NCBI GenBank assembly: GCA_031181325.1
Contig: JAPSKX010000015.1
Location: forward strand, 1 to 48,110
Direction: 5' to 3'
From: Paenibacillus sp.
Lineage (GTDB): Bacteria > Bacillota > Bacilli > Paenibacillales > YIM-B00363
Length of the DNA: 48,110 nt
The position numbers were made by a program, and so were the translations under genes. Shown piece by piece: positions 1 through 48,110 of the stretch. How positions within the stretch are numbered: the stretch's first letter is position 1; every line of letters starts with the position of its first letter. The notes beneath the pieces are model-generated. The model saw only the letters and a list, made by a program, of their open reading frames with translations, was not told the origin of the DNA and did no database searches.

Positions 1-700
1 TCTCCAAAGTCGTCTCCCTCAGCAGCCGCTGCGCCTCGCGCACGCGAACGAGCTGCACGTATTCGGCGAAGCCGAAGCCGGTGCATGCCTTGAACTTGCG
101 GCTGAGGTAATACGGACTGACGTAGAACCGTTCGGCTACGTCCTTCAGCAGCAGCGGCTCGGCGTATCGCTCCCCGACGTACGCCGCCACCTCCGACATC
201 GTCCGATGCGCGGCGGACAGCGGCGCCTCGTCGACGCTTTGCTCCGCCGCCGCGCGAAAGACGAGCAACAGCAGCTGCCTGAGGAGCGCCTCTATCATCG
301 CGTCCCGACCCGGCGCCGCGCCGCGGCTCTCGTCGATCAGCTCGCGCGCGAGCGTCTCGCCCTTGCGCCGCTCCTGCGGCGGCAGCCGGTAGACGCCGTT
401 CGCGGCAAGCAGCGGGAACCGCTCGAGCAGCCGCCCGGCGAAGTTGAACACGACGCGTTCGTGATCCGGCACGCCGGTATCGAGCGTCCGGTGCAGCTCC
501 CCCTTTTCGATAAAGACGAACTCCCCCGCCCGCACCCGATACGTCCGGTCCCGGATGAAGTAATCCCGCTCCCCGCCGAACAAATAGTACAGCTCGTACC
601 CGTCGTGCGCATGATCCTCGTCCATCGTGTAATATCCGACCCGCTTCGTATAATCCACTTGGACCGCCCCGTCGTCCGTAAGGAACCAGTGCTCGCTGAT
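1..700 (-). CDS. AraC-family transcriptional regulator (3' end beyond window)
   Basis: The minus-strand frame encodes an N-terminal cupin-like sensing region (DYTKRVGYYTMDEDHAH, then GELHRTL) and the start of a C-terminal AraC double helix-turn-helix (LLLKDVAERFYVSPYYLSRKF, with C-terminal GFAEYV). The last part lies outside the window. Such regulators sense a sugar or glycoside and control adjacent catabolic genes; it is divergent from the Gfo/Idh/MocA gene at 840. The start is odd: AAAGGAGG is followed eight bases later by ATC at 700, an in-frame TGA lies 10 codons further upstream, and no ATG, GTG or TTG lies between. The next canonical candidate is a GTG 14 codons inside, which would remove residues I would expect in relatives. 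Family call is secure; start is uncertain. Confidence 0.85.
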   Translation of the reverse strand, partial: MSEHWFLTDDGAVQVDYTKRVGYYTMDEDHAHDGYELYYLFGGERDYFIRDRTYRVRAGEFVFIEKGELHRTLDTGVPDHERVVFNFAGRLLERFPLLAANGVYRLPPQERRKGETLARELIDESRGAAPGRDAMIEALLRQLLLLVFRAAAEQSVDEAPLSAAHRTMSEVAAYVGERYAEPLLLKDVAERFYVSPYYLSRKFKACTGFGFAEYVQLVRVREAQRLLRETTLE

Positions 701-839
701 CGCGTCCGCCTCCTTTGCGCAAGAATTGCTACTTTTTCACTTGAATCGAGCAATTTTATACGAAGATTATACCGCAAGCATCCTGTATATTAAATGGTAA
801 CGGATTCAATTATTCTCGCGAACGAAAGGGACGAGGGGC
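701..839. promoter_or_regulatory. Divergent control region between AraC gene and Gfo/Idh/MocA gene
   Basis: This AT-rich spacer holds two interleaved inverted repeats: AATTGCT at 724-730 with AGCAATT at 749-755, and TTGAATC at 741-747 with GATTCAA at 803-809. A weak plus-strand promoter is possible (TTGAAT at 741, GATTAT at 765, 18-base spacing). Repeats here would suit binding by the divergent AraC protein, but this is inference. Confidence 0.35.
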
Positions 840-2123
840 ATGAAGAAGAAATATGCATTGATCGGTACCGGCGGACGGGCGATCTTCTTTTACGGCGCAT
901 TGGCGAAGGATTACCGGGATACGTCGGAGCTGGTCGCGTTCTGCGACACGAACCAGACCCGCATGAATTACGCCAATCGGCTGCTGACGACCCGCTTCGA
1001 GCACCCGGCGGTGCCGACGTACAAGGCGCACGAATTCGAGCGGATGATCCGCGAGACGAAGCCGGACGCCGTCATCGTGACGACGATGGATCGCACGCAT
1101 CATACGTATATCGTGAAGGCGATGGAGCTCGGCTGCGACGTCATCAGCGAAAAGCCGATGACCGTCGACGAGGAGAAGTGCCAAGAAATCCTCGACGCGG
1201 TGAAGCGAACCGGCAAGCAGCTGCGCGTCACGTTCAACTACCGGTACGCGCCGCACAATACGAAGATTCGCGAGCTCATTATGAACGGCGAAATCGGAGA
1301 CGTGCACTCCGTGCATTTCGAATGGCTGCTCAACACCCAACACGGCGCGGACTACTTCCGGCGCTGGCACCGCGACAAGCGGAACAGCGGCGGCATGCTC
1401 GTCCATAAGTCGACGCACCACTTCGATCTCGTCAACTTCTGGCTCGGCAGCCAGCCGCAGACGGTGTACGCGCAAGGTTCTCTGATGTTCTACGGCAAGG
1501 AAAACGCGGAGAAGCGCGGCGTCACGGAGTTTTACAGTCGGGCGAGGGGCAGCGCCGCCGCGAAGAACGATCCGTTCGCGCTCGACCTCGAGCGGAGCGA
1601 GGAGCTGAAAGGGCTGTACGCGGACGCGGAGCACGAGGACGGCTATTACCGCGACCAGAGCGTCTTCGGCGACGGCATCTCGATCGAGGATACGATGGGC
1701 GTGCTCGTTCGGTATAAGAACAAAGCGATCATGACGTATTCGCTGAACTGCTACATGCCTTGGGAAGGGTTCCAGGTCAACATCAACGGCTCCAAGGGAC
1801 GGATCGAGATGAAGATCGTCGAGAAATCGTACGTCAACTCCGGCGGCAAGAAAGAAGACGAAGGCGCGCTGAAGACGATGAGCATCAAGGTCATCCCGAT
1901 GTTCGGGGAAGCGTACGAAGCGGACATCGTCGAAGGCGTGGGCGGGCACGGCGGCGGCGATCCGGTGCTGCTGAACGACATCTTCGGCGTCCCGGCGGAA
2001 GACCCGTACCGCCGCGCGGCCTCGCACGTCGACGGCGCGATGTCCATCCTCACCGGCATCGCCGGCAACATCTCGATGCGCACCGGCTTGCCGGTCAACG
2101 TAGACAGCCTCGTTACGTTTTAA
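840..2123 (+). CDS. Gfo/Idh/MocA family NAD(P)-dependent oxidoreductase
   Basis: The 427-residue product starts with a Rossmann glycine motif ([14 protein letters not shown]). Around residue 100 it has the family's catalytic Lys motif ([12 protein letters not shown]), followed by the alpha/beta substrate domain with [15 protein letters not shown], which holds the usual His/Asp region. The family oxidises or reduces sugar rings and polyols with NAD(P), often at C3 of glycosides. It is longer than the usual 330-390 residues. The AraC regulator at 1-700 is divergent and a strong terminator follows, so it appears to be a single-gene unit. The ATG is preceded by a purine-rich GACGAGGGGC. The substrate cannot be told from sequence. 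Confidence 0.9.
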
Positions 2124-2132
2124 ATCGTCGTC

Positions 2133-2182
2133 AAGACGACCGTCGGCGCGTTCCTCGCGGCCTGGCGGTCGTCTTCGTTTTC
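2133..2182 (+). terminator. Rho-independent terminator after Gfo/Idh/MocA gene
   Basis: AAGACGACCG at 2133-2142 pairs perfectly with CGGTCGTCTT at 2166-2175, followed by CGTTTTCC. It lies ten bases after the stop codon of the oxidoreductase and before the convergent AraC gene. Confidence 0.7.
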
Positions 2183-2207
2183 CGAATTGCTCGAACCGTC
2201 GAACGCG

Positions 2208-3026
2208 CTACAACAATCCTCTCTTCCTTCTCCGCCAACGGCCCGGCGCCTCTCCCGTCAGCTTGCGGAACGCCTTGTAGAACACCGTCGGATCCTGGTA
2301 CCCCGTCTCGGCGGCGATTTGCGCCAGCGAGATGTCCGTATGCTCCAGCAGCCGCTGCGCGCGCTCGATGCGGCACGCTTGAATCCATTGACCCGGCGTG
2401 ACGCCGTAGTGCGTCTTAAGCAGCCGCTGAATGTAATCGTACGAGTAGTGAAATCGCTCCGGCAGCTCCTTCCCGAGCGACGGCCGATCGGAATGCGCCG
2501 CGATGTACTCCGCGATCGCGTCGGCCATGCGACGGGACGGGGACGGCATCGTTCGCTCCGACGCCGCCACGCGGTTCAGCACCTCGAGGAACAAGCTCTG
2601 CGCGGCTAAGAGGTCCGCAGGGCGCCGTCTCGCGATCTCGTCCAAGCGGTCCAAGCTGGGACGCAACCCGGCGGGGTCGAACCGGCCGCGGACCGGAATA
2701 TCCAGCCGAGACGCGCCTTCCTCGCTTCCCTCCGGAGCTTCCGACGCCGGCCGCGCGGTGAAATGAATGTAGTAGTAGAACGGCGCCGGACTGCCCTTTT
2801 TCCCCTCCTGCTTCAACCCCGGAACCTGCACATACCATTGCCCCGCCTCGAGCTCGACGTCGCGATCCGACTCGGTAAAATGCAACGTATTCTCCAGCAT
2901 GAACAGCAGCACGTATTCCGCGGCGATCCGGGTCACGTGCTTCTCGCCGGGGTCGAATTGCCGATAACTGCTCGCGCGATACGTCGGCCAAGGCGGAATA
3001 TCGAGCGCGATGCGTGGTTGCGTCAC
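2208..3026 (-). CDS. AraC-family transcriptional regulator
   Basis: The 272-residue protein has an N-terminal cupin-like ligand domain (AEYVLLFMLENTLHF, AGQWYVQVPG) and a C-terminal pair of helix-turn-helix motifs. The first is LGKELPERFHYSYDYIQRLL, the second is ISLAQIAAETGYQDPTVFYKAF. I chose GTG at 3026 because GGAGGG lies eight bases upstream; the ATG at 3044 has no ribosome binding site. It is divergent from the GH127 gene at 3168, so it probably activates it in response to an arabinose-containing oligosaccharide. Two direct repeats in the shared spacer fit that role. Confidence 0.9.
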   Translation of the reverse strand: MTQPRIALDIPPWPTYRASSYRQFDPGEKHVTRIAAEYVLLFMLENTLHFTESDRDVELEAGQWYVQVPGLKQEGKKGSPAPFYYYIHFTARPASEAPEGSEEGASRLDIPVRGRFDPAGLRPSLDRLDEIARRRPADLLAAQSLFLEVLNRVAASERTMPSPSRRMADAIAEYIAAHSDRPSLGKELPERFHYSYDYIQRLLKTHYGVTPGQWIQACRIERAQRLLEHTDISLAQIAAETGYQDPTVFYKAFRKLTGEAPGRWRRRKRGLL

Positions 3027-3056
3027 CTGCGCTTCCCTCCGCATTCTTATCGTAAA

Positions 3057-3085
3057 TTTGCAATAAAACGGCCTTAGTTTGCAAT
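3057..3085. promoter_or_regulatory. Candidate AraC-type operator: TTTGCAAT direct repeats, 21-base period
   Basis: TTTGCAAT occurs at 3057-3064 and again at 3078-3085, exactly two helical turns apart, in the spacer between the AraC gene (start 3026) and the GH127 gene (start 3168). AraC/XylS proteins commonly bind two direct half-sites on one face of the helix. Assignment to this regulator is inference. Confidence 0.5.
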
Positions 3086-3167
3086 GGCTCCACAACAGCA
3101 TAGTTGATACGATGATTTCTGTAAACCGGCCGTCCTTGCGGCCGAATCAGAGAGGTGCGTGCGAACG

Positions 3168-5048
3168 ATGTCAACGACGAAGCTTCATTCTCCGCTATAC
3201 CGGCATCTGCCGATTCATCACATCAAGCCGCGCGGCTGGCTGCTTGAGCAGCTGAAGCTGCAAGCTTCCGGCTTGTCCGGCCATCTGGACGAATTTTGGC
3301 CGGACATCAAGGACAGCCGCTGGTTCGGCGGGCAGGCGGAAGGCTGGGAGCGCGTGCCGTACTGGCTGGACGGCTTCATCCCGCTCGCCTGGCTGCTGGA
3401 CGATGCGGACCTCAAGCGGCGCGCCGCGCGGTACGTCGGCTGCATCTTGGACCGTCAAACTCCCGACGGCTGGATCTGCCCGGTCGACGAAGCGGGACGC
3501 CGGCAATACGATATGTGGGCCCACTTCCTCATCCTGAAAGTGCTTGTCGTCTATTACGACGCCTCCGGCGACGAACGCATTCCGGACGCCGTGCGCGGCG
3601 GCCTGCTCGCGCTCGACCGCCATATCGACGGCGCGACGCTGTTCGACTGGGCGCAGACGCGCTGGTTCGAAGCGTTGATCCCGATCTGGTGGCTGTACGA
3701 GCGTACGGGCGAGGACTGGCTGCTCCGCCTCGCTTCGAAGCTGCGCGGGCAAGGCTTCGATTGGATCGGATTTTTTCGGCATTGGCCGTACGAGCAGCCG
3801 GACCCCAAGGGCCGCTGGAGCCAGATGAGCCATGTCGTCAACAATGCGATGATGTTGAAATCCGGCGCGTTGTTATGGCGAATGACGAACGAGCCGGCGC
3901 ATCTGGAGAGCGCGGAAGAGATGGTAGATCTGCTGGATCGGCATCACGGCATGGTGACGGGCGTCTTCACCGGCGACGAATGCTTGGCAGGCAAGAGCCC
4001 TGTGCAAGGGACGGAACTGTGCGCCGTCGCCGAGTATATGTATTCCCTCGAGCATCTGCTGGAGTACACGGACGACGTACGGTGGGGCGACCGGCTGGAG
4101 AAGATCGCGTATAACGCGCTCCCGGCGACGTTCAGCCCCGACATGTGGAGTCATCAGTACGATCAGCAGGTGAATCAAGTCGCCTGCACAAGGGCGGAGC
4201 GGCCGCTCTTCGGCACGAACGGAGGCGAAGCCCATCTCTTCGGGCTGGAGCCGAATTTCGGCTGCTGCACGGCGAACCTAAGCCAGCCATGGCCGAAGCT
4301 GGCCGCTTCGACGTTCCTGCGCGGCGAGGAGGGGATCGTCGTCGCCGTCTACGCGCCCAGCGAAGCGACGACCGTCATCGACGGCGCCGCCGTACGGATC
4401 TCGTTGGAGACGGATTACCCGTTCCGGGAGACGCTGCGCTTCGAGGTCGAGACGGATCGCGAGGCGGCGTTCTCCGTCAAGCTGCGGATCCCGGCGTGGA
4501 CGACCGGCGAGGCGGCCGTCGTCGACGAGGGCGGCGCGGTCACGCCGGTCCCGGCCGGCGCTTACTATTCGCTGAGGCGCAAGTGGAGCGGGAAGACGAC
4601 CTTCGAGCTGCGCCTCCCGATGCCGACGTCGCTCGTGCCCCGACCGAACGCGCTGTACGCCGTCGTTCGCGGTCCTCTCGTGTACGCGCTGCCGATCGGC
4701 GAGCGATGGGTGCGGACGAACTGCGATATTCCCGGGCGAGAGCCTCCGCATTGCGATTACGAGGTGTTCCCGACGACGCCTTGGAACTACGGACTTGCGG
4801 CGAGCGCGGATACGCCGGACGCGGACATCCGCTTCGAAGAGCGTCCGATCGTCGCCGGCCCCCTCTTCTCTCCCGACGCCGCGCCGATCGTCGCTCGCGC
4901 GCGCGGGAAGAAGGTCGACTGGGAGCTCGTCGACGGCAGCGCCGCCCCCGTTCCCCGGTTGAACTGGGTGTCCGAGGAAGAAGAAGCGTTAACGCTCATC
5001 CCTTACGGCTGTACCAATCTGCGGCTGACAGAGATGCCGCTCGTATAA
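3168..5048 (+). CDS. Glycoside hydrolase family 127 (DUF1680), beta-L-arabinofuranosidase type
   Basis: The 626-residue protein matches GH127: an (alpha/alpha)6 barrel followed by beta-sandwich domains. Around residues 281-284 it has TELCAVAEYMYSLE, and around 363-370 FGCCTANLSQPWPKL. In the characterised Bifidobacterium enzyme HypBA1 a Cys nucleophile, Glu and further Cys residues bind zinc; the double Cys and the E-x-C pair are present here. An upstream Glu (GDEC, about residue 269) may be the acid/base. There is no signal peptide, so it acts on imported oligosaccharides. The ATG at 3168 is preferred over a GTG at 3159 on spacing from GAGAGG. Some GH127 members have other substrates, so L-arabinofuranoside specificity is likely but not certain. 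Confidence 0.88.
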   Translation: MSTTKLHSPLYRHLPIHHIKPRGWLLEQLKLQASGLSGHLDEFWPDIKDSRWFGGQAEGWERVPYWLDGFIPLAWLLDDADLKRRAARYVGCILDRQTPDGWICPVDEAGRRQYDMWAHFLILKVLVVYYDASGDERIPDAVRGGLLALDRHIDGATLFDWAQTRWFEALIPIWWLYERTGEDWLLRLASKLRGQGFDWIGFFRHWPYEQPDPKGRWSQMSHVVNNAMMLKSGALLWRMTNEPAHLESAEEMVDLLDRHHGMVTGVFTGDECLAGKSPVQGTELCAVAEYMYSLEHLLEYTDDVRWGDRLEKIAYNALPATFSPDMWSHQYDQQVNQVACTRAERPLFGTNGGEAHLFGLEPNFGCCTANLSQPWPKLAASTFLRGEEGIVVAVYAPSEATTVIDGAAVRISLETDYPFRETLRFEVETDREAAFSVKLRIPAWTTGEAAVVDEGGAVTPVPAGAYYSLRRKWSGKTTFELRLPMPTSLVPRPNALYAVVRGPLVYALPIGERWVRTNCDIPGREPPHCDYEVFPTTPWNYGLAASADTPDADIRFEERPIVAGPLFSPDAAPIVARARGKKVDWELVDGSAAPVPRLNWVSEEEEALTLIPYGCTNLRLTEMPLV

Positions 5049-5058
5049 CGCAGCGCGG

Positions 5059-5093
5059 CCTCCCTCCGGCGTCGACTCGCCCGGAAGGAGGCT
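5059..5093 (+). terminator. Probable terminator after GH127 gene
   Basis: GCCTCCCTCCGG at 5059-5070 pairs with CCGGAAGGAGGC at 5082-5093 with one mismatch. It starts ten bases after the GH127 stop. There is no long T-run, so termination may be imperfect. Confidence 0.5.
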
Positions 5094-5434
5094 TGTGCTC
5101 CGAGTGTGCGAGGCGTCGACCGGAACGCACGCGCACGCCAGCCCCGAGTATCCCCGCTTCCGAATCCGTTGTCATCATTTCACCCTGCGGATCGATTGCG
5201 GCCGCTCGGATCCCGGACTTTGCCGATCGTCGTATTTTCCCTATCCTTCCGCGAAACCGGAGCGCTACCTACAGCTTAGTATTACTACCCCTTTAACATA
5301 TATTACTCTCATGGAAACGTGCGCCGCGTCGCATTTCCGTAGATTACCCGTCATAAAATTGTAGTTAATATCTTTCTACTAGTGTGGTACATTAAGAGGG
5401 CAATGTCTTGATTTTATAGACGGGAGAGATCAGG
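5094..5434. other. Intergenic region with a possible extended -10 promoter
   Basis: I find no convincing gene in this stretch. The 5' half is GC-rich and featureless; the 3' half becomes AT-rich, as expected of a promoter. The best candidate is TGGTACATT (extended -10) at 5385-5393, with TTAATA 17 bases upstream at 5365-5370. It would drive the three-gene unit at 5435-8460. Confidence 0.4.
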
Positions 5435-6439
5435 GTGACCATCCGAATCGGCAAGATCAGCTACTGGCACGTACATGCGTGGGAATACACGAATTACGCG
5501 CAGGAGCACCCCGGCACCGAGATGGCTGCGGTGTGGGACGAAATTCCGTCTCGCGGCAAGGAAGCGGCGGAGAAGCTGGGCGTTCCGTTCTTCGAATCGC
5601 TCGACGACATGCTTGAGAACGGTAACATCGACGCCGTCATCGTGGACGCGCCGACGAGCCGCCACCATGAAGTGATCGTCAAAGCGGCTCGCGCCGGAAA
5701 GCATATTTTTACGGAAAAGGTCGTCGCGGCGACGCTGCACGAAGTGAACGATATTCTAGCGGAAATCGAGAAGGCCGGCGTCACGCTGACCGTCTCCCTG
5801 CCGCGGCTCAACGACGGCTACACCCTGGCGATCCGAGACATTCTGGATCGGAAGCAGCTCGGCCGAGTGACGCTCGTCCGCGTGCGTCTTTCGCATAACG
5901 GCGCGACGGCGAACTGGCTGCCGGCGCACTTCTTCAACGCCGAAGAGACGCAAGGCGGCGCGATGATCGACCTCGGCTGCCACCCGATGTACCTGACGCG
6001 CCTGTTCCTCGGCGAGCCCGTCGTCGACGTGACGGCCCAATACGGCTACGTTACCGGCAAGGACGTGGAAGACAACGCCGTAACGACGCTATCTACGGCA
6101 TCCGGCGCCGTCGGCGTCGTCGAAGCCGGCTTCGTCAACGCGCACTCGCCGTTCTCGATCGAAATTCACGGCACGGAAGGCACGCTGTTCTACGGCACGC
6201 CGAACGATACGCTGCTCCTTCGCACGAAGGTCGACGAACAAGGCGAAGCCGGCTGGCAGGAGCAGCCGATCCCGCCGAAGCGCGAGAACGCGTTCAGCCA
6301 ATGGGTCGGACACATCCAGAACGGCACGGCCGCGGAAGAGAACGTCCGCCTCGCCGTCGAGCTTACGAAGCTTATGGAAGCTTCCAATCTGTCGGCGCGC
6401 GAACGCCGCGCCGTCCGACTCGAGGAGCTTCGGAAGTGA
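5435..6439 (+). CDS. Gfo/Idh/MocA family oxidoreductase with atypical nucleotide-binding loop
   Basis: The 334-residue product aligns with the family over its whole length: a Rossmann-like domain, a catalytic-Lys segment at about residues 90-97, and a C-terminal domain with GGAMIDLGCHPMYLTRLFLG and an Asp/His pair. The N-terminal loop reads RIGKISYWHVHAWEY instead of GxGxxG, and the usual EKP motif reads TEKVVA, keeping Lys but losing Pro. Cofactor binding may therefore differ. The GTG start follows GGGAGAG. It overlaps the next AraC gene by four bases (GTGA), so the two are translationally coupled. It is the first gene of a three-gene operon with another family member at 7378. Confidence 0.85.
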   Translation: MTIRIGKISYWHVHAWEYTNYAQEHPGTEMAAVWDEIPSRGKEAAEKLGVPFFESLDDMLENGNIDAVIVDAPTSRHHEVIVKAARAGKHIFTEKVVAATLHEVNDILAEIEKAGVTLTVSLPRLNDGYTLAIRDILDRKQLGRVTLVRVRLSHNGATANWLPAHFFNAEETQGGAMIDLGCHPMYLTRLFLGEPVVDVTAQYGYVTGKDVEDNAVTTLSTASGAVGVVEAGFVNAHSPFSIEIHGTEGTLFYGTPNDTLLLRTKVDEQGEAGWQEQPIPPKRENAFSQWVGHIQNGTAAEENVRLAVELTKLMEASNLSARERRAVRLEELRK

Positions 6440-7365
6440 GCAAGTTTCCATATGCCGTCATGCGGGAAAGACAGGACGCGCTGGAGCGGCTCGATATCCG
6501 GGTCCGTTGGGGCCGGTACGACATCCGCGTGCTCCGCTTTCACTTGACGACGTTCCCCCCGGGGCGCGTCGTCGATTTCCACAAGCATGACGAATTCGAG
6601 TTTCACTTTATCCCTCGGGGTAAGGGGAAGGTCGTTATGGAAACCGAGGAATTCGCGCTGCGGGACGGCATGTTTTATTTGACCGGCCCCGGCGTCATGC
6701 ATTACCAGGAGGCCGACGCGCAAGAGGCCATGGACGAACTGTGCCTTCACGTCGACATCGCCTCGCGGGACGTCCCGGACGATTCGCTCGACGCTGCGGA
6801 TCGACTCGAATATGCCGAGGCGGACGATTGCATCGGGAAGCTTCGGGCGCTGCCGTTCGCGCCGGCGCACGATCTTCACGACGCGATGCGGCATTTCCTC
6901 GAGGCGTATCGCGCCTGCAGCGAAGGCGCCCTCGGCCAGTACACGACGATCCGGCAGCACGTCGTGCAGATATTGCTGAAGGCGTCGCTCGCGTACGACG
7001 CGGGCGGGACCCGTCCGCAGCTGCCGTCGCGGGACATGAAGACGTATCGGTATCGCCTGGCCATGCAGTACATTCGGGCAAACTACGCGGGCACCGTCAC
7101 CTTGGCGGGCGTCGCGGAGAAGCTGAACATCAGCTCCAGGCAGCTGCAGCGCATCTTCAAGGATATTCGCGGAGACGCCTCGTTCAGCGGTATACTGGAG
7201 GAAGTGCGCCTCGAAGCCGTCTGCAGGAAGCTGGCCGAAACCGAGCTGCCCATCGAACGGATCGCGCTCAGCGAAGGGTTTTCGAACGGCAATTATTTAC
7301 ACGCGGTATTTCGCAAGCGATTCGGCATGACGCCGTCGGCGTACCGCAAATCACACCATATTTAG
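6436..7365 (+). CDS. AraC-family transcriptional regulator
   Basis: The 309-residue protein has an N-terminal cupin (PGRVVDFHKHDEFEFHFIPRG; LTGPGVMHYQ) and a C-terminal double helix-turn-helix (LAGVAEKLNISSRQLQRIFK and IERIALSEGFSNGNYLHAVFRKRFG). The GTG start lies eight bases after GAGGAG and overlaps the preceding stop codon. An earlier in-frame start exists but lies inside the upstream gene. It sits between two Gfo/Idh/MocA genes on the same strand and is presumably their sugar-responsive activator. Confidence 0.9.
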   Translation: MSKFPYAVMRERQDALERLDIRVRWGRYDIRVLRFHLTTFPPGRVVDFHKHDEFEFHFIPRGKGKVVMETEEFALRDGMFYLTGPGVMHYQEADAQEAMDELCLHVDIASRDVPDDSLDAADRLEYAEADDCIGKLRALPFAPAHDLHDAMRHFLEAYRACSEGALGQYTTIRQHVVQILLKASLAYDAGGTRPQLPSRDMKTYRYRLAMQYIRANYAGTVTLAGVAEKLNISSRQLQRIFKDIRGDASFSGILEEVRLEAVCRKLAETELPIERIALSEGFSNGNYLHAVFRKRFGMTPSAYRKSHHI

Positions 7366-7377
7366 GAGGACTTATTC

Positions 7378-8460
7378 ATGGCCAAGACGTATCGGATCGC
7401 AATTATCGGCTGCGGCGGCATCGCGAACGGCAAGCATATGCCGAGCCTCAGCAAGCTGAACAACATCGAGATGGTCGCGTTCTGCGACATCGTGGAAGAG
7501 CGCGCCGTCGCCGCCGCCGAGAAATTCGGCGCGGAAGGCGCGAAGACGTACACGGACTACACGGAGCTCTTGAAAGACGCGTCGATCGACATCGTACACG
7601 TCTGCACGCCGAACGACTCCCATGCCGATATCGCGATCGCCGCGCTCGAGGCCGGCAAGCACGTCATGAGCGAGAAGCCGATGGCGAAGACGGCCGCGGA
7701 CGCGAAGCGCATGGTCGAAGCCGCGAAGCGCACGGGCAAGAAGCTCACGGTCGGCTACAACAACCGCTACCGTCCGGACAGCCAGCATCTTAAGAAGGTT
7801 TGCGAAGACGGCCAGCTCGGCGAAATTTACTACGCGAAGGCGCATGCGATTCGCCGCCGCGCGGTGCCGACATGGGGCGTGTTCCTCGACGAGGAGAAGC
7901 AAGGCGGCGGTCCGCTCATCGACATCGGCACGCACGCGCTCGACCTTACGCTCTGGATGATGAACAACTACGAGCCGAAGGTCGTGCTCGGCACGTCCTA
8001 CCACAAGCTGTCCCAGAAGGAAAACGCGGCGAACGCTTGGGGCCCGTGGGATCCGAAGAAGTTCACGGTCGAAGACTCCGCGTTCGGCATGATCGTCATG
8101 AAGAACGGCGCTACGATCTCCCTCGAGTCGAGTTGGGCGCTCAACACGCTGGACGTAGACGAGGCGAAATGCACGCTGTGCGGCACGGAAGGCGGCGCGG
8201 ATATGAAGGGCGGCCTCCGCATCAACGGCGAGCAGCACAGCCGTCTGTTCCAGACGGAAGTGAACCTGAAGTCCGGAGGCGTAGCGTTCTACGACGGCAA
8301 AACGGAGAGCGACTCGGACCTCGAGATGAGACTGTGGATTCAGGCGATCGACGAAGACAAGGACCCGGTCGTTACGCCGGAGCAAGCGTTCGTCGTCTCG
8401 CAGCTGCTCGAAGCGATCTACGAATCCGCGCGCACGGGCAAGGCAGTTTACTTCGATTAA
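7378..8460 (+). CDS. Gfo/Idh/MocA family NAD(P)-dependent oxidoreductase
   Basis: The 360-residue product shows a standard Rossmann motif (IIGCGGIANGKHMPSL), SEKPMAKTAADAK near residues 100-112, and a C-terminal domain with GGGPLIDIGTHALDLTLWMM carrying the catalytic Asp/His. It follows the AraC gene by 12 bases with a good AGGAGG site. As the third gene of the 5435-8460 operon it probably acts on the same sugar or glycoside as the first gene. Two different family members under one AraC regulator suggest successive or paired redox steps, for example 3-oxidation and re-reduction of a glycoside. Substrate unknown. Confidence 0.92.
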   Translation: MAKTYRIAIIGCGGIANGKHMPSLSKLNNIEMVAFCDIVEERAVAAAEKFGAEGAKTYTDYTELLKDASIDIVHVCTPNDSHADIAIAALEAGKHVMSEKPMAKTAADAKRMVEAAKRTGKKLTVGYNNRYRPDSQHLKKVCEDGQLGEIYYAKAHAIRRRAVPTWGVFLDEEKQGGGPLIDIGTHALDLTLWMMNNYEPKVVLGTSYHKLSQKENAANAWGPWDPKKFTVEDSAFGMIVMKNGATISLESSWALNTLDVDEAKCTLCGTEGGADMKGGLRINGEQHSRLFQTEVNLKSGGVAFYDGKTESDSDLEMRLWIQAIDEDKDPVVTPEQAFVVSQLLEAIYESARTGKAVYFD

Positions 8461-8482
8461 TCGCGCGACGCGCGCAACGCGA

Positions 8483-8515
8483 CTACCGTCAGCATCCGCT
8501 GGCGGTAGTTTTTTT
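8483..8515 (+). terminator. Rho-independent terminator after 5435-8460 operon
   Basis: CTACCGTCAGC at 8483-8493 pairs with GCTGGCGGTAG at 8498-8508 around an ATCC loop, with one G-U pair, followed by seven T residues. Confidence 0.9.
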
Positions 8516-8535
8516 CCGCCAACCAAGGGGACATG

Positions 8536-8579
8536 TCGAAAAAGCGGTCGGTCGGAGATTTTCTCCGACCGGCCGCTTT
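8536..8579 (-). terminator. Rho-independent terminator of the MHYT/HD-GYP operon
   Basis: A 17-base stem (8541-8557 with 8563-8579, one wobble pair) lies four bases beyond the stop codon of the HD-GYP gene. On the minus strand it is followed by five T residues. Confidence 0.9.
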
Positions 8580-8582
8580 CCG

Positions 8583-9641
8583 TTACAGCGTCTCGTTGCT
8601 CAACGCATTCAACGCCCCCGCCTCATACGCCTGCAGGAACGCGTCGACGACAGCGGGGTCGAAGTGCAGCCCCCGCTGCCGCTTGATTTCCTCGACGGTC
8701 TCCTCTTGCGTCCAGGCCCGCTTATACGGGCGTTCGTGCGTCAACGCGTCGTAATAATCCGCCAACGCCACGATACGCGCCGCCAGCGGAATGTCTTCCC
8801 CGCGCAATCCGTCGGGATACCCGGTGCCGTCCCATTTCTCGTGGTGCGACCTCGCGATCGTGCCTGCCAACTTTAGCAGCTCGAAGGAGCTTTCCTGTAC
8901 GATGTCGGCCCCGATCAAGGTGTGCGTCTTCATGCGTTCGAACTCATGGGGCTCGTACCGCCCGGGCTTGAGCAGGATGTCGTCGGGAATGCCGATCTTG
9001 CCGATATCGTGCAGCGGCGCAGCCATCCGGATCGTCCTCGCCTCCTCCTCGGACAGACCGAGGCGAGCCGCGATCAATCCGGCCAAGGCGCCGACTCGCA
9101 TCGTATGCCTGCCCGTCATGTCGTCGCGGTATTCCGACGCTCTTCCGAGCAGCTGCAAGATTTCCAGTCGGCTGCGCTGAAGCTCTTCCGTCCGCTCGCG
9201 GACTTTCTCCTCCAAGTTGTTCTTATGCTGCTGCAGCTGCATGTGCAGCTGCCTCGTCTTCAACAAGTTGTCGATGCGAAGCACGACCTCCCATCGATCG
9301 AACGGCTTCGTCAGGAAATCGTTGACGCCCGCCTTCAACCCTTGCTGCTTCACCTCGGGCGTCACGTCCGCGGTCAGCATCATAATAGGCAAGTATTCGT
9401 CGCTTCCGGCGCGCTCGCGAAAGAGCCGCATCGCTTGGAGGCCGTCCATCCCCGGCATATGCATATCGAGCAGCACGAGATCCGGCTCGCGCTCCTCCAG
9501 CATCGCAGGAATACGCAGCGGGTCCATGCTGCTGAACACGTTCGCGAACCCCGCTCTGGCAAGAATTCGTTCCAGCAGGGTTACGTTATGTTCCTGATCG
9601 TCGATGACGTACACGACGGCGTTCCGTATGTCTTCTATCAT
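8583..9641 (-). CDS. Response regulator with HD-GYP phosphodiesterase domain
   Basis: The 352-residue protein has a receiver domain at about residues 8-125 (VIDDQEHN; LVLLDMHMPGMDG with the phospho-acceptor Asp; LTKPF), a coiled-coil linker, and an HD-GYP domain. The latter shows HDIGK near residue 211 and HHEKWDGTGYP near residue 265, the hallmark metal-binding and GYP motifs. HD-GYP enzymes hydrolyse cyclic di-GMP. It is the last gene of an operon with a hybrid kinase (10037-12457) and a lone receiver (9675-10040), so phosphorelay control of second-messenger breakdown is likely. ATG follows AAGAGGT. Confidence 0.92.
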   Translation of the reverse strand: MIEDIRNAVVYVIDDQEHNVTLLERILARAGFANVFSSMDPLRIPAMLEEREPDLVLLDMHMPGMDGLQAMRLFRERAGSDEYLPIMMLTADVTPEVKQQGLKAGVNDFLTKPFDRWEVVLRIDNLLKTRQLHMQLQQHKNNLEEKVRERTEELQRSRLEILQLLGRASEYRDDMTGRHTMRVGALAGLIAARLGLSEEEARTIRMAAPLHDIGKIGIPDDILLKPGRYEPHEFERMKTHTLIGADIVQESSFELLKLAGTIARSHHEKWDGTGYPDGLRGEDIPLAARIVALADYYDALTHERPYKRAWTQEETVEEIKRQRGLHFDPAVVDAFLQAYEAGALNALSNETL

Positions 9642-9674
9642 ACTCGTACCTCTTATTCCGGATGATGTCCCGCG

Positions 9675-10040
9675 TTAGGCTTGCAAGGCCGCCTGGATTT
9701 TTCCGAGCAGCCGTTCCATCATGACCGGCTTCGTGTCGAAGTCGTCGCAGCCGGCGTTGTAAGCCTTTCGTTCGTCTTCGGCCATCGCGTGGGCGGTCAA
9801 GGCGATGATCGGAATATGCATCGTGTCCGGGGAAGCCTTCAGGCGTCTCGTCGCTTCCCAACCGTCCAAGACGGGCAGGCTTAAGTCCATCAAGATCAGA
9901 TCGGGTTTCGCCTCCGCGGCGAGCTCAACCCCCGCTTGCCCGTCTTCGGCCGCCAAGATCCGGTAGCCCTTGCGCTCCAACCGACGGGTGAGCATGTCGC
10001 GATTCAATTCATTGTCTTCCACTAAGAGAATGGTCGTCAC
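9675..10040 (-). CDS. Single-domain response regulator (CheY-like)
   Basis: The 121-residue protein is one receiver domain: acidic pocket [11 protein letters not shown], phospho-acceptor Asp in [14 protein letters not shown] near residue 53, Thr in ALTAHA, and Lys in DTKPV. There is no output domain. Its GTG start overlaps the stop codon of the hybrid kinase gene (GTGA), giving translational coupling. It may pass phosphate between the kinase and the HD-GYP protein or act as a phosphate sink. Confidence 0.93.
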
Positions 10041-12457
10041 AGCGTCTCCGCCTCCGTACGATTCGCTCGGGCGGACGCGCCGCCGCCGGCCGCCGAACCG
10101 TCCGGCGATAGCAGCTTGCGAATATCCGCCAGCAGCGTCTTGTAATCGATAGCGCCCTTCTGCACGATGTTCCGAACATAACCGTTCAGCTTCTGCCGAT
10201 CCGCCGAGGTGATCGACTTCGCCGTCACGACGACGATCGGGACGTCGCGCCACTCGTCGCGCCGTCTCAGCTCGGCGATGAACTGGAAGCCGTCCATCTC
10301 CGGCATCATCAAGTCCAACAAGATGAGCGCCGGCTTCGCCTTCTCCATCGCCTCCAGCGCGAATCGGCCGTTACGCGCCTGCTCGACCGAATATCCTTCT
10401 TTCGACAGCAGCTTGGTCGTCAGCTCGCTCGTCGTCGCGTCGTCCTCGATCACGAGTACGGTTCGATCCTCCCGACGGCCGACGTACTTCTCCATCACTT
10501 GGACCAAGCGCTGCCGCTCCACCGGCTTCGTAAGAAATTCCGAAGCGCCTAACGTAAATCCGAGTTGCTTGTCCCGCGTCAACGACATAATGACGACGGG
10601 AATGTCGGCGACGTCGGGGTCGTTCTTCAGCTGGGACAAGACGCTCCAGCCGTCCATGCCCGGCATCAGGATGTCCAGACAGATCGCCTTCGGACGCAGA
10701 CGCTTCGCCAGCTCGATCCCTTGCTGCCCGTTGTCCGCGAAGGCGAGCTCCCAGCCTTCCTTCTCGAAATATCGCCGAAGCAGCTGCTCGTTGAACGGTT
10801 CGTCGTCGATCAGCAGGATGCACGGCCCGTTCTTCACCGTCTCGGCGGCGGACGCGGCGGCCGCATCGCTCTCCGCGTCCGAGAAGGACGCGGCGGTAGG
10901 CAGCCAGCAAGTGAACGTGCTGCCCGCGCCGATTTCGCTCTCGACGTCGATGTCCCCGCCCATCAGGTTGCAGAACCTCCGACTGATCGCAAGACCGAGA
11001 CCCGTACCGCCGTATTTGCGCGTCGTCGACGAATCGGCTTGCGTGAACGGCTGGAACAGCTTCTCCATCTGCTCCGGCGTCATGCCGATTCCGGAATCTT
11101 TCACGCGGAAGCCGTAGCCCGGTTGACCGTTCCTCGCTTCCTCGTACACATCGAACAGGATCTCGCCGTTCTTCGTAAACTTGCTGGCGTTGCTGAGAAG
11201 GTTGAGCAAGATTTGCCGGAGCTTCGTGACGTCCGTCGCGATCTCCCCTTCCGCCGCCTTCACCGTCAGGCGATTGCCGTTCGCTTCGATCATCGGCGCG
11301 ACCGTGCTCGCGACTTCCTTGATCAGCCCCGAGAGCTCGCACGTCTCGACGAAAATTTCCATCTTGCCCGACTCGATCTTGGAGATGTCCAAGATATCGT
11401 TGATGAGGGAGAGTAAATGATTGCCGGCTTTGCTGATTTTCCCGAGATCCTCGGCGAACATCTTCTCGCCGATCTCCTCCGCTTCTTCCTTCAGCATCTC
11501 GCTGTACCCGATGATCGCGTTGAGCGGCGTCCGCAGCTCGTGGCTCATATTGGCCAAAAATTGACTCTTCGTCAGATTCGCCTTAATCGCTTCGTCATGC
11601 GCCTGCTCGAGCTGGGCGGTCCGTTCCTTGACCAGCTCCTCGAGATGTTCGTTGAATTCCCTAAGCTCTAGGTTCATCCGGTAGATTTCTTCGGTTTTCA
11701 ATTGGATTTCCGAGTCTTTCACGGAAAACCGGTTGGAGATGAAGATGCCCAGAATACATAACCCTAACGTGAACAGCGTGCCCCCCGAAATGAAATACGC
11801 CAGCCACGTCTGTTCGAGCATGACGCCCGAAGAAACGTCCGAGCCGGAGTCGATTCGAAATCGGGCCGCCGCCATGCCCGTATAATGCAAGCCCGCGATG
11901 GCCGCACCCATGATCAACCCGCTGCCTAACTTCTTCCACCAGGCGCCTTGTTCGCTGCTCTTGCGGAAATAAAACGACAGCCATAACGCGGCCACGGACG
12001 CGCCGACGGCGATCGCCACGGACAGCGCGAAGAGCGCCGGATCGTACGAGATCTCGATCTGCATAGCGGCCATGCCGATATAATGCATGCTGGTTACGCC
12101 CGCCGCGAGAAGCAATCCGCCGCCCGCCAGCTCTTTCGGCCCGAGCCGGTCGGTGCGTCCGACGATGAAGAGCGCGGCGAACGAGCCTAGCACGGACGGC
12201 AAGACGGACAAGGAAACGATCGCCAAGTCGTAAGCGACAGGAACCGGCAGCGCGAATGCGAGCATGCCGACGAAGTGCATCGACCAGATGCCCATCCCCA
12301 TCGCCGATGCCCCGAACAAGAGCCAAAGCCATCTTCGCATGCCTCTCGACGTGTTGATTCTGCCGGCCAAGTCCAACGCCGTATACGAGGCGACGACGGC
12401 CACGAGATAAGAAACTCCCACCAAGACAGGGTCATGCGTACCATGGATGTGCTCCAA
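10037..12457 (-). CDS. MHYT-domain hybrid sensor histidine kinase with two receiver domains
   Basis: The 806-residue protein begins with a seven-helix membrane sensor holding three MHYT-type motifs ([29 protein letters not shown]) at about residues 59, 124 and 191. MHYT domains are proposed to bind copper and sense oxygen, CO or NO. Then come a coiled coil, a HisKA domain with SHELRTPLN near residue 305, an HATPase domain ([12 protein letters not shown]), and two receiver domains with phospho-acceptor Asp residues near 594 ([10 protein letters not shown]) and 714 ([10 protein letters not shown]). In the second, the C-terminal Lys lies in VQKGAI rather than the usual KP. TTG start, with GGGAGG eight bases upstream. 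First gene of a three-gene signalling operon. Confidence 0.93.
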
Positions 12458-12637
12458 CTCTGCTTCCTCCCGTTGTCGAAAACTGGTTCATCCCGGATTC
12501 CGAAAGGTTCGGCCTCGGGTTACGAGTCTATTAGTGCATTATACAACGAGTAACTCGACAATTTCTGGACAATTTTCTCGAACGGTGTCGAAATCGGCGC
12601 GCCCGAAAGTAAATCTTGGCCTGCCGGTCCGCATACG
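12458..12637. other. Intergenic region upstream of the MHYT kinase operon
   Basis: No gene is seen. On the minus strand a perfect TATAAT (plus-strand 12538-12543) lies about 80 bases before the kinase start; no good -35 is found at normal spacing. Beyond it, two GACAATTT copies 12 bases apart might be a regulator site. No clear terminator is visible for the lipoprotein gene that ends at 12638. Confidence 0.35.
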
Positions 12638-14308
12638 TCATTCGAGCGTATCCGCCCAAGCGTTCACCTCCCGCGTGATGTCGTCGCCGCCGAATGCTTT
12701 CCAGCTTTGCACGAACGTATCGAAGGCGTCTACGGGCTCGTTGCCGTATACGATCTTCAAGAATGTTTCTTTCTCCAGCTTTTGCAGCGCCGGCCATCTG
12801 GTCCGCATCGTCTCGGTCGGAACGCCGACGAACTGGTCCTTCTGCGCGTAGTCCAGCTGCATGTCGCCGACGACGAGTCCTTCAAGAAACAAGCGGGAGC
12901 CGTTCGTCTGGGCAAGCCGCTTCTCGTAAGGCGTGTCGATTTTTCCGCGGTACACCCGAGACGCCAAGCTCTCCTCCAGCATGCCCGGAGGCACGCTGCC
13001 CGGGGCGACCAGCAAATATAACGAGATCGTGGACGTCGCGCCCTTGAAGTCGTATACCGGTTTACCGTCGACGATCTTGTAGTCGTAGTTCTCCCCGAAG
13101 CCATGGAGGAAATCCGATTCGGGATCTTCGACGAAGGTGGCGAACACCTCGTCCCAGTACTGAAATATGGCTTCCATATACGGGAAGTCCTTGCGGAACA
13201 CGTAGCTTCCGTACGACAGCTTCGAGCCTCTCCGCCCGATCTTCCCGTCTTCGCCGGCCGGGAACGGGAAAGGCTTGTAGATCGGCTTCTTGCCGTTCTC
13301 GTCCTCCTGCACCTCGCCGAGCGGCCAGCCGCCCATCCAGCCCGGAGCGGAGAGGACGCCGGCCGCACCGTCGACGAACAAGTTCGCCGCGGTCCATTCG
13401 TCGTGCGTACCGAAATTCGGGTGGATCCAGCCGCGCCCGTACCAGGACTGCAGCTTCGCAAGCGCCTGCTTGGTCTCGGGCTGTATAGAGCCGTAGGCGA
13501 GATTCCCGTCCGTCGTCCGATTCCATTGGTAAGGCTGATCGCCGTAGGCGCCGAAGACGAAGCTCGCGTCGGCCAGCCATGCGTTAAGCGAACCTTTCCC
13601 CGACAGCGCGAGCCCGATCGTGTCCTTCTTGCCGTTGCCGTCGGGGTCGCCGTTCGTGAACGCTTCGAGGATCGTCTCCAGTTCGGCGATCGTCGACGGC
13701 GGCGAGAGACCCAGCGCATCGAGCCAATCATGCCGAATCCATAGGATCGGATCCCCGACCTTGCCGTCCGAAATTTGCGGAAGCCCCCAGCGCTTGCCCT
13801 TCCACGTCACCGTCTTCCAGACGTCGGGGTTTTTCGCGTACGCTTCCTTCATTCTGGGGGTGGCATAAGCTTCGAACGCGTCCTCGATCGTCATGAACCG
13901 GCCCGAGTCGGCGACGTCGTCCAGCAGCTGCGGCAGCACCTCGTCGTTCAGGTACAAAATGTCGGGGATCGGTTCGTCCCCCAACAGCGCCAGCTTCAGC
14001 TTGTGCTCGAGCGCATCCTCGTCCGAGAGCACCCACATGCTGTTCTGGATAATGCCGAACCGCTTCTTCGCCCATCGCGTAATCGGATTGTCGTCCATCG
14101 TGTCGGGCGGAACGAGCTTGGAGGGATCGGCGTCGTTCAATACGCGCGACGTCGTCACGACGACCGGCGGATCGTAAGGAATCGTCGACGGCGGTTCCGA
14201 TACGCCGGGGGTTATCGACGTCCGCGACGCTCCTCCGAGGCAGCCCGTCAGCGCGAGCGCGACGGCGACTCCCCCCGCAAGCAACGTCCGACGCTTTCCA
14301 TGTACCAT
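12638..14308 (-). CDS. Extracellular solute-binding lipoprotein (sugar ABC transporter type)
   Basis: The 556-residue protein opens with a lipoprotein signal: MVHGKRRT, a hydrophobic stretch, and the lipobox LTGC with Cys near residue 23. The mature part resembles family 1 solute-binding proteins of the LplA type common in Paenibacillus (WAKKRFGI, GDEPIPDILYL, RWGLPQI, a calcium-site-like DPDGNGKKD, and a C-terminal EAFDTF-like region). It would bind an oligosaccharide outside the membrane. No permease or ATPase gene is nearby. It follows the YesM-like kinase gene by 29 bases, so it may act as a co-sensor or supply a distant transporter. The long in-frame extension upstream lies inside the kinase gene and is not coding. 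Confidence 0.88.
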   Translation of the reverse strand: MVHGKRRTLLAGGVAVALALTGCLGGASRTSITPGVSEPPSTIPYDPPVVVTTSRVLNDADPSKLVPPDTMDDNPITRWAKKRFGIIQNSMWVLSDEDALEHKLKLALLGDEPIPDILYLNDEVLPQLLDDVADSGRFMTIEDAFEAYATPRMKEAYAKNPDVWKTVTWKGKRWGLPQISDGKVGDPILWIRHDWLDALGLSPPSTIAELETILEAFTNGDPDGNGKKDTIGLALSGKGSLNAWLADASFVFGAYGDQPYQWNRTTDGNLAYGSIQPETKQALAKLQSWYGRGWIHPNFGTHDEWTAANLFVDGAAGVLSAPGWMGGWPLGEVQEDENGKKPIYKPFPFPAGEDGKIGRRGSKLSYGSYVFRKDFPYMEAIFQYWDEVFATFVEDPESDFLHGFGENYDYKIVDGKPVYDFKGATSTISLYLLVAPGSVPPGMLEESLASRVYRGKIDTPYEKRLAQTNGSRLFLEGLVVGDMQLDYAQKDQFVGVPTETMRTRWPALQKLEKETFLKIVYGNEPVDAFDTFVQSWKAFGGDDITREVNAWADTLE

Positions 14309-14337
14309 AGTTCCGATCGCTCCGTTCTTCAGAATAA

Positions 14338-16068
14338 TTATTCGCTCGTATACTCCGATGCGTCCGGCCAACGGAGCGTCGCCCGGATGCCGCCCGTCTC
14401 CGAGCGGGCGAGCGTCAGCCCCGCTTCCGCGCCGAATCGATGCGCGATCCGTTGATGCACGTTGCGGAGTCCTCGGATATCGCCCGTCTCTTCCGACGCG
14501 GCGAGCGAGTCGTTCAGTCGTTGCAGCGCGTCGTCCGACATGCCGACGCCGTCGTCCTCGACGGCGAACACGACGAATCCCTCCTCGATCCGACCCGAAA
14601 TGCGGATCGTACCCGGTCCTTCCTTCGGCTCCAGCCCGTGGAGAATCGAATTTTCTACGATCGGTTGGAACAAGAGCCTCGGCACATGAAGTCCCGCAAG
14701 CGTCTCGGGGACGTCGCATCGATACGTAATTTTCTGAAGCTGCATGTCCATGATCTCCACGTAATTGCTAACGAACGCGATCTCCTCGCGAACCGTCGCG
14801 TCCAGCTTCTCGTTCCTCGTCGTATATCGGTAGTAGTCGGCCAAGCTGTACGCCATCGAGATGACCGGCTCCGTTCGCCTCAGCTGCGCCATGCTGACGA
14901 TAAACGCCAAGCTGTTATACAGGAAGTGCGGATTGATCTGCGATTGAAGCTGCTTCATGACCGCTTCCTTCGCGCGCAGCTCTTCGCGGAACACCTTCTC
15001 GATCAAGTGCTGCATTCTCGCCGCCATCCGGTTGAACTGGCCGAACAGGCGCGTGAAGTCGCCGTGCTTGACGTTCCGAATCCGCGTCGACAATTCGCCC
15101 CGCTCGAGCCGCTCCGCGCCTTCGCCGAGCAGCCGGATCGGGACCTGGACTTGGGAATAGATCAAATAAGCGGCGCCGACGCCCATCAGCAGCAAGAGAG
15201 CGGCGGTGACGTAGAACAAATTCCGGCTGTACGTGACCGGCGCCAGAATGTCCTCGAGCGGCGCGTAATCGACAAGGCTCCAAGGCAGCTCTTCGGAAAA
15301 TAAGGCATATACCAGATACCGCTCGCCCTCCACCGTCACGACCCGATACCCTTCCTTCAGCTCGTCGTCCGCAACGGCGCCCGTCTCGATCAACCGCCCG
15401 ATGAGGTCCATGTCCGCGCTCGTGTTCGCGAGCACCTCGCCTCTTCCTCCATAGAGGAAGGGGTCGTTGTTGCCCTTGGTCTTAAAGCTGTCGAGGAGCG
15501 ACACGATATTATCGGCCATGAGATCCACTTCGACGACGATGGATGCGTTCCGAATGTCTCCGGCGGCCGACGCCGGCTCGATAAAGAAGCGCGTGAACGC
15601 CTGTTTCTCTAGACCGTTCACCAGGATCGTTCGAAACCGCCATTCGTTCGAAGCGTTTTCGCGCAAGTACGGTTCGTCGTACGGAAGCAAGGAATAAGAG
15701 GAGATCGCATGCCCGGAGCTCGGAAAATACAAATTGATGCGATTCATCCATGTGCTCGACGTGCTGAACAGCTCCAGCTTGTTTTGCAGGTCGTCGAGCA
15801 GCATGGCGTACTCGTAGCCGTCCGTCGGAATGAGATTTCCGGCGAGCGCCGAAAAATCGGGATCCTGCGAGATGAGATTGGAATACTGCGACGCCTGGTG
15901 GAGCGTCCCTTCGATTTGATGCATGAAGATCGCGAGCCGGTTCTGGTTCGCGATCGTAATCTGCTGTTCGACGATCCCCGTTCCGACCCGTTGGGATAAT
16001 GCATATAACGCGATGACCGGCGTCATGAGAATGACGATCAGCAGCATGACTTTCGTGATTAGCTTCAT
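14338..16068 (-). CDS. YesM-like sensor histidine kinase
   Basis: The 576-residue protein has an N-terminal membrane helix (about residues 5-25), a long extracellular sensor region, a second helix near 290-312 (YVTAALLLLMGVGAAYLIY), and a HAMP segment. The His_kinase domain has QINPHFLYNSLAF near residue 380, and an HATPase follows (DDGVGMS; RGLRNVHQRI). This is the YesM/LytS class that responds to extracellular sugars. Its normal partner, a YesN-type AraC response regulator, is absent from the neighbourhood; a solute-binding lipoprotein gene follows instead. ATG with GGAGG at good spacing. Confidence 0.92.
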   Translation of the reverse strand: MKLITKVMLLIVILMTPVIALYALSQRVGTGIVEQQITIANQNRLAIFMHQIEGTLHQASQYSNLISQDPDFSALAGNLIPTDGYEYAMLLDDLQNKLELFSTSSTWMNRINLYFPSSGHAISSYSLLPYDEPYLRENASNEWRFRTILVNGLEKQAFTRFFIEPASAAGDIRNASIVVEVDLMADNIVSLLDSFKTKGNNDPFLYGGRGEVLANTSADMDLIGRLIETGAVADDELKEGYRVVTVEGERYLVYALFSEELPWSLVDYAPLEDILAPVTYSRNLFYVTAALLLLMGVGAAYLIYSQVQVPIRLLGEGAERLERGELSTRIRNVKHGDFTRLFGQFNRMAARMQHLIEKVFREELRAKEAVMKQLQSQINPHFLYNSLAFIVSMAQLRRTEPVISMAYSLADYYRYTTRNEKLDATVREEIAFVSNYVEIMDMQLQKITYRCDVPETLAGLHVPRLLFQPIVENSILHGLEPKEGPGTIRISGRIEEGFVVFAVEDDGVGMSDDALQRLNDSLAASEETGDIRGLRNVHQRIAHRFGAEAGLTLARSETGGIRATLRWPDASEYTSE

Positions 16069-16294
16069 ACGACCTCCGCCGCGCGCAACGCGTCTTCATC
16101 CTAAGAAGAATGATTCGACAAGCATCGAAGCATTCCTCTCGCCGCGGACATGGGACGGAATGTAAACGGTACGGCGAACGTCCCGGTCTTAAGTCCAGTC
16201 GATCCATGCTACCGGAGATGGGAGACGAGAGCCCCGGATTCAGGTACGATTAGGGAAATCTTACGAGCGAATCTCGATGAAAAGAGGGAAAACG
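16069..16294. other. Divergent spacer between YesM-like kinase and small membrane protein
   Basis: I see no gene, strong hairpin or confident promoter in this stretch. Only weak promoter-like hexamers are found on either strand. Confidence 0.3.
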
Positions 16295-16795
16295 ATGAGC
16301 GTTAAAGGGATTTCGGGAGCGGTGCTGCTCCTCTTAGGGGCGTTTTTGTTCATGAATCAAGGCGAGGTGTTCGACGTCGGCGACATCTTCGGTTATTTCT
16401 GGCCGTCCATCTTCGTCATACCGCTCGGACTGTTTTTCCACTGGCTGTACTTCGGCGTTACCGGCCGTAAGGGCGTCGGCGTCCTGGTGCCGGGCGGCAT
16501 CCTGCTGACGGTCGGCGTCGTCTGCCAAATCTCCATGCTGTACGACGCGTGGCACATCATGTGGCCGGGCTTTATTCTGGCCCCGGCGGTCGGTCTGTTC
16601 GAGCTGTATTGGTTCAGCGGCCGCAACAAGTACTTGCTCATTCCGATCAACATACTTACGGTCGTGTCGCTGTTGTTCTTCGCCGTGTTCTCGCTCGGCT
16701 CTTTCCTCTCGTTCCTATCCGGGAGGCCGTACATCGCGGTCGTTATGATCATCGTCGGCGCGATCGTCCTGATGAGCCGCAGGAAGCAAGCCTAA
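16295..16795 (+). CDS. Small multi-pass membrane protein (LiaF transmembrane-like)
   Basis: The 166-residue product has five or six hydrophobic segments: GAVLLLLGAFLFM, FWPSIFVIPLGLFFHWLYF, VLVPGGILLTVGVVC, MWPGFILAPAVGLFELYWF, INILTVVSLLFFAVFSL and a C-terminal IAVVMIIVGAIVLM with basic end. The alternation of FWP-type motifs resembles the membrane domain of LiaF/DUF5668 proteins, which sense envelope stress, but no LiaF C-terminal domain or LiaRS genes are here. ATG at 16295 is preferred over 16277 because AGAGGG precedes it by six bases. Function not known. Confidence 0.7.
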   Translation: MSVKGISGAVLLLLGAFLFMNQGEVFDVGDIFGYFWPSIFVIPLGLFFHWLYFGVTGRKGVGVLVPGGILLTVGVVCQISMLYDAWHIMWPGFILAPAVGLFELYWFSGRNKYLLIPINILTVVSLLFFAVFSLGSFLSFLSGRPYIAVVMIIVGAIVLMSRRKQA

Positions 16796-16811
16796 CCGAT
16801 CTCGCGCGTAA

Positions 16812-16850
16812 AGAAGCCCGTCGCAGCTATGAGCTAAGCGACGGGCTTCT
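16812..16850 (+). terminator. Terminator hairpin overlapping the end of the convergent gene
   Basis: AGAAGCCCGTCGC at 16812-16824 pairs perfectly with GCGACGGGCTTCT at 16838-16850. The right arm also encodes the last residues (EKPVA) of the AI-2E-family protein on the minus strand. It lacks a T-run. Confidence 0.6.
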
Positions 16851-17931
16851 CCGCGTCTTCCGAACGTTGTCTTAGGAAGCGGTATACGTGAACGGCGACG
16901 ACCTTCGACACCGCGTACCCCGGAATGGCGAACAGCAGTCCGATCGGACCGAAGAGCGAGCCGACGACGAGCAGCAGTAGGATAATCGTCAGCGGGTGAA
17001 TGTTAAGGCCCTTGCCCATAATCCACGGCGACAGCAAATTGCCCTCGAGCTGCTGCGCGACGACCGTGACGATCAGCACCTTGAGCGCCATATCCGGCGA
17101 TTGCGCCAACCCGACCAGAACGGCCGGAGCGGCGGATAAGAAGGCGCCCAAATACGGGATCACGTTCGTGACCATCGCGAGGAACGCGAGCAGCACCGCG
17201 TAGCGCAGTCCGATGATTTGAAATCCGACGAGCAGCAGCAAGCCGACGCATGCGGCGACCGTCATCTGCCCGCGAATGAAAAATCCGATCGTCTTGTCCA
17301 TCTCGAGCAGCAGCTTGCGGCCGTCCGCCTGCCGCGCCTTCGGCAGCAGCTTGATCGCGCCTTCGAACATCTTATCGCCGTCCTTCAACAGGAAGTACAA
17401 CACGAACGGCACGATGACGATCAACAGAAAGACGTCCGCCACGACGCCGAGTACGCTCGTTAAATTGGAGCTGACAAGGTCTACGAGCGTCATCGCGTAC
17501 CCGGACACGTTAGCGGCGATGCCGTCCGGGTCGAGATTGAATCGATCCATCCACAGCGCGAGCCAATCCGATTGCGCCAGCTCGGTGACCTTGTCGACGG
17601 CGCGTTCGACGAAGCCGGGCAAGCCTGCGATCAATTGCGCGAATTGGATCTTGATCATCGGCCCGACCGACAAGCCGATCACCGTCAGCGCTCCCGCCGC
17701 GATCAAGTAAAGCAGCAGGATCGCAAGCGACTTCGGCACTTTGCGCTTCACGAGGAACTGCACCGGCGGCCGCAGCAGGAAGAACAACACTCCCGCGATC
17801 AGCAGCGGCAAGACCAACGTCCGGAAGGCGATGACGAAAGGCTGAAAGACGAAATCGATCTGCGACCCGACCCATATGATTGTAAATAACAGCAATACGA
17901 AAGCGCCGATCCGAAACAGCTTATGTTCGAT
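16834..17931 (-). CDS. AI-2E family transporter-like membrane protein
   Basis: The roughly 365-residue protein has the usual eight or so membrane helices and family segments: LVLPLLIAGVLFFLLRPPV near the N-terminus, FVLYFLLKDGDKM in the middle, and NVIPYLGAFLSAAPAVLVGL then LSPWIMGKGLNIHPL near the C-terminus. Members export small molecules or ions; the AI-2 role is shown for few. The start is unusual: GGAGGAG lies five bases before ATC at 17931, giving IEHKLFRIGAF, with no ATG, GTG or TTG near. The first canonical codon is a TTG at 17895, inside the first hydrophobic helix. It ends the minus operon with the alarmone synthetase gene. Confidence 0.85.
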   Translation of the reverse strand: MEHKLFRIGAFVLLLFTIIWVGSQIDFVFQPFVIAFRTLVLPLLIAGVLFFLLRPPVQFLVKRKVPKSLAILLLYLIAAGALTVIGLSVGPMIKIQFAQLIAGLPGFVERAVDKVTELAQSDWLALWMDRFNLDPDGIAANVSGYAMTLVDLVSSNLTSVLGVVADVFLLIVIVPFVLYFLLKDGDKMFEGAIKLLPKARQADGRKLLLEMDKTIGFFIRGQMTVAACVGLLLLVGFQIIGLRYAVLLAFLAMVTNVIPYLGAFLSAAPAVLVGLAQSPDMALKVLIVTVVAQQLEGNLLSPWIMGKGLNIHPLTIILLLLVVGSLFGPIGLLFAIPGYAVSKVVAVHVYRFLRQRSEDAEKPVA

Positions 17932-17957
17932 AGGTTCTCCTCCGCTAGTCAGATTCG

Positions 17958-18701
17958 TTACTCTTCCTCCACCAGCCGAAGCAGCGGCTCCGGAATCGCG
18001 AAGGATTGCCGGTCGATCAAGAGCCGCATGTCGGACTCGCTCGGCAGCTCCGAGGCGGCGTGCTTGATCTCCTCGACCTCCCGCTGCAGCCGCTCCATCT
18101 TCTCGTCCAGCTCCGACGCCGTATCGGCGGCTTCCTTCAGCTCGGCGAGAAGCCGATCCGGAACGGAGCCGTTAAACTTATAGAAGATTTTATGCTCGAG
18201 ACTCGCCCAGAAATCCATCGCGATCGTCCGGATTTGCACCTCGACCGGGACGGCCTCCTGCCGATCCGACATATAGACAGGCACCTCGATCAGCAGATGC
18301 AAGCTCTTATAGCCGTTCGGTTTCGGATGCCGCAAGTAATCTTTAACAGATACGATGTTCAGGTCGTCTTGGTTTCGCAGCATGTCGGCGATCCGATAAA
18401 TATCGGATAAGAAGGAACACGTGATGCGAATGCCCGCGATGTCCTTGACGAAGCTTCGAATGTCGTCGAGGGCGGTCGCTCCGCCTTTGCGCATCAGTTT
18501 CTTCATGATGCTCTCCGGGTCTTTCAACCTCGACTTCGTATGCTCGATCGGATTGTAATCGTGAAGGAGTTGGAATTCCTGCTGCAAGATTTCGATTTTC
18601 GTCTCTACCTCGAGAAGCGCGAATTGATAGGTCATCATGAACCGAGTCAACTGGTGGCGAATGCGCTTCAGCTGTTCGATCGGGCTGTCGTTCGCCGTCA
18701 C
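17958..18701 (-). CDS. Small alarmone synthetase, (p)ppGpp synthase (RelA/SpoT domain)
   Basis: The 247-residue protein carries a stand-alone RelA/SpoT synthetase domain at about residues 60-190: DIAGIRITCSF, VKDYLRHPKPNGYKSLH, VEVQIRTIAMDFWASLEHK. No hydrolase HD, TGS or ACT domain is present, so it is the RelQ/RelP class that makes (p)ppGpp from ATP and GTP or GDP. The C-terminal third is a charged coiled coil, which oligomerises RelQ-type enzymes. GTG start after GGGAGAG, overlapping the stop of the 110-residue gene by four bases. Slightly longer than the typical 210 residues. Confidence 0.93.
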   Translation of the reverse strand: MTANDSPIEQLKRIRHQLTRFMMTYQFALLEVETKIEILQQEFQLLHDYNPIEHTKSRLKDPESIMKKLMRKGGATALDDIRSFVKDIAGIRITCSFLSDIYRIADMLRNQDDLNIVSVKDYLRHPKPNGYKSLHLLIEVPVYMSDRQEAVPVEVQIRTIAMDFWASLEHKIFYKFNGSVPDRLLAELKEAADTASELDEKMERLQREVEEIKHAASELPSESDMRLLIDRQSFAIPEPLLRLVEEE

Positions 18702-19030
18702 GGGGCTCTCCCGCCGATGCTTGCGGCGTCCATGGCGTCCGCGACGGACCTATATTCGTCCCCGACGACCCGATTGTCGATCTCGAGCGTCCAGCGTTCG
18801 TCCGAAGCCTCGACCGCCCCCCCTTCGGTCGGCGCGTACAGCTTGCGAATCAAGATGAAGTCGTTGCCTCGCCGGATGGCGTACCCGAGGTGCAACCGGC
18901 CGTCCGCTTCCTTCCCGATGAACTTCTCGCAAGCATCTACGGCGAATTCCGCTAAGATGTTCGCAGCGGAACGCTCGAGTTCGGCTTCGATCCCCCGAAG
19001 CGAAGTTGGAATAGACTGTGTTGTATGCAT
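18698..19030 (-). CDS. Uncharacterised 110-residue protein coupled to alarmone synthetase
   Basis: I do not recognise this soluble protein. It has a helical N-terminus (SLRGIEAELERSAANILAEFAVDACEKFIG), a central basic stretch (LGYAIRRGNDFILIRKLYAP), and a C-terminal segment WTLEIDNRVVGDEYRSV. It has no signal peptide or membrane helix. The ATG follows GGGAGGG. Its stop codon overlaps the GTG of the alarmone synthetase gene, so the two are made together; a regulatory or substrate-linked role is plausible but unproven. Confidence 0.75.
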   Translation of the reverse strand: MHTTQSIPTSLRGIEAELERSAANILAEFAVDACEKFIGKEADGRLHLGYAIRRGNDFILIRKLYAPTEGGAVEASDERWTLEIDNRVVGDEYRSVADAMDAASIGGRAP

Positions 19031-19074
19031 GGAGTCCCTCCCTAGTTTTGCCTTATTATGCCCTCCGCTTGGAA

Positions 19075-19108
19075 AATGAAACGGCTCCGGCGCATCCGCG
19101 CCGAAGCC
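19075..19108 (-). terminator. Terminator after GH4 gene
   Basis: GGCTCCGGCGC at 19083-19093 pairs with GCGCCGAAGCC at 19098-19108 with one mismatch. On the minus strand it is followed by TTTCATTTT. Confidence 0.65.
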
Positions 19109-19149
19109 TCACTTCCCGAAGACCGCTCTCCCGGTTCGTCCTCTCGTCC

Positions 19150-20658
19150 CTACGCCTTCGCTTCCGTCCGGTCCTTGCCCTTGTCGGCCTCGGAAGCGTT
19201 CTTGTTCGCCGCCTCGCGGTCGAGCTTCATCTCGTCGACCGTCTTGACCGCGAGCCTCGCCGCCCCCTTGTAGCCCTCGCGCGTCGGCAGCAGCGGCCCC
19301 TTCGCGAGACGTTCCTTCGCTTCCGCGATCGCCTCGCCGTACTGCGGCAGCCACTTCTCTTGCGCGACCAGCATCTCGTCCACCATCTGCCAAATTTCCT
19401 TCGGATTGCAGACGGCGCCGACGAGCGGGTCCATCATGAACGCTTGCCGCAGCAGCTTGTCGTCGCCGCGCGCCGCCGCTTCGACGGCGAGCCGCTGCAC
19501 ATGGACGCTGATGCTGCACACCGCCGCCGGCCCGAGCGGCAGATCGCCGACTTGCGTCATCGAGATGCCGTTGGCGTCGACGTACCCCGGCGCTTCGACG
19601 ACGCAATCGTTCGGCAAATTCGAGATGATGCCACGGTTCACGACGTTGAAGTGACCGCGGTACACGCGCCCGGTCTCCAGCCCCTCGATAATGTACGAGC
19701 CGTGCTCCTCGCTGCGGTGTTCCGCGGCGTAGACGCGCGCCGGCTCCTTCATCCAGTTCGGGAAGTCGGTTTCGAACCAGTTGCGCCCCTCCGTGCACAC
19801 TCGCAGATACCCGCCGGTCTCGCCGTTGATCCAGCTGCCGAGGTCGATCCAGTCGTTGATCTCGTCCGGGCGCTTGCGGTACCACGGAACGTATTCGCTG
19901 AGATGGCCGTTCGACTCGGTGCTGTAATAGCCGAAGCGACGCAGCATGTCGATGCGTACTTTCTCCGTGCGCGCGTAGTCCGGATGATTTTCGAACGCTT
20001 CCAAGAGGCCTGCCGTCAAATCCTTGCCTTGATGGCGAATCTGTATGTACCACGTCTGATGGTTGATGCCTGCGCATATGATGTCGACGTCCTTCTTCTC
20101 GAGACCGTACACCTTCGCGATTTGATGATGGCCGCCTTGGACGCCGTGGCACAAGCCGACCGTGTCGACGCCGCCGTACTTGTTGCATGCCCACGTCAGC
20201 ATCGCCATCGGATTCGCGTAGTTCAGCAGCAGCACGTCCTCGCGCGCCCGCTCCCGAATGTCCTTGCAGATGCTCAGCATCTCGGCGATGCCGCGTTGCC
20301 CGTACATGATCCCTCCCGCGCACAGCGTATCGCCGACGCATTGGTCGACGCCGTATTTGAGCGGAATGTCGACGTCGGTCGCGAACGCCTCGAGCCCGCC
20401 GACGCGAATCGTGCAGATGACGTACTTCGCGTCCTTCAGCGCGACCCTTCGGTCGGTAGACGACTGAATCTCGATGGCGAGGCCGTTCTCCCGTATGTCG
20501 CGTTGGCACAGCTCCGTCACCATCCGCAAATTATGTTCGTTGATGTCCGTGAACGCGACCTCGATGTCGCGGAATTCCGGCACGCTGAGCAAGTCGCGAA
20601 GCAAGCCGCGCGTAAATCCGATGCTGCCCGCGCCGATGAAGGCGATTTTGAATGACAT
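19150..20658 (-). CDS. Glycoside hydrolase family 4 (alpha-galactosidase/alpha-glucuronidase type)
   Basis: The 502-residue protein has the GH4 NAD-binding N-terminus (IAFIGAGSIGFTRGLLRDLL), NPMAMLTWA near residue 150, the metal-binding CHGVQ near residue 175, and GINHQTWY near residue 205 with the catalytic His. GH4 enzymes use NAD+ and Mn2+ to oxidise C3 of the glycone and cleave by elimination. The pattern is closer to MelA or LplD types acting on alpha-galactosides or uronides than to phospho-glucosidases, but this is not decided. The C-terminal 25 residues are a charged tail rich in Lys, Glu and Ala. ATG follows GGGGGAGAGG. It lies downstream of a Gfo/Idh/MocA and AraC pair, fitting a 3-keto-sugar theme. 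Confidence 0.9.
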   Translation of the reverse strand: MSFKIAFIGAGSIGFTRGLLRDLLSVPEFRDIEVAFTDINEHNLRMVTELCQRDIRENGLAIEIQSSTDRRVALKDAKYVICTIRVGGLEAFATDVDIPLKYGVDQCVGDTLCAGGIMYGQRGIAEMLSICKDIRERAREDVLLLNYANPMAMLTWACNKYGGVDTVGLCHGVQGGHHQIAKVYGLEKKDVDIICAGINHQTWYIQIRHQGKDLTAGLLEAFENHPDYARTEKVRIDMLRRFGYYSTESNGHLSEYVPWYRKRPDEINDWIDLGSWINGETGGYLRVCTEGRNWFETDFPNWMKEPARVYAAEHRSEEHGSYIIEGLETGRVYRGHFNVVNRGIISNLPNDCVVEAPGYVDANGISMTQVGDLPLGPAAVCSISVHVQRLAVEAAARGDDKLLRQAFMMDPLVGAVCNPKEIWQMVDEMLVAQEKWLPQYGEAIAEAKERLAKGPLLPTREGYKGAARLAVKTVDEMKLDREAANKNASEADKGKDRTEAKA

Positions 20659-20783
20659 GGCGTCCTCTCCCCCGTTTAGCCTAGAGCCTGTTGCGTCCTA
20701 ACGCATGGCTTCATTGTAACAACTCCTAGGGAGGAAGCGTTATCAAAATCGTGACTCGTTGCGCGAGCCGGCGTCAAAAATCC

Positions 20784-21707
20784 TCACCTCCGCTCGCGCT
20801 CGTCCCATCGGTGCGCATCCATCGTCTGCCGGAATTGGACGGGCGTGAAGCCCGTGCGGCGCTTGAACAGCGCATGGAAGTATTGACGGCTTCCGACGCC
20901 GACGTATTCCGAGATGTCTGCGATCGGAATATCCGTGCGAAGCAGCAGCATCTTCGCCTTCTCCATGCGAAGCGCGGTCAGGTAGTCTGTCAGCGTCCGG
21001 CCCGTCTGCGACTTGAACAGCCGGTGAACGTAGCCAGGATGCAGATTGACGCTCGCGGCGACGTCCTTCGCTTGAATGTCGCGATCATAGTGCTGCCGCA
21101 TAAACTCGATGCACCGTCGGACGTACAGCTCCGCCTGCGGCGCCGCCTCCGATTCCGCCTCCGCCCGAAGCCGCGCGATCCGGATGAGCAGCTGCGCGAA
21201 CAGGAGGCGCACCAAGGGTCCGCCGTCCTCGCCCGCGCCGTGCGCGTCCAGCGCGTCGAGCTCGAGCACCAGCGCCTTCAGCGCGTGATACACCTCGTCG
21301 GGATCGCGAAGCACCGCATACGGAACCTGCGCCGCGAGCAGCGCCGCGAGCGGAGTCTCTTCCCTTGCGAGCGCGCGAATCGAAGGCGCGCCTTCGCCGC
21401 TCGGCGCGAAGCCGAATTCGACGTTCAGCATGCGGCACGAGCCTTCGACGATCAACCGATGCGGCACGTTCGCGGCGACGACGACGAATTCGCCGTGCGA
21501 CAAGATTACCTCGTCCGGCGGCGCGTCTTCGCCCCGCACGATCTCGATGCGGCAGCCGCCTCGGATCATGTACATGATTTCCGTGGAATCATGGCGATGG
21601 AACGGCATATCGAACGCCGTCCATCGCCGGAAATAATACGCGTACGCCTCCGGGTGTACGTCTTCGCGGGAAGCGATCGAAGGAAACAACGTCCCTTCGG
21701 CGGTCAT
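20784..21707 (-). CDS. AraC-family transcriptional regulator
   Basis: The 307-residue protein has an N-terminal cupin domain (MPFHRHDSTEIMYMIRGG; VVVAANVPHRLIVEG), a helical linker, and a C-terminal double helix-turn-helix (AKDVAASVNLHPGYVHRLFK and IADISEYVGVGSRQYFHALFK). The ATG overlaps the stop of the upstream Gfo/Idh/MocA gene (ATGA). It probably controls this oxidoreductase and the GH4 gene downstream, 125 bases away. Confidence 0.92.
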   Translation of the reverse strand: MTAEGTLFPSIASREDVHPEAYAYYFRRWTAFDMPFHRHDSTEIMYMIRGGCRIEIVRGEDAPPDEVILSHGEFVVVAANVPHRLIVEGSCRMLNVEFGFAPSGEGAPSIRALAREETPLAALLAAQVPYAVLRDPDEVYHALKALVLELDALDAHGAGEDGGPLVRLLFAQLLIRIARLRAEAESEAAPQAELYVRRCIEFMRQHYDRDIQAKDVAASVNLHPGYVHRLFKSQTGRTLTDYLTALRMEKAKMLLLRTDIPIADISEYVGVGSRQYFHALFKRRTGFTPVQFRQTMDAHRWDERERR

Positions 21708-22693
21708 CGCTCGTTCCGGTCCGCCGGGTAGACGAGCCCCATCTGACGACGCGCCTCGTCCATCACGCGCATCGTCGCGAGCGACGTCGCGAAGTCGTTG
21801 ACGGCGGACTCCCGCTCGCCGCGTCTCGCCGTCTCCAGGAAGGCGGCGATCTCATACCGCATCGTATGCTCCGACTGCGGCCGGGTCAGGTCGACGACCG
21901 CCCCGTCCCGCGTCCGCCGCTCGACTCGCGTCGGCTGGCTCATCTTGTCGAAGACGAGATTCCCGTCTTCGCCTTGAATTTCGCAAGGCGCGTCGGAGAA
22001 CGTAATCTTCGAGTAGGTCACTACCGCCTCCATCCCGTCGTACCCGAGAAGGAGACTGCCTTCTCCGTCGACGCCGGAAGAGAGCAGCACCCCGTTCGCC
22101 TTCACCGACTTCGGCGGACCGAACAAGCGCACGACCGGGTACAAACAATAGACGCCCAAATCCATCAACGCTCCGTTCGAGAGCGCCGGGTCGAAAGCGT
22201 TCAGTACGGTACCGGCGCGATACGCGTCGTACCGGGAAGAATATTGATTATAAGAAGCCTGCACGCGCCTGATCGTCCCGATGGAAGACAGCCCGTCCCG
22301 AATCGCCTCGTAATTCGGCAAGAACGTGGTCTTCAGCGCTTCCATGAGGAGCGCGCCGCTTCGTCTCGCCGCTTCGATCATCGCCTCCGCTTCCTTCGCG
22401 TTGGAAGCGATCGGCTTCTCGCACAGCACATGCAGCCCGCGTTCCATGCAGCGAATCGCCTGCTCGGCATGCGCCGCGTTCGGACTTGCGATGTATACCG
22501 CGTCGACGGTTCCCGAAGCCGTCATCTCGTCGAGGTCCGAGAACGCGTAAGGGATGCCGTTCCTCGTTGCGTACGCCTCCGCTCGCTCCGACGTACGGGA
22601 GTAAACCGCCTCCGCGCGAAACCCTTCGACCGTGCGTCCCGCCTCGATAAACCGCTCGGTGATCCAATTCGTGCCTACGATGCCGAATCTCAT
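21704..22693 (-). CDS. Gfo/Idh/MocA family NAD(P)-dependent oxidoreductase
   Basis: The 329-residue product starts FGIVGTNWITERFIEA (a variant glycine motif GxxxxxT). It has VLCEKPIASNAKE near residue 95, and NGALMDLGVYCLYPVVRLFG, where the usual His after Asp is replaced by Tyr as in the dihydrodiol/xylose dehydrogenase branch (compare LMDLGVYC). It may thus oxidise a xylose-like sugar or glycoside. ATG follows GAGAGGCGG. It is translationally coupled to the AraC gene and preceded by a good promoter. Confidence 0.9.
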   Translation of the reverse strand: MRFGIVGTNWITERFIEAGRTVEGFRAEAVYSRTSERAEAYATRNGIPYAFSDLDEMTASGTVDAVYIASPNAAHAEQAIRCMERGLHVLCEKPIASNAKEAEAMIEAARRSGALLMEALKTTFLPNYEAIRDGLSSIGTIRRVQASYNQYSSRYDAYRAGTVLNAFDPALSNGALMDLGVYCLYPVVRLFGPPKSVKANGVLLSSGVDGEGSLLLGYDGMEAVVTYSKITFSDAPCEIQGEDGNLVFDKMSQPTRVERRTRDGAVVDLTRPQSEHTMRYEIAAFLETARRGERESAVNDFATSLATMRVMDEARRQMGLVYPADRNER

Positions 22694-22742
22694 GTCCGCT
22701 TCCGCCTCTCGCTCGAATCTTACTATCGCTCTATTATGCCCG

Positions 22743-22772
22743 ATTCTACCAAACTCGCGTTTACCATATCAA
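22743..22772 (-). promoter_or_regulatory. Sigma-A-type promoter for Gfo/Idh/MocA-AraC unit
   Basis: On the minus strand TTGATA (plus 22767-22772) and TAGAAT (22743-22748) are separated by 18 bases, about 50 bases before the start at 22693. A CATAAT slightly downstream is an alternative -10. Confidence 0.55.
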
Positions 22773-22804
22773 CGAATTCGTCGTATGGCAACTCCCTCCG
22801 GAAC

Positions 22805-22838
22805 ATGAAAAGACGTCCGCGCCCTTCCGGACGCGGAC
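22805..22838 (-). terminator. Terminator after small ORF 22868-23068
   Basis: GTCCGCG at 22814-22820 pairs with CGCGGAC at 22831-22837, followed on the minus strand by GTCTTTTC. Its location shows that transcription from the PAS-kinase gene continues through the short region to here. Confidence 0.6.
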
Positions 22839-22867
22839 CCAAGTTACGATCCATGACGTTCTGCGGC

Positions 22868-23068
22868 TCACAATCCGGCTTGGCGCTTCAGCCGCTCCGC
22901 GATGCGAACGAAATCTTCCGCGGATATGCCCGGAGCGAACTCCTCCGGCAGATCGGGCAGTTCCGGGATCGGTCCGCCCGCTCCGGGCAGCCCGGCGTAC
23001 GCCTCCAGCTTGCCGCCGTCCGACGGATGGACCTTATCGGCTTCCCTCTTACGAGGGTATTCGACAAG
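22868..23068 (-). CDS. Probable small protein, start codon not identified
   Basis: The minus-strand frame ending at 22868 reads as coding, with strong G/C third positions and a sensible sequence: KLEAYAGLPGAGGPIPELP, then EEFAPGISAEDFVRIAERL, ending KRQAGL. I do not recognise the family. It lies between the stop of the PAS kinase gene (23085) and a terminator, so it is probably cotranscribed. No ATG, GTG or TTG occurs in frame after the kinase stop; an ATA lies one base after that stop at 23083, without a ribosome binding site. It may be a remnant, use an unusual start, or contain a sequence error. The coordinates give the open part, not a proven start. Confidence 0.45.
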   Translation of the reverse strand, partial: LVEYPRKREADKVHPSDGGKLEAYAGLPGAGGPIPELPDLPEEFAPGISAEDFVRIAERLKRQAGL

Positions 23069-23084
23069 GTTTGAACTTTTTATG

Positions 23085-25262
23085 TTACGAAGGCGCTAGC
23101 GGCAGGAAGACGGTGAAGGCGGTGCCTCGACCGACGACGCTGTCGACGTCGATCCGGCCTTGATGCGCCTCGATAATCCGATAGCTGACGCTTAAGCCGA
23201 GACCCGTGCCGTACTCCTTCGTCGTGAAGAACGGCCGCCCGACGAGCGGCAGCTTCTCCTCGGGGATGCCGTGACCTTGATCCGCGAATCGGAGCACGGC
23301 CTCGCCGTTCTCCGCGGCCGCCCCGATGTGGATCGCGCCTCCGTCCGGCATCGCTTCGATCGCGTTCTTGACGAAGTTGATGAACACCTGCTTCAGCTGG
23401 TTCTCGTCGCCGACGATCTCGAGCGGCGCTTCCGGCAGCCGGAGCGTAAATTCGACGTTCCGCAAGTTCGCCTGCGTCTCCAATAAGCCGACGACGCTGC
23501 GCAAGATTGTCGTTACGTCGCGCCGGTCCATGACCGTGCTGTTCGGCTTGGCCAGCAGCAGCAGCTCGCTTAGAATCGTCTCGACGCGGGTCAATTCTTC
23601 GTTCATGATGCGATAGTATTGCGGCTTCGAGACGCCCCTCCGCTCCATCAGGCGCAAGAAGCCCTTCAGCGAGGTCAGCGGATTGCGGATTTCGTGCGCG
23701 ATGCCGGCGGCGAGCTGACCGGCGGCGGACAGCTTCTCGGATTGCTGCATCAGCTCTTCCGTCTTCTTCCGCTCCGTAATGTCGCGAATAATCGTATGTA
23801 CGGCTTCCGTATTGTGGTAAAACGACGGGATCGACTTGACCTCGACGTCGATCGTTCTCCCGTCGAACCGATAATACACCGACTGGGTTTGCTCCGCGAC
23901 GCGTTTGTCCTCCAGCACCAACTTCCGGCGCAACACCGCGGCGGATCGGTAATCCGGATGCACGATGGAGAACGGGTCGATCCCGTACAGCTGCGATTTA
24001 TCTTTGGCGCCGAGCAGCGCTACCGCCGTCTCGTTCACGTAGGCGAACCGACCGTTCGCGGTAATGAGAATCGCGTCCGGGGAATGCTCGACGATCGAGC
24101 GGTATTGCTCCTCGGCTTCCCGAAGCCGCATCCGCTCGCTCTCCCGCTCGGTCACGTCGCGCAGCAACGACAGATGCTCCGTCACTTTGCCCGACAGCCT
24201 TCCCCGGAAGCTCTTCGTTCGGCTTTCGATCCATACGTATTCGCCGGATTTCGTGCGGTACCGGTACGTTGCCTTCCGTTCGTCCGGATAGAAGTCGGGG
24301 TCGGTATACCTCGCTTCCAATTTCGGCACGTCCTCGGGATGGACCAGCGACATGCCTTCGACGCCGATCAGCTCTTCGGGCGCGTACCCGAGCACCGCCG
24401 AAGACGAGGGCGAGACGTATGTGAACACGCCGAAGGCGTTGAAGCGGGCGATGACGTCGAGCGAATTTTCGGCGAGCATTCGGTAATTCCGCTCGCTCTC
24501 CTTCAACTGCCGGAACAGCTTCGTCTGCTTCGTGATGTCCTTGGCGATGCCGTAGATGCCGACCGCTTCGCCGTCCACGATGATCGGCGCGTGCGTCACG
24601 CTTAAATGTACGGTGCCGCCGTCCTTATGCGGCACCGTCGTCTCGATGCGGTACGTGTCGAGCGAGCCCTCGTTCGCATGCGAAAGCACGTACCGAATGT
24701 CTTCCTCCAGCAGCGGAGGGAAGTCGGCGCGCCATTCGGCCGCCGTGAAGCCGGTAATGCGCTCGACGGAATCGTTCATGCTGGTCAGCTCCCCGTCCAT
24801 GGACACGGCGTAGACGATATCCGGATGGTTGTCGAACAGCGATTTATACTGCTGCATATGCCGCTGCAGCACATGCTCCGCGCGCTTGCGGGCGGAGATG
24901 TCCTGCATCTGCGTCACGTACACTTGCGGTTCGCCCGCTCCGTCGCGGACGACGGTCACGTTCATCTGCACCCAGACGTGAACGCCGTCCTTGCGAATAT
25001 ATCGCTTTTCGTTCTGGTAGTCGTCCAACGTGCCCTCGATGAGCTTGGCGCGCAGCAGCTCGCCGGTGCGGGCGTCGTCCGGATGCGTGATATCGAGGAA
25101 GGTCATGGTCAGCAGCTCGGCTTCCGAATACCCTGTCAGTTTGCAGAGCGACGGGTTCACCTTCTGAAATCTTCCGTTCAACGCGACGACGGCCATGCCG
25201 ATCTTCGCGCGCAAGAATGCGTGTTCATACAACGTGTCGGTCTCCAGCTGCGGACGCGTCAA
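23085..25262 (-). CDS. Multi-PAS sensor histidine kinase (sporulation-kinase-like)
   Basis: The 725-residue protein has no membrane helix. Four PAS domains follow each other: YEHAFLRAKIGMAVV, YKSLFDNHPDIVYAV, YRMLAENSLDVIARF and YRSIVEHSPDAILIT. Then come a HisKA domain (AAGIAHEIRNPLTSLKGFL, His near residue 520) and an HATPase (NAIEAMP; GHGIPEEKLPLVGRPFFTTKE; YGTGLGLSVSYRIIEAH). This layout and the FFTTKE-TGLGL segment are those of Bacillales sporulation phosphorelay kinases such as KinA and KinE. TTG at 25262 is chosen because GGAGGGAGG precedes it by seven bases. It lies 52 bases after the EamA gene on the same strand. Confidence 0.92.
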   Translation of the reverse strand: MTRPQLETDTLYEHAFLRAKIGMAVVALNGRFQKVNPSLCKLTGYSEAELLTMTFLDITHPDDARTGELLRAKLIEGTLDDYQNEKRYIRKDGVHVWVQMNVTVVRDGAGEPQVYVTQMQDISARKRAEHVLQRHMQQYKSLFDNHPDIVYAVSMDGELTSMNDSVERITGFTAAEWRADFPPLLEEDIRYVLSHANEGSLDTYRIETTVPHKDGGTVHLSVTHAPIIVDGEAVGIYGIAKDITKQTKLFRQLKESERNYRMLAENSLDVIARFNAFGVFTYVSPSSSAVLGYAPEELIGVEGMSLVHPEDVPKLEARYTDPDFYPDERKATYRYRTKSGEYVWIESRTKSFRGRLSGKVTEHLSLLRDVTERESERMRLREAEEQYRSIVEHSPDAILITANGRFAYVNETAVALLGAKDKSQLYGIDPFSIVHPDYRSAAVLRRKLVLEDKRVAEQTQSVYYRFDGRTIDVEVKSIPSFYHNTEAVHTIIRDITERKKTEELMQQSEKLSAAGQLAAGIAHEIRNPLTSLKGFLRLMERRGVSKPQYYRIMNEELTRVETILSELLLLAKPNSTVMDRRDVTTILRSVVGLLETQANLRNVEFTLRLPEAPLEIVGDENQLKQVFINFVKNAIEAMPDGGAIHIGAAAENGEAVLRFADQGHGIPEEKLPLVGRPFFTTKEYGTGLGLSVSYRIIEAHQGRIDVDSVVGRGTAFTVFLPLAPS

Positions 25263-25314
25263 GGCGATCCCTCCCTCCGGGAAAATGAAAAGTGCGCATA
25301 AGCTGTTCAACGCT

Positions 25315-26187
25315 TCAGGAAGGCTCGGCGGTCGGCTTCGGCCGTCCCGGCCAATTCAGCATCGTCATGCCGGCGACGACGACGAAGGCGCCGATCGCGA
25401 TATACAGCGTAATCGGCTCGCGCAGAAACACGCCGGACCAGAGCACCGTAAATAACGCGGTCATATTCGAAATGATCACCGCCACGGAAAATTTCACGGT
25501 CCGCAGCGCCTTGGACAGCATTAGAAAGCTGAAGCCCGTAATCAGTCCGAGTCCGGCGGCGCTCAGCCAGGCCCCCGGCACGAACGCCGGCTCCCAATCC
25601 GCCGCGAACGGCAGCGGAACCGCGGAGACGAACGACGCCCAAAAGAAGATGCTGTAATTCATCGAGACGTCGTTCATCGCGTCGAGCAGCATCTTCTGGC
25701 TTAGGAAATGAAGCGCGGCGCCGATGCCCGAGAAGACGAACAGCAGCGTGACCCATCCTTGCTCTTGCAGCGCGGCTCCGAACGGGCGTCCGTTCGTCGT
25801 TATAAGGAACACGCCTGCGAGGACGAGCGCGGCGGATATCCCGCTTTTCGCCGTCAACCTGTCCTTGAATAGGAACACCCCCGCGATCAACAGGACGATC
25901 GTTTGGATCGGTTGGACAAGCACGCCCCCGTAGGCATGCCCGATCGTAATCGCGACGTTTTCGAATAAATAATTGGCGCACTTGCCGATCGCGCCGATCC
26001 ATATCCAACGGTGGAGCGCCGCGGGGCGCAGCGAATTTCTCGTGAAATGGACGACGGCCGCGAGCGCCGCGACGCCTAAGGCGAAACGGGCGAACGTGAT
26101 CGTATACGGATCGAATTGCAGCGATGCGATCTTGACCAAGACGCCCACAAGACTCCATGACAGAGCCGCCAGAATGAGATATGCCAT
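25315..26187 (-). CDS. EamA/DMT family transporter
   Basis: The 290-residue protein has ten predicted membrane helices in two EamA repeats (LILAALSWSLVGVLVKIA at the N-terminus; FSFLMLSKALRTVKFSVAVIISNMTALFTVLW in the second half). Such carriers export or import small metabolites such as amino acids. It starts just after the stop codon of the neighbouring EamA gene; the two may work together as paired DMT proteins, though each has a full two-repeat layout and can act alone. Substrate unknown. Confidence 0.92.
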   Translation of the reverse strand: MAYLILAALSWSLVGVLVKIASLQFDPYTITFARFALGVAALAAVVHFTRNSLRPAALHRWIWIGAIGKCANYLFENVAITIGHAYGGVLVQPIQTIVLLIAGVFLFKDRLTAKSGISAALVLAGVFLITTNGRPFGAALQEQGWVTLLFVFSGIGAALHFLSQKMLLDAMNDVSMNYSIFFWASFVSAVPLPFAADWEPAFVPGAWLSAAGLGLITGFSFLMLSKALRTVKFSVAVIISNMTALFTVLWSGVFLREPITLYIAIGAFVVVAGMTMLNWPGRPKPTAEPS

Positions 26188-26188
26188 A

Positions 26189-27175
26189 TCACGTCGACCC
26201 TTCGGCCGCCCGAGCCGGCTTCCGCTCCGAACCGATTCGAACGAGTCCCAGCGCCATGAAGACGGCGCCCGCGATTTGCAGCAGCGTGACGCGCTCGTCG
26301 AACAAGATGTAACCGGCGGCGACGGCCGCGGCCGGCACCGCGTAGCGGAAGAAATTCGACCGCGCGGCGCCGACGCGATACATGCTTGCGTTCCAAGCGA
26401 TGAAGGCGAAGACGGTGCAGATCAGTACATTGTATGCCAGCGCCGTCCACTCGACGATGCCGAGCATTCCCCATGCCACTTCGCCCCAAGTGCCGAACGT
26501 GAACGGAACGAGCAGCAGCACGCCGAAGAAAATCGTCCATGCGCTGACGCGAAGCGCGGAATACCGCCGCAGCAGCGGCATCGTCGCTAAGTTGAAACAA
26601 GCGCCGATGAAGCTGACCGCAAGCGCCATCGCGTTCCCGATCATATGCTTCGAGGACGGATCGAAGCCGCCGCCGCCGAGGACGACGAGGGCGACGCCAA
26701 GCATCGCGATCGCGCCGCCGGAGACGAGCCGAGCCGTCATTCGCTCCTTGGTGACGAGCGGGGCGAGCAGCGCCGCGAAGATCGGCCATGGCGCCACGTT
26801 AAGCAGCGAAGCGTTCGCGAGCGTCGTGTATTGGATCGAGTACATCACCAGAATTTCCAAGAGCGTCACGCCGAAGACGCCCAAGAAGAACGTATGGAGC
26901 AGCGCGCGGAACGGCAAGCCGATCGAGCCTTCCTTCCATCGCAAGAGCAGGAAGAAACAAGGCACGGCGAGGCCGAATCGAAGGAACGTAAACAACGCGG
27001 GGTCGAACGTCTCCATAGCGAGCCGCGACACGCCGAAGTTGGCCCCCCAGATGACGGCGACCGCGATCAATGCCGAATACGCTCCGATATTCGAAGAGAC
27101 GGCCTTTCCCATATTGCCGGTACTCCCGGTATTGCCTGTACTGCCGGTGCTTCCGTTGCCGCCGTTTTGGCCCAC
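26189..27175 (-). CDS. EamA/DMT family transporter with Gly-Ser-Thr-rich N-terminus
   Basis: The 328-residue product has ten predicted helices and two EamA domains (ALIAVAVIWGANFGVSRLAM; EILVMYSIQYTTLANASLLN; FIAWNASMYRVGAARSNFF). With the GTG at 27175 (after GGAGAGAG) it carries a 21-residue low-complexity leader built from STGNTG-like units. A second start, ATG at 27112 with GGGAG ten bases upstream, gives a normal DMT N-terminus. It is followed immediately by a second EamA gene. Substrate unknown. Confidence 0.9.
   Translation of the reverse strand: MGQNGGNGSTGSTGNTGSTGNMGKAVSSNIGAYSALIAVAVIWGANFGVSRLAMETFDPALFTFLRFGLAVPCFFLLLRWKEGSIGLPFRALLHTFFLGVFGVTLLEILVMYSIQYTTLANASLLNVAPWPIFAALLAPLVTKERMTARLVSGGAIAMLGVALVVLGGGGFDPSSKHMIGNAMALAVSFIGACFNLATMPLLRRYSALRVSAWTIFFGVLLLVPFTFGTWGEVAWGMLGIVEWTALAYNVLICTVFAFIAWNASMYRVGAARSNFFRYAVPAAAVAAGYILFDERVTLLQIAGAVFMALGLVRIGSERKPARAAEGST
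27113..27175 (-). repeat. Low-complexity repeat coding for Gly-Ser-Thr-Asn leader
   Basis: Imperfect tandem units of about nine to fifteen bases around GGCAGTACCGGC code for Gly-Asn/Ser-Thr-Gly runs at the start of the EamA transporter. They could change length by slippage. Confidence 0.6.
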
Positions 27176-27291
27176 AGTTTCTCTCTCCGATTCCAGTCCG
27201 TATTTTCTCTTTAACCAGTCGAGTTCAATTCCTTAATATTACCGTTGAACTCGCGGACGGAACAACAGTTATTTTGCGGTTCCGGCTCCGA

Positions 27292-28146
27292 CTACGACCG
27301 CTTGCGGTACTGCAGCGGCGTGACGCCGACGATCCGCTTGAACAATTGGCAAAAATACGAGGCGTTCGGCAGCCCTACCTCGATGCCGACCGTCTCGATC
27401 GGAGCATCCGTCGAACGCAGCCGCTTGCACGCTTCCGTAATGCGGCGCGCCGTCAAATATTCGGTAACGCTGCTCCCCGTCTCCTGCCGAAATACGCGGG
27501 AGATATAATTTTTCGAAAGATGCAGCGCATCGGCCAACGCTTCCATCGCGAACTCGGACGCGAAGTTCGCCTCGATCCAATCCATGACCCGCTCCGAATA
27601 CCGCAGCGTCCGCCGCTCCCGTACGCCCGCGATCGGGAGTCGTCCTTCGGTTCGTTCGTAGATCGCCGCGACGAACTGAAGCAGGAGCAGCCGATTCGAT
27701 TGCTCCCGCTCTTTGCCCCCGACGGCTTCGAAGGCGGTGCACAGACTCTCGAGGAAAGGCGCGCGCCCCGACATGTCGAACGCTTGCTCCGACAATCTTC
27801 GCTTCCACAGATCGCGGAAGAAGCGCTGGAGGTCCGGGAAAGCCGACAGGGCGCGATCGACGACGACCGGATCGAAGTGAAGGACGGTTCTTTCGTACGG
27901 CGTCTCCTTCGCGGCCTCCGGTCGAACGGCATGCAGCTGGAACGGCTGAAACCAATACATTCGGCCGGGCTCGATGTCGTACGTACGCTGATTGACGACG
28001 ATCTTGCCCGTCCCTTCGCGCACGTACAACAGCTCGCAGCCTTGGTGGTAATGATAGTAGCCTTTGGTCGGCGCGTCCGAACGGTGGCGGCTCGGGAAAA
28101 TCGCACGTTCTTGGTCGAACGGTATGAGATCGAACAACAAGTCCAT
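27292..28146 (-). CDS. AraC-family transcriptional regulator
   Basis: The 284-residue protein has an N-terminal cupin (KGYYHYHQGCELLYVREGTG; WFQPFQLHAVRP) and a C-terminal double helix-turn-helix (MEALADALHLSKNYISRVFRQ; IETVGIEVGLPNASYFCQLFKR). I chose ATG at 28146, preceded by AAGGGAAGACGGGAACGCC, rather than 28197. It is divergent from the GH88 gene at 28276 and probably activates it. Confidence 0.92.
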   Translation of the reverse strand: MDLLFDLIPFDQERAIFPSRHRSDAPTKGYYHYHQGCELLYVREGTGKIVVNQRTYDIEPGRMYWFQPFQLHAVRPEAAKETPYERTVLHFDPVVVDRALSAFPDLQRFFRDLWKRRLSEQAFDMSGRAPFLESLCTAFEAVGGKEREQSNRLLLLQFVAAIYERTEGRLPIAGVRERRTLRYSERVMDWIEANFASEFAMEALADALHLSKNYISRVFRQETGSSVTEYLTARRITEACKRLRSTDAPIETVGIEVGLPNASYFCQLFKRIVGVTPLQYRKRS

Positions 28147-28206
28147 GGCGTTCCCGTCTTCCCTTTTCGATAGGATAGAATAACAACATTTTCGCATAGT
28201 TCACCT

Positions 28207-28237
28207 GCACAATGGAAGACGATTCGCGCTTATAATC
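28207..28237 (+). promoter_or_regulatory. Candidate promoter for GH88 gene
   Basis: A perfect TATAAT lies at 28232-28237, 38 bases before the GH88 start. TGCACA at 28207-28212 is a weak -35 at long (19-base) spacing, which would fit activator dependence. Confidence 0.5.
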
Positions 28238-28275
28238 GAGGAATACATCATACAACCCCCGAAGGAGCGTCGACC

Positions 28276-29391
28276 ATGTTGAATCAAGAGTATATTAAGG
28301 ACGTATTGAAGAGGCTCGAGCCGAAGGTCGATCGAATGATCGAGGGAATCGGATCCCGTTCTCCCCACTTCGCGGACGCCTCGGGCGTATACGACGATCG
28401 CGAGACGGACTGGTGGACGTCCGGCTTCTGGCCGGGCATTCTGTGGCTCATGTACGACATTACGGGCAAGGAGCATTACAAGACGGCCGCTTGGCATTGG
28501 GACGAGACGCTCGAGCCATGGCTGTCGCATCCGACGGAAGGCATTCACCACGACGTCGGCTTCCAGTTCCTGCAGACGGCCGTCATTAAACATATGATCG
28601 CCGGCGACCCGAACGCGAAGCGCATCGGGTTGAACGCGGCCAATTATCTCGCGGGCCGGTACAATCCTGCCGGAAGATACATCCGCGCCTGGAACGGAAC
28701 GTTAAGCGGGTGGGCGATCATCGACTGCATGATGAACGTCTCCCTCCTGTTTTGGGCGACGGCGACGACCGGGGACCCCCGCTATAAACATATCGCGATG
28801 TCGCACGCCGACACGGCCGCGCGCGTCTTCGTCCGCGAAGACGGCTCCGTCAATCATATCGCCGTATTCGACGCCGAGACGGGCGAATTCCGCGAAGCGC
28901 TCGGCGGACAAGGGTTCGCGGCCGACTCCGCGTGGAGCCGAGGCGCCGCGTGGGCGCTGAACGGCTTCGCCAATACCTACCGGCATACGGGCGAGCGTCG
29001 ATACCTGGATACCGCGAAGCGCGTCGCGCACTACTTCTTGGCCGCGCTGCCGGAAGACCGCGTGCCTTATTGGGATTTCCGCCTTCCGTCGCTCGAGGGC
29101 GAGCCGCGGGATACGTCCGCTGCGGCGATCGCCGCGTCCGGCCTGCTCGAAATCGCGGACGCCGTGCCGGATGCCGAGAAGCGGGTCTATCTGCAAGGCG
29201 CGCACGACATCCTGCGATCGCTGACGGAACGCTATGCGACGTGGGACCGCCCCGAGTTCCAAGCGATCCTCACCGGCGCTACCGGCAACAAGCCGCATGG
29301 ACAATACGTCGACGGCTCCCTGATTTACGGAGACTATTACTATATCGAAGCGCTCGCGAAGCTCGCCGGCTGGGAACGCCGTATCTATTGA
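28276..29391 (+). CDS. Glycoside hydrolase family 88, unsaturated glucuronyl hydrolase
   Basis: The 371-residue protein has the (alpha/alpha)6 features of GH88: DDRETDWWTSGFWPGILWLMYDITG, HHDVGFQF near residue 91 with one active-site Asp, GWAIIDCMMNVSLLFWA near residue 149 with the other, and SAWSRGAAWALNGFANTYR. These Asp residues correspond to those shown in Bacillus UGL to hydrate the vinyl ether. The enzyme removes 4,5-unsaturated uronic acid from oligosaccharides made by polysaccharide lyases. There is no signal peptide. GAAGGAG precedes the ATG. Hence uronate-containing polymers are probably used by this organism. Confidence 0.92.
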   Translation: MLNQEYIKDVLKRLEPKVDRMIEGIGSRSPHFADASGVYDDRETDWWTSGFWPGILWLMYDITGKEHYKTAAWHWDETLEPWLSHPTEGIHHDVGFQFLQTAVIKHMIAGDPNAKRIGLNAANYLAGRYNPAGRYIRAWNGTLSGWAIIDCMMNVSLLFWATATTGDPRYKHIAMSHADTAARVFVREDGSVNHIAVFDAETGEFREALGGQGFAADSAWSRGAAWALNGFANTYRHTGERRYLDTAKRVAHYFLAALPEDRVPYWDFRLPSLEGEPRDTSAAAIAASGLLEIADAVPDAEKRVYLQGAHDILRSLTERYATWDRPEFQAILTGATGNKPHGQYVDGSLIYGDYYYIEALAKLAGWERRIY

Positions 29392-29403
29392 TCGCACGAA
29401 GGT

Positions 29404-29430
29404 CCGTCCGGAGAGAAAATCTCCGGACGG
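29404..29430 (+). terminator. Terminator-like hairpin after GH88 gene
   Basis: CCGTCCGGAGA at 29404-29414 pairs perfectly with TCTCCGGACGG at 29420-29430, starting 13 bases after the stop codon. The T-run is weak (TTCGTC). Confidence 0.65.
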
Positions 29431-29717
29431 TTCGTCGCGTTCGGCACGAAACTAGGAAAGCAAAGTTTCGCTGAGTATTTATGCAGGGGAGTGAGAGGCG
29501 GAATACGGAACATTAAGTTTTTCTAATCGGAATTGTAAGCGGTTTCGCAAAAGGGGATAGGACTACTAGCGAAATAAAATATCCTTCTTCCGGACTTTTC
29601 CGAGGTTCGGCGGGAAATCGCGAAATTTCGGTTTCGTTATTGACGGAATGCGGAACGTCGCCGTCGGAAGCGTCGTCGCGACGTTCCGCATTCCTGGTCA
29701 ACGAAAGCTCGAACGTT
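29431..29717. other. Intergenic region ending in a perfect 17-base inverted repeat
   Basis: No gene is convincing here although the stretch is long. A 14-base segment at about 29533 (TGTAAGCGGTTTCG) matches a catabolite-responsive element at about 12 positions but does not lie in front of a gene. The 3' end holds the long hairpin listed separately. Confidence 0.4.
29645..29694. repeat. Perfect 17-base inverted repeat with 16-base loop
   Basis: The arm at 29645-29661 (GGAATGCGGAACGTCGC) is exactly complementary to 29678-29694. It lies 24 bases beyond the stop of the hemolysin III gene and has no T-run on either side. It may terminate or stabilise that transcript, or be a protein-binding site. 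Confidence 0.7.
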
Positions 29718-30356
29718 CTACGGCAGCATAAAAAGAATGGCGGCGAAGTGCGTGACGGTTCCCGCGAGCACGAACAGATGCCATATCGCGTGATGATGCG
29801 GGAAGCCCCGCCATACGTAAAATACCGATCCCAGCGTATAACATAATCCGCCGACGACGAGCAGCCGGATGCTCTCCGGGCCGGCCGCCATCACGAGCGG
29901 CTTCCACATGAACACGATCAGCCACCCCATCGCGATATAACCGAAAGTCGAGAAGAAGACGAATCGCTTCGTGTAGAACGCCTTGAAGACGACTCCGCCG
30001 ACCGCCATCCCCCAGACGACGCCGAACAGCGCCCAGCCGAGCGGGCTGCGAAGCAGCGTCAGCAGAATCGGCGTATACGTGCCGGCGATAAACAAGTAGA
30101 TCGAGGAATGATCGAACGTCTCGAACAAGTCTTTCAGCTTCCCTTCCGGGAAGGCGTGGACGAGCGTGGACGACGTATATAGGATCAACATCGTCGTGCC
30201 GTATATCGAGTAGCTGACGACATGCCAAGCCGTGCCCTTCAGACTCGCGAAGACGACGAGCAGAACGAGCGCGACGAGGCTGAAGATCGCGCCGAGGCCG
30301 TGCGTAATCGCGTTGACGAGCTCTTCCCTTCGCGAATAGACGTACGTATTGACCAT
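29718..30356 (-). CDS. Hemolysin III family (YqfA/PAQR) membrane protein
   Basis: The 212-residue protein has seven membrane helices and family motifs: ELVNAITHGLGAIFSLVAL with the conserved His near the N-terminus, SSTLVHAF, TFDHSSIYLFIAGTYTPI, and a C-terminal HHHAIWHLFVLAGTVTHF with the metal-site His residues. It belongs to the PAQR superfamily of putative metal-dependent membrane hydrolases; physiological role in bacteria is unclear, possibly membrane lipid homeostasis. The ATG is 12 bases from GGAGG, and a closer start is blocked by an in-frame TGA. Confidence 0.93.
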   Translation of the reverse strand: MVNTYVYSRREELVNAITHGLGAIFSLVALVLLVVFASLKGTAWHVVSYSIYGTTMLILYTSSTLVHAFPEGKLKDLFETFDHSSIYLFIAGTYTPILLTLLRSPLGWALFGVVWGMAVGGVVFKAFYTKRFVFFSTFGYIAMGWLIVFMWKPLVMAAGPESIRLLVVGGLCYTLGSVFYVWRGFPHHHAIWHLFVLAGTVTHFAAILFMLP

Positions 30357-30552
30357 CCGACCACTTCACCTCCGTAGGTTTCTATTCTCCATTATACATC
30401 AACCCCCTTCATTGTCTCCCGCCCTAGCGGGAAACATTCCCTCTTCCCGGCGTCTTGTCATCATTCGGACAAACCTTCGATAATGAATCCCTATCGGATT
30501 CGGGGAGGGGAAGAAAAAAGGAATTGCCGGATTTCCGAGTTCAGTGTATATT

Positions 30553-30598
30553 CTTACGTAACGAAATCAAATATTATTATAAACTTACGTTACGAATA
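30553..30598 (+). promoter_or_regulatory. Lrp-operon promoter with repeated CTTACGTWACGAAW sites
   Basis: CTTACGTAACGAAAT at 30553-30567 and CTTACGTTACGAATA at 30584-30598 are near-identical direct repeats 31 bases apart, about three helical turns. TTACGT at 30554 and TATAAA at 30578-30583 (18-base spacing) form a possible promoter between and over them. Lrp/AsnC proteins usually bind repeated sites in phase and control their own gene, so this is a probable autoregulatory operator. Confidence 0.55.
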
Positions 30599-30628
30599 TT
30601 ATATCGTGAAGGAGTATACATTTCGAAT

Positions 30629-31084
30629 ATGAACCCGGTCATCGACGACATCGATCGAAAACTGATATCCCTTCTCTCGCAGGACGGCAGGGCTTCCTAT
30701 ACCGATCTGGCGAAGGAGGTCGGATTGTCCCGCGTCGCGGTGCAAACCCGCCTGAACGCGCTGCTGGAGAACGGCACGATCGAACGGTTCGCCTGCATCC
30801 TCAACCCCGAGCGGCTCGGCTTGTCCGTCTCGGCTTTCTTCAACGTCGACGTCGAGCCGAAATCGCTCATGAGCGTCGCGGACCGGTTGTCCGAGGAGCC
30901 CGAGGTCACGAGCTTGTATCATATGTCCGGGCCGAGCAAGCTGCACATGCATGGATTGTTCGCCTCGCACCAGGAGATGGAGACGTTCCTGCAGCGGAAG
31001 CTCTACCCGCTCGAAGGCGTCGTCAGCGTCGACTGTCAGGTGCTGATTAAGCGGTATAAGAGCCGCATGGGGATTCGGCTCTGA
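30629..31084 (+). CDS. Lrp/AsnC family transcriptional regulator
   Basis: The 151-residue protein has an N-terminal helix-turn-helix ([40 protein letters not shown]) and a C-terminal RAM ligand domain ([39 protein letters not shown]). It lies just before two chromate-transport genes, as does ywrC of B. subtilis. The ATG at 30629 is 14 bases from GAAGGAG, which is far; an in-frame ATT at 30620 is at better spacing, so the true start may be non-canonical. Confidence 0.9.
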
Positions 31085-31139
31085 CGAGCGAAGACTACCG
31101 GCGAGCCCGGACAACGAGGAACGGGAGGACATCAGGAGC

Positions 31140-31721
31140 ATGGGCAACGCATATTGGCAAATCGGCGCGGCGATGTGCCGCACGGGCATACTGGGATACG
31201 GCGGAGGACCTTCGATCGTGCCGCTCCTCCGCTACGAAGCGGTGACGCGGTACCGGTGGTTGTCCGACGAAGAGTTCGGCGAGGTGCTCGCGATCGCGAA
31301 CGCCTTGCCGGGTCCGATCGCGACGAAGCTGGCCGCTTATCTGGGCTACCGGCAGAAAGGCGCGCTAGGCGCCCTCGTCGGTCTGCTCAGTCATATCGTG
31401 CCGACCAGCGCGGCTATGGTGCTTCTTTATGCTTTCATTTCGTTCTTCAGCACGTCCCCCGTCATCCGCGGCATGATCGCCGCCGTCGTGCCGGTCGTCG
31501 CCGTCATGCTCGGCGTCATGGCATACGAGTTCGGCGAGAAAGCCGTGAGAGGGCTCGGACTACCTTTCGGCATCGCTCTGTTCGCGCTGACGTTCTCGCT
31601 GCTCCAGCTCGTCGGGCTCCATCCGGCGATCGTAATCGCCCTCTTCCTCGGCTACGGCGCCTTCCATCATCGCGTGTCGCAGCGTTGGAGAGAGCGACGG
31701 CTCGGGAAAGGAGAAGGGTAA
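31140..31721 (+). CDS. Chromate transporter (CHR family), first half protein
   Basis: The 193-residue protein is a single CHR domain: FGYGGGPS-like motif (ILGYGGGPSIVPLLRYE), ANALPGPIATKLAAYLGYRQKG, and five or six membrane helices. Short-chain CHR proteins work as pairs with opposite topology; the partner follows four bases downstream. They export chromate, probably by mimicking sulfate. Same order as ywrB-ywrA of B. subtilis. ATG follows AGGAGC. Confidence 0.93.
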   Translation: MGNAYWQIGAAMCRTGILGYGGGPSIVPLLRYEAVTRYRWLSDEEFGEVLAIANALPGPIATKLAAYLGYRQKGALGALVGLLSHIVPTSAAMVLLYAFISFFSTSPVIRGMIAAVVPVVAVMLGVMAYEFGEKAVRGLGLPFGIALFALTFSLLQLVGLHPAIVIALFLGYGAFHHRVSQRWRERRLGKGEG

Positions 31722-31724
31722 ACG

Positions 31725-32258
31725 ATGTCCGATTGGTGGGAGTTATTTCTCGCGTTCTTCCTTGCGAACGTCTTCGGATACGGTGGAGGACCGGCCTCCA
31801 TCCCGCTGATGTACCAAGAGGTCGTGCCGAACCATGGCTGGCTTACGAGCGCCGAATTCACGAACGTGCTGGCGCTCGGCAACTCGTTGCCCGGCCCGAT
31901 CGCCACGAAGATCGCCTCTTACGTCGGCTACGACGTCTCCGGCTGGTTCGGCGTCGTCGTCGCGACGGCCGCTGCCGTCGTGCCGTCCGCCGTCGCGCTC
32001 ATCGTGCTCCTTCGTCTGCTGCAGCGCTACAAGCAATCGCCGGTCGTGAAAGGCATGACGCTCATGGTGCAGCCCGTCATCGCCGTCATGATGCTGATCG
32101 TGACATGGGAGAGCTCGGTCGAATCGGTGTTGGCGATCGGGATCCTACAGTTCGCGGGCATCGCCGCGGTCGCCTTCTACCTGATGCAGCGCCGCAAGCT
32201 CCACCCGGCGTTCGTCATTCTCGGCGCGTTCGCGTACGGAGCGGCGTTCTTATCGTAA
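31725..32258 (+). CDS. Chromate transporter (CHR family), second half protein
   Basis: The 177-residue protein is the second CHR domain: NVFGYGGGPASIPLMYQEVV, GNSLPGPIATKIASYVGYDVSG and several membrane helices. It pairs with the preceding gene as a two-protein transporter. ATG is preceded by AAAGGAGAAGGG. The Lrp protein upstream is the probable regulator; a bidirectional terminator follows. Confidence 0.93.
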   Translation: MSDWWELFLAFFLANVFGYGGGPASIPLMYQEVVPNHGWLTSAEFTNVLALGNSLPGPIATKIASYVGYDVSGWFGVVVATAAAVVPSAVALIVLLRLLQRYKQSPVVKGMTLMVQPVIAVMMLIVTWESSVESVLAIGILQFAGIAAVAFYLMQRRKLHPAFVILGAFAYGAAFLS

Positions 32259-32260
32259 AC

Positions 32261-32294
32261 AAACGGGGCCGTCCGCGAAGGACAGCCCCGTTTT
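32261..32294. terminator. Bidirectional terminator between chromate transporter and nitroreductase
   Basis: AAACGGGGC at 32261-32269 pairs with GCCCCGTTT at 32285-32293, with an inner GTCC/GGAC stem. A-run and T-run flank it, so it can serve both convergent genes. Confidence 0.85.
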
Positions 32295-32295
32295 A

Positions 32296-32916
32296 TTATT
32301 TATACACATTCATCCGCTTCTCCAGCGGCTCGAACGACTTGTCGCCCGGCTGCTGCGTCGGATGGCCGAACGGCATCTGCGCGATCAGCTTCCACTCCGC
32401 CGGCACGTTCCACTCCTTGCGAACCTCGTCGTCGATCAACGGGTTGTAATGCTGCAACGAGCAGCCGAGACCTTCCAGCTCGAGCGCCGTCCAGACGACA
32501 TACTGCAGCATGCCGTTCGATTGCAGCGACCACAGCGGGAAGTTGTCTTTGTAAGTCGGGAACTGCTTCTGCAGCCCTTCGACGACCGTCTCGTCCTCGT
32601 AGAACAATACGGTACCGTACCCTGCCGCGAAGCCGTTCATCCGCTGCTGCGTCGAGTCGAAATGTTCCGCCGGCACGATCTTCCTCAGCGTCTCCGTCGC
32701 AATGTCCCACAAACGGTCGTGGTGCTTGCCGAAAAGCACGAGCGTGCGGGCGCTCTGGGAATTGAAGGACGACGGCGTATGCAGCACCGCGTCGCCCACG
32801 ATTTCCTGAATGCGCTCCTCCGAGACGACTTTCGTCTTCCCGATTCCGTAATATGACCTTCTATGTTTCACGGCAGTGAGAAAATCGGCGCTCGTCACGG
32901 TTGTCGATTTCGACAC
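32296..32916 (-). CDS. Nitroreductase family protein (Frm2/Hbn1-like)
   Basis: The 206-residue flavoprotein has AVKHRRSYYGI near residue 16 (FMN phosphate-binding Arg pair), LHTPSSFNSQSARTLVLFG, and a C-terminal LGCSLQHYNPLIDDEV with PAEWKLIAQMPFG. This is the short subfamily of nitroreductases that includes yeast Frm2 and Hbn1, which use NAD(P)H and FMN to reduce nitro or quinone compounds and respond to lipid or redox stress. GTG start after AAGGAGGG. Confidence 0.92.
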   Translation of the reverse strand: MSKSTTVTSADFLTAVKHRRSYYGIGKTKVVSEERIQEIVGDAVLHTPSSFNSQSARTLVLFGKHHDRLWDIATETLRKIVPAEHFDSTQQRMNGFAAGYGTVLFYEDETVVEGLQKQFPTYKDNFPLWSLQSNGMLQYVVWTALELEGLGCSLQHYNPLIDDEVRKEWNVPAEWKLIAQMPFGHPTQQPGDKSFEPLEKRMNVYK

Positions 32917-33069
32917 AAGAGTCCCTCCTTCAGTTTACAATCCCGTATAGTGTGACGCGCAGAGAATGGGAATATGTGTCGAAACCGCCCGATTTCCAAG
33001 GAAATGAATGGGGAATACCGGCCTGCGGATTGCGGCACACTGAGAATCGATGCTTGGGAGGTGGGGCTA

Positions 33070-34521
33070 TTGAGCGACTTCGAAGAGATGTCGATCGCGA
33101 TGCTGCAGCGCGGGATGGAGGTCGGCGAGTTCCGCTCGAAGGAGCTTGTGCTGTATTACATGACGCGGATCGCGGAGCTCGATAAGATGGGCCCTCGGCT
33201 GAATGCAGTGACGGAATTAAACCCGGACGCGCTCACGATCGCGGATGCGCTCGATTGGGAACGGCAGCGGCAAGGGCCGCGCGGACCGCTGCACGGAATC
33301 CCGATCCTGCTGAAGGACAATATCGAGACGGAGGATCGGATGCACACGAGCGCCGGCGCGATGGCGCTCGCCGAATCGTTCGCGCAACGGGACGCGTTCG
33401 TCGTCCGGCGGCTGCGGGAAGCGGGCGCCGTCCTCCTCGGGAAAGCGAATATGAGCGAGCTGGCGAAGTTCGTCTCGGAAGCGATGCCGAACGCTTACAG
33501 CTCGCGAGGCGGCATCGTGCGCAACCCGTACGAACCGGGCGAGTTCGACGTCGGCGGATCCAGCTGCGGCTCGGCCGTAGCCGTCGCCGCCAACTTGACG
33601 GCGGCCGCCCTCGGCACCGAAACGCTCGGCTCGATCATTAATCCTTCGGTGGAAAATTCGCTCGTCGGCGTGAGCCCGACGCTCGGCCTCGTCAGCCGGA
33701 CCGGGCTCGTTCCGCTCGCGCCGACCCACGATACGGTGGGACCGATGACGCGCACGGTCGCCGATTCGGCGACGCTGCTGAGCGCGATCGCCGGCTTCGA
33801 CGAGGAAGACATGTCCACCCGCAAGGGCATCGGACGCTCATATGACGACTATACCCGCTTTATGGTCGAAGACGGCTTGCGCGGAGCGCGGATCGGCATT
33901 GCCAAGCACGCTTCTTATCCCGAACTCGATGCGGAGGAGCGCAGGGTGCTCGAGCGGGAGCTGGAGACGCTTCGCAGCCTCGGAGCGATCCTGGTAGAAG
34001 TGGAGGAGATGGACAAGCTGCAGCGGCAGGAGTGGGATTTAACGGTCTTGATGTACGAGTTCAAGCCGGCGTTCAACCATTACCTTAGCAAGCTCGGCCC
34101 TCAGGTGCCGGTTCGCTCGCTGCGGGAGTTAATCGATTATAACCGCCTCCATAACCCGGGCGTAGCGCTATACGGTCAGCAGCTGCTGCAGGAAGCGGCA
34201 CGGAAGAGCGGCACGCTGACAGAGAGCGAATACGTCTCTACGAAAATTAGGGACCTGCGCCTCTCGCAAGCGGAAGGGATCGACGCCTTCGTCGAACGGT
34301 ACCGCTTAGACGCGATTCTGTCCCCCGGCCACACCGGCGTCGCCGCCCCGGCGAAAGCGGGGTATCCCTCGATTACGGTTCCTGCGGGCTATCTCGCCTC
34401 CGGCAAGCCGTTCGGATTGACGTTCTCGAGCGGCGCCTTCGCGGAAGCGACCTTATTCAAGCTGGCGTACGCCTACGAACGCGCGACGCAGCACCGGAAG
34501 AGGCCGACATTCGGCAAATAA
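33070..34521 (+). CDS. Amidase signature family protein
   Basis: The 483-residue protein carries the Ser-cisSer-Lys triad elements: Lys in ILLKDNIET near residue 82, the glycine-serine motif GGSSCGSAVAVA near residue 160, and the nucleophile Ser in TETLGSIINPS near residue 186. The second Gly of the usual GGSSGGS is Cys. Such enzymes hydrolyse amides; close relatives in Paenibacillus are annotated only as amidases, and no GatB or GatC gene is present to suggest Glu-tRNA amidotransferase. TTG at 33070 is chosen because GGGAGGTGGGG precedes it; earlier in-frame starts lack a site. Confidence 0.9.
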   Translation: MSDFEEMSIAMLQRGMEVGEFRSKELVLYYMTRIAELDKMGPRLNAVTELNPDALTIADALDWERQRQGPRGPLHGIPILLKDNIETEDRMHTSAGAMALAESFAQRDAFVVRRLREAGAVLLGKANMSELAKFVSEAMPNAYSSRGGIVRNPYEPGEFDVGGSSCGSAVAVAANLTAAALGTETLGSIINPSVENSLVGVSPTLGLVSRTGLVPLAPTHDTVGPMTRTVADSATLLSAIAGFDEEDMSTRKGIGRSYDDYTRFMVEDGLRGARIGIAKHASYPELDAEERRVLERELETLRSLGAILVEVEEMDKLQRQEWDLTVLMYEFKPAFNHYLSKLGPQVPVRSLRELIDYNRLHNPGVALYGQQLLQEAARKSGTLTESEYVSTKIRDLRLSQAEGIDAFVERYRLDAILSPGHTGVAAPAKAGYPSITVPAGYLASGKPFGLTFSSGAFAEATLFKLAYAYERATQHRKRPTFGK

Positions 34522-34529
34522 ACGAAAAA

Positions 34530-34562
34530 CAGGGGCGGATCCTCCGACGAGGACCGCCCCTG
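34530..34562. terminator. Terminator between amidase and PhnC-like genes
   Basis: CAGGGGCGG at 34530-34538 pairs with CCGCCCCTG at 34554-34562, with an inner CCTC/GAGG stem. A-run before and weaker T-rich sequence after; shared by convergent genes. Confidence 0.75.
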
Positions 34563-34585
34563 CTTACTTATTCCGAACCGATCCG

Positions 34586-35314
34586 TCACAACAGCTTATG
34601 CCGTTCCGCGGCCGTCAACCGGCGGGCCCGGATGTCGAGCGCCACGCGGCCGTCCGAGATGCCCACGATGCGCGAAGCGTATTTCTCCGCCATCTCGATA
34701 TTTTGCAGCGCGCAGACGACGGTGACCGTCTCGCGCCGGTACAGTTCCTTAAAGCTCTCCATGATACGCTCCGCCGAATGCGGGTCAAGGTTCGACACCG
34801 GATCGTCGGCGACGATCAGCTTCGCGCCCTGCGACAACGCCCGCGCGATCAACACCCGCTGCTTCTCCCCGCCGCTCAGCTTCTCGACCTTCTGCATCGC
34901 CTTCTCGAGCAAGCCGACCTGCTCGAGGTAATCCATCGCGCGGACATGCTCTTCCTCCGAGGGCTTCCCGCCGAGCAGCTGCCGCCAGAACGAAAATTGC
35001 CGGAACCGCCCGACGACCACGTTGCGGAACGCGGACTTGCGCGGATTCAACCGATCGGTCGAGCCGATGACCGACCAATCCTTGCTGGCTTCCCACCGCG
35101 TCCACCAAGAGCTTTGCGTCAGGTTGACGCCGTTCAGCACGACGTCGCCTCCGTCCGGCTTCTCCTCGCTGACCATACAGCGCAGCAAGGTGCTCTTCCC
35201 GCTGCCGCTGGCGCCGATGATCGCGACGAAATCGCCGCGGTTCACCTCCAGGTCGATCCCCTTTAACACCGGCGTATCGTCGTAGTTTTTGACCAAGTTG
35301 TTCACGATGAGCAT
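34586..35314 (-). CDS. PhnC-like ABC ATPase with altered catalytic motifs
   Basis: The 242-residue protein resembles phosphonate-import ATPase PhnC: Walker A GASGSGKST near residue 37, FWRQLLGG in the PhnC-specific insert, signature LSGGEKQRVLIARAL. Three catalytic features differ. The Q-loop (usually FQQFNL) reads IGSTDRL; Walker B reads LIVADDPVSNLD, with Asp for the catalytic Glu; and the H-loop (usually LHQVDLA) reads LQNIEMA, with Gln for His. ATP binding may be kept while hydrolysis is weak. No PhnD or PhnE gene is in the window. ATG follows AAGGAG; the longer in-frame extension has no binding site. Confidence 0.88.
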   Translation of the reverse strand: MLIVNNLVKNYDDTPVLKGIDLEVNRGDFVAIIGASGSGKSTLLRCMVSEEKPDGGDVVLNGVNLTQSSWWTRWEASKDWSVIGSTDRLNPRKSAFRNVVVGRFRQFSFWRQLLGGKPSEEEHVRAMDYLEQVGLLEKAMQKVEKLSGGEKQRVLIARALSQGAKLIVADDPVSNLDPHSAERIMESFKELYRRETVTVVCALQNIEMAEKYASRIVGISDGRVALDIRARRLTAAERHKLL

Positions 35315-35472
35315 AAGATGACTCCTTGTCCGTATCGTAATGTCTCGTCGTCCTTCGCGAGTACCGCGGATGCGCTTTCTTCGATTATACCTTATTCGGG
35401 ACGAGGCGCGCACATAATTCAGGACAGGGTCGAACATTTTATAGGAAGATGAGGAAGAGGAGGCAAATCGAG
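35315..35472. other. Divergent spacer before PhnC-like gene and 94-residue ORF
   Basis: On the minus strand a perfect TATAAT (plus 35384-35389) lies about 70 bases before the PhnC-like start, with no clear -35. On the plus strand TATAGG near 35441 is a poor -10. No other structure is seen. Confidence 0.35.
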
Positions 35473-35757
35473 ATGTACGATAAGAACGACGAAACGCTGA
35501 TCCAACGCTTAAAGAGGTATTATGCCGACTACCGTCTGTCGGAAAACCCCGACGAGAGCTTCCGGGACGCTTGCGCCGCGCTGTCGCTGTCGGTCCTCGA
35601 CACGGTGGGAGAGCTTGCGGACCGCGAGGATTGCGCAGCGATCCGCAACGTGCTTCGGGAATATCGAGAAATTCGCTCGTCCGTATCGGGCAGCAACGAC
35701 TCGGTGAAGGAGCGGCTGGAACGGGAGCTGCGCGAGCGCGCCTCGCAGCCGGTATAG
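35473..35757 (+). CDS. Uncharacterised 94-residue charged protein
   Basis: I do not recognise this soluble protein. It starts MYDKNDETLIQRLKRYYADY, continues with a helical stretch (FRDACAALSLSVLDTVGEL) and ends in a highly charged coiled-coil-like tail (KERLERELRERASQPV). There is no membrane segment. ATG at 35473 has GAGGAGG upstream; a start at 35449 has none. A strong terminator follows, so it forms its own transcript. Confidence 0.65.
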   Translation: MYDKNDETLIQRLKRYYADYRLSENPDESFRDACAALSLSVLDTVGELADREDCAAIRNVLREYREIRSSVSGSNDSVKERLERELRERASQPV

Positions 35758-35775
35758 ACGCAAGCTGAATAACGC

Positions 35776-35816
35776 GAAAACGGTCGATCGGGGGAATCTC
35801 CCGATCGACCGTTTTC
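35776..35816. terminator. Bidirectional terminator
   Basis: GAAAACGGTCGATCGGG at 35776-35792 pairs perfectly with 35800-35816. The A and T ends make it function for both the 94-residue gene and the convergent DUF378 gene. Confidence 0.9.
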
Positions 35817-35860
35817 GGTTTCCGCGGCGTCTCCGCTCTTCTTAAGCGGCACCTACGGCT

Positions 35861-36073
35861 TCAAGTCCTTGCAGGCGCTCGATCCGTAAACAAATACTTG
35901 ATGCAATACAAGCCGCAGAGGCCAACCAAAATATACACGATGCGGCTGAACCAAGACGATTCCCGGTAGGAATCGCCCCCGAGCAACGCGGAGACCAAAT
36001 CCCATTCGAACAAGCCGACGAGCAGCCAATTCAGCGCTCCGACGATGACGAGCGTCAATGCGATTTTACCCAT
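35861..36073 (-). CDS. DUF378 family small membrane protein (YuzA-like)
   Basis: The 70-residue protein has two membrane helices and the family pattern: MGKIALTLVIVGALNWLLVGL, FEWDLVSALLGG, and SRIVYILVGLCGLYCI. This matches DUF378, widespread in Bacillales with unknown function. ATG at 36073 has AAAGGTGG upstream; the start at 36109 lacks a site. Confidence 0.9.
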   Translation of the reverse strand: MGKIALTLVIVGALNWLLVGLFEWDLVSALLGGDSYRESSWFSRIVYILVGLCGLYCIKYLFTDRAPART

Positions 36074-36163
36074 GCGAACCACCTTTCGGTCATATCTTAC
36101 AGTTGTCAATATGCGTCACTTTCCCGATATTCATGCATGCGTCGGAGAACGTCGGCGGGATAT

Positions 36164-36206
36164 AAAATAAGGAGCGACGCCGCTGATGCGGCGCGCCCCT
36201 ATTTTT
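36164..36206 (-). terminator. Terminator of the coiled-coil gene pair
   Basis: A GC-rich stem (GACGCCGC with GCGGCGCG around a TGAT loop, flanked by AAATAAGG and CCCTATTT) ends, on the minus strand, in TTATTTTA. It lies 32 bases after the stop at 36238. Confidence 0.7.
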
Positions 36207-36237
36207 CCGGCATATTAATGATGATTGCGAATTCCGC

Positions 36238-36585
36238 TTACCACGAGGAACGAGGCTTCTGAATGTTGTCCGTCTCTTTGTCGATGTCGTCCAACATATC
36301 CTTCACGCGATCCAAACCCTGCTGCAGCTGCTTCTGGTGCGAGTCGAGGCGATGAGCGAGGGATCGAATTTGCGTTTGCGTCGGCGGTTCCGGAGCGTTC
36401 GCGAGCTCGATGAGTTCTTTCTCGATCGCATCGATGCCTTGAACCCCCGTGCCCAGCATTTCGATCCCGAATTTCGCTTTGTCGGCGATATGATCGATCC
36501 GAGAGGCCGTTTCCTTCGTCTTGCCGTTGTTTCCCCAACCGGACATATAATTCGACTGGCCGACGGGCGGCGTAAAATCGCTCAT
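36238..36585 (-). CDS. Uncharacterised helical protein, 115 residues
   Basis: I do not recognise this family. After a polar N-terminus (MSDFTPPVGQSNYMSGWGNN) it is predicted mostly alpha-helical: TASRIDHIADKAKFGIEML, IDAIEKELIELA, and a coiled coil IRSLAHRLDSHQKQLQQGL followed by VKDMLDDIDKETDNI. There is no signal peptide or membrane segment. It follows the 139-residue coiled-coil gene by 13 bases in one transcript. Base composition is more AT-rich than the neighbours. A structural or secreted (type VII-like) partner role is possible, but no direct motif supports it. Confidence 0.75.
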   Translation of the reverse strand: MSDFTPPVGQSNYMSGWGNNGKTKETASRIDHIADKAKFGIEMLGTGVQGIDAIEKELIELANAPEPPTQTQIRSLAHRLDSHQKQLQQGLDRVKDMLDDIDKETDNIQKPRSSW

Positions 36586-36598
36586 GCCGCGAGCCCCC

Positions 36599-37018
36599 TT
36601 ATTTCTGATATTTATCCGTGATCTCGTCGATCTTATTGGTCAACTTGTCGATTTCGTCCGTGAGCGTATCGATTTCGTTCGTCAATTTGTCGACGTCTTT
36701 AATATTGCGTTGCACTTCTTCGATGTTGCCGCTCGTAGAGGTTACCTTCGACATCACCTCTTGCGCGATGGACGTGACGAGCACCTGTACGTGGTCCGGC
36801 GCGTTCTGACCGACTTGCGCAACGAGCCGGTCGATCAACGGCTTGATTTGCGACAGCGTGTTCGCCGCGTTCGTCAGCTCCCGACCGCACGAATTCAACT
36901 CGGAGTCGATCTTATCGGAGACCCGGTCGATCTTGGATTGCGTAATGGAGTCGATTTCCCGGATTACCTTATCGATTTCGTTCGCCATATCGCGTACTGC
37001 GCCTTTGCCTACGAGCAT
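36599..37018 (-). CDS. Uncharacterised coiled-coil protein with heptad-repeat tail
   Basis: The 139-residue protein is predicted almost wholly helical. The last 28 residues are four near-perfect heptads (LTNEIDT, LTDEIDK, LTNKIDE, ITDKYQK). The N-terminal part (MANEIDKVIREIDSITQSKI) is also heptad-like, and a middle Cys and Gly-Arg-Glu segment (NSCGRELTNAANTL) breaks the pattern. No WxG motif, signal peptide or membrane helix is seen. I chose ATG at 37018 because GGAGGAG precedes it by six bases; the codon at 37033 is inside that site. It has its own good promoter and precedes the 115-residue gene. Family unknown. Confidence 0.78.
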   Translation of the reverse strand: MLVGKGAVRDMANEIDKVIREIDSITQSKIDRVSDKIDSELNSCGRELTNAANTLSQIKPLIDRLVAQVGQNAPDHVQVLVTSIAQEVMSKVTSTSGNIEEVQRNIKDVDKLTNEIDTLTDEIDKLTNKIDEITDKYQK

Positions 37019-37066
37019 TCGCTTCTCCTCCATGGTGGTTGCATATTTTTTCGAGTTCCTGTAAAG

Positions 37067-37096
37067 ATTATAAAGTTAGACGCTTAGAAGATTCAA
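37067..37096 (-). promoter_or_regulatory. Sigma-A-type promoter for the coiled-coil pair
   Basis: On the minus strand TTGAAT (plus 37091-37096) and TATAAT (37067-37072) are separated by 18 bases, about 50 bases before the start at 37018. Confidence 0.75.
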
Positions 37097-37159
37097 CCAC
37101 AAATTGTTAATCAAGCAAATTTCTTGGGCACCTAACCTCTAACCGATTCCGAAAATCGG

Positions 37160-37192
37160 AAAAACCGACTCCCGGATCCCCGGGAATCGGTT
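37160..37192 (-). terminator. Terminator of the nine-gene sugar operon
   Basis: AACCGACTCCCGG at 37163-37175 pairs with CCGGGAATCGGTT at 37180-37192, with one wobble pair and an ATCC loop. On the minus strand it ends in five T residues and overlaps the stop codon of the last gene. Confidence 0.88.
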
Positions 37193-38162
37193 ATATGTCG
37201 CGTCGGACGGCGAACGCCTCGGCCGGATTGTCGACCGTCCAGCGGCGGATCGCGGCGGCGGAAACCCCGTACCGCGCGAGCAGCGGGAGGAACGTTTCGA
37301 TCAAGTAGGTCCAACCGATGTCGCCTCCGTACCGCTTAAGCCTGGCTCGGGTCGTGTCGAGACCGAGCAGCACGCGGTCCTCCAGCCCCCAGTCGACCAT
37401 GCGAAGCAGCAGCTCCGCCTCGTCCTCGTCCGAATGGTACTTGAACCGGCCGATCGTGTCGTACTCGAGATAGACGCCGAGCCGAGCTAGATCCCGATGC
37501 GTCTCGGGACGCTCCGTCGTGCGGTCGAGATGGCATAAAATCACATTCGAAGGCGGGACGCCCCGCTCCAAATAATAATGCGCCATCCATACCGCATCCT
37601 CGTGCGTCTCCGTATGCCCGACGATCGACGCGCCGGTCGCGATCGACGCGTCCGCCGCCGCGGCGAACCACCGCTTGTCCTCGTCCTCCATCCGCTCCCG
37701 GTCGACAGCCGTCTTGATGACGCCGGCGCGCGCCTCGAGGTAGGCAGCGGGCTTCGCCGCGTCCGTCCCCTCGTACATGCCGACGGTCAACTCATGGACG
37801 AAAACGTCTCGCAGCTCCTCCCTCGTCAGTCGCCTGATCCAATGATCCTCGGGGTAGAACGCGAGCTTATGGAACCCCGTCGACGCGACGAGATGGACGT
37901 CCGCCTCGCGGGACGCGGCGACGAGCGCGCGCTCCATGCGGCCGCAGCCGAGCGGCTGGCAGTCGACCATCGCGCGGCCGCCCGCCTCGCGGAAATCGCG
38001 CAGCTCGGCGAGCGACGCGCCGTAATCGTCGATGCGCAGCGCGGGGCTGAGCTTCGCGGGATGGCCGTCCGCGAGAAACACGTGCTCATGGCTGTGGCAG
38101 AAGCCGAGCGCCGCCTTCGGAATGTCGCCGCGGACGGTGCGGACGAATGCGGCGCCCGTCAC
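37191..38162 (-). CDS. Phosphotriesterase-like lactonase family protein
   Basis: The 323-residue protein has the metal-ligand pattern of the family: HSHEH near residue 20, the bridging Lys in GVIKTAVD near residue 150, His in VGHTETHED near 180, His in ILCHLDR near 208, and Asp in LLGLDTTR near 262. Members hydrolyse sugar lactones; a few cleave organophosphates or phosphoester bonds. In this operon it probably opens a sugar lactone made by the dehydrogenases. The GTG at 38162 overlaps the stop of the isomerase gene. It is the last gene of the operon. Confidence 0.9.
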
Positions 38163-39925
38163 TTGTACAGCGGACCGTACGCCGCGCAGGCGCGGTAATC
38201 GGCGCCTTCCGGATCTTTCGTGCCGAACATGCCCCACGCGCTCGGGCGGAATACCCGCTCCTTCGGCACGTTGTGCATGTTGACCGGGATGCGCAGGATG
38301 GACGCGAGCGTAATGAGCTCGCCGCCGATATGGCCGTAGGAGATCGCGCAATGGTTCGAGCCCCACTGCTCCATGACGTCGTACACGTCGGAGAACACCG
38401 GATCGCCCGGCACGAGATTCGGCGCGAACCATGTCGTCGGCCACGTCGGCGTCGTGCGCGCGTCTAACTTATCGTGCACATGCGCCGGCAGCTCGACGGT
38501 GAAGCCTTCCGCGATCTGCAGCACCGGCCCGAGCCCCTCGACGAGGTTGATGCGGCTCATCGTCGCCGGCATGCCGCCCTTCGTCAGGAAGTCCGTCGAA
38601 TAGCCGCCGCCGACGAATTGATCCATGTACGTCGGACGCCACGACGTCGCCTTGAGGCACGCGTCGACCTCCTCCGGCGCAATGTCCCAATGCGGCTTCA
38701 TCGCGGGCTTGCCGTCGATCTTCTGCTCGCCCGTACCGTCGAGCGCCGCCGGACCGGAGTTGATCAGATGCAGAATGCCGTTCGCGGCGGCGCCCTCCAG
38801 CGTCTCGCCGGTGACGCGCTTCACCGCTTCCGGGCTCCAGTACGTCCGCACGTCGGCGAAAACTTGCGCCGTATGCGAAATCAAGTGGTTGAACAGCATC
38901 GTGACGCCGTTCAGGTTATCGTTTTCCGTGGCGACGATGTAGGGCTCCCGAATGCCGTTCCAATCGAACGACGACGTCAAGATCGCCTCGAGGAAGTCTG
39001 CGCTCGGGAAGCGGTCCGTCCACTCGCGTTGCCCCTGGAAACCCGCCGCGATCGCGTTGTAGCCGTACGCTTCTTCCTCGAACCCCATCTCCGCCAGCTT
39101 CGGATTGCCGACCATCAGGTCGCGCACGATAAGCGCCGTCTTGACGACGAACTCCCAGTTGCGATCCTTCTGCTCGCGCGGAATCCGCATGTCTTCCGGG
39201 TTCGGGTCTTCGCCTTCGGGGCAACTCGCCTTCGTCCACGCCAACGCGCGCTCGTATTCGGCCGGGTCGTAGATGCCCTTATCGATGCGGCGCGTCACCT
39301 CCGTCATGTCGACGTAAGCGTTCTTCATGCCGAGGTACCGCTGGTAGAACGAATCGTCGACGATGCAGCCGGCGATGCCCATCGACACCGAGCCGATCGA
39401 CAGGTACGACCTTCCGCGCATCGTCGCCGCGGCGAGCGCCGCCTTGCCGAACTGCAGCAGCTTCGCCTGCACATCCCCCGGAATGCTGCCGTCGTCCATG
39501 TCCTGCACCTCGCGGCCGTAAATCTTGAACGCCGGAAGACCCTTTTGGTTATGCGCGGCGTGCAGCGCGGCGAGATAGACCGCGCCCGGCCGCTCCGTGC
39601 CGTTGAAGCCCCATACGGCGTGCGGCCATTCCGCGTTCATCTCCATCGTCTCGAGCGGGTAACACCAGCCCGCCGCGACCGTGACGACGACGCCGACGCC
39701 TTCGCGGCGGAACTTCTCCGTCGCCTTCGCCGCCTCCGGCAACCCGGAGATGGCGTCGTCCGCGACGACGCACTCGACCGGTTTCCCGTTGCCGTAACGG
39801 AGGTTCGCGCTTAGGAACGAGGCGACCTCGTTCGCGAGCCCGAGCACGACGTGGCGGGTCTCCGCCTTCACGAGCTTGCGCCGGTCGATGATCGGGCGAA
39901 TGCCGATTTTCGGATATTGGTACAT
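38159..39925 (-). CDS. fucI: L-fucose isomerase family protein
   Basis: The 588-residue protein matches L-fucose/D-arabinose isomerase (E. coli FucI, 591 residues). It has [13 protein letters not shown] and [14 protein letters not shown] in the N-terminal domain. The active-site regions are [19 protein letters not shown] near residue 300, TENDNLNG near 336 with a metal-binding Asp, and [17 protein letters not shown] near 523 with the metal-binding His. It converts an aldose with fucose-like configuration to the ketose using Mn2+. ATG follows GGGGGAGAG. No FucA aldolase gene is in the operon, so the ketose may follow a different route from classical fucose use. Confidence 0.93.
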
Positions 39926-39937
39926 GCGTCTCTCCCC

Positions 39938-40786
39938 CTATCGCAGGCCGTATTGGGCCATCTTTCCCTTAATGAACGCGACGCCCTCGCGCACGAGCGT
40001 ATCCCCGTTCGGCGCGAGCTGCCGCCACACCCACGTATTCATGTTATCGGTCACGTCGACGAACGACTCGAGCGCGGCGTAGCCGTCGTACTTTAATTCG
40101 CCGAGTGCGCGGAATAGGCCGTCCCAATCGACGAGGCCGGTCCCGGGGATGCCGCGGTCGTTTTCGCAGAGATGATAATGGATAAGGTCCGACCCGGCCC
40201 GCTTCGTCGCTTCGTAGAAGCTCTTCTCCTCGATGTTCATGTGATACGTGTCGAGATGCACCCGAATGTTCGGCTCGCCGATCATCTCCTTGAGCCGCAG
40301 CGCTTGCTCGCACGTGTTCACGAGGTACGATTCGTACCGATTGACGGGCTCGAGTCCGAGCGTGACGCCGACCCGCTGCGCGTACCGGGCCGCTTCCTTC
40401 AGCGCCGCCGCCGACCATGCCCATTCGTCCGCCGTCGGTCGCGCCTTCGCCGCCTTCACGTGCTGCGAATAGACGACGCCGGAGAAGCTCGTCGCGCCGA
40501 TCGCGTGCGTCGCGTCGATGCAATCCTTCAAGTACTGCAGCCCCTTGGCGCGGATCGCCGGGTCTTCGCTCGTAATGTCCGTGTCCCCGAGCAGCACCGT
40601 CGAGGTGACCGCTTCGAGGCCCGCCGCGTCTAGACGCGCCTTCACCGCCGCCGCGTCGAACGTGTCGAGCGTCATCAGCGGAATTTCGATGAAGTCGAGG
40701 CCGAGCCCCTTCACCCGATCGATCAGATCGAGCGTATCGTTCGTCCATTGCGAACACCAGGCGTACGCGTGTATCCCAAGCTTCAT
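39938..40786 (-). CDS. Ketose 3-epimerase-like TIM barrel protein
   Basis: The 282-residue protein belongs to the sugar phosphate isomerase/epimerase (AP endonuclease 2-like) superfamily. It keeps the four metal ligands of D-tagatose/D-psicose 3-epimerases: Glu in LGLEPVNRYE near residue 147, Asp in VHLDTYHMNIEE near 183, His in HYHLCENDRG near 209 and Glu in ALESF near 244, with the typical substrate Arg and Glu. Probable reaction: C3 epimerisation of a free ketose. ATG overlaps the stop of the preceding gene (ATGA). It would act on the product of the downstream isomerase. Confidence 0.9.
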   Translation of the reverse strand: MKLGIHAYAWCSQWTNDTLDLIDRVKGLGLDFIEIPLMTLDTFDAAAVKARLDAAGLEAVTSTVLLGDTDITSEDPAIRAKGLQYLKDCIDATHAIGATSFSGVVYSQHVKAAKARPTADEWAWSAAALKEAARYAQRVGVTLGLEPVNRYESYLVNTCEQALRLKEMIGEPNIRVHLDTYHMNIEEKSFYEATKRAGSDLIHYHLCENDRGIPGTGLVDWDGLFRALGELKYDGYAALESFVDVTDNMNTWVWRQLAPNGDTLVREGVAFIKGKMAQYGLR

Positions 40787-41733
40787 GCGTTCGTTCCCCC
40801 TTGGAAAAAGTCGACCAACGACCTCGCGGCCATCAGTCCCATATTGTCGATCGCTTGAAACGTAGAAGCGGCCGTATGCGAGCCGATTACGAGGTTGTCG
40901 AGCTCGAGCAGCTTTCTGTTCTCCGGCGGCTCCTGCTCGAATACGTCGAGACCCGCTCCCCAGATTTTATTCTGTTTCAACGCGTCGTACAAAGCGTCCT
41001 CGTCGATGAGGCCGCCGCGCGCCGTGTTGACGAGCACGGCGGTCGGCTTCATGAGCGCGAGCAGTTCCGCGCCGAACAGGTTGTGCGTCGCAGGCGTCAG
41101 CGGCAAGTGCAGAGAGATGAAGTCGGCGCTCGCGGCGAGCTCATGCAGGCTGTCGACGTATTCGACGCCTACTTCCCGCGCGAATGCTTCGTCCCGCGCC
41201 ATGTCGTAGGCGAGGATGCGCATGTCGAAGCCGCGCGCCCGCCGCGCCACGCCCTTGCCGATCATGCCCATGCCGACGAGACCGAGCGTGCGGCGGTGCA
41301 GGTCGACGCCGGTCACCTTGCCCCACTCGAGCCGTCGGCAGCCCGCGTCGATCGGCACGAGTCGTCGCGCCGCCGCCAGCAGGAGCGCGAACGCGAAGTC
41401 GGCGACCGCTTCCGCGTTGGCGCCGTTCGTCACCGTCACGCGAATCCCGCGCTCGCGGCAATAGTCCATGTCGATGTTGTCCGTGCCGACGCCGTATTTC
41501 GCAACCGCTTTCAGCCGCGGCGCCGACTCGAGCACCTCGCGGTCGAGCGGATCGACGCCGACGACGATGGCGTCGGCGTCGCGCGCCGCCTCCCGCATTT
41601 CGTCGCGCGTCAGGATGCGCCCGTGCGGGTTGCGGGCGACGTCGAAGCCGGCCCGCTCTAAGATCAGGTACGGTTCGGGGTCGTTCTTGCCGAAGGAACG
41701 CGGCGTGATAAGCACCTTCACGGTCGTCGCCAT
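40783..41733 (-). CDS. D-2-hydroxyacid dehydrogenase (phosphoglycerate dehydrogenase-like)
   Basis: The 316-residue protein shows a Rossmann motif (LGLVGMGMIGKGVARRARGF) near residue 148, the catalytic Arg in VNTARGGLIDEDAL near residue 235, the Glu in LDVFEQEPP near 264, and the catalytic His in VIGSHTAAST near 283. It reduces a 2-keto acid or oxidises a 2-hydroxy acid with NAD(P). The start at 41733 lies eight bases after the upstream stop with only a weak binding site; a much longer in-frame extension is inside the previous gene. Substrate is probably a sugar acid. Confidence 0.92.
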   Translation of the reverse strand: MATTVKVLITPRSFGKNDPEPYLILERAGFDVARNPHGRILTRDEMREAARDADAIVVGVDPLDREVLESAPRLKAVAKYGVGTDNIDMDYCRERGIRVTVTNGANAEAVADFAFALLLAAARRLVPIDAGCRRLEWGKVTGVDLHRRTLGLVGMGMIGKGVARRARGFDMRILAYDMARDEAFAREVGVEYVDSLHELAASADFISLHLPLTPATHNLFGAELLALMKPTAVLVNTARGGLIDEDALYDALKQNKIWGAGLDVFEQEPPENRKLLELDNLVIGSHTAASTFQAIDNMGLMAARSLVDFFQGGTNA

Positions 41734-41741
41734 CGCGCGCG

Positions 41742-42344
41742 TCACTTCCACTTCGGATTGTCGATCACGGCCGGCGCGCCGTCCCGCTCGACGACGATCT
41801 TGCGGAAGCCCTTCGTTTCGATGCTGCCGTAGTCGTGGCCGGCGTCGGCGCGGAACACGTAGAACGTGATCAGCGGCTCCGTCCCGACGTTGATGCTCCG
41901 ATGCGCGTATCGTCCGGGCACGTACACGGCGCGGCCCGGCGTGAAATCCTCGATCCGCACGTCGCCTTCGGGGTTTTCCATCAGCATGTACCCCTTGCCG
42001 CCGATGCAATAGTACACTTCCGCCGTATCTAGAATCGTATGGAAATGGCCCTTCGTCATGAAATATTCGTCTCCGACCTTGCCGGGGTAGACGATGCTCG
42101 TGCCGAACGCCAGATTGCCCTCGGCCTCGGGCACGCCGAGATCGTAAAATTCGTACAGCAGCGTATCATCCTTCTCCAGCATCGCGCGGAACGCCGCGTC
42201 GTCGGCGTACATGCCGGCCATCTTGGACAGATGGCGTCGAATCGAAGGCCTTGTATCGGACAAGCCGTTGTTCAGGCTGAAGTATACGCCGAACGGCGTC
42301 AGCGCCGCCGGCGCTTGGCCGGACGTAGGGTTATGCGTACTCAT
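41742..42344 (-). CDS. Cupin-type phosphoglucose isomerase
   Basis: The 200-residue protein matches the cupin PGI family: FMTKGHFHTILDTAEVYYCIGGKGYML with the metal-binding His, His and Glu, and GRAVYVPGRYAHRSINVG with the fourth His. Such enzymes, best known from archaea, interconvert glucose 6-phosphate and fructose 6-phosphate and need a divalent metal. In a sugar operon it may isomerise another aldose or ketose phosphate. ATG follows GAGGAGG. Confidence 0.92.
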   Translation of the reverse strand: MSTHNPTSGQAPAALTPFGVYFSLNNGLSDTRPSIRRHLSKMAGMYADDAAFRAMLEKDDTLLYEFYDLGVPEAEGNLAFGTSIVYPGKVGDEYFMTKGHFHTILDTAEVYYCIGGKGYMLMENPEGDVRIEDFTPGRAVYVPGRYAHRSINVGTEPLITFYVFRADAGHDYGSIETKGFRKIVVERDGAPAVIDNPKWK

Positions 42345-42370
42345 AGCGGCTCCTCCTCATTCGGATTCTC

Positions 42371-43312
42371 TTATTTCCGGGTCTCCGCCGCGATGCGCTC
42401 GCAAGCCGCGAAGCGCTCCGGCGTCATCTCGAGATCGAACACTTCGGCGATGACCTGCGTCCAGCCGTGCAGGAAATAGATCCAACCGTCTTCCACATGC
42501 AAGCCGCGCGCAGCCTTCTGCCGGTTCGCCTGGTGCAGGAAGTCGAGCTCGCCGCGGTAATTCAGCTCCCAGACGAGCGCGCCTTCCGGGAACGCCGCGT
42601 CGTCCGTCAGCGGCGAGCCGGGGCGGTCCTTGCCGAGCCCCGTCGCGTTGACGACGAGAGAGCCCGGCGCGAGCCTCTCGAGCACCGCGTCGTTATCCGC
42701 CGGTTCCGGGCACAGCGCATATTCGAACGCCGCAGGCGTATCGATGCGCCCGAGCAGCGTCTCCGCCGAGCGCAGGCGCGGCTCGCTGCGGTTGCTCACA
42801 ATGATCTTCGACGGAATATCCCCGTTGCGCGCCGGATCGGTGAGCCAGGACGAGATCGCAAGCGCGCTGCCGCCTGCGCCCATGAGGAACGCCTCGCCGC
42901 CGCCGGCCCAATGGCCCTTCGGGATGAACGCTTCCATCGCGAGGCCGCTCGTGATCGGATCCTTCGCATGGCCGATCAACCGGCCGTCGCGCTTGGAGAT
43001 CGAGGACACCTCCTCGAACGCCTCCGCGTACGCGTCGAACGCGTCGAAGACGTGCCGTGCCGCATGAAACAGGTCGATCTTGTGCGTCGTGACGAGCGCG
43101 CCCAAGGACAGCGGATCGTTCTTAATAAACTCTACGCACTCGATGTATTTCGCCGGATCCGCATGAATCTCGATATCGATGCCTCTAATGACCGCGTCCT
43201 TCAGCCCGAGCGCCTCCGCCCACAGCGGGAACAGCTTCATAATCGAAGATTGGCCGGTCGTCACGCCGATGAAGTACATCGTCGGTCGATCCGCCGGTTC
43301 GGGTAATCTCAT
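42371..43312 (-). CDS. Shikimate dehydrogenase-like protein in a catabolic context
   Basis: The 313-residue protein has the shikimate dehydrogenase fold signals: GALVTTHKIDLF with the catalytic Lys, AKDPITSG with the catalytic Asp, and the NADP-binding LMGAGGSALAIS with NRSEPR after it. Differences: the Ser-x-Ser substrate pair is replaced (TTGQSSIM), and the usual Asn-Thr after the Lys motif reads Ser-Ser (EVSSIS). It is longer than AroE (about 270). In this sugar operon a role in aromatic synthesis is unlikely; I infer oxidation or reduction of a sugar acid or polyol. ATG follows AAGGAGG. Confidence 0.85.
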   Translation of the reverse strand: MRLPEPADRPTMYFIGVTTGQSSIMKLFPLWAEALGLKDAVIRGIDIEIHADPAKYIECVEFIKNDPLSLGALVTTHKIDLFHAARHVFDAFDAYAEAFEEVSSISKRDGRLIGHAKDPITSGLAMEAFIPKGHWAGGGEAFLMGAGGSALAISSWLTDPARNGDIPSKIIVSNRSEPRLRSAETLLGRIDTPAAFEYALCPEPADNDAVLERLAPGSLVVNATGLGKDRPGSPLTDDAAFPEGALVWELNYRGELDFLHQANRQKAARGLHVEDGWIYFLHGWTQVIAEVFDLEMTPERFAACERIAAETRK

Positions 43313-43346
43313 GAACGGGATTCCTCCTTCTTTCGCTTGCTTTCGT

Positions 43347-43367
43347 CCGGGGGAGCCTAACCCCCGG
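43347..43367. other. Intra-operon hairpin between kinase and shikimate-dehydrogenase-like genes
   Basis: CCGGGGG at 43347-43353 pairs perfectly with CCCCCGG at 43361-43367 around a seven-base loop, five bases after the kinase stop. It lacks a T-run, so it may process or stabilise mRNA rather than terminate. Confidence 0.55.
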
Positions 43368-43372
43368 CGCCG

Positions 43373-44911
43373 TTATCCAAGCTCCTTCAACAGGCTTTGC
43401 AGCTCGGCGACCTTCTCGAGCAGCGCCGGGTACCGGCGTTTCGGCGATGCATACGCGAGCTGCGCCTCCGGGTCGGGCTCGAACCTCTCCCGCACGGCAA
43501 CGAGCCGATCCGCCTCCGCCGCGAAGTCGCCGTGCCAGCCGAGCGCGAAGCCTGCGATGAGCAGATTGCCGAGATGGCCCGTGTCCGCCTCTCGCAGCGT
43601 CGCGTACGGCACGCCCAGCACGTTCGCCTTGATCCGGTTGAACGCCGCGCCCTTCGCCCCGCCGCCGACGACCCGCACCTCGTCGAACCGGACATTCGGC
43701 AGCGCGTCCGTCAGGATATCCAAGTAAATCTGATATTCGTAAGCGATCGACTCCAAGATCGACCGATACATCGCGTAGTTGTCGTGCGACCAGTTGAGGC
43801 CGACCCAAGCGCCGCGCAGCAGCGGATTGTTCGGGCATACGCGCCCGCCGAAGTGCGGGACGAAATGCAGCCCGTCGCAGCCCGGCGCCCAACGCGCCGC
43901 GCCGCGGTTCAGCGTTTCGAAGTCCGGTTCCCCGCCGTCCGGGCCGTTCGCGAGCTGCTCCCGGAACCAAGCGATGCATTGTCCGCCGCCGTTAATGTAG
44001 GCGAGCGGCGCCCAGAGGCCGGGAACGACCGAACGCGCGAACATGAGCGTCTTCCGCTCCGTGTCCGGCTTATAGGCGTCTACGCAGCAGGCAAGCACCG
44101 ACGCGGTGCCCGCGACGTCGAACAGCATGCCGGGCCGCACGATGCCGGCGCCGAGCGTCGAGGCGGCCGTGTCGCCGCAGCCGGCGAGCACGGGCGTGCC
44201 TTCGCGCAGTCCGCACGCGGCGGCCCATTCGCCCGTCATGCCGCCGACGCGGTCCCACGGGCTGACGATGCGCGGCAGCTTCGACGGCTCGAGAGCCAAA
44301 TCGCGAAGGAGCGGCGCCGACCAGCCGCCGGACGCCGCGTCCGCGAAGCCGGAGAAATGCAGATGCGTATAATCTATATACGCTTCGTCCGCGGTCGCGC
44401 CCGCGAGCCGTCCGGCGACGTACGCCGTCGGAACGACGAATTTCGAGATCGCGCGATATGCTTCCGGCCGTTCATGCTTCCACCACAACGTCTTCGGTCC
44501 GTGCGCGTACGTGATCGGGCAGCCGGTCTCGGCGATGACCGCCGCTTCGCCGAGCGCGCGAATGCGCTCGAACTGCGACTCGCAGCGCGTGTCGAGCCAG
44601 GAATCGTAAGGCGTCGCGGCCTCCCCGCCGGCGTCGATGCCCAGAACCCCGGCCATCTGCCCGCTGAGCGCCACAGCCTCGACGGCGGCTTCCGGCCTCG
44701 CGGCCGTGCAGGCGGCGAGCGCTTGCACGCATTCGCGCAGCATGTCGTCCGGGCGCTGCTCGACTTCTCCGCCGCTGCGCCGAATTAAATTCGACGGAAC
44801 GAACGCCGACGCCAGGACGTTTCCGTCCGGCGTCAAGAGCGCCGCCTTCGTGCCTTGCGTGCCGATGTCGACGCTCGCCACGCAGAGAATCGTACCGTTC
44901 CGCTTGCTCAC
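43373..44911 (-). CDS. FGGY-family carbohydrate kinase
   Basis: The 512-residue protein begins with VASVDIGTQGTKAALLTPDG (phosphate loop 1), has ALSGQMAGVLGIDAGGEA near residue 85 and DSWLDTRC near 108, GCGDTAASTLGAGIV near 260 with the catalytic Asp, and the C-terminal GGGAKGAAFNRIKANVLG adenosine site. It is of the xylulokinase/fuculokinase type that phosphorylates a ketose or polyol with ATP. GTG at 44911 lies eight bases after GAGG. It would act on the ketose from the isomerase and epimerase of the same operon. Confidence 0.92.
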   Translation of the reverse strand: MSKRNGTILCVASVDIGTQGTKAALLTPDGNVLASAFVPSNLIRRSGGEVEQRPDDMLRECVQALAACTAARPEAAVEAVALSGQMAGVLGIDAGGEAATPYDSWLDTRCESQFERIRALGEAAVIAETGCPITYAHGPKTLWWKHERPEAYRAISKFVVPTAYVAGRLAGATADEAYIDYTHLHFSGFADAASGGWSAPLLRDLALEPSKLPRIVSPWDRVGGMTGEWAAACGLREGTPVLAGCGDTAASTLGAGIVRPGMLFDVAGTASVLACCVDAYKPDTERKTLMFARSVVPGLWAPLAYINGGGQCIAWFREQLANGPDGGEPDFETLNRGAARWAPGCDGLHFVPHFGGRVCPNNPLLRGAWVGLNWSHDNYAMYRSILESIAYEYQIYLDILTDALPNVRFDEVRVVGGGAKGAAFNRIKANVLGVPYATLREADTGHLGNLLIAGFALGWHGDFAAEADRLVAVRERFEPDPEAQLAYASPKRRYPALLEKVAELQSLLKELG

Positions 44912-44944
44912 GTTCCCCACCTCGTCTTCTTATTCCGCGATTGT

Positions 44945-45988
44945 TTACTCGAACGCGACGACCGTCTTCATGCCGCTTCCGCTCGAGGCGTTCTCCAGCG
45001 CCTCCTCGAATCGGCTCAGCGGGTACCGCGACGTGACCAGGCTGCCGACGTCGAGGAGACCCGCGGAGATCATCCGCAGCGTGCTGCGGAAATGTTCATT
45101 GTTCGCCTTCGTCGATCCCGTCAGCAGGATTTGCTTGTAGTGCACCGCGTTCGTATTGATCGGCACGATCTGTCGGTCCTTCGGCAGTCCGCCGAAGAAG
45201 TTGATCCTGCCGTTCATGGCCGTCAGCTCGACGGCCAGCTGCTGCGCCTCCGGCGACGGATTCGCCGTCACCGCGACGTCGACGCCCTCCCCGTTCGTCA
45301 GGTCGAGAATCGTCTCCCGCAGCGCCTCCGCCTCGATCGTCACGAAGCTGCCGTCGATCCGCTTGGCCCAATCGAGCCGGCCCTTGCTCCGGTTCGCGAC
45401 GAAGACGCGCGCCGCGCCGGACAGCTTCGCCATCATGGCGTACATGATGCCGATCGGCCCCGCGCCGATAATGAGCACGTCGTCGCCGACCGCGACCGGG
45501 CATAGCTGCAGCCCGTTATAGACGCAGGAGAGCGGCTCGTTGATCGCGGCGGCGTCGAAGCCGACGTGATCCGGCAGCACGAATACGTTGCCGGAGCGCA
45601 CCGCGGCGGCGGGCACCCGCACGTATTCGGCGAAGCCGCCGTCGAGCTGCACGCCGAGCGCCCGGTAATTCGCGCACAGATGCGCGTCGCCCCGGCCGCA
45701 GTGCCGGCAGACGCCGCAGCCCATATTCGGCGCGATCGCGACGCGCTGCCCTTCCCGATACGCGTCGACGCGCCGGCCGACGGCGGCGACGACGCCGCTG
45801 ATTTCATGGCCGAGCACCCGAGGATGGTCCTCGTCCATGCCCGGCAGACCGTTGCCGATAATACGCAAGTCCGTTCCGCAAATGCCGACGCTCTTCACTT
45901 TCACGAGCAGCTCGTCTTCTCCGATGTCCGGCACGGGGACGTCTCGCAGTTCGATCTTCCGAATCCCTGTCATCTGGGCCGCTAGCAT
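44945..45988 (-). CDS. Zinc-dependent alcohol dehydrogenase family protein
   Basis: The 347-residue protein has the medium-chain pattern: catalytic-zinc Cys in VGICGTDLRI, GHEISGVV with His, the four-Cys structural zinc site GCGVCRHCGRGDAHLC near residue 95, and the Rossmann motif VLIIGAGPIGIMYAMMAKL near 172. It resembles sorbitol/threonine dehydrogenases and probably oxidises a sugar or polyol secondary alcohol with NAD(P). The ATG at 45988 is preferred because AAGGAG is seven bases upstream; the earlier ATG is too close. Confidence 0.93.
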   Translation of the reverse strand: MLAAQMTGIRKIELRDVPVPDIGEDELLVKVKSVGICGTDLRIIGNGLPGMDEDHPRVLGHEISGVVAAVGRRVDAYREGQRVAIAPNMGCGVCRHCGRGDAHLCANYRALGVQLDGGFAEYVRVPAAAVRSGNVFVLPDHVGFDAAAINEPLSCVYNGLQLCPVAVGDDVLIIGAGPIGIMYAMMAKLSGAARVFVANRSKGRLDWAKRIDGSFVTIEAEALRETILDLTNGEGVDVAVTANPSPEAQQLAVELTAMNGRINFFGGLPKDRQIVPINTNAVHYKQILLTGSTKANNEHFRSTLRMISAGLLDVGSLVTSRYPLSRFEEALENASSGSGMKTVVAFE

Positions 45989-46010
45989 GGACATGCTCCT
46001 TCCGCTGTAG

Positions 46011-47033
46011 TTATGACAAGCGTACGACGGACGCCTCCCGGATCGAGCGGTTGCCCGCTTCGACCACCTTCACCGCCATCATCCCGTCGTAGCCCGTCAC
46101 CTGCGGCGATCGCTGCTCCAAGATGCTTAAAATAAATTCCGTATCCTCCGCCAGGTACGCGTCCTTATACAGATGCCTCCAACTGTTCATGAAGGGCCTC
46201 GTAATTTCTTTGTTCCGTCGCGCGGTGACGACCGTCTTCTCATGCAGCTGTCCGATGAAGATGACGCCCTCCGTCCCGAGAATCTCCACCCGGGAATCGT
46301 ACCCGTACTGGACGGCCAACGCTCCGTCGATCACGCCTTGGCGGCCGTTCTCGAAGCGGCCCGTCAGCAACACGTTGTCGTAGAAATCGGGGTATTGTAC
46401 CGCCGCTTCCGGCGAGCGGTAGTTGCCCGCGATCGCGTACACCTCGCGGAACTCCGAGCCGGCGAACCAGCGCAGCGTATCGATGTCGTGGCTGTTCACC
46501 TCGGCGAGCGGTCCGTTGCTCTTCTTCAAGTCGTACATCCAAGGCTGCGGCGTGCTCGGCCCGCGGGTAAGCGAGCGGATGAGCACGAGATCGCCGATCT
46601 CGCCGCTGTCGAGCCTTGCCTTCGCTTCCTGGAAGCTGGCGTCGAAGCGCCGCATGAACGCGATCTGCAGGTTTACCTTCGCGTCGTTCGCCGCCTCGAT
46701 CATCGCTTCGCATTCCTCGGCGTTCATCGCCATCGGCTTCTCGCACAGCACGTGCTTCCCGGCGCGCGCCGCGTCGACGACGATGTCCCGATGATAGATC
46801 GTCGGCGTCACCACGACGACCGCGTCGATGCCGTCGTTCCGCAGCGCGTCGCGATAGTCGGCGTACCACGTCTCGACGCCGAGCTCCTTGGCGGCTTGTT
46901 CCGCCGCCGTTCGGTTCGGGTCGACGACCGCAACGAGCCTCGCGTACGGGACGCTCCTGCGGAAGTTATTCGCGTGGATCAGACCCGCGCGTCCCGCGCC
47001 GATGACCGCTACGTTAATGTCTTTGACACCCAT
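46011..47033 (-). CDS. Gfo/Idh/MocA family oxidoreductase, first gene of sugar operon
   Basis: The 340-residue protein has a normal Rossmann motif (VAVIGAGRAGLIHANNF), LCEKPMAMNAEECEAM near residue 100, and AEVNSHDIDTLRWFAG with the Asp and His pair near residue 180. It resembles the myo-inositol 2-dehydrogenase branch. As the leader gene under the DeoR-controlled promoter it probably oxidises the entering sugar or a derivative. ATG at 47033 is placed seven bases after AAGGGG. Confidence 0.92.
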   Translation of the reverse strand: MGVKDINVAVIGAGRAGLIHANNFRRSVPYARLVAVVDPNRTAAEQAAKELGVETWYADYRDALRNDGIDAVVVVTPTIYHRDIVVDAARAGKHVLCEKPMAMNAEECEAMIEAANDAKVNLQIAFMRRFDASFQEAKARLDSGEIGDLVLIRSLTRGPSTPQPWMYDLKKSNGPLAEVNSHDIDTLRWFAGSEFREVYAIAGNYRSPEAAVQYPDFYDNVLLTGRFENGRQGVIDGALAVQYGYDSRVEILGTEGVIFIGQLHEKTVVTARRNKEITRPFMNSWRHLYKDAYLAEDTEFILSILEQRSPQVTGYDGMMAVKVVEAGNRSIREASVVRLS

Positions 47034-47068
47034 GGACAATCCCCTTCTGTCCGGCCGAAATCGATCCG

Positions 47069-47126
47069 TTGTTATTATCTTTTATTGTTCATTGTTATTA
47101 TATTTTATCGTTTTAACGATCGTCAA
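47069..47126 (-). promoter_or_regulatory. Nine-gene operon promoter overlapped by tandem DeoR operator repeats
   Basis: On the minus strand TTGACG (plus 47121-47126) and TATAAT (47097-47102) are separated by 18 bases. Two 21-base repeats, 47069-47089 and 47092-47112, are identical at 19 positions with a 23-base period. On the minus strand both have the form AACRATAAAAKATAATAACAA; the second covers the -10 and the first lies just downstream. This placement suits repression by the divergent DeoR protein. Confidence 0.8.
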
Positions 47127-47189
47127 TCGTTTTTTACGAGGATTCAGCTCGAAAATCCGTAACGGATGATAGTGATCGCTTTTGTTTTA

Positions 47190-47198
47190 TGGTATAAT
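47190..47198 (+). promoter_or_regulatory. Extended -10 promoter of the DeoR-family gene
   Basis: TGG followed by a perfect TATAAT at 47193-47198 forms an extended -10 element 37 bases before the regulator start; the -35 region (TAGTGA) is poor, as is usual with extended -10 promoters. Confidence 0.65.
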
Positions 47199-47234
47199 CG
47201 GTATCGATTGTTCGCGTAGAAAAGAGGATGGTCG

Positions 47235-48044
47235 ATGGAAGAGACGAATTCGAAGGAGATCGCGAGGGACGTGCTGTTCGCCGAGGAGCGGAAGATGGAA
47301 ATCGTCCAGCTCGTCCAAGAGCGAGGCAAAGTGCTGGTGCCGGATTTAATCTCGCACTTCCAGGTGTCGCCGGCGACGATCCGCAACGACCTGCGGGACC
47401 TGGAAGCGAACGGGCTCATCAAGCGGACGCACGGCGGCGCGATTCCGCCCGACACGCTGAAAGTCGGCTTCGAGCTGGACAACCATAACAAAACGATCAA
47501 AAACCATAAACAGAAGCAAGCGGTCGCGAGGAAAGCCGCGGAGCTGATCGAGGACGGCGACATCGTCATTCTGGATACCGGAACGACGACGTACGAGCTC
47601 GCGAAGCTGCTGCGGGACAAGCGCAACGTCACCGCCATCGTCAACGATCTCGAGATCGCCCGCTGTCTCGAGGACTTCGAAGGCGTACAGGTGGTCGTCA
47701 TCGGCGGCACGCTGCGCAAGAAGTTCCACTGCACGATCGGCCCGTTCGCGGCGAACCTGCTGTCCGAGCTGAACGTCGACAAGGTGTTCCTCGGCACGAA
47801 CGGCTTCAGCCTGCAGAAGGGCTGCACGACGCCGGACATCAATCAGGCGGAAATCAAGCGCATCATGGTGAAAATCTCGTCTCAGGTCATCGTCCTGTGC
47901 GACAGCTCCAAGATCGGCACGAACTCGTTCGTGCAATTCGCGAGTCCGGAGCATATCGATGTGTTCCTGACCGACGACGGCATCAAGCCGAACCAAATCG
48001 AAGAGTTCGCGGAGCACGGGCTCGACCTGCGCATCGCGAAGTAG
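47235..48044 (+). CDS. DeoR/GlpR-family transcriptional regulator
   Basis: The 269-residue protein has a DeoR N-terminal winged helix (RKMEIVQLVQERGKVLVPDL; FQVSPATIRNDLRDLEANGLIKRTHGGAI) and a C-terminal sugar-phosphate-sensing domain (IVILDTGTTTYELAKLL; VVIGGTLRKKFHCTIGPFA; VFLGTNGFS; VLCDSSKIG). Members repress sugar operons and are released by a phosphorylated sugar. It is divergent from the nine-gene operon and almost surely its repressor, acting on the tandem repeats at 47069-47112. ATG follows AGAGGATGG. The phospho-sugar made by the FGGY kinase is the likely inducer. Confidence 0.93.
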   Translation: MEETNSKEIARDVLFAEERKMEIVQLVQERGKVLVPDLISHFQVSPATIRNDLRDLEANGLIKRTHGGAIPPDTLKVGFELDNHNKTIKNHKQKQAVARKAAELIEDGDIVILDTGTTTYELAKLLRDKRNVTAIVNDLEIARCLEDFEGVQVVVIGGTLRKKFHCTIGPFAANLLSELNVDKVFLGTNGFSLQKGCTTPDINQAEIKRIMVKISSQVIVLCDSSKIGTNSFVQFASPEHIDVFLTDDGIKPNQIEEFAEHGLDLRIAK

Positions 48045-48079
48045 ACAAGCTTCGCACTCGTCGTTACCATCTTCATACA

Positions 48080-48110
48080 GAAGCGGCTGCCTCCTAAGGG
48101 CAGCCGCTTC
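48080..48110 (+). terminator. Terminator stem at window end
   Basis: GAAGCGGCTGCC at 48080-48091 pairs perfectly with GGCAGCCGCTTC at 48099-48110. Any T-run lies outside the window. Confidence 0.8.

Follow-up and report, generated by a model that had tools for sequence, protein, structure and literature searches.

The gene and its surroundings

The window, by which we mean the whole analysed stretch of 48,110 nucleotides from a genome of Paenibacillus sp., carries on its minus strand the gene of an orphan ABC ATPase, whose predicted limits proved correct. The protein belongs to the ABC ATPase superfamily: it has the Walker A motif, the Walker B aspartate and the LSGG signature, it matches PF00005 with 110 bits, and its AlphaFold2 model (pLDDT 89) has the canonical NBD fold. 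The closest solved folds returned by Foldseek for this model include ArtP, MetN, MJ0796 and FtsE.

Table 1. Position, strand and supporting evidence of the features at the locus.
Feature	Position	Strand	Evidence or remark
Rho-independent terminator, just downstream of the ATPase gene	34527..34565	-	fold -32.6 kcal/mol, z -7.9, then UUUUU
Orphan ABC ATPase gene, 242 aa	34586..35314	-	translated ORF; ATG start at 35314
H-loop ALQNIEMA; switch His replaced by Gln204	34688..34711	-	alignment with own-genome PhnC
D-loop SNLD, intact	34784..34795	-	Asp177 in 72/80 orthologues
Walker B KLIVADDP; Asp170 intact, catalytic Glu replaced by Asp171	34799..34822	-	alignment with own-genome PhnC
ABC signature LSGGEKQR, intact	34856..34879	-	Ser147 and Gly149 each in 80/80 orthologues
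Q-loop WSVIGSTDRLNP; Gln replaced by Ser85	35042..35077	-	alignment with own-genome PhnC
Walker A GASGSGKST (Lys40), intact	35189..35215	-	Lys40 in 80/80 orthologues
Divergent 94-aa ORF, sharing its upstream region with the ATPase gene	35473..35757	+	tblastn; no Pfam match

Residue positions were assigned by comparison with the canonical PhnC of the same genome (L172, on contig C270). In this pairwise alignment, the Q-loop of PhnC reads GMIFQS and that of the orphan ATPase SVIGST; ADEP faces ADDP at the catalytic Glu, and NIHHVEMA faces ALQNIEMA at the switch His. The original prediction, that Walker A and LSGGEKQR are intact while these three residues are altered, is thus confirmed by the alignment. 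The site is degenerate in the sense that the catalytic Glu and the switch His are both replaced in the window's protein.

The ATPase gene has no close neighbour in its own direction. Given the strong terminator that it possesses, the convergent amidase gene on one side and the divergent ORF on the other, it is probably transcribed alone; the inverted repeat of the terminator also sits after the amidase gene. Among the genomes examined with tblastn, the divergent ORF is kept only in two near relatives, at 89% and 65%, and we reject it as a partner because it is present in so few. The neighbours that could be identified in the window are unrelated: two chromate-transport halves, a nitroreductase, the amidase and a fucose-type sugar cluster. 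The chromate transporter genes, each of half size, lie side by side at 31140-32258. The sugar cluster, at 37191-47039 on the minus strand, encodes a phosphotriesterase-family protein, an L-fucose isomerase, a xylose-isomerase-like barrel, a 2-hydroxyacid dehydrogenase, an FGGY kinase, an alcohol dehydrogenase and a Gfo/Idh/MocA oxidoreductase. Neither PhnD nor PhnE is among the matches listed on the window's contig (C218), and the phn loci of the genome are found on contigs C270 and C295, which bears out the claim that no such partner lies near.

A family beside PhnC

The best NCBIfam match of the protein is PhnC (TIGR02315), at 217 bits, below the equivalog cut-off of 266.1 bits. A quick tree with open forks, built from 80 orthologues and 20 true PhnCs from the order, sets the orthologues apart as one group with an SH-aLRT support of 100. 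The orphan ATPase derives from the line of phosphonate-transporter ATPases and is related to PhnC; judged by these sequence comparisons, it is not a misplaced PhnC, and the "PhnC-like" of the original prediction stands for a sequence neighbour only. The two proteins share the fold and a similar helical subdomain. They differ in the signature, which is LSGGE in the orphan family (Glu150 in 80/80 orthologues) and LSGGQ in PhnC, in a C-terminal RRLTxxE motif followed by a shorter tail in the orphan family, in the lability of its catalytic residues, and in having no PhnD or PhnE gene adjoining. A literature search for an orphan PhnC-like ATPase in Paenibacillus found nothing specific.

The gene also persists independently of the phn system. 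Among 31 relatives that have the orphan ATPase, 12 show neither PhnC nor PhnE above the cut-off, absence of PhnE meaning here that no match exceeds the curated cut-off in genomes of which some are incomplete; two other genomes have PhnE and lack the orthologue. Its score below the cut-off, its separate clade, the lack of linked phn genes and its retention in genomes without PhnC or PhnE lead us to reject the idea that it is a component of PhnCDE.

The orphan ATPase is near-universal in the order Paenibacillales and restricted to it: an orthologue, nearly always in single copy, is found in 282 of the 296 genomes of the order (match at 1e-45), and no match at 1e-52 appears among roughly 360 genomes from other Bacilli. 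The two nearest loci that bear a name belong to Paenibacillus. Within the genus, the ratio dN/dS between the window gene and near relatives that all share the three changes is about 0.11, and the degenerate form is hence functional. That the catalytic residues are absent in this genus could also be read as the mark of a gene decaying without function. Such decay is highly improbable, given this ratio, the lack of stops in the listed orthologues and the near-universal retention across the order, and we reject the pseudogene reading: throughout the genus the frame is intact and under purifying selection, and the gene is retained across the order.

Binding residues and catalytic residues

The states of the key residues were surveyed in the 80 distinct orthologues, a chosen sample weighted to nearer relatives. 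Residues that bind ATP are invariant: Lys40, Asp170, Ser147 and Gly149 are each present in 80/80. The catalytic positions behave otherwise. At the Q-loop position we find Glu in 55 sequences, Gln in 18, Ser in 4, Pro in 2 and Thr in 1, so that Gln is missing in 62 of the 80. The catalytic position has Glu in 72 and Asp, its only replacement, in 8: all six genomes of the window's genus, plus L009 and L104. The switch position has His in 42, a gap of one residue in 16, Gln in 14, Asn in 4, Ser in 2 and Pro in 2. The fewest changes that account for these states are 1 for the presence or absence of Gln in the Q-loop, 3 for the Glu and 10 for the His, counts that depend on the tree. Outside these three positions, the Asp of the D-loop is changed in 8 of the 80. 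One orthologue, L039:1495-2220, has the signature LSHGEQQR and a Glu at the end of its D-loop.

The full set of changes seen in the window's protein is shared by all six genomes of the genus, the other five having the same Asp, the same Gln, and a residue other than Gln in the Q-loop (S, T or P). It is not typical of the family as a whole, in which Glu mostly persists (72/80) and His does so in about half (42/80), although the Q-loop Gln persists in only 18/80. Chance or sequencing error is excluded by these five other genomes, together with the low dN/dS.

Two controls were drawn from the same order. All 20 PhnCs keep Gln, Glu and His at a mean identity of 57%, compared with 53% in the orphan family, and divergence alone thus does not explain the lability of the latter. 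All 29 SufCs also keep the three residues, though they are more alike, with a mean identity of 81%. A relaxed need for hydrolysis would explain why the catalytic residues are labile.

Are the substitutions simply tolerated, in an ordinary active ATPase of the cytosol that hydrolyses at a near-normal rate? The changes from E to D and from H to Q or N are conservative, and in 41 of the 80 orthologues the sole departure from the canonical state at the three positions is the Glu of the Q-loop. This is nonetheless quite unlikely, as the His has changed at least 10 times, including to a gap of one residue in 16 sequences, and nothing of the kind is seen in the PhnCs and SufCs of the order.

Possible partners and proposed mechanism

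No permease is linked to the gene, and PhnE is not required for its retention, as would be the case for a soluble, non-transport ABC protein, though a permease encoded in trans may still be served by it. Known members of this class are SufC and the PhnK and PhnL of C-P lyase, which have no membrane domains and work in non-transport complexes, and their common likeness with the orphan ATPase is that they are soluble. The orphan family was not found among the PhnK, PhnL or SufC matches, and the SufCs of the order, unlike it, keep their three residues. PhnK and PhnL are phn-type ABC proteins that serve complexes other than transporters, and their catalytic Glu is required in vivo (PMC9947105).

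At the active site there is a likeness to heterodimeric exporters. In the degenerate sites of TAP (ABCB2/B3) and TM287/288, as in the orphan ATPase, the Walker B Glu is replaced along with an altered H-loop, and the window's genus, with Asp at the catalytic position and Gln at the switch, has a combination of the kind known from TAP. Contrary to these exporters, the orphan ATPase has no membrane domain, an intact signature and no known heterodimer partner.

A permease encoded in trans may be the binding partner, since the alignment with PhnC shows a similar helical subdomain. The protein would then be a transport subunit sitting on a permease whose gene lies elsewhere, paired there with a canonical ATPase (PhnC, for instance, or some other NBD); as in TAP or TM287/288, one site would be degenerate and the other canonical. 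Its signature and D-loop are intact, so that the partner's site would be canonical, and the genome has very many ABC permeases, with 150 matches to PF00528. Shared importer ATPases of the MsmX type, whose orphan genes serve permeases in trans, offer the same genomic picture; they are expected to retain canonical catalytic residues. We consider such a subunit unlikely, because 12 genomes keep the gene without PhnC or PhnE over the cut-off, and no permease family was found to be common to the neighbourhoods of the orthologues, where genes were sorted into groups by clustering of their sequences and some of them were identified by family search.

These neighbourhoods vary between families, with one firm exception. 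In seven of the listed loci of that group, f10, an FG-GAP lipoprotein gene follows the ATPase gene after 8-170 bases, and where the cluster is displayed, genes of a response regulator and a histidine kinase come next; L108:4535-8792 is a tight cluster of this form, headed by the ABC ATPase. In two further loci, L125 and L126, an additional ORF separates the ATPase from the lipoprotein, and these are the only two sampled members of f10 without the gap in the H-loop. The lipoprotein and its two-component system are rejected as a general partner: they belong to group f10 only, and the window's genus lacks this lipoprotein.

The best reading, to which we would give an even chance, is that of an ATP-binding switch without permease, slow to hydrolyse and with a TAP-like degenerate site. 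The stand-alone protein, related to PhnC and with no permease fused or adjoining, would act as a dimer clamp driven by ATP. A pair of molecules would shut around two ATPs by means of Walker A and the signature, and slow hydrolysis would make the closed dimer long-lived. Whether the clamp is closed or open would govern a partner in the cytosol or membrane, encoded at another locus, rather than drive phosphonate import. Dimerisation, slow turnover and the role as a switch are what we infer from the pattern of conservation. The switch is supported by the invariance of the binding residues, set against the loss of Gln in 62, of His in 38 and of Glu in 8 of the 80 sequences, and by the 12 genomes that keep the gene without PhnC or PhnE over the cut-off. 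To this extent the family, in which no shared permease is seen, agrees with the proposal of an ATPase that binds ATP, hydrolyses it slowly, and perhaps acts in regulation or together with a partner outside transport.

Published work bears on both sides. Sites with Asp for Glu still hydrolyse, much more slowly; loss of the Walker B Glu often accompanies a change of the H-loop, as in ABCB2/B3; and a degenerate site can retain a structural role in holding ATP (PMC7756269, a review). Against a slow switch count the often conservative nature of the substitutes, with Asp replacing Glu and Gln or Asn replacing His, and the second site of MRP1, NBS2, where changes of H to Q or N leave transport wild-type-like (PMC7756269). 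Moreover, slow hydrolysis cannot be the defining trait of the family, since hydrolysis may be normal in the half of the orthologues that retain both Glu and His. We propose, tentatively and with more doubt than confidence, an order-wide family in which ATP binding and dimer closure are needed and fast hydrolysis is not, leading to repeated loss of catalytic residues: a switch that senses ATP and that, in group f10, is connected to the lipoprotein and the two-component system.

It is usual to regard ABC ATPases as transport motors and to name them after the nearest transporter, and a near-universal gene of a large bacterial order is here at risk of being labelled a phosphonate transport ATPase. 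The conservation pattern of the family suggests that binding weighs more than turnover, and its natural series of orthologues (Glu/His, Glu/Gln, Glu/gap and Asp/Gln) makes the contribution of each residue directly testable outside a transporter.
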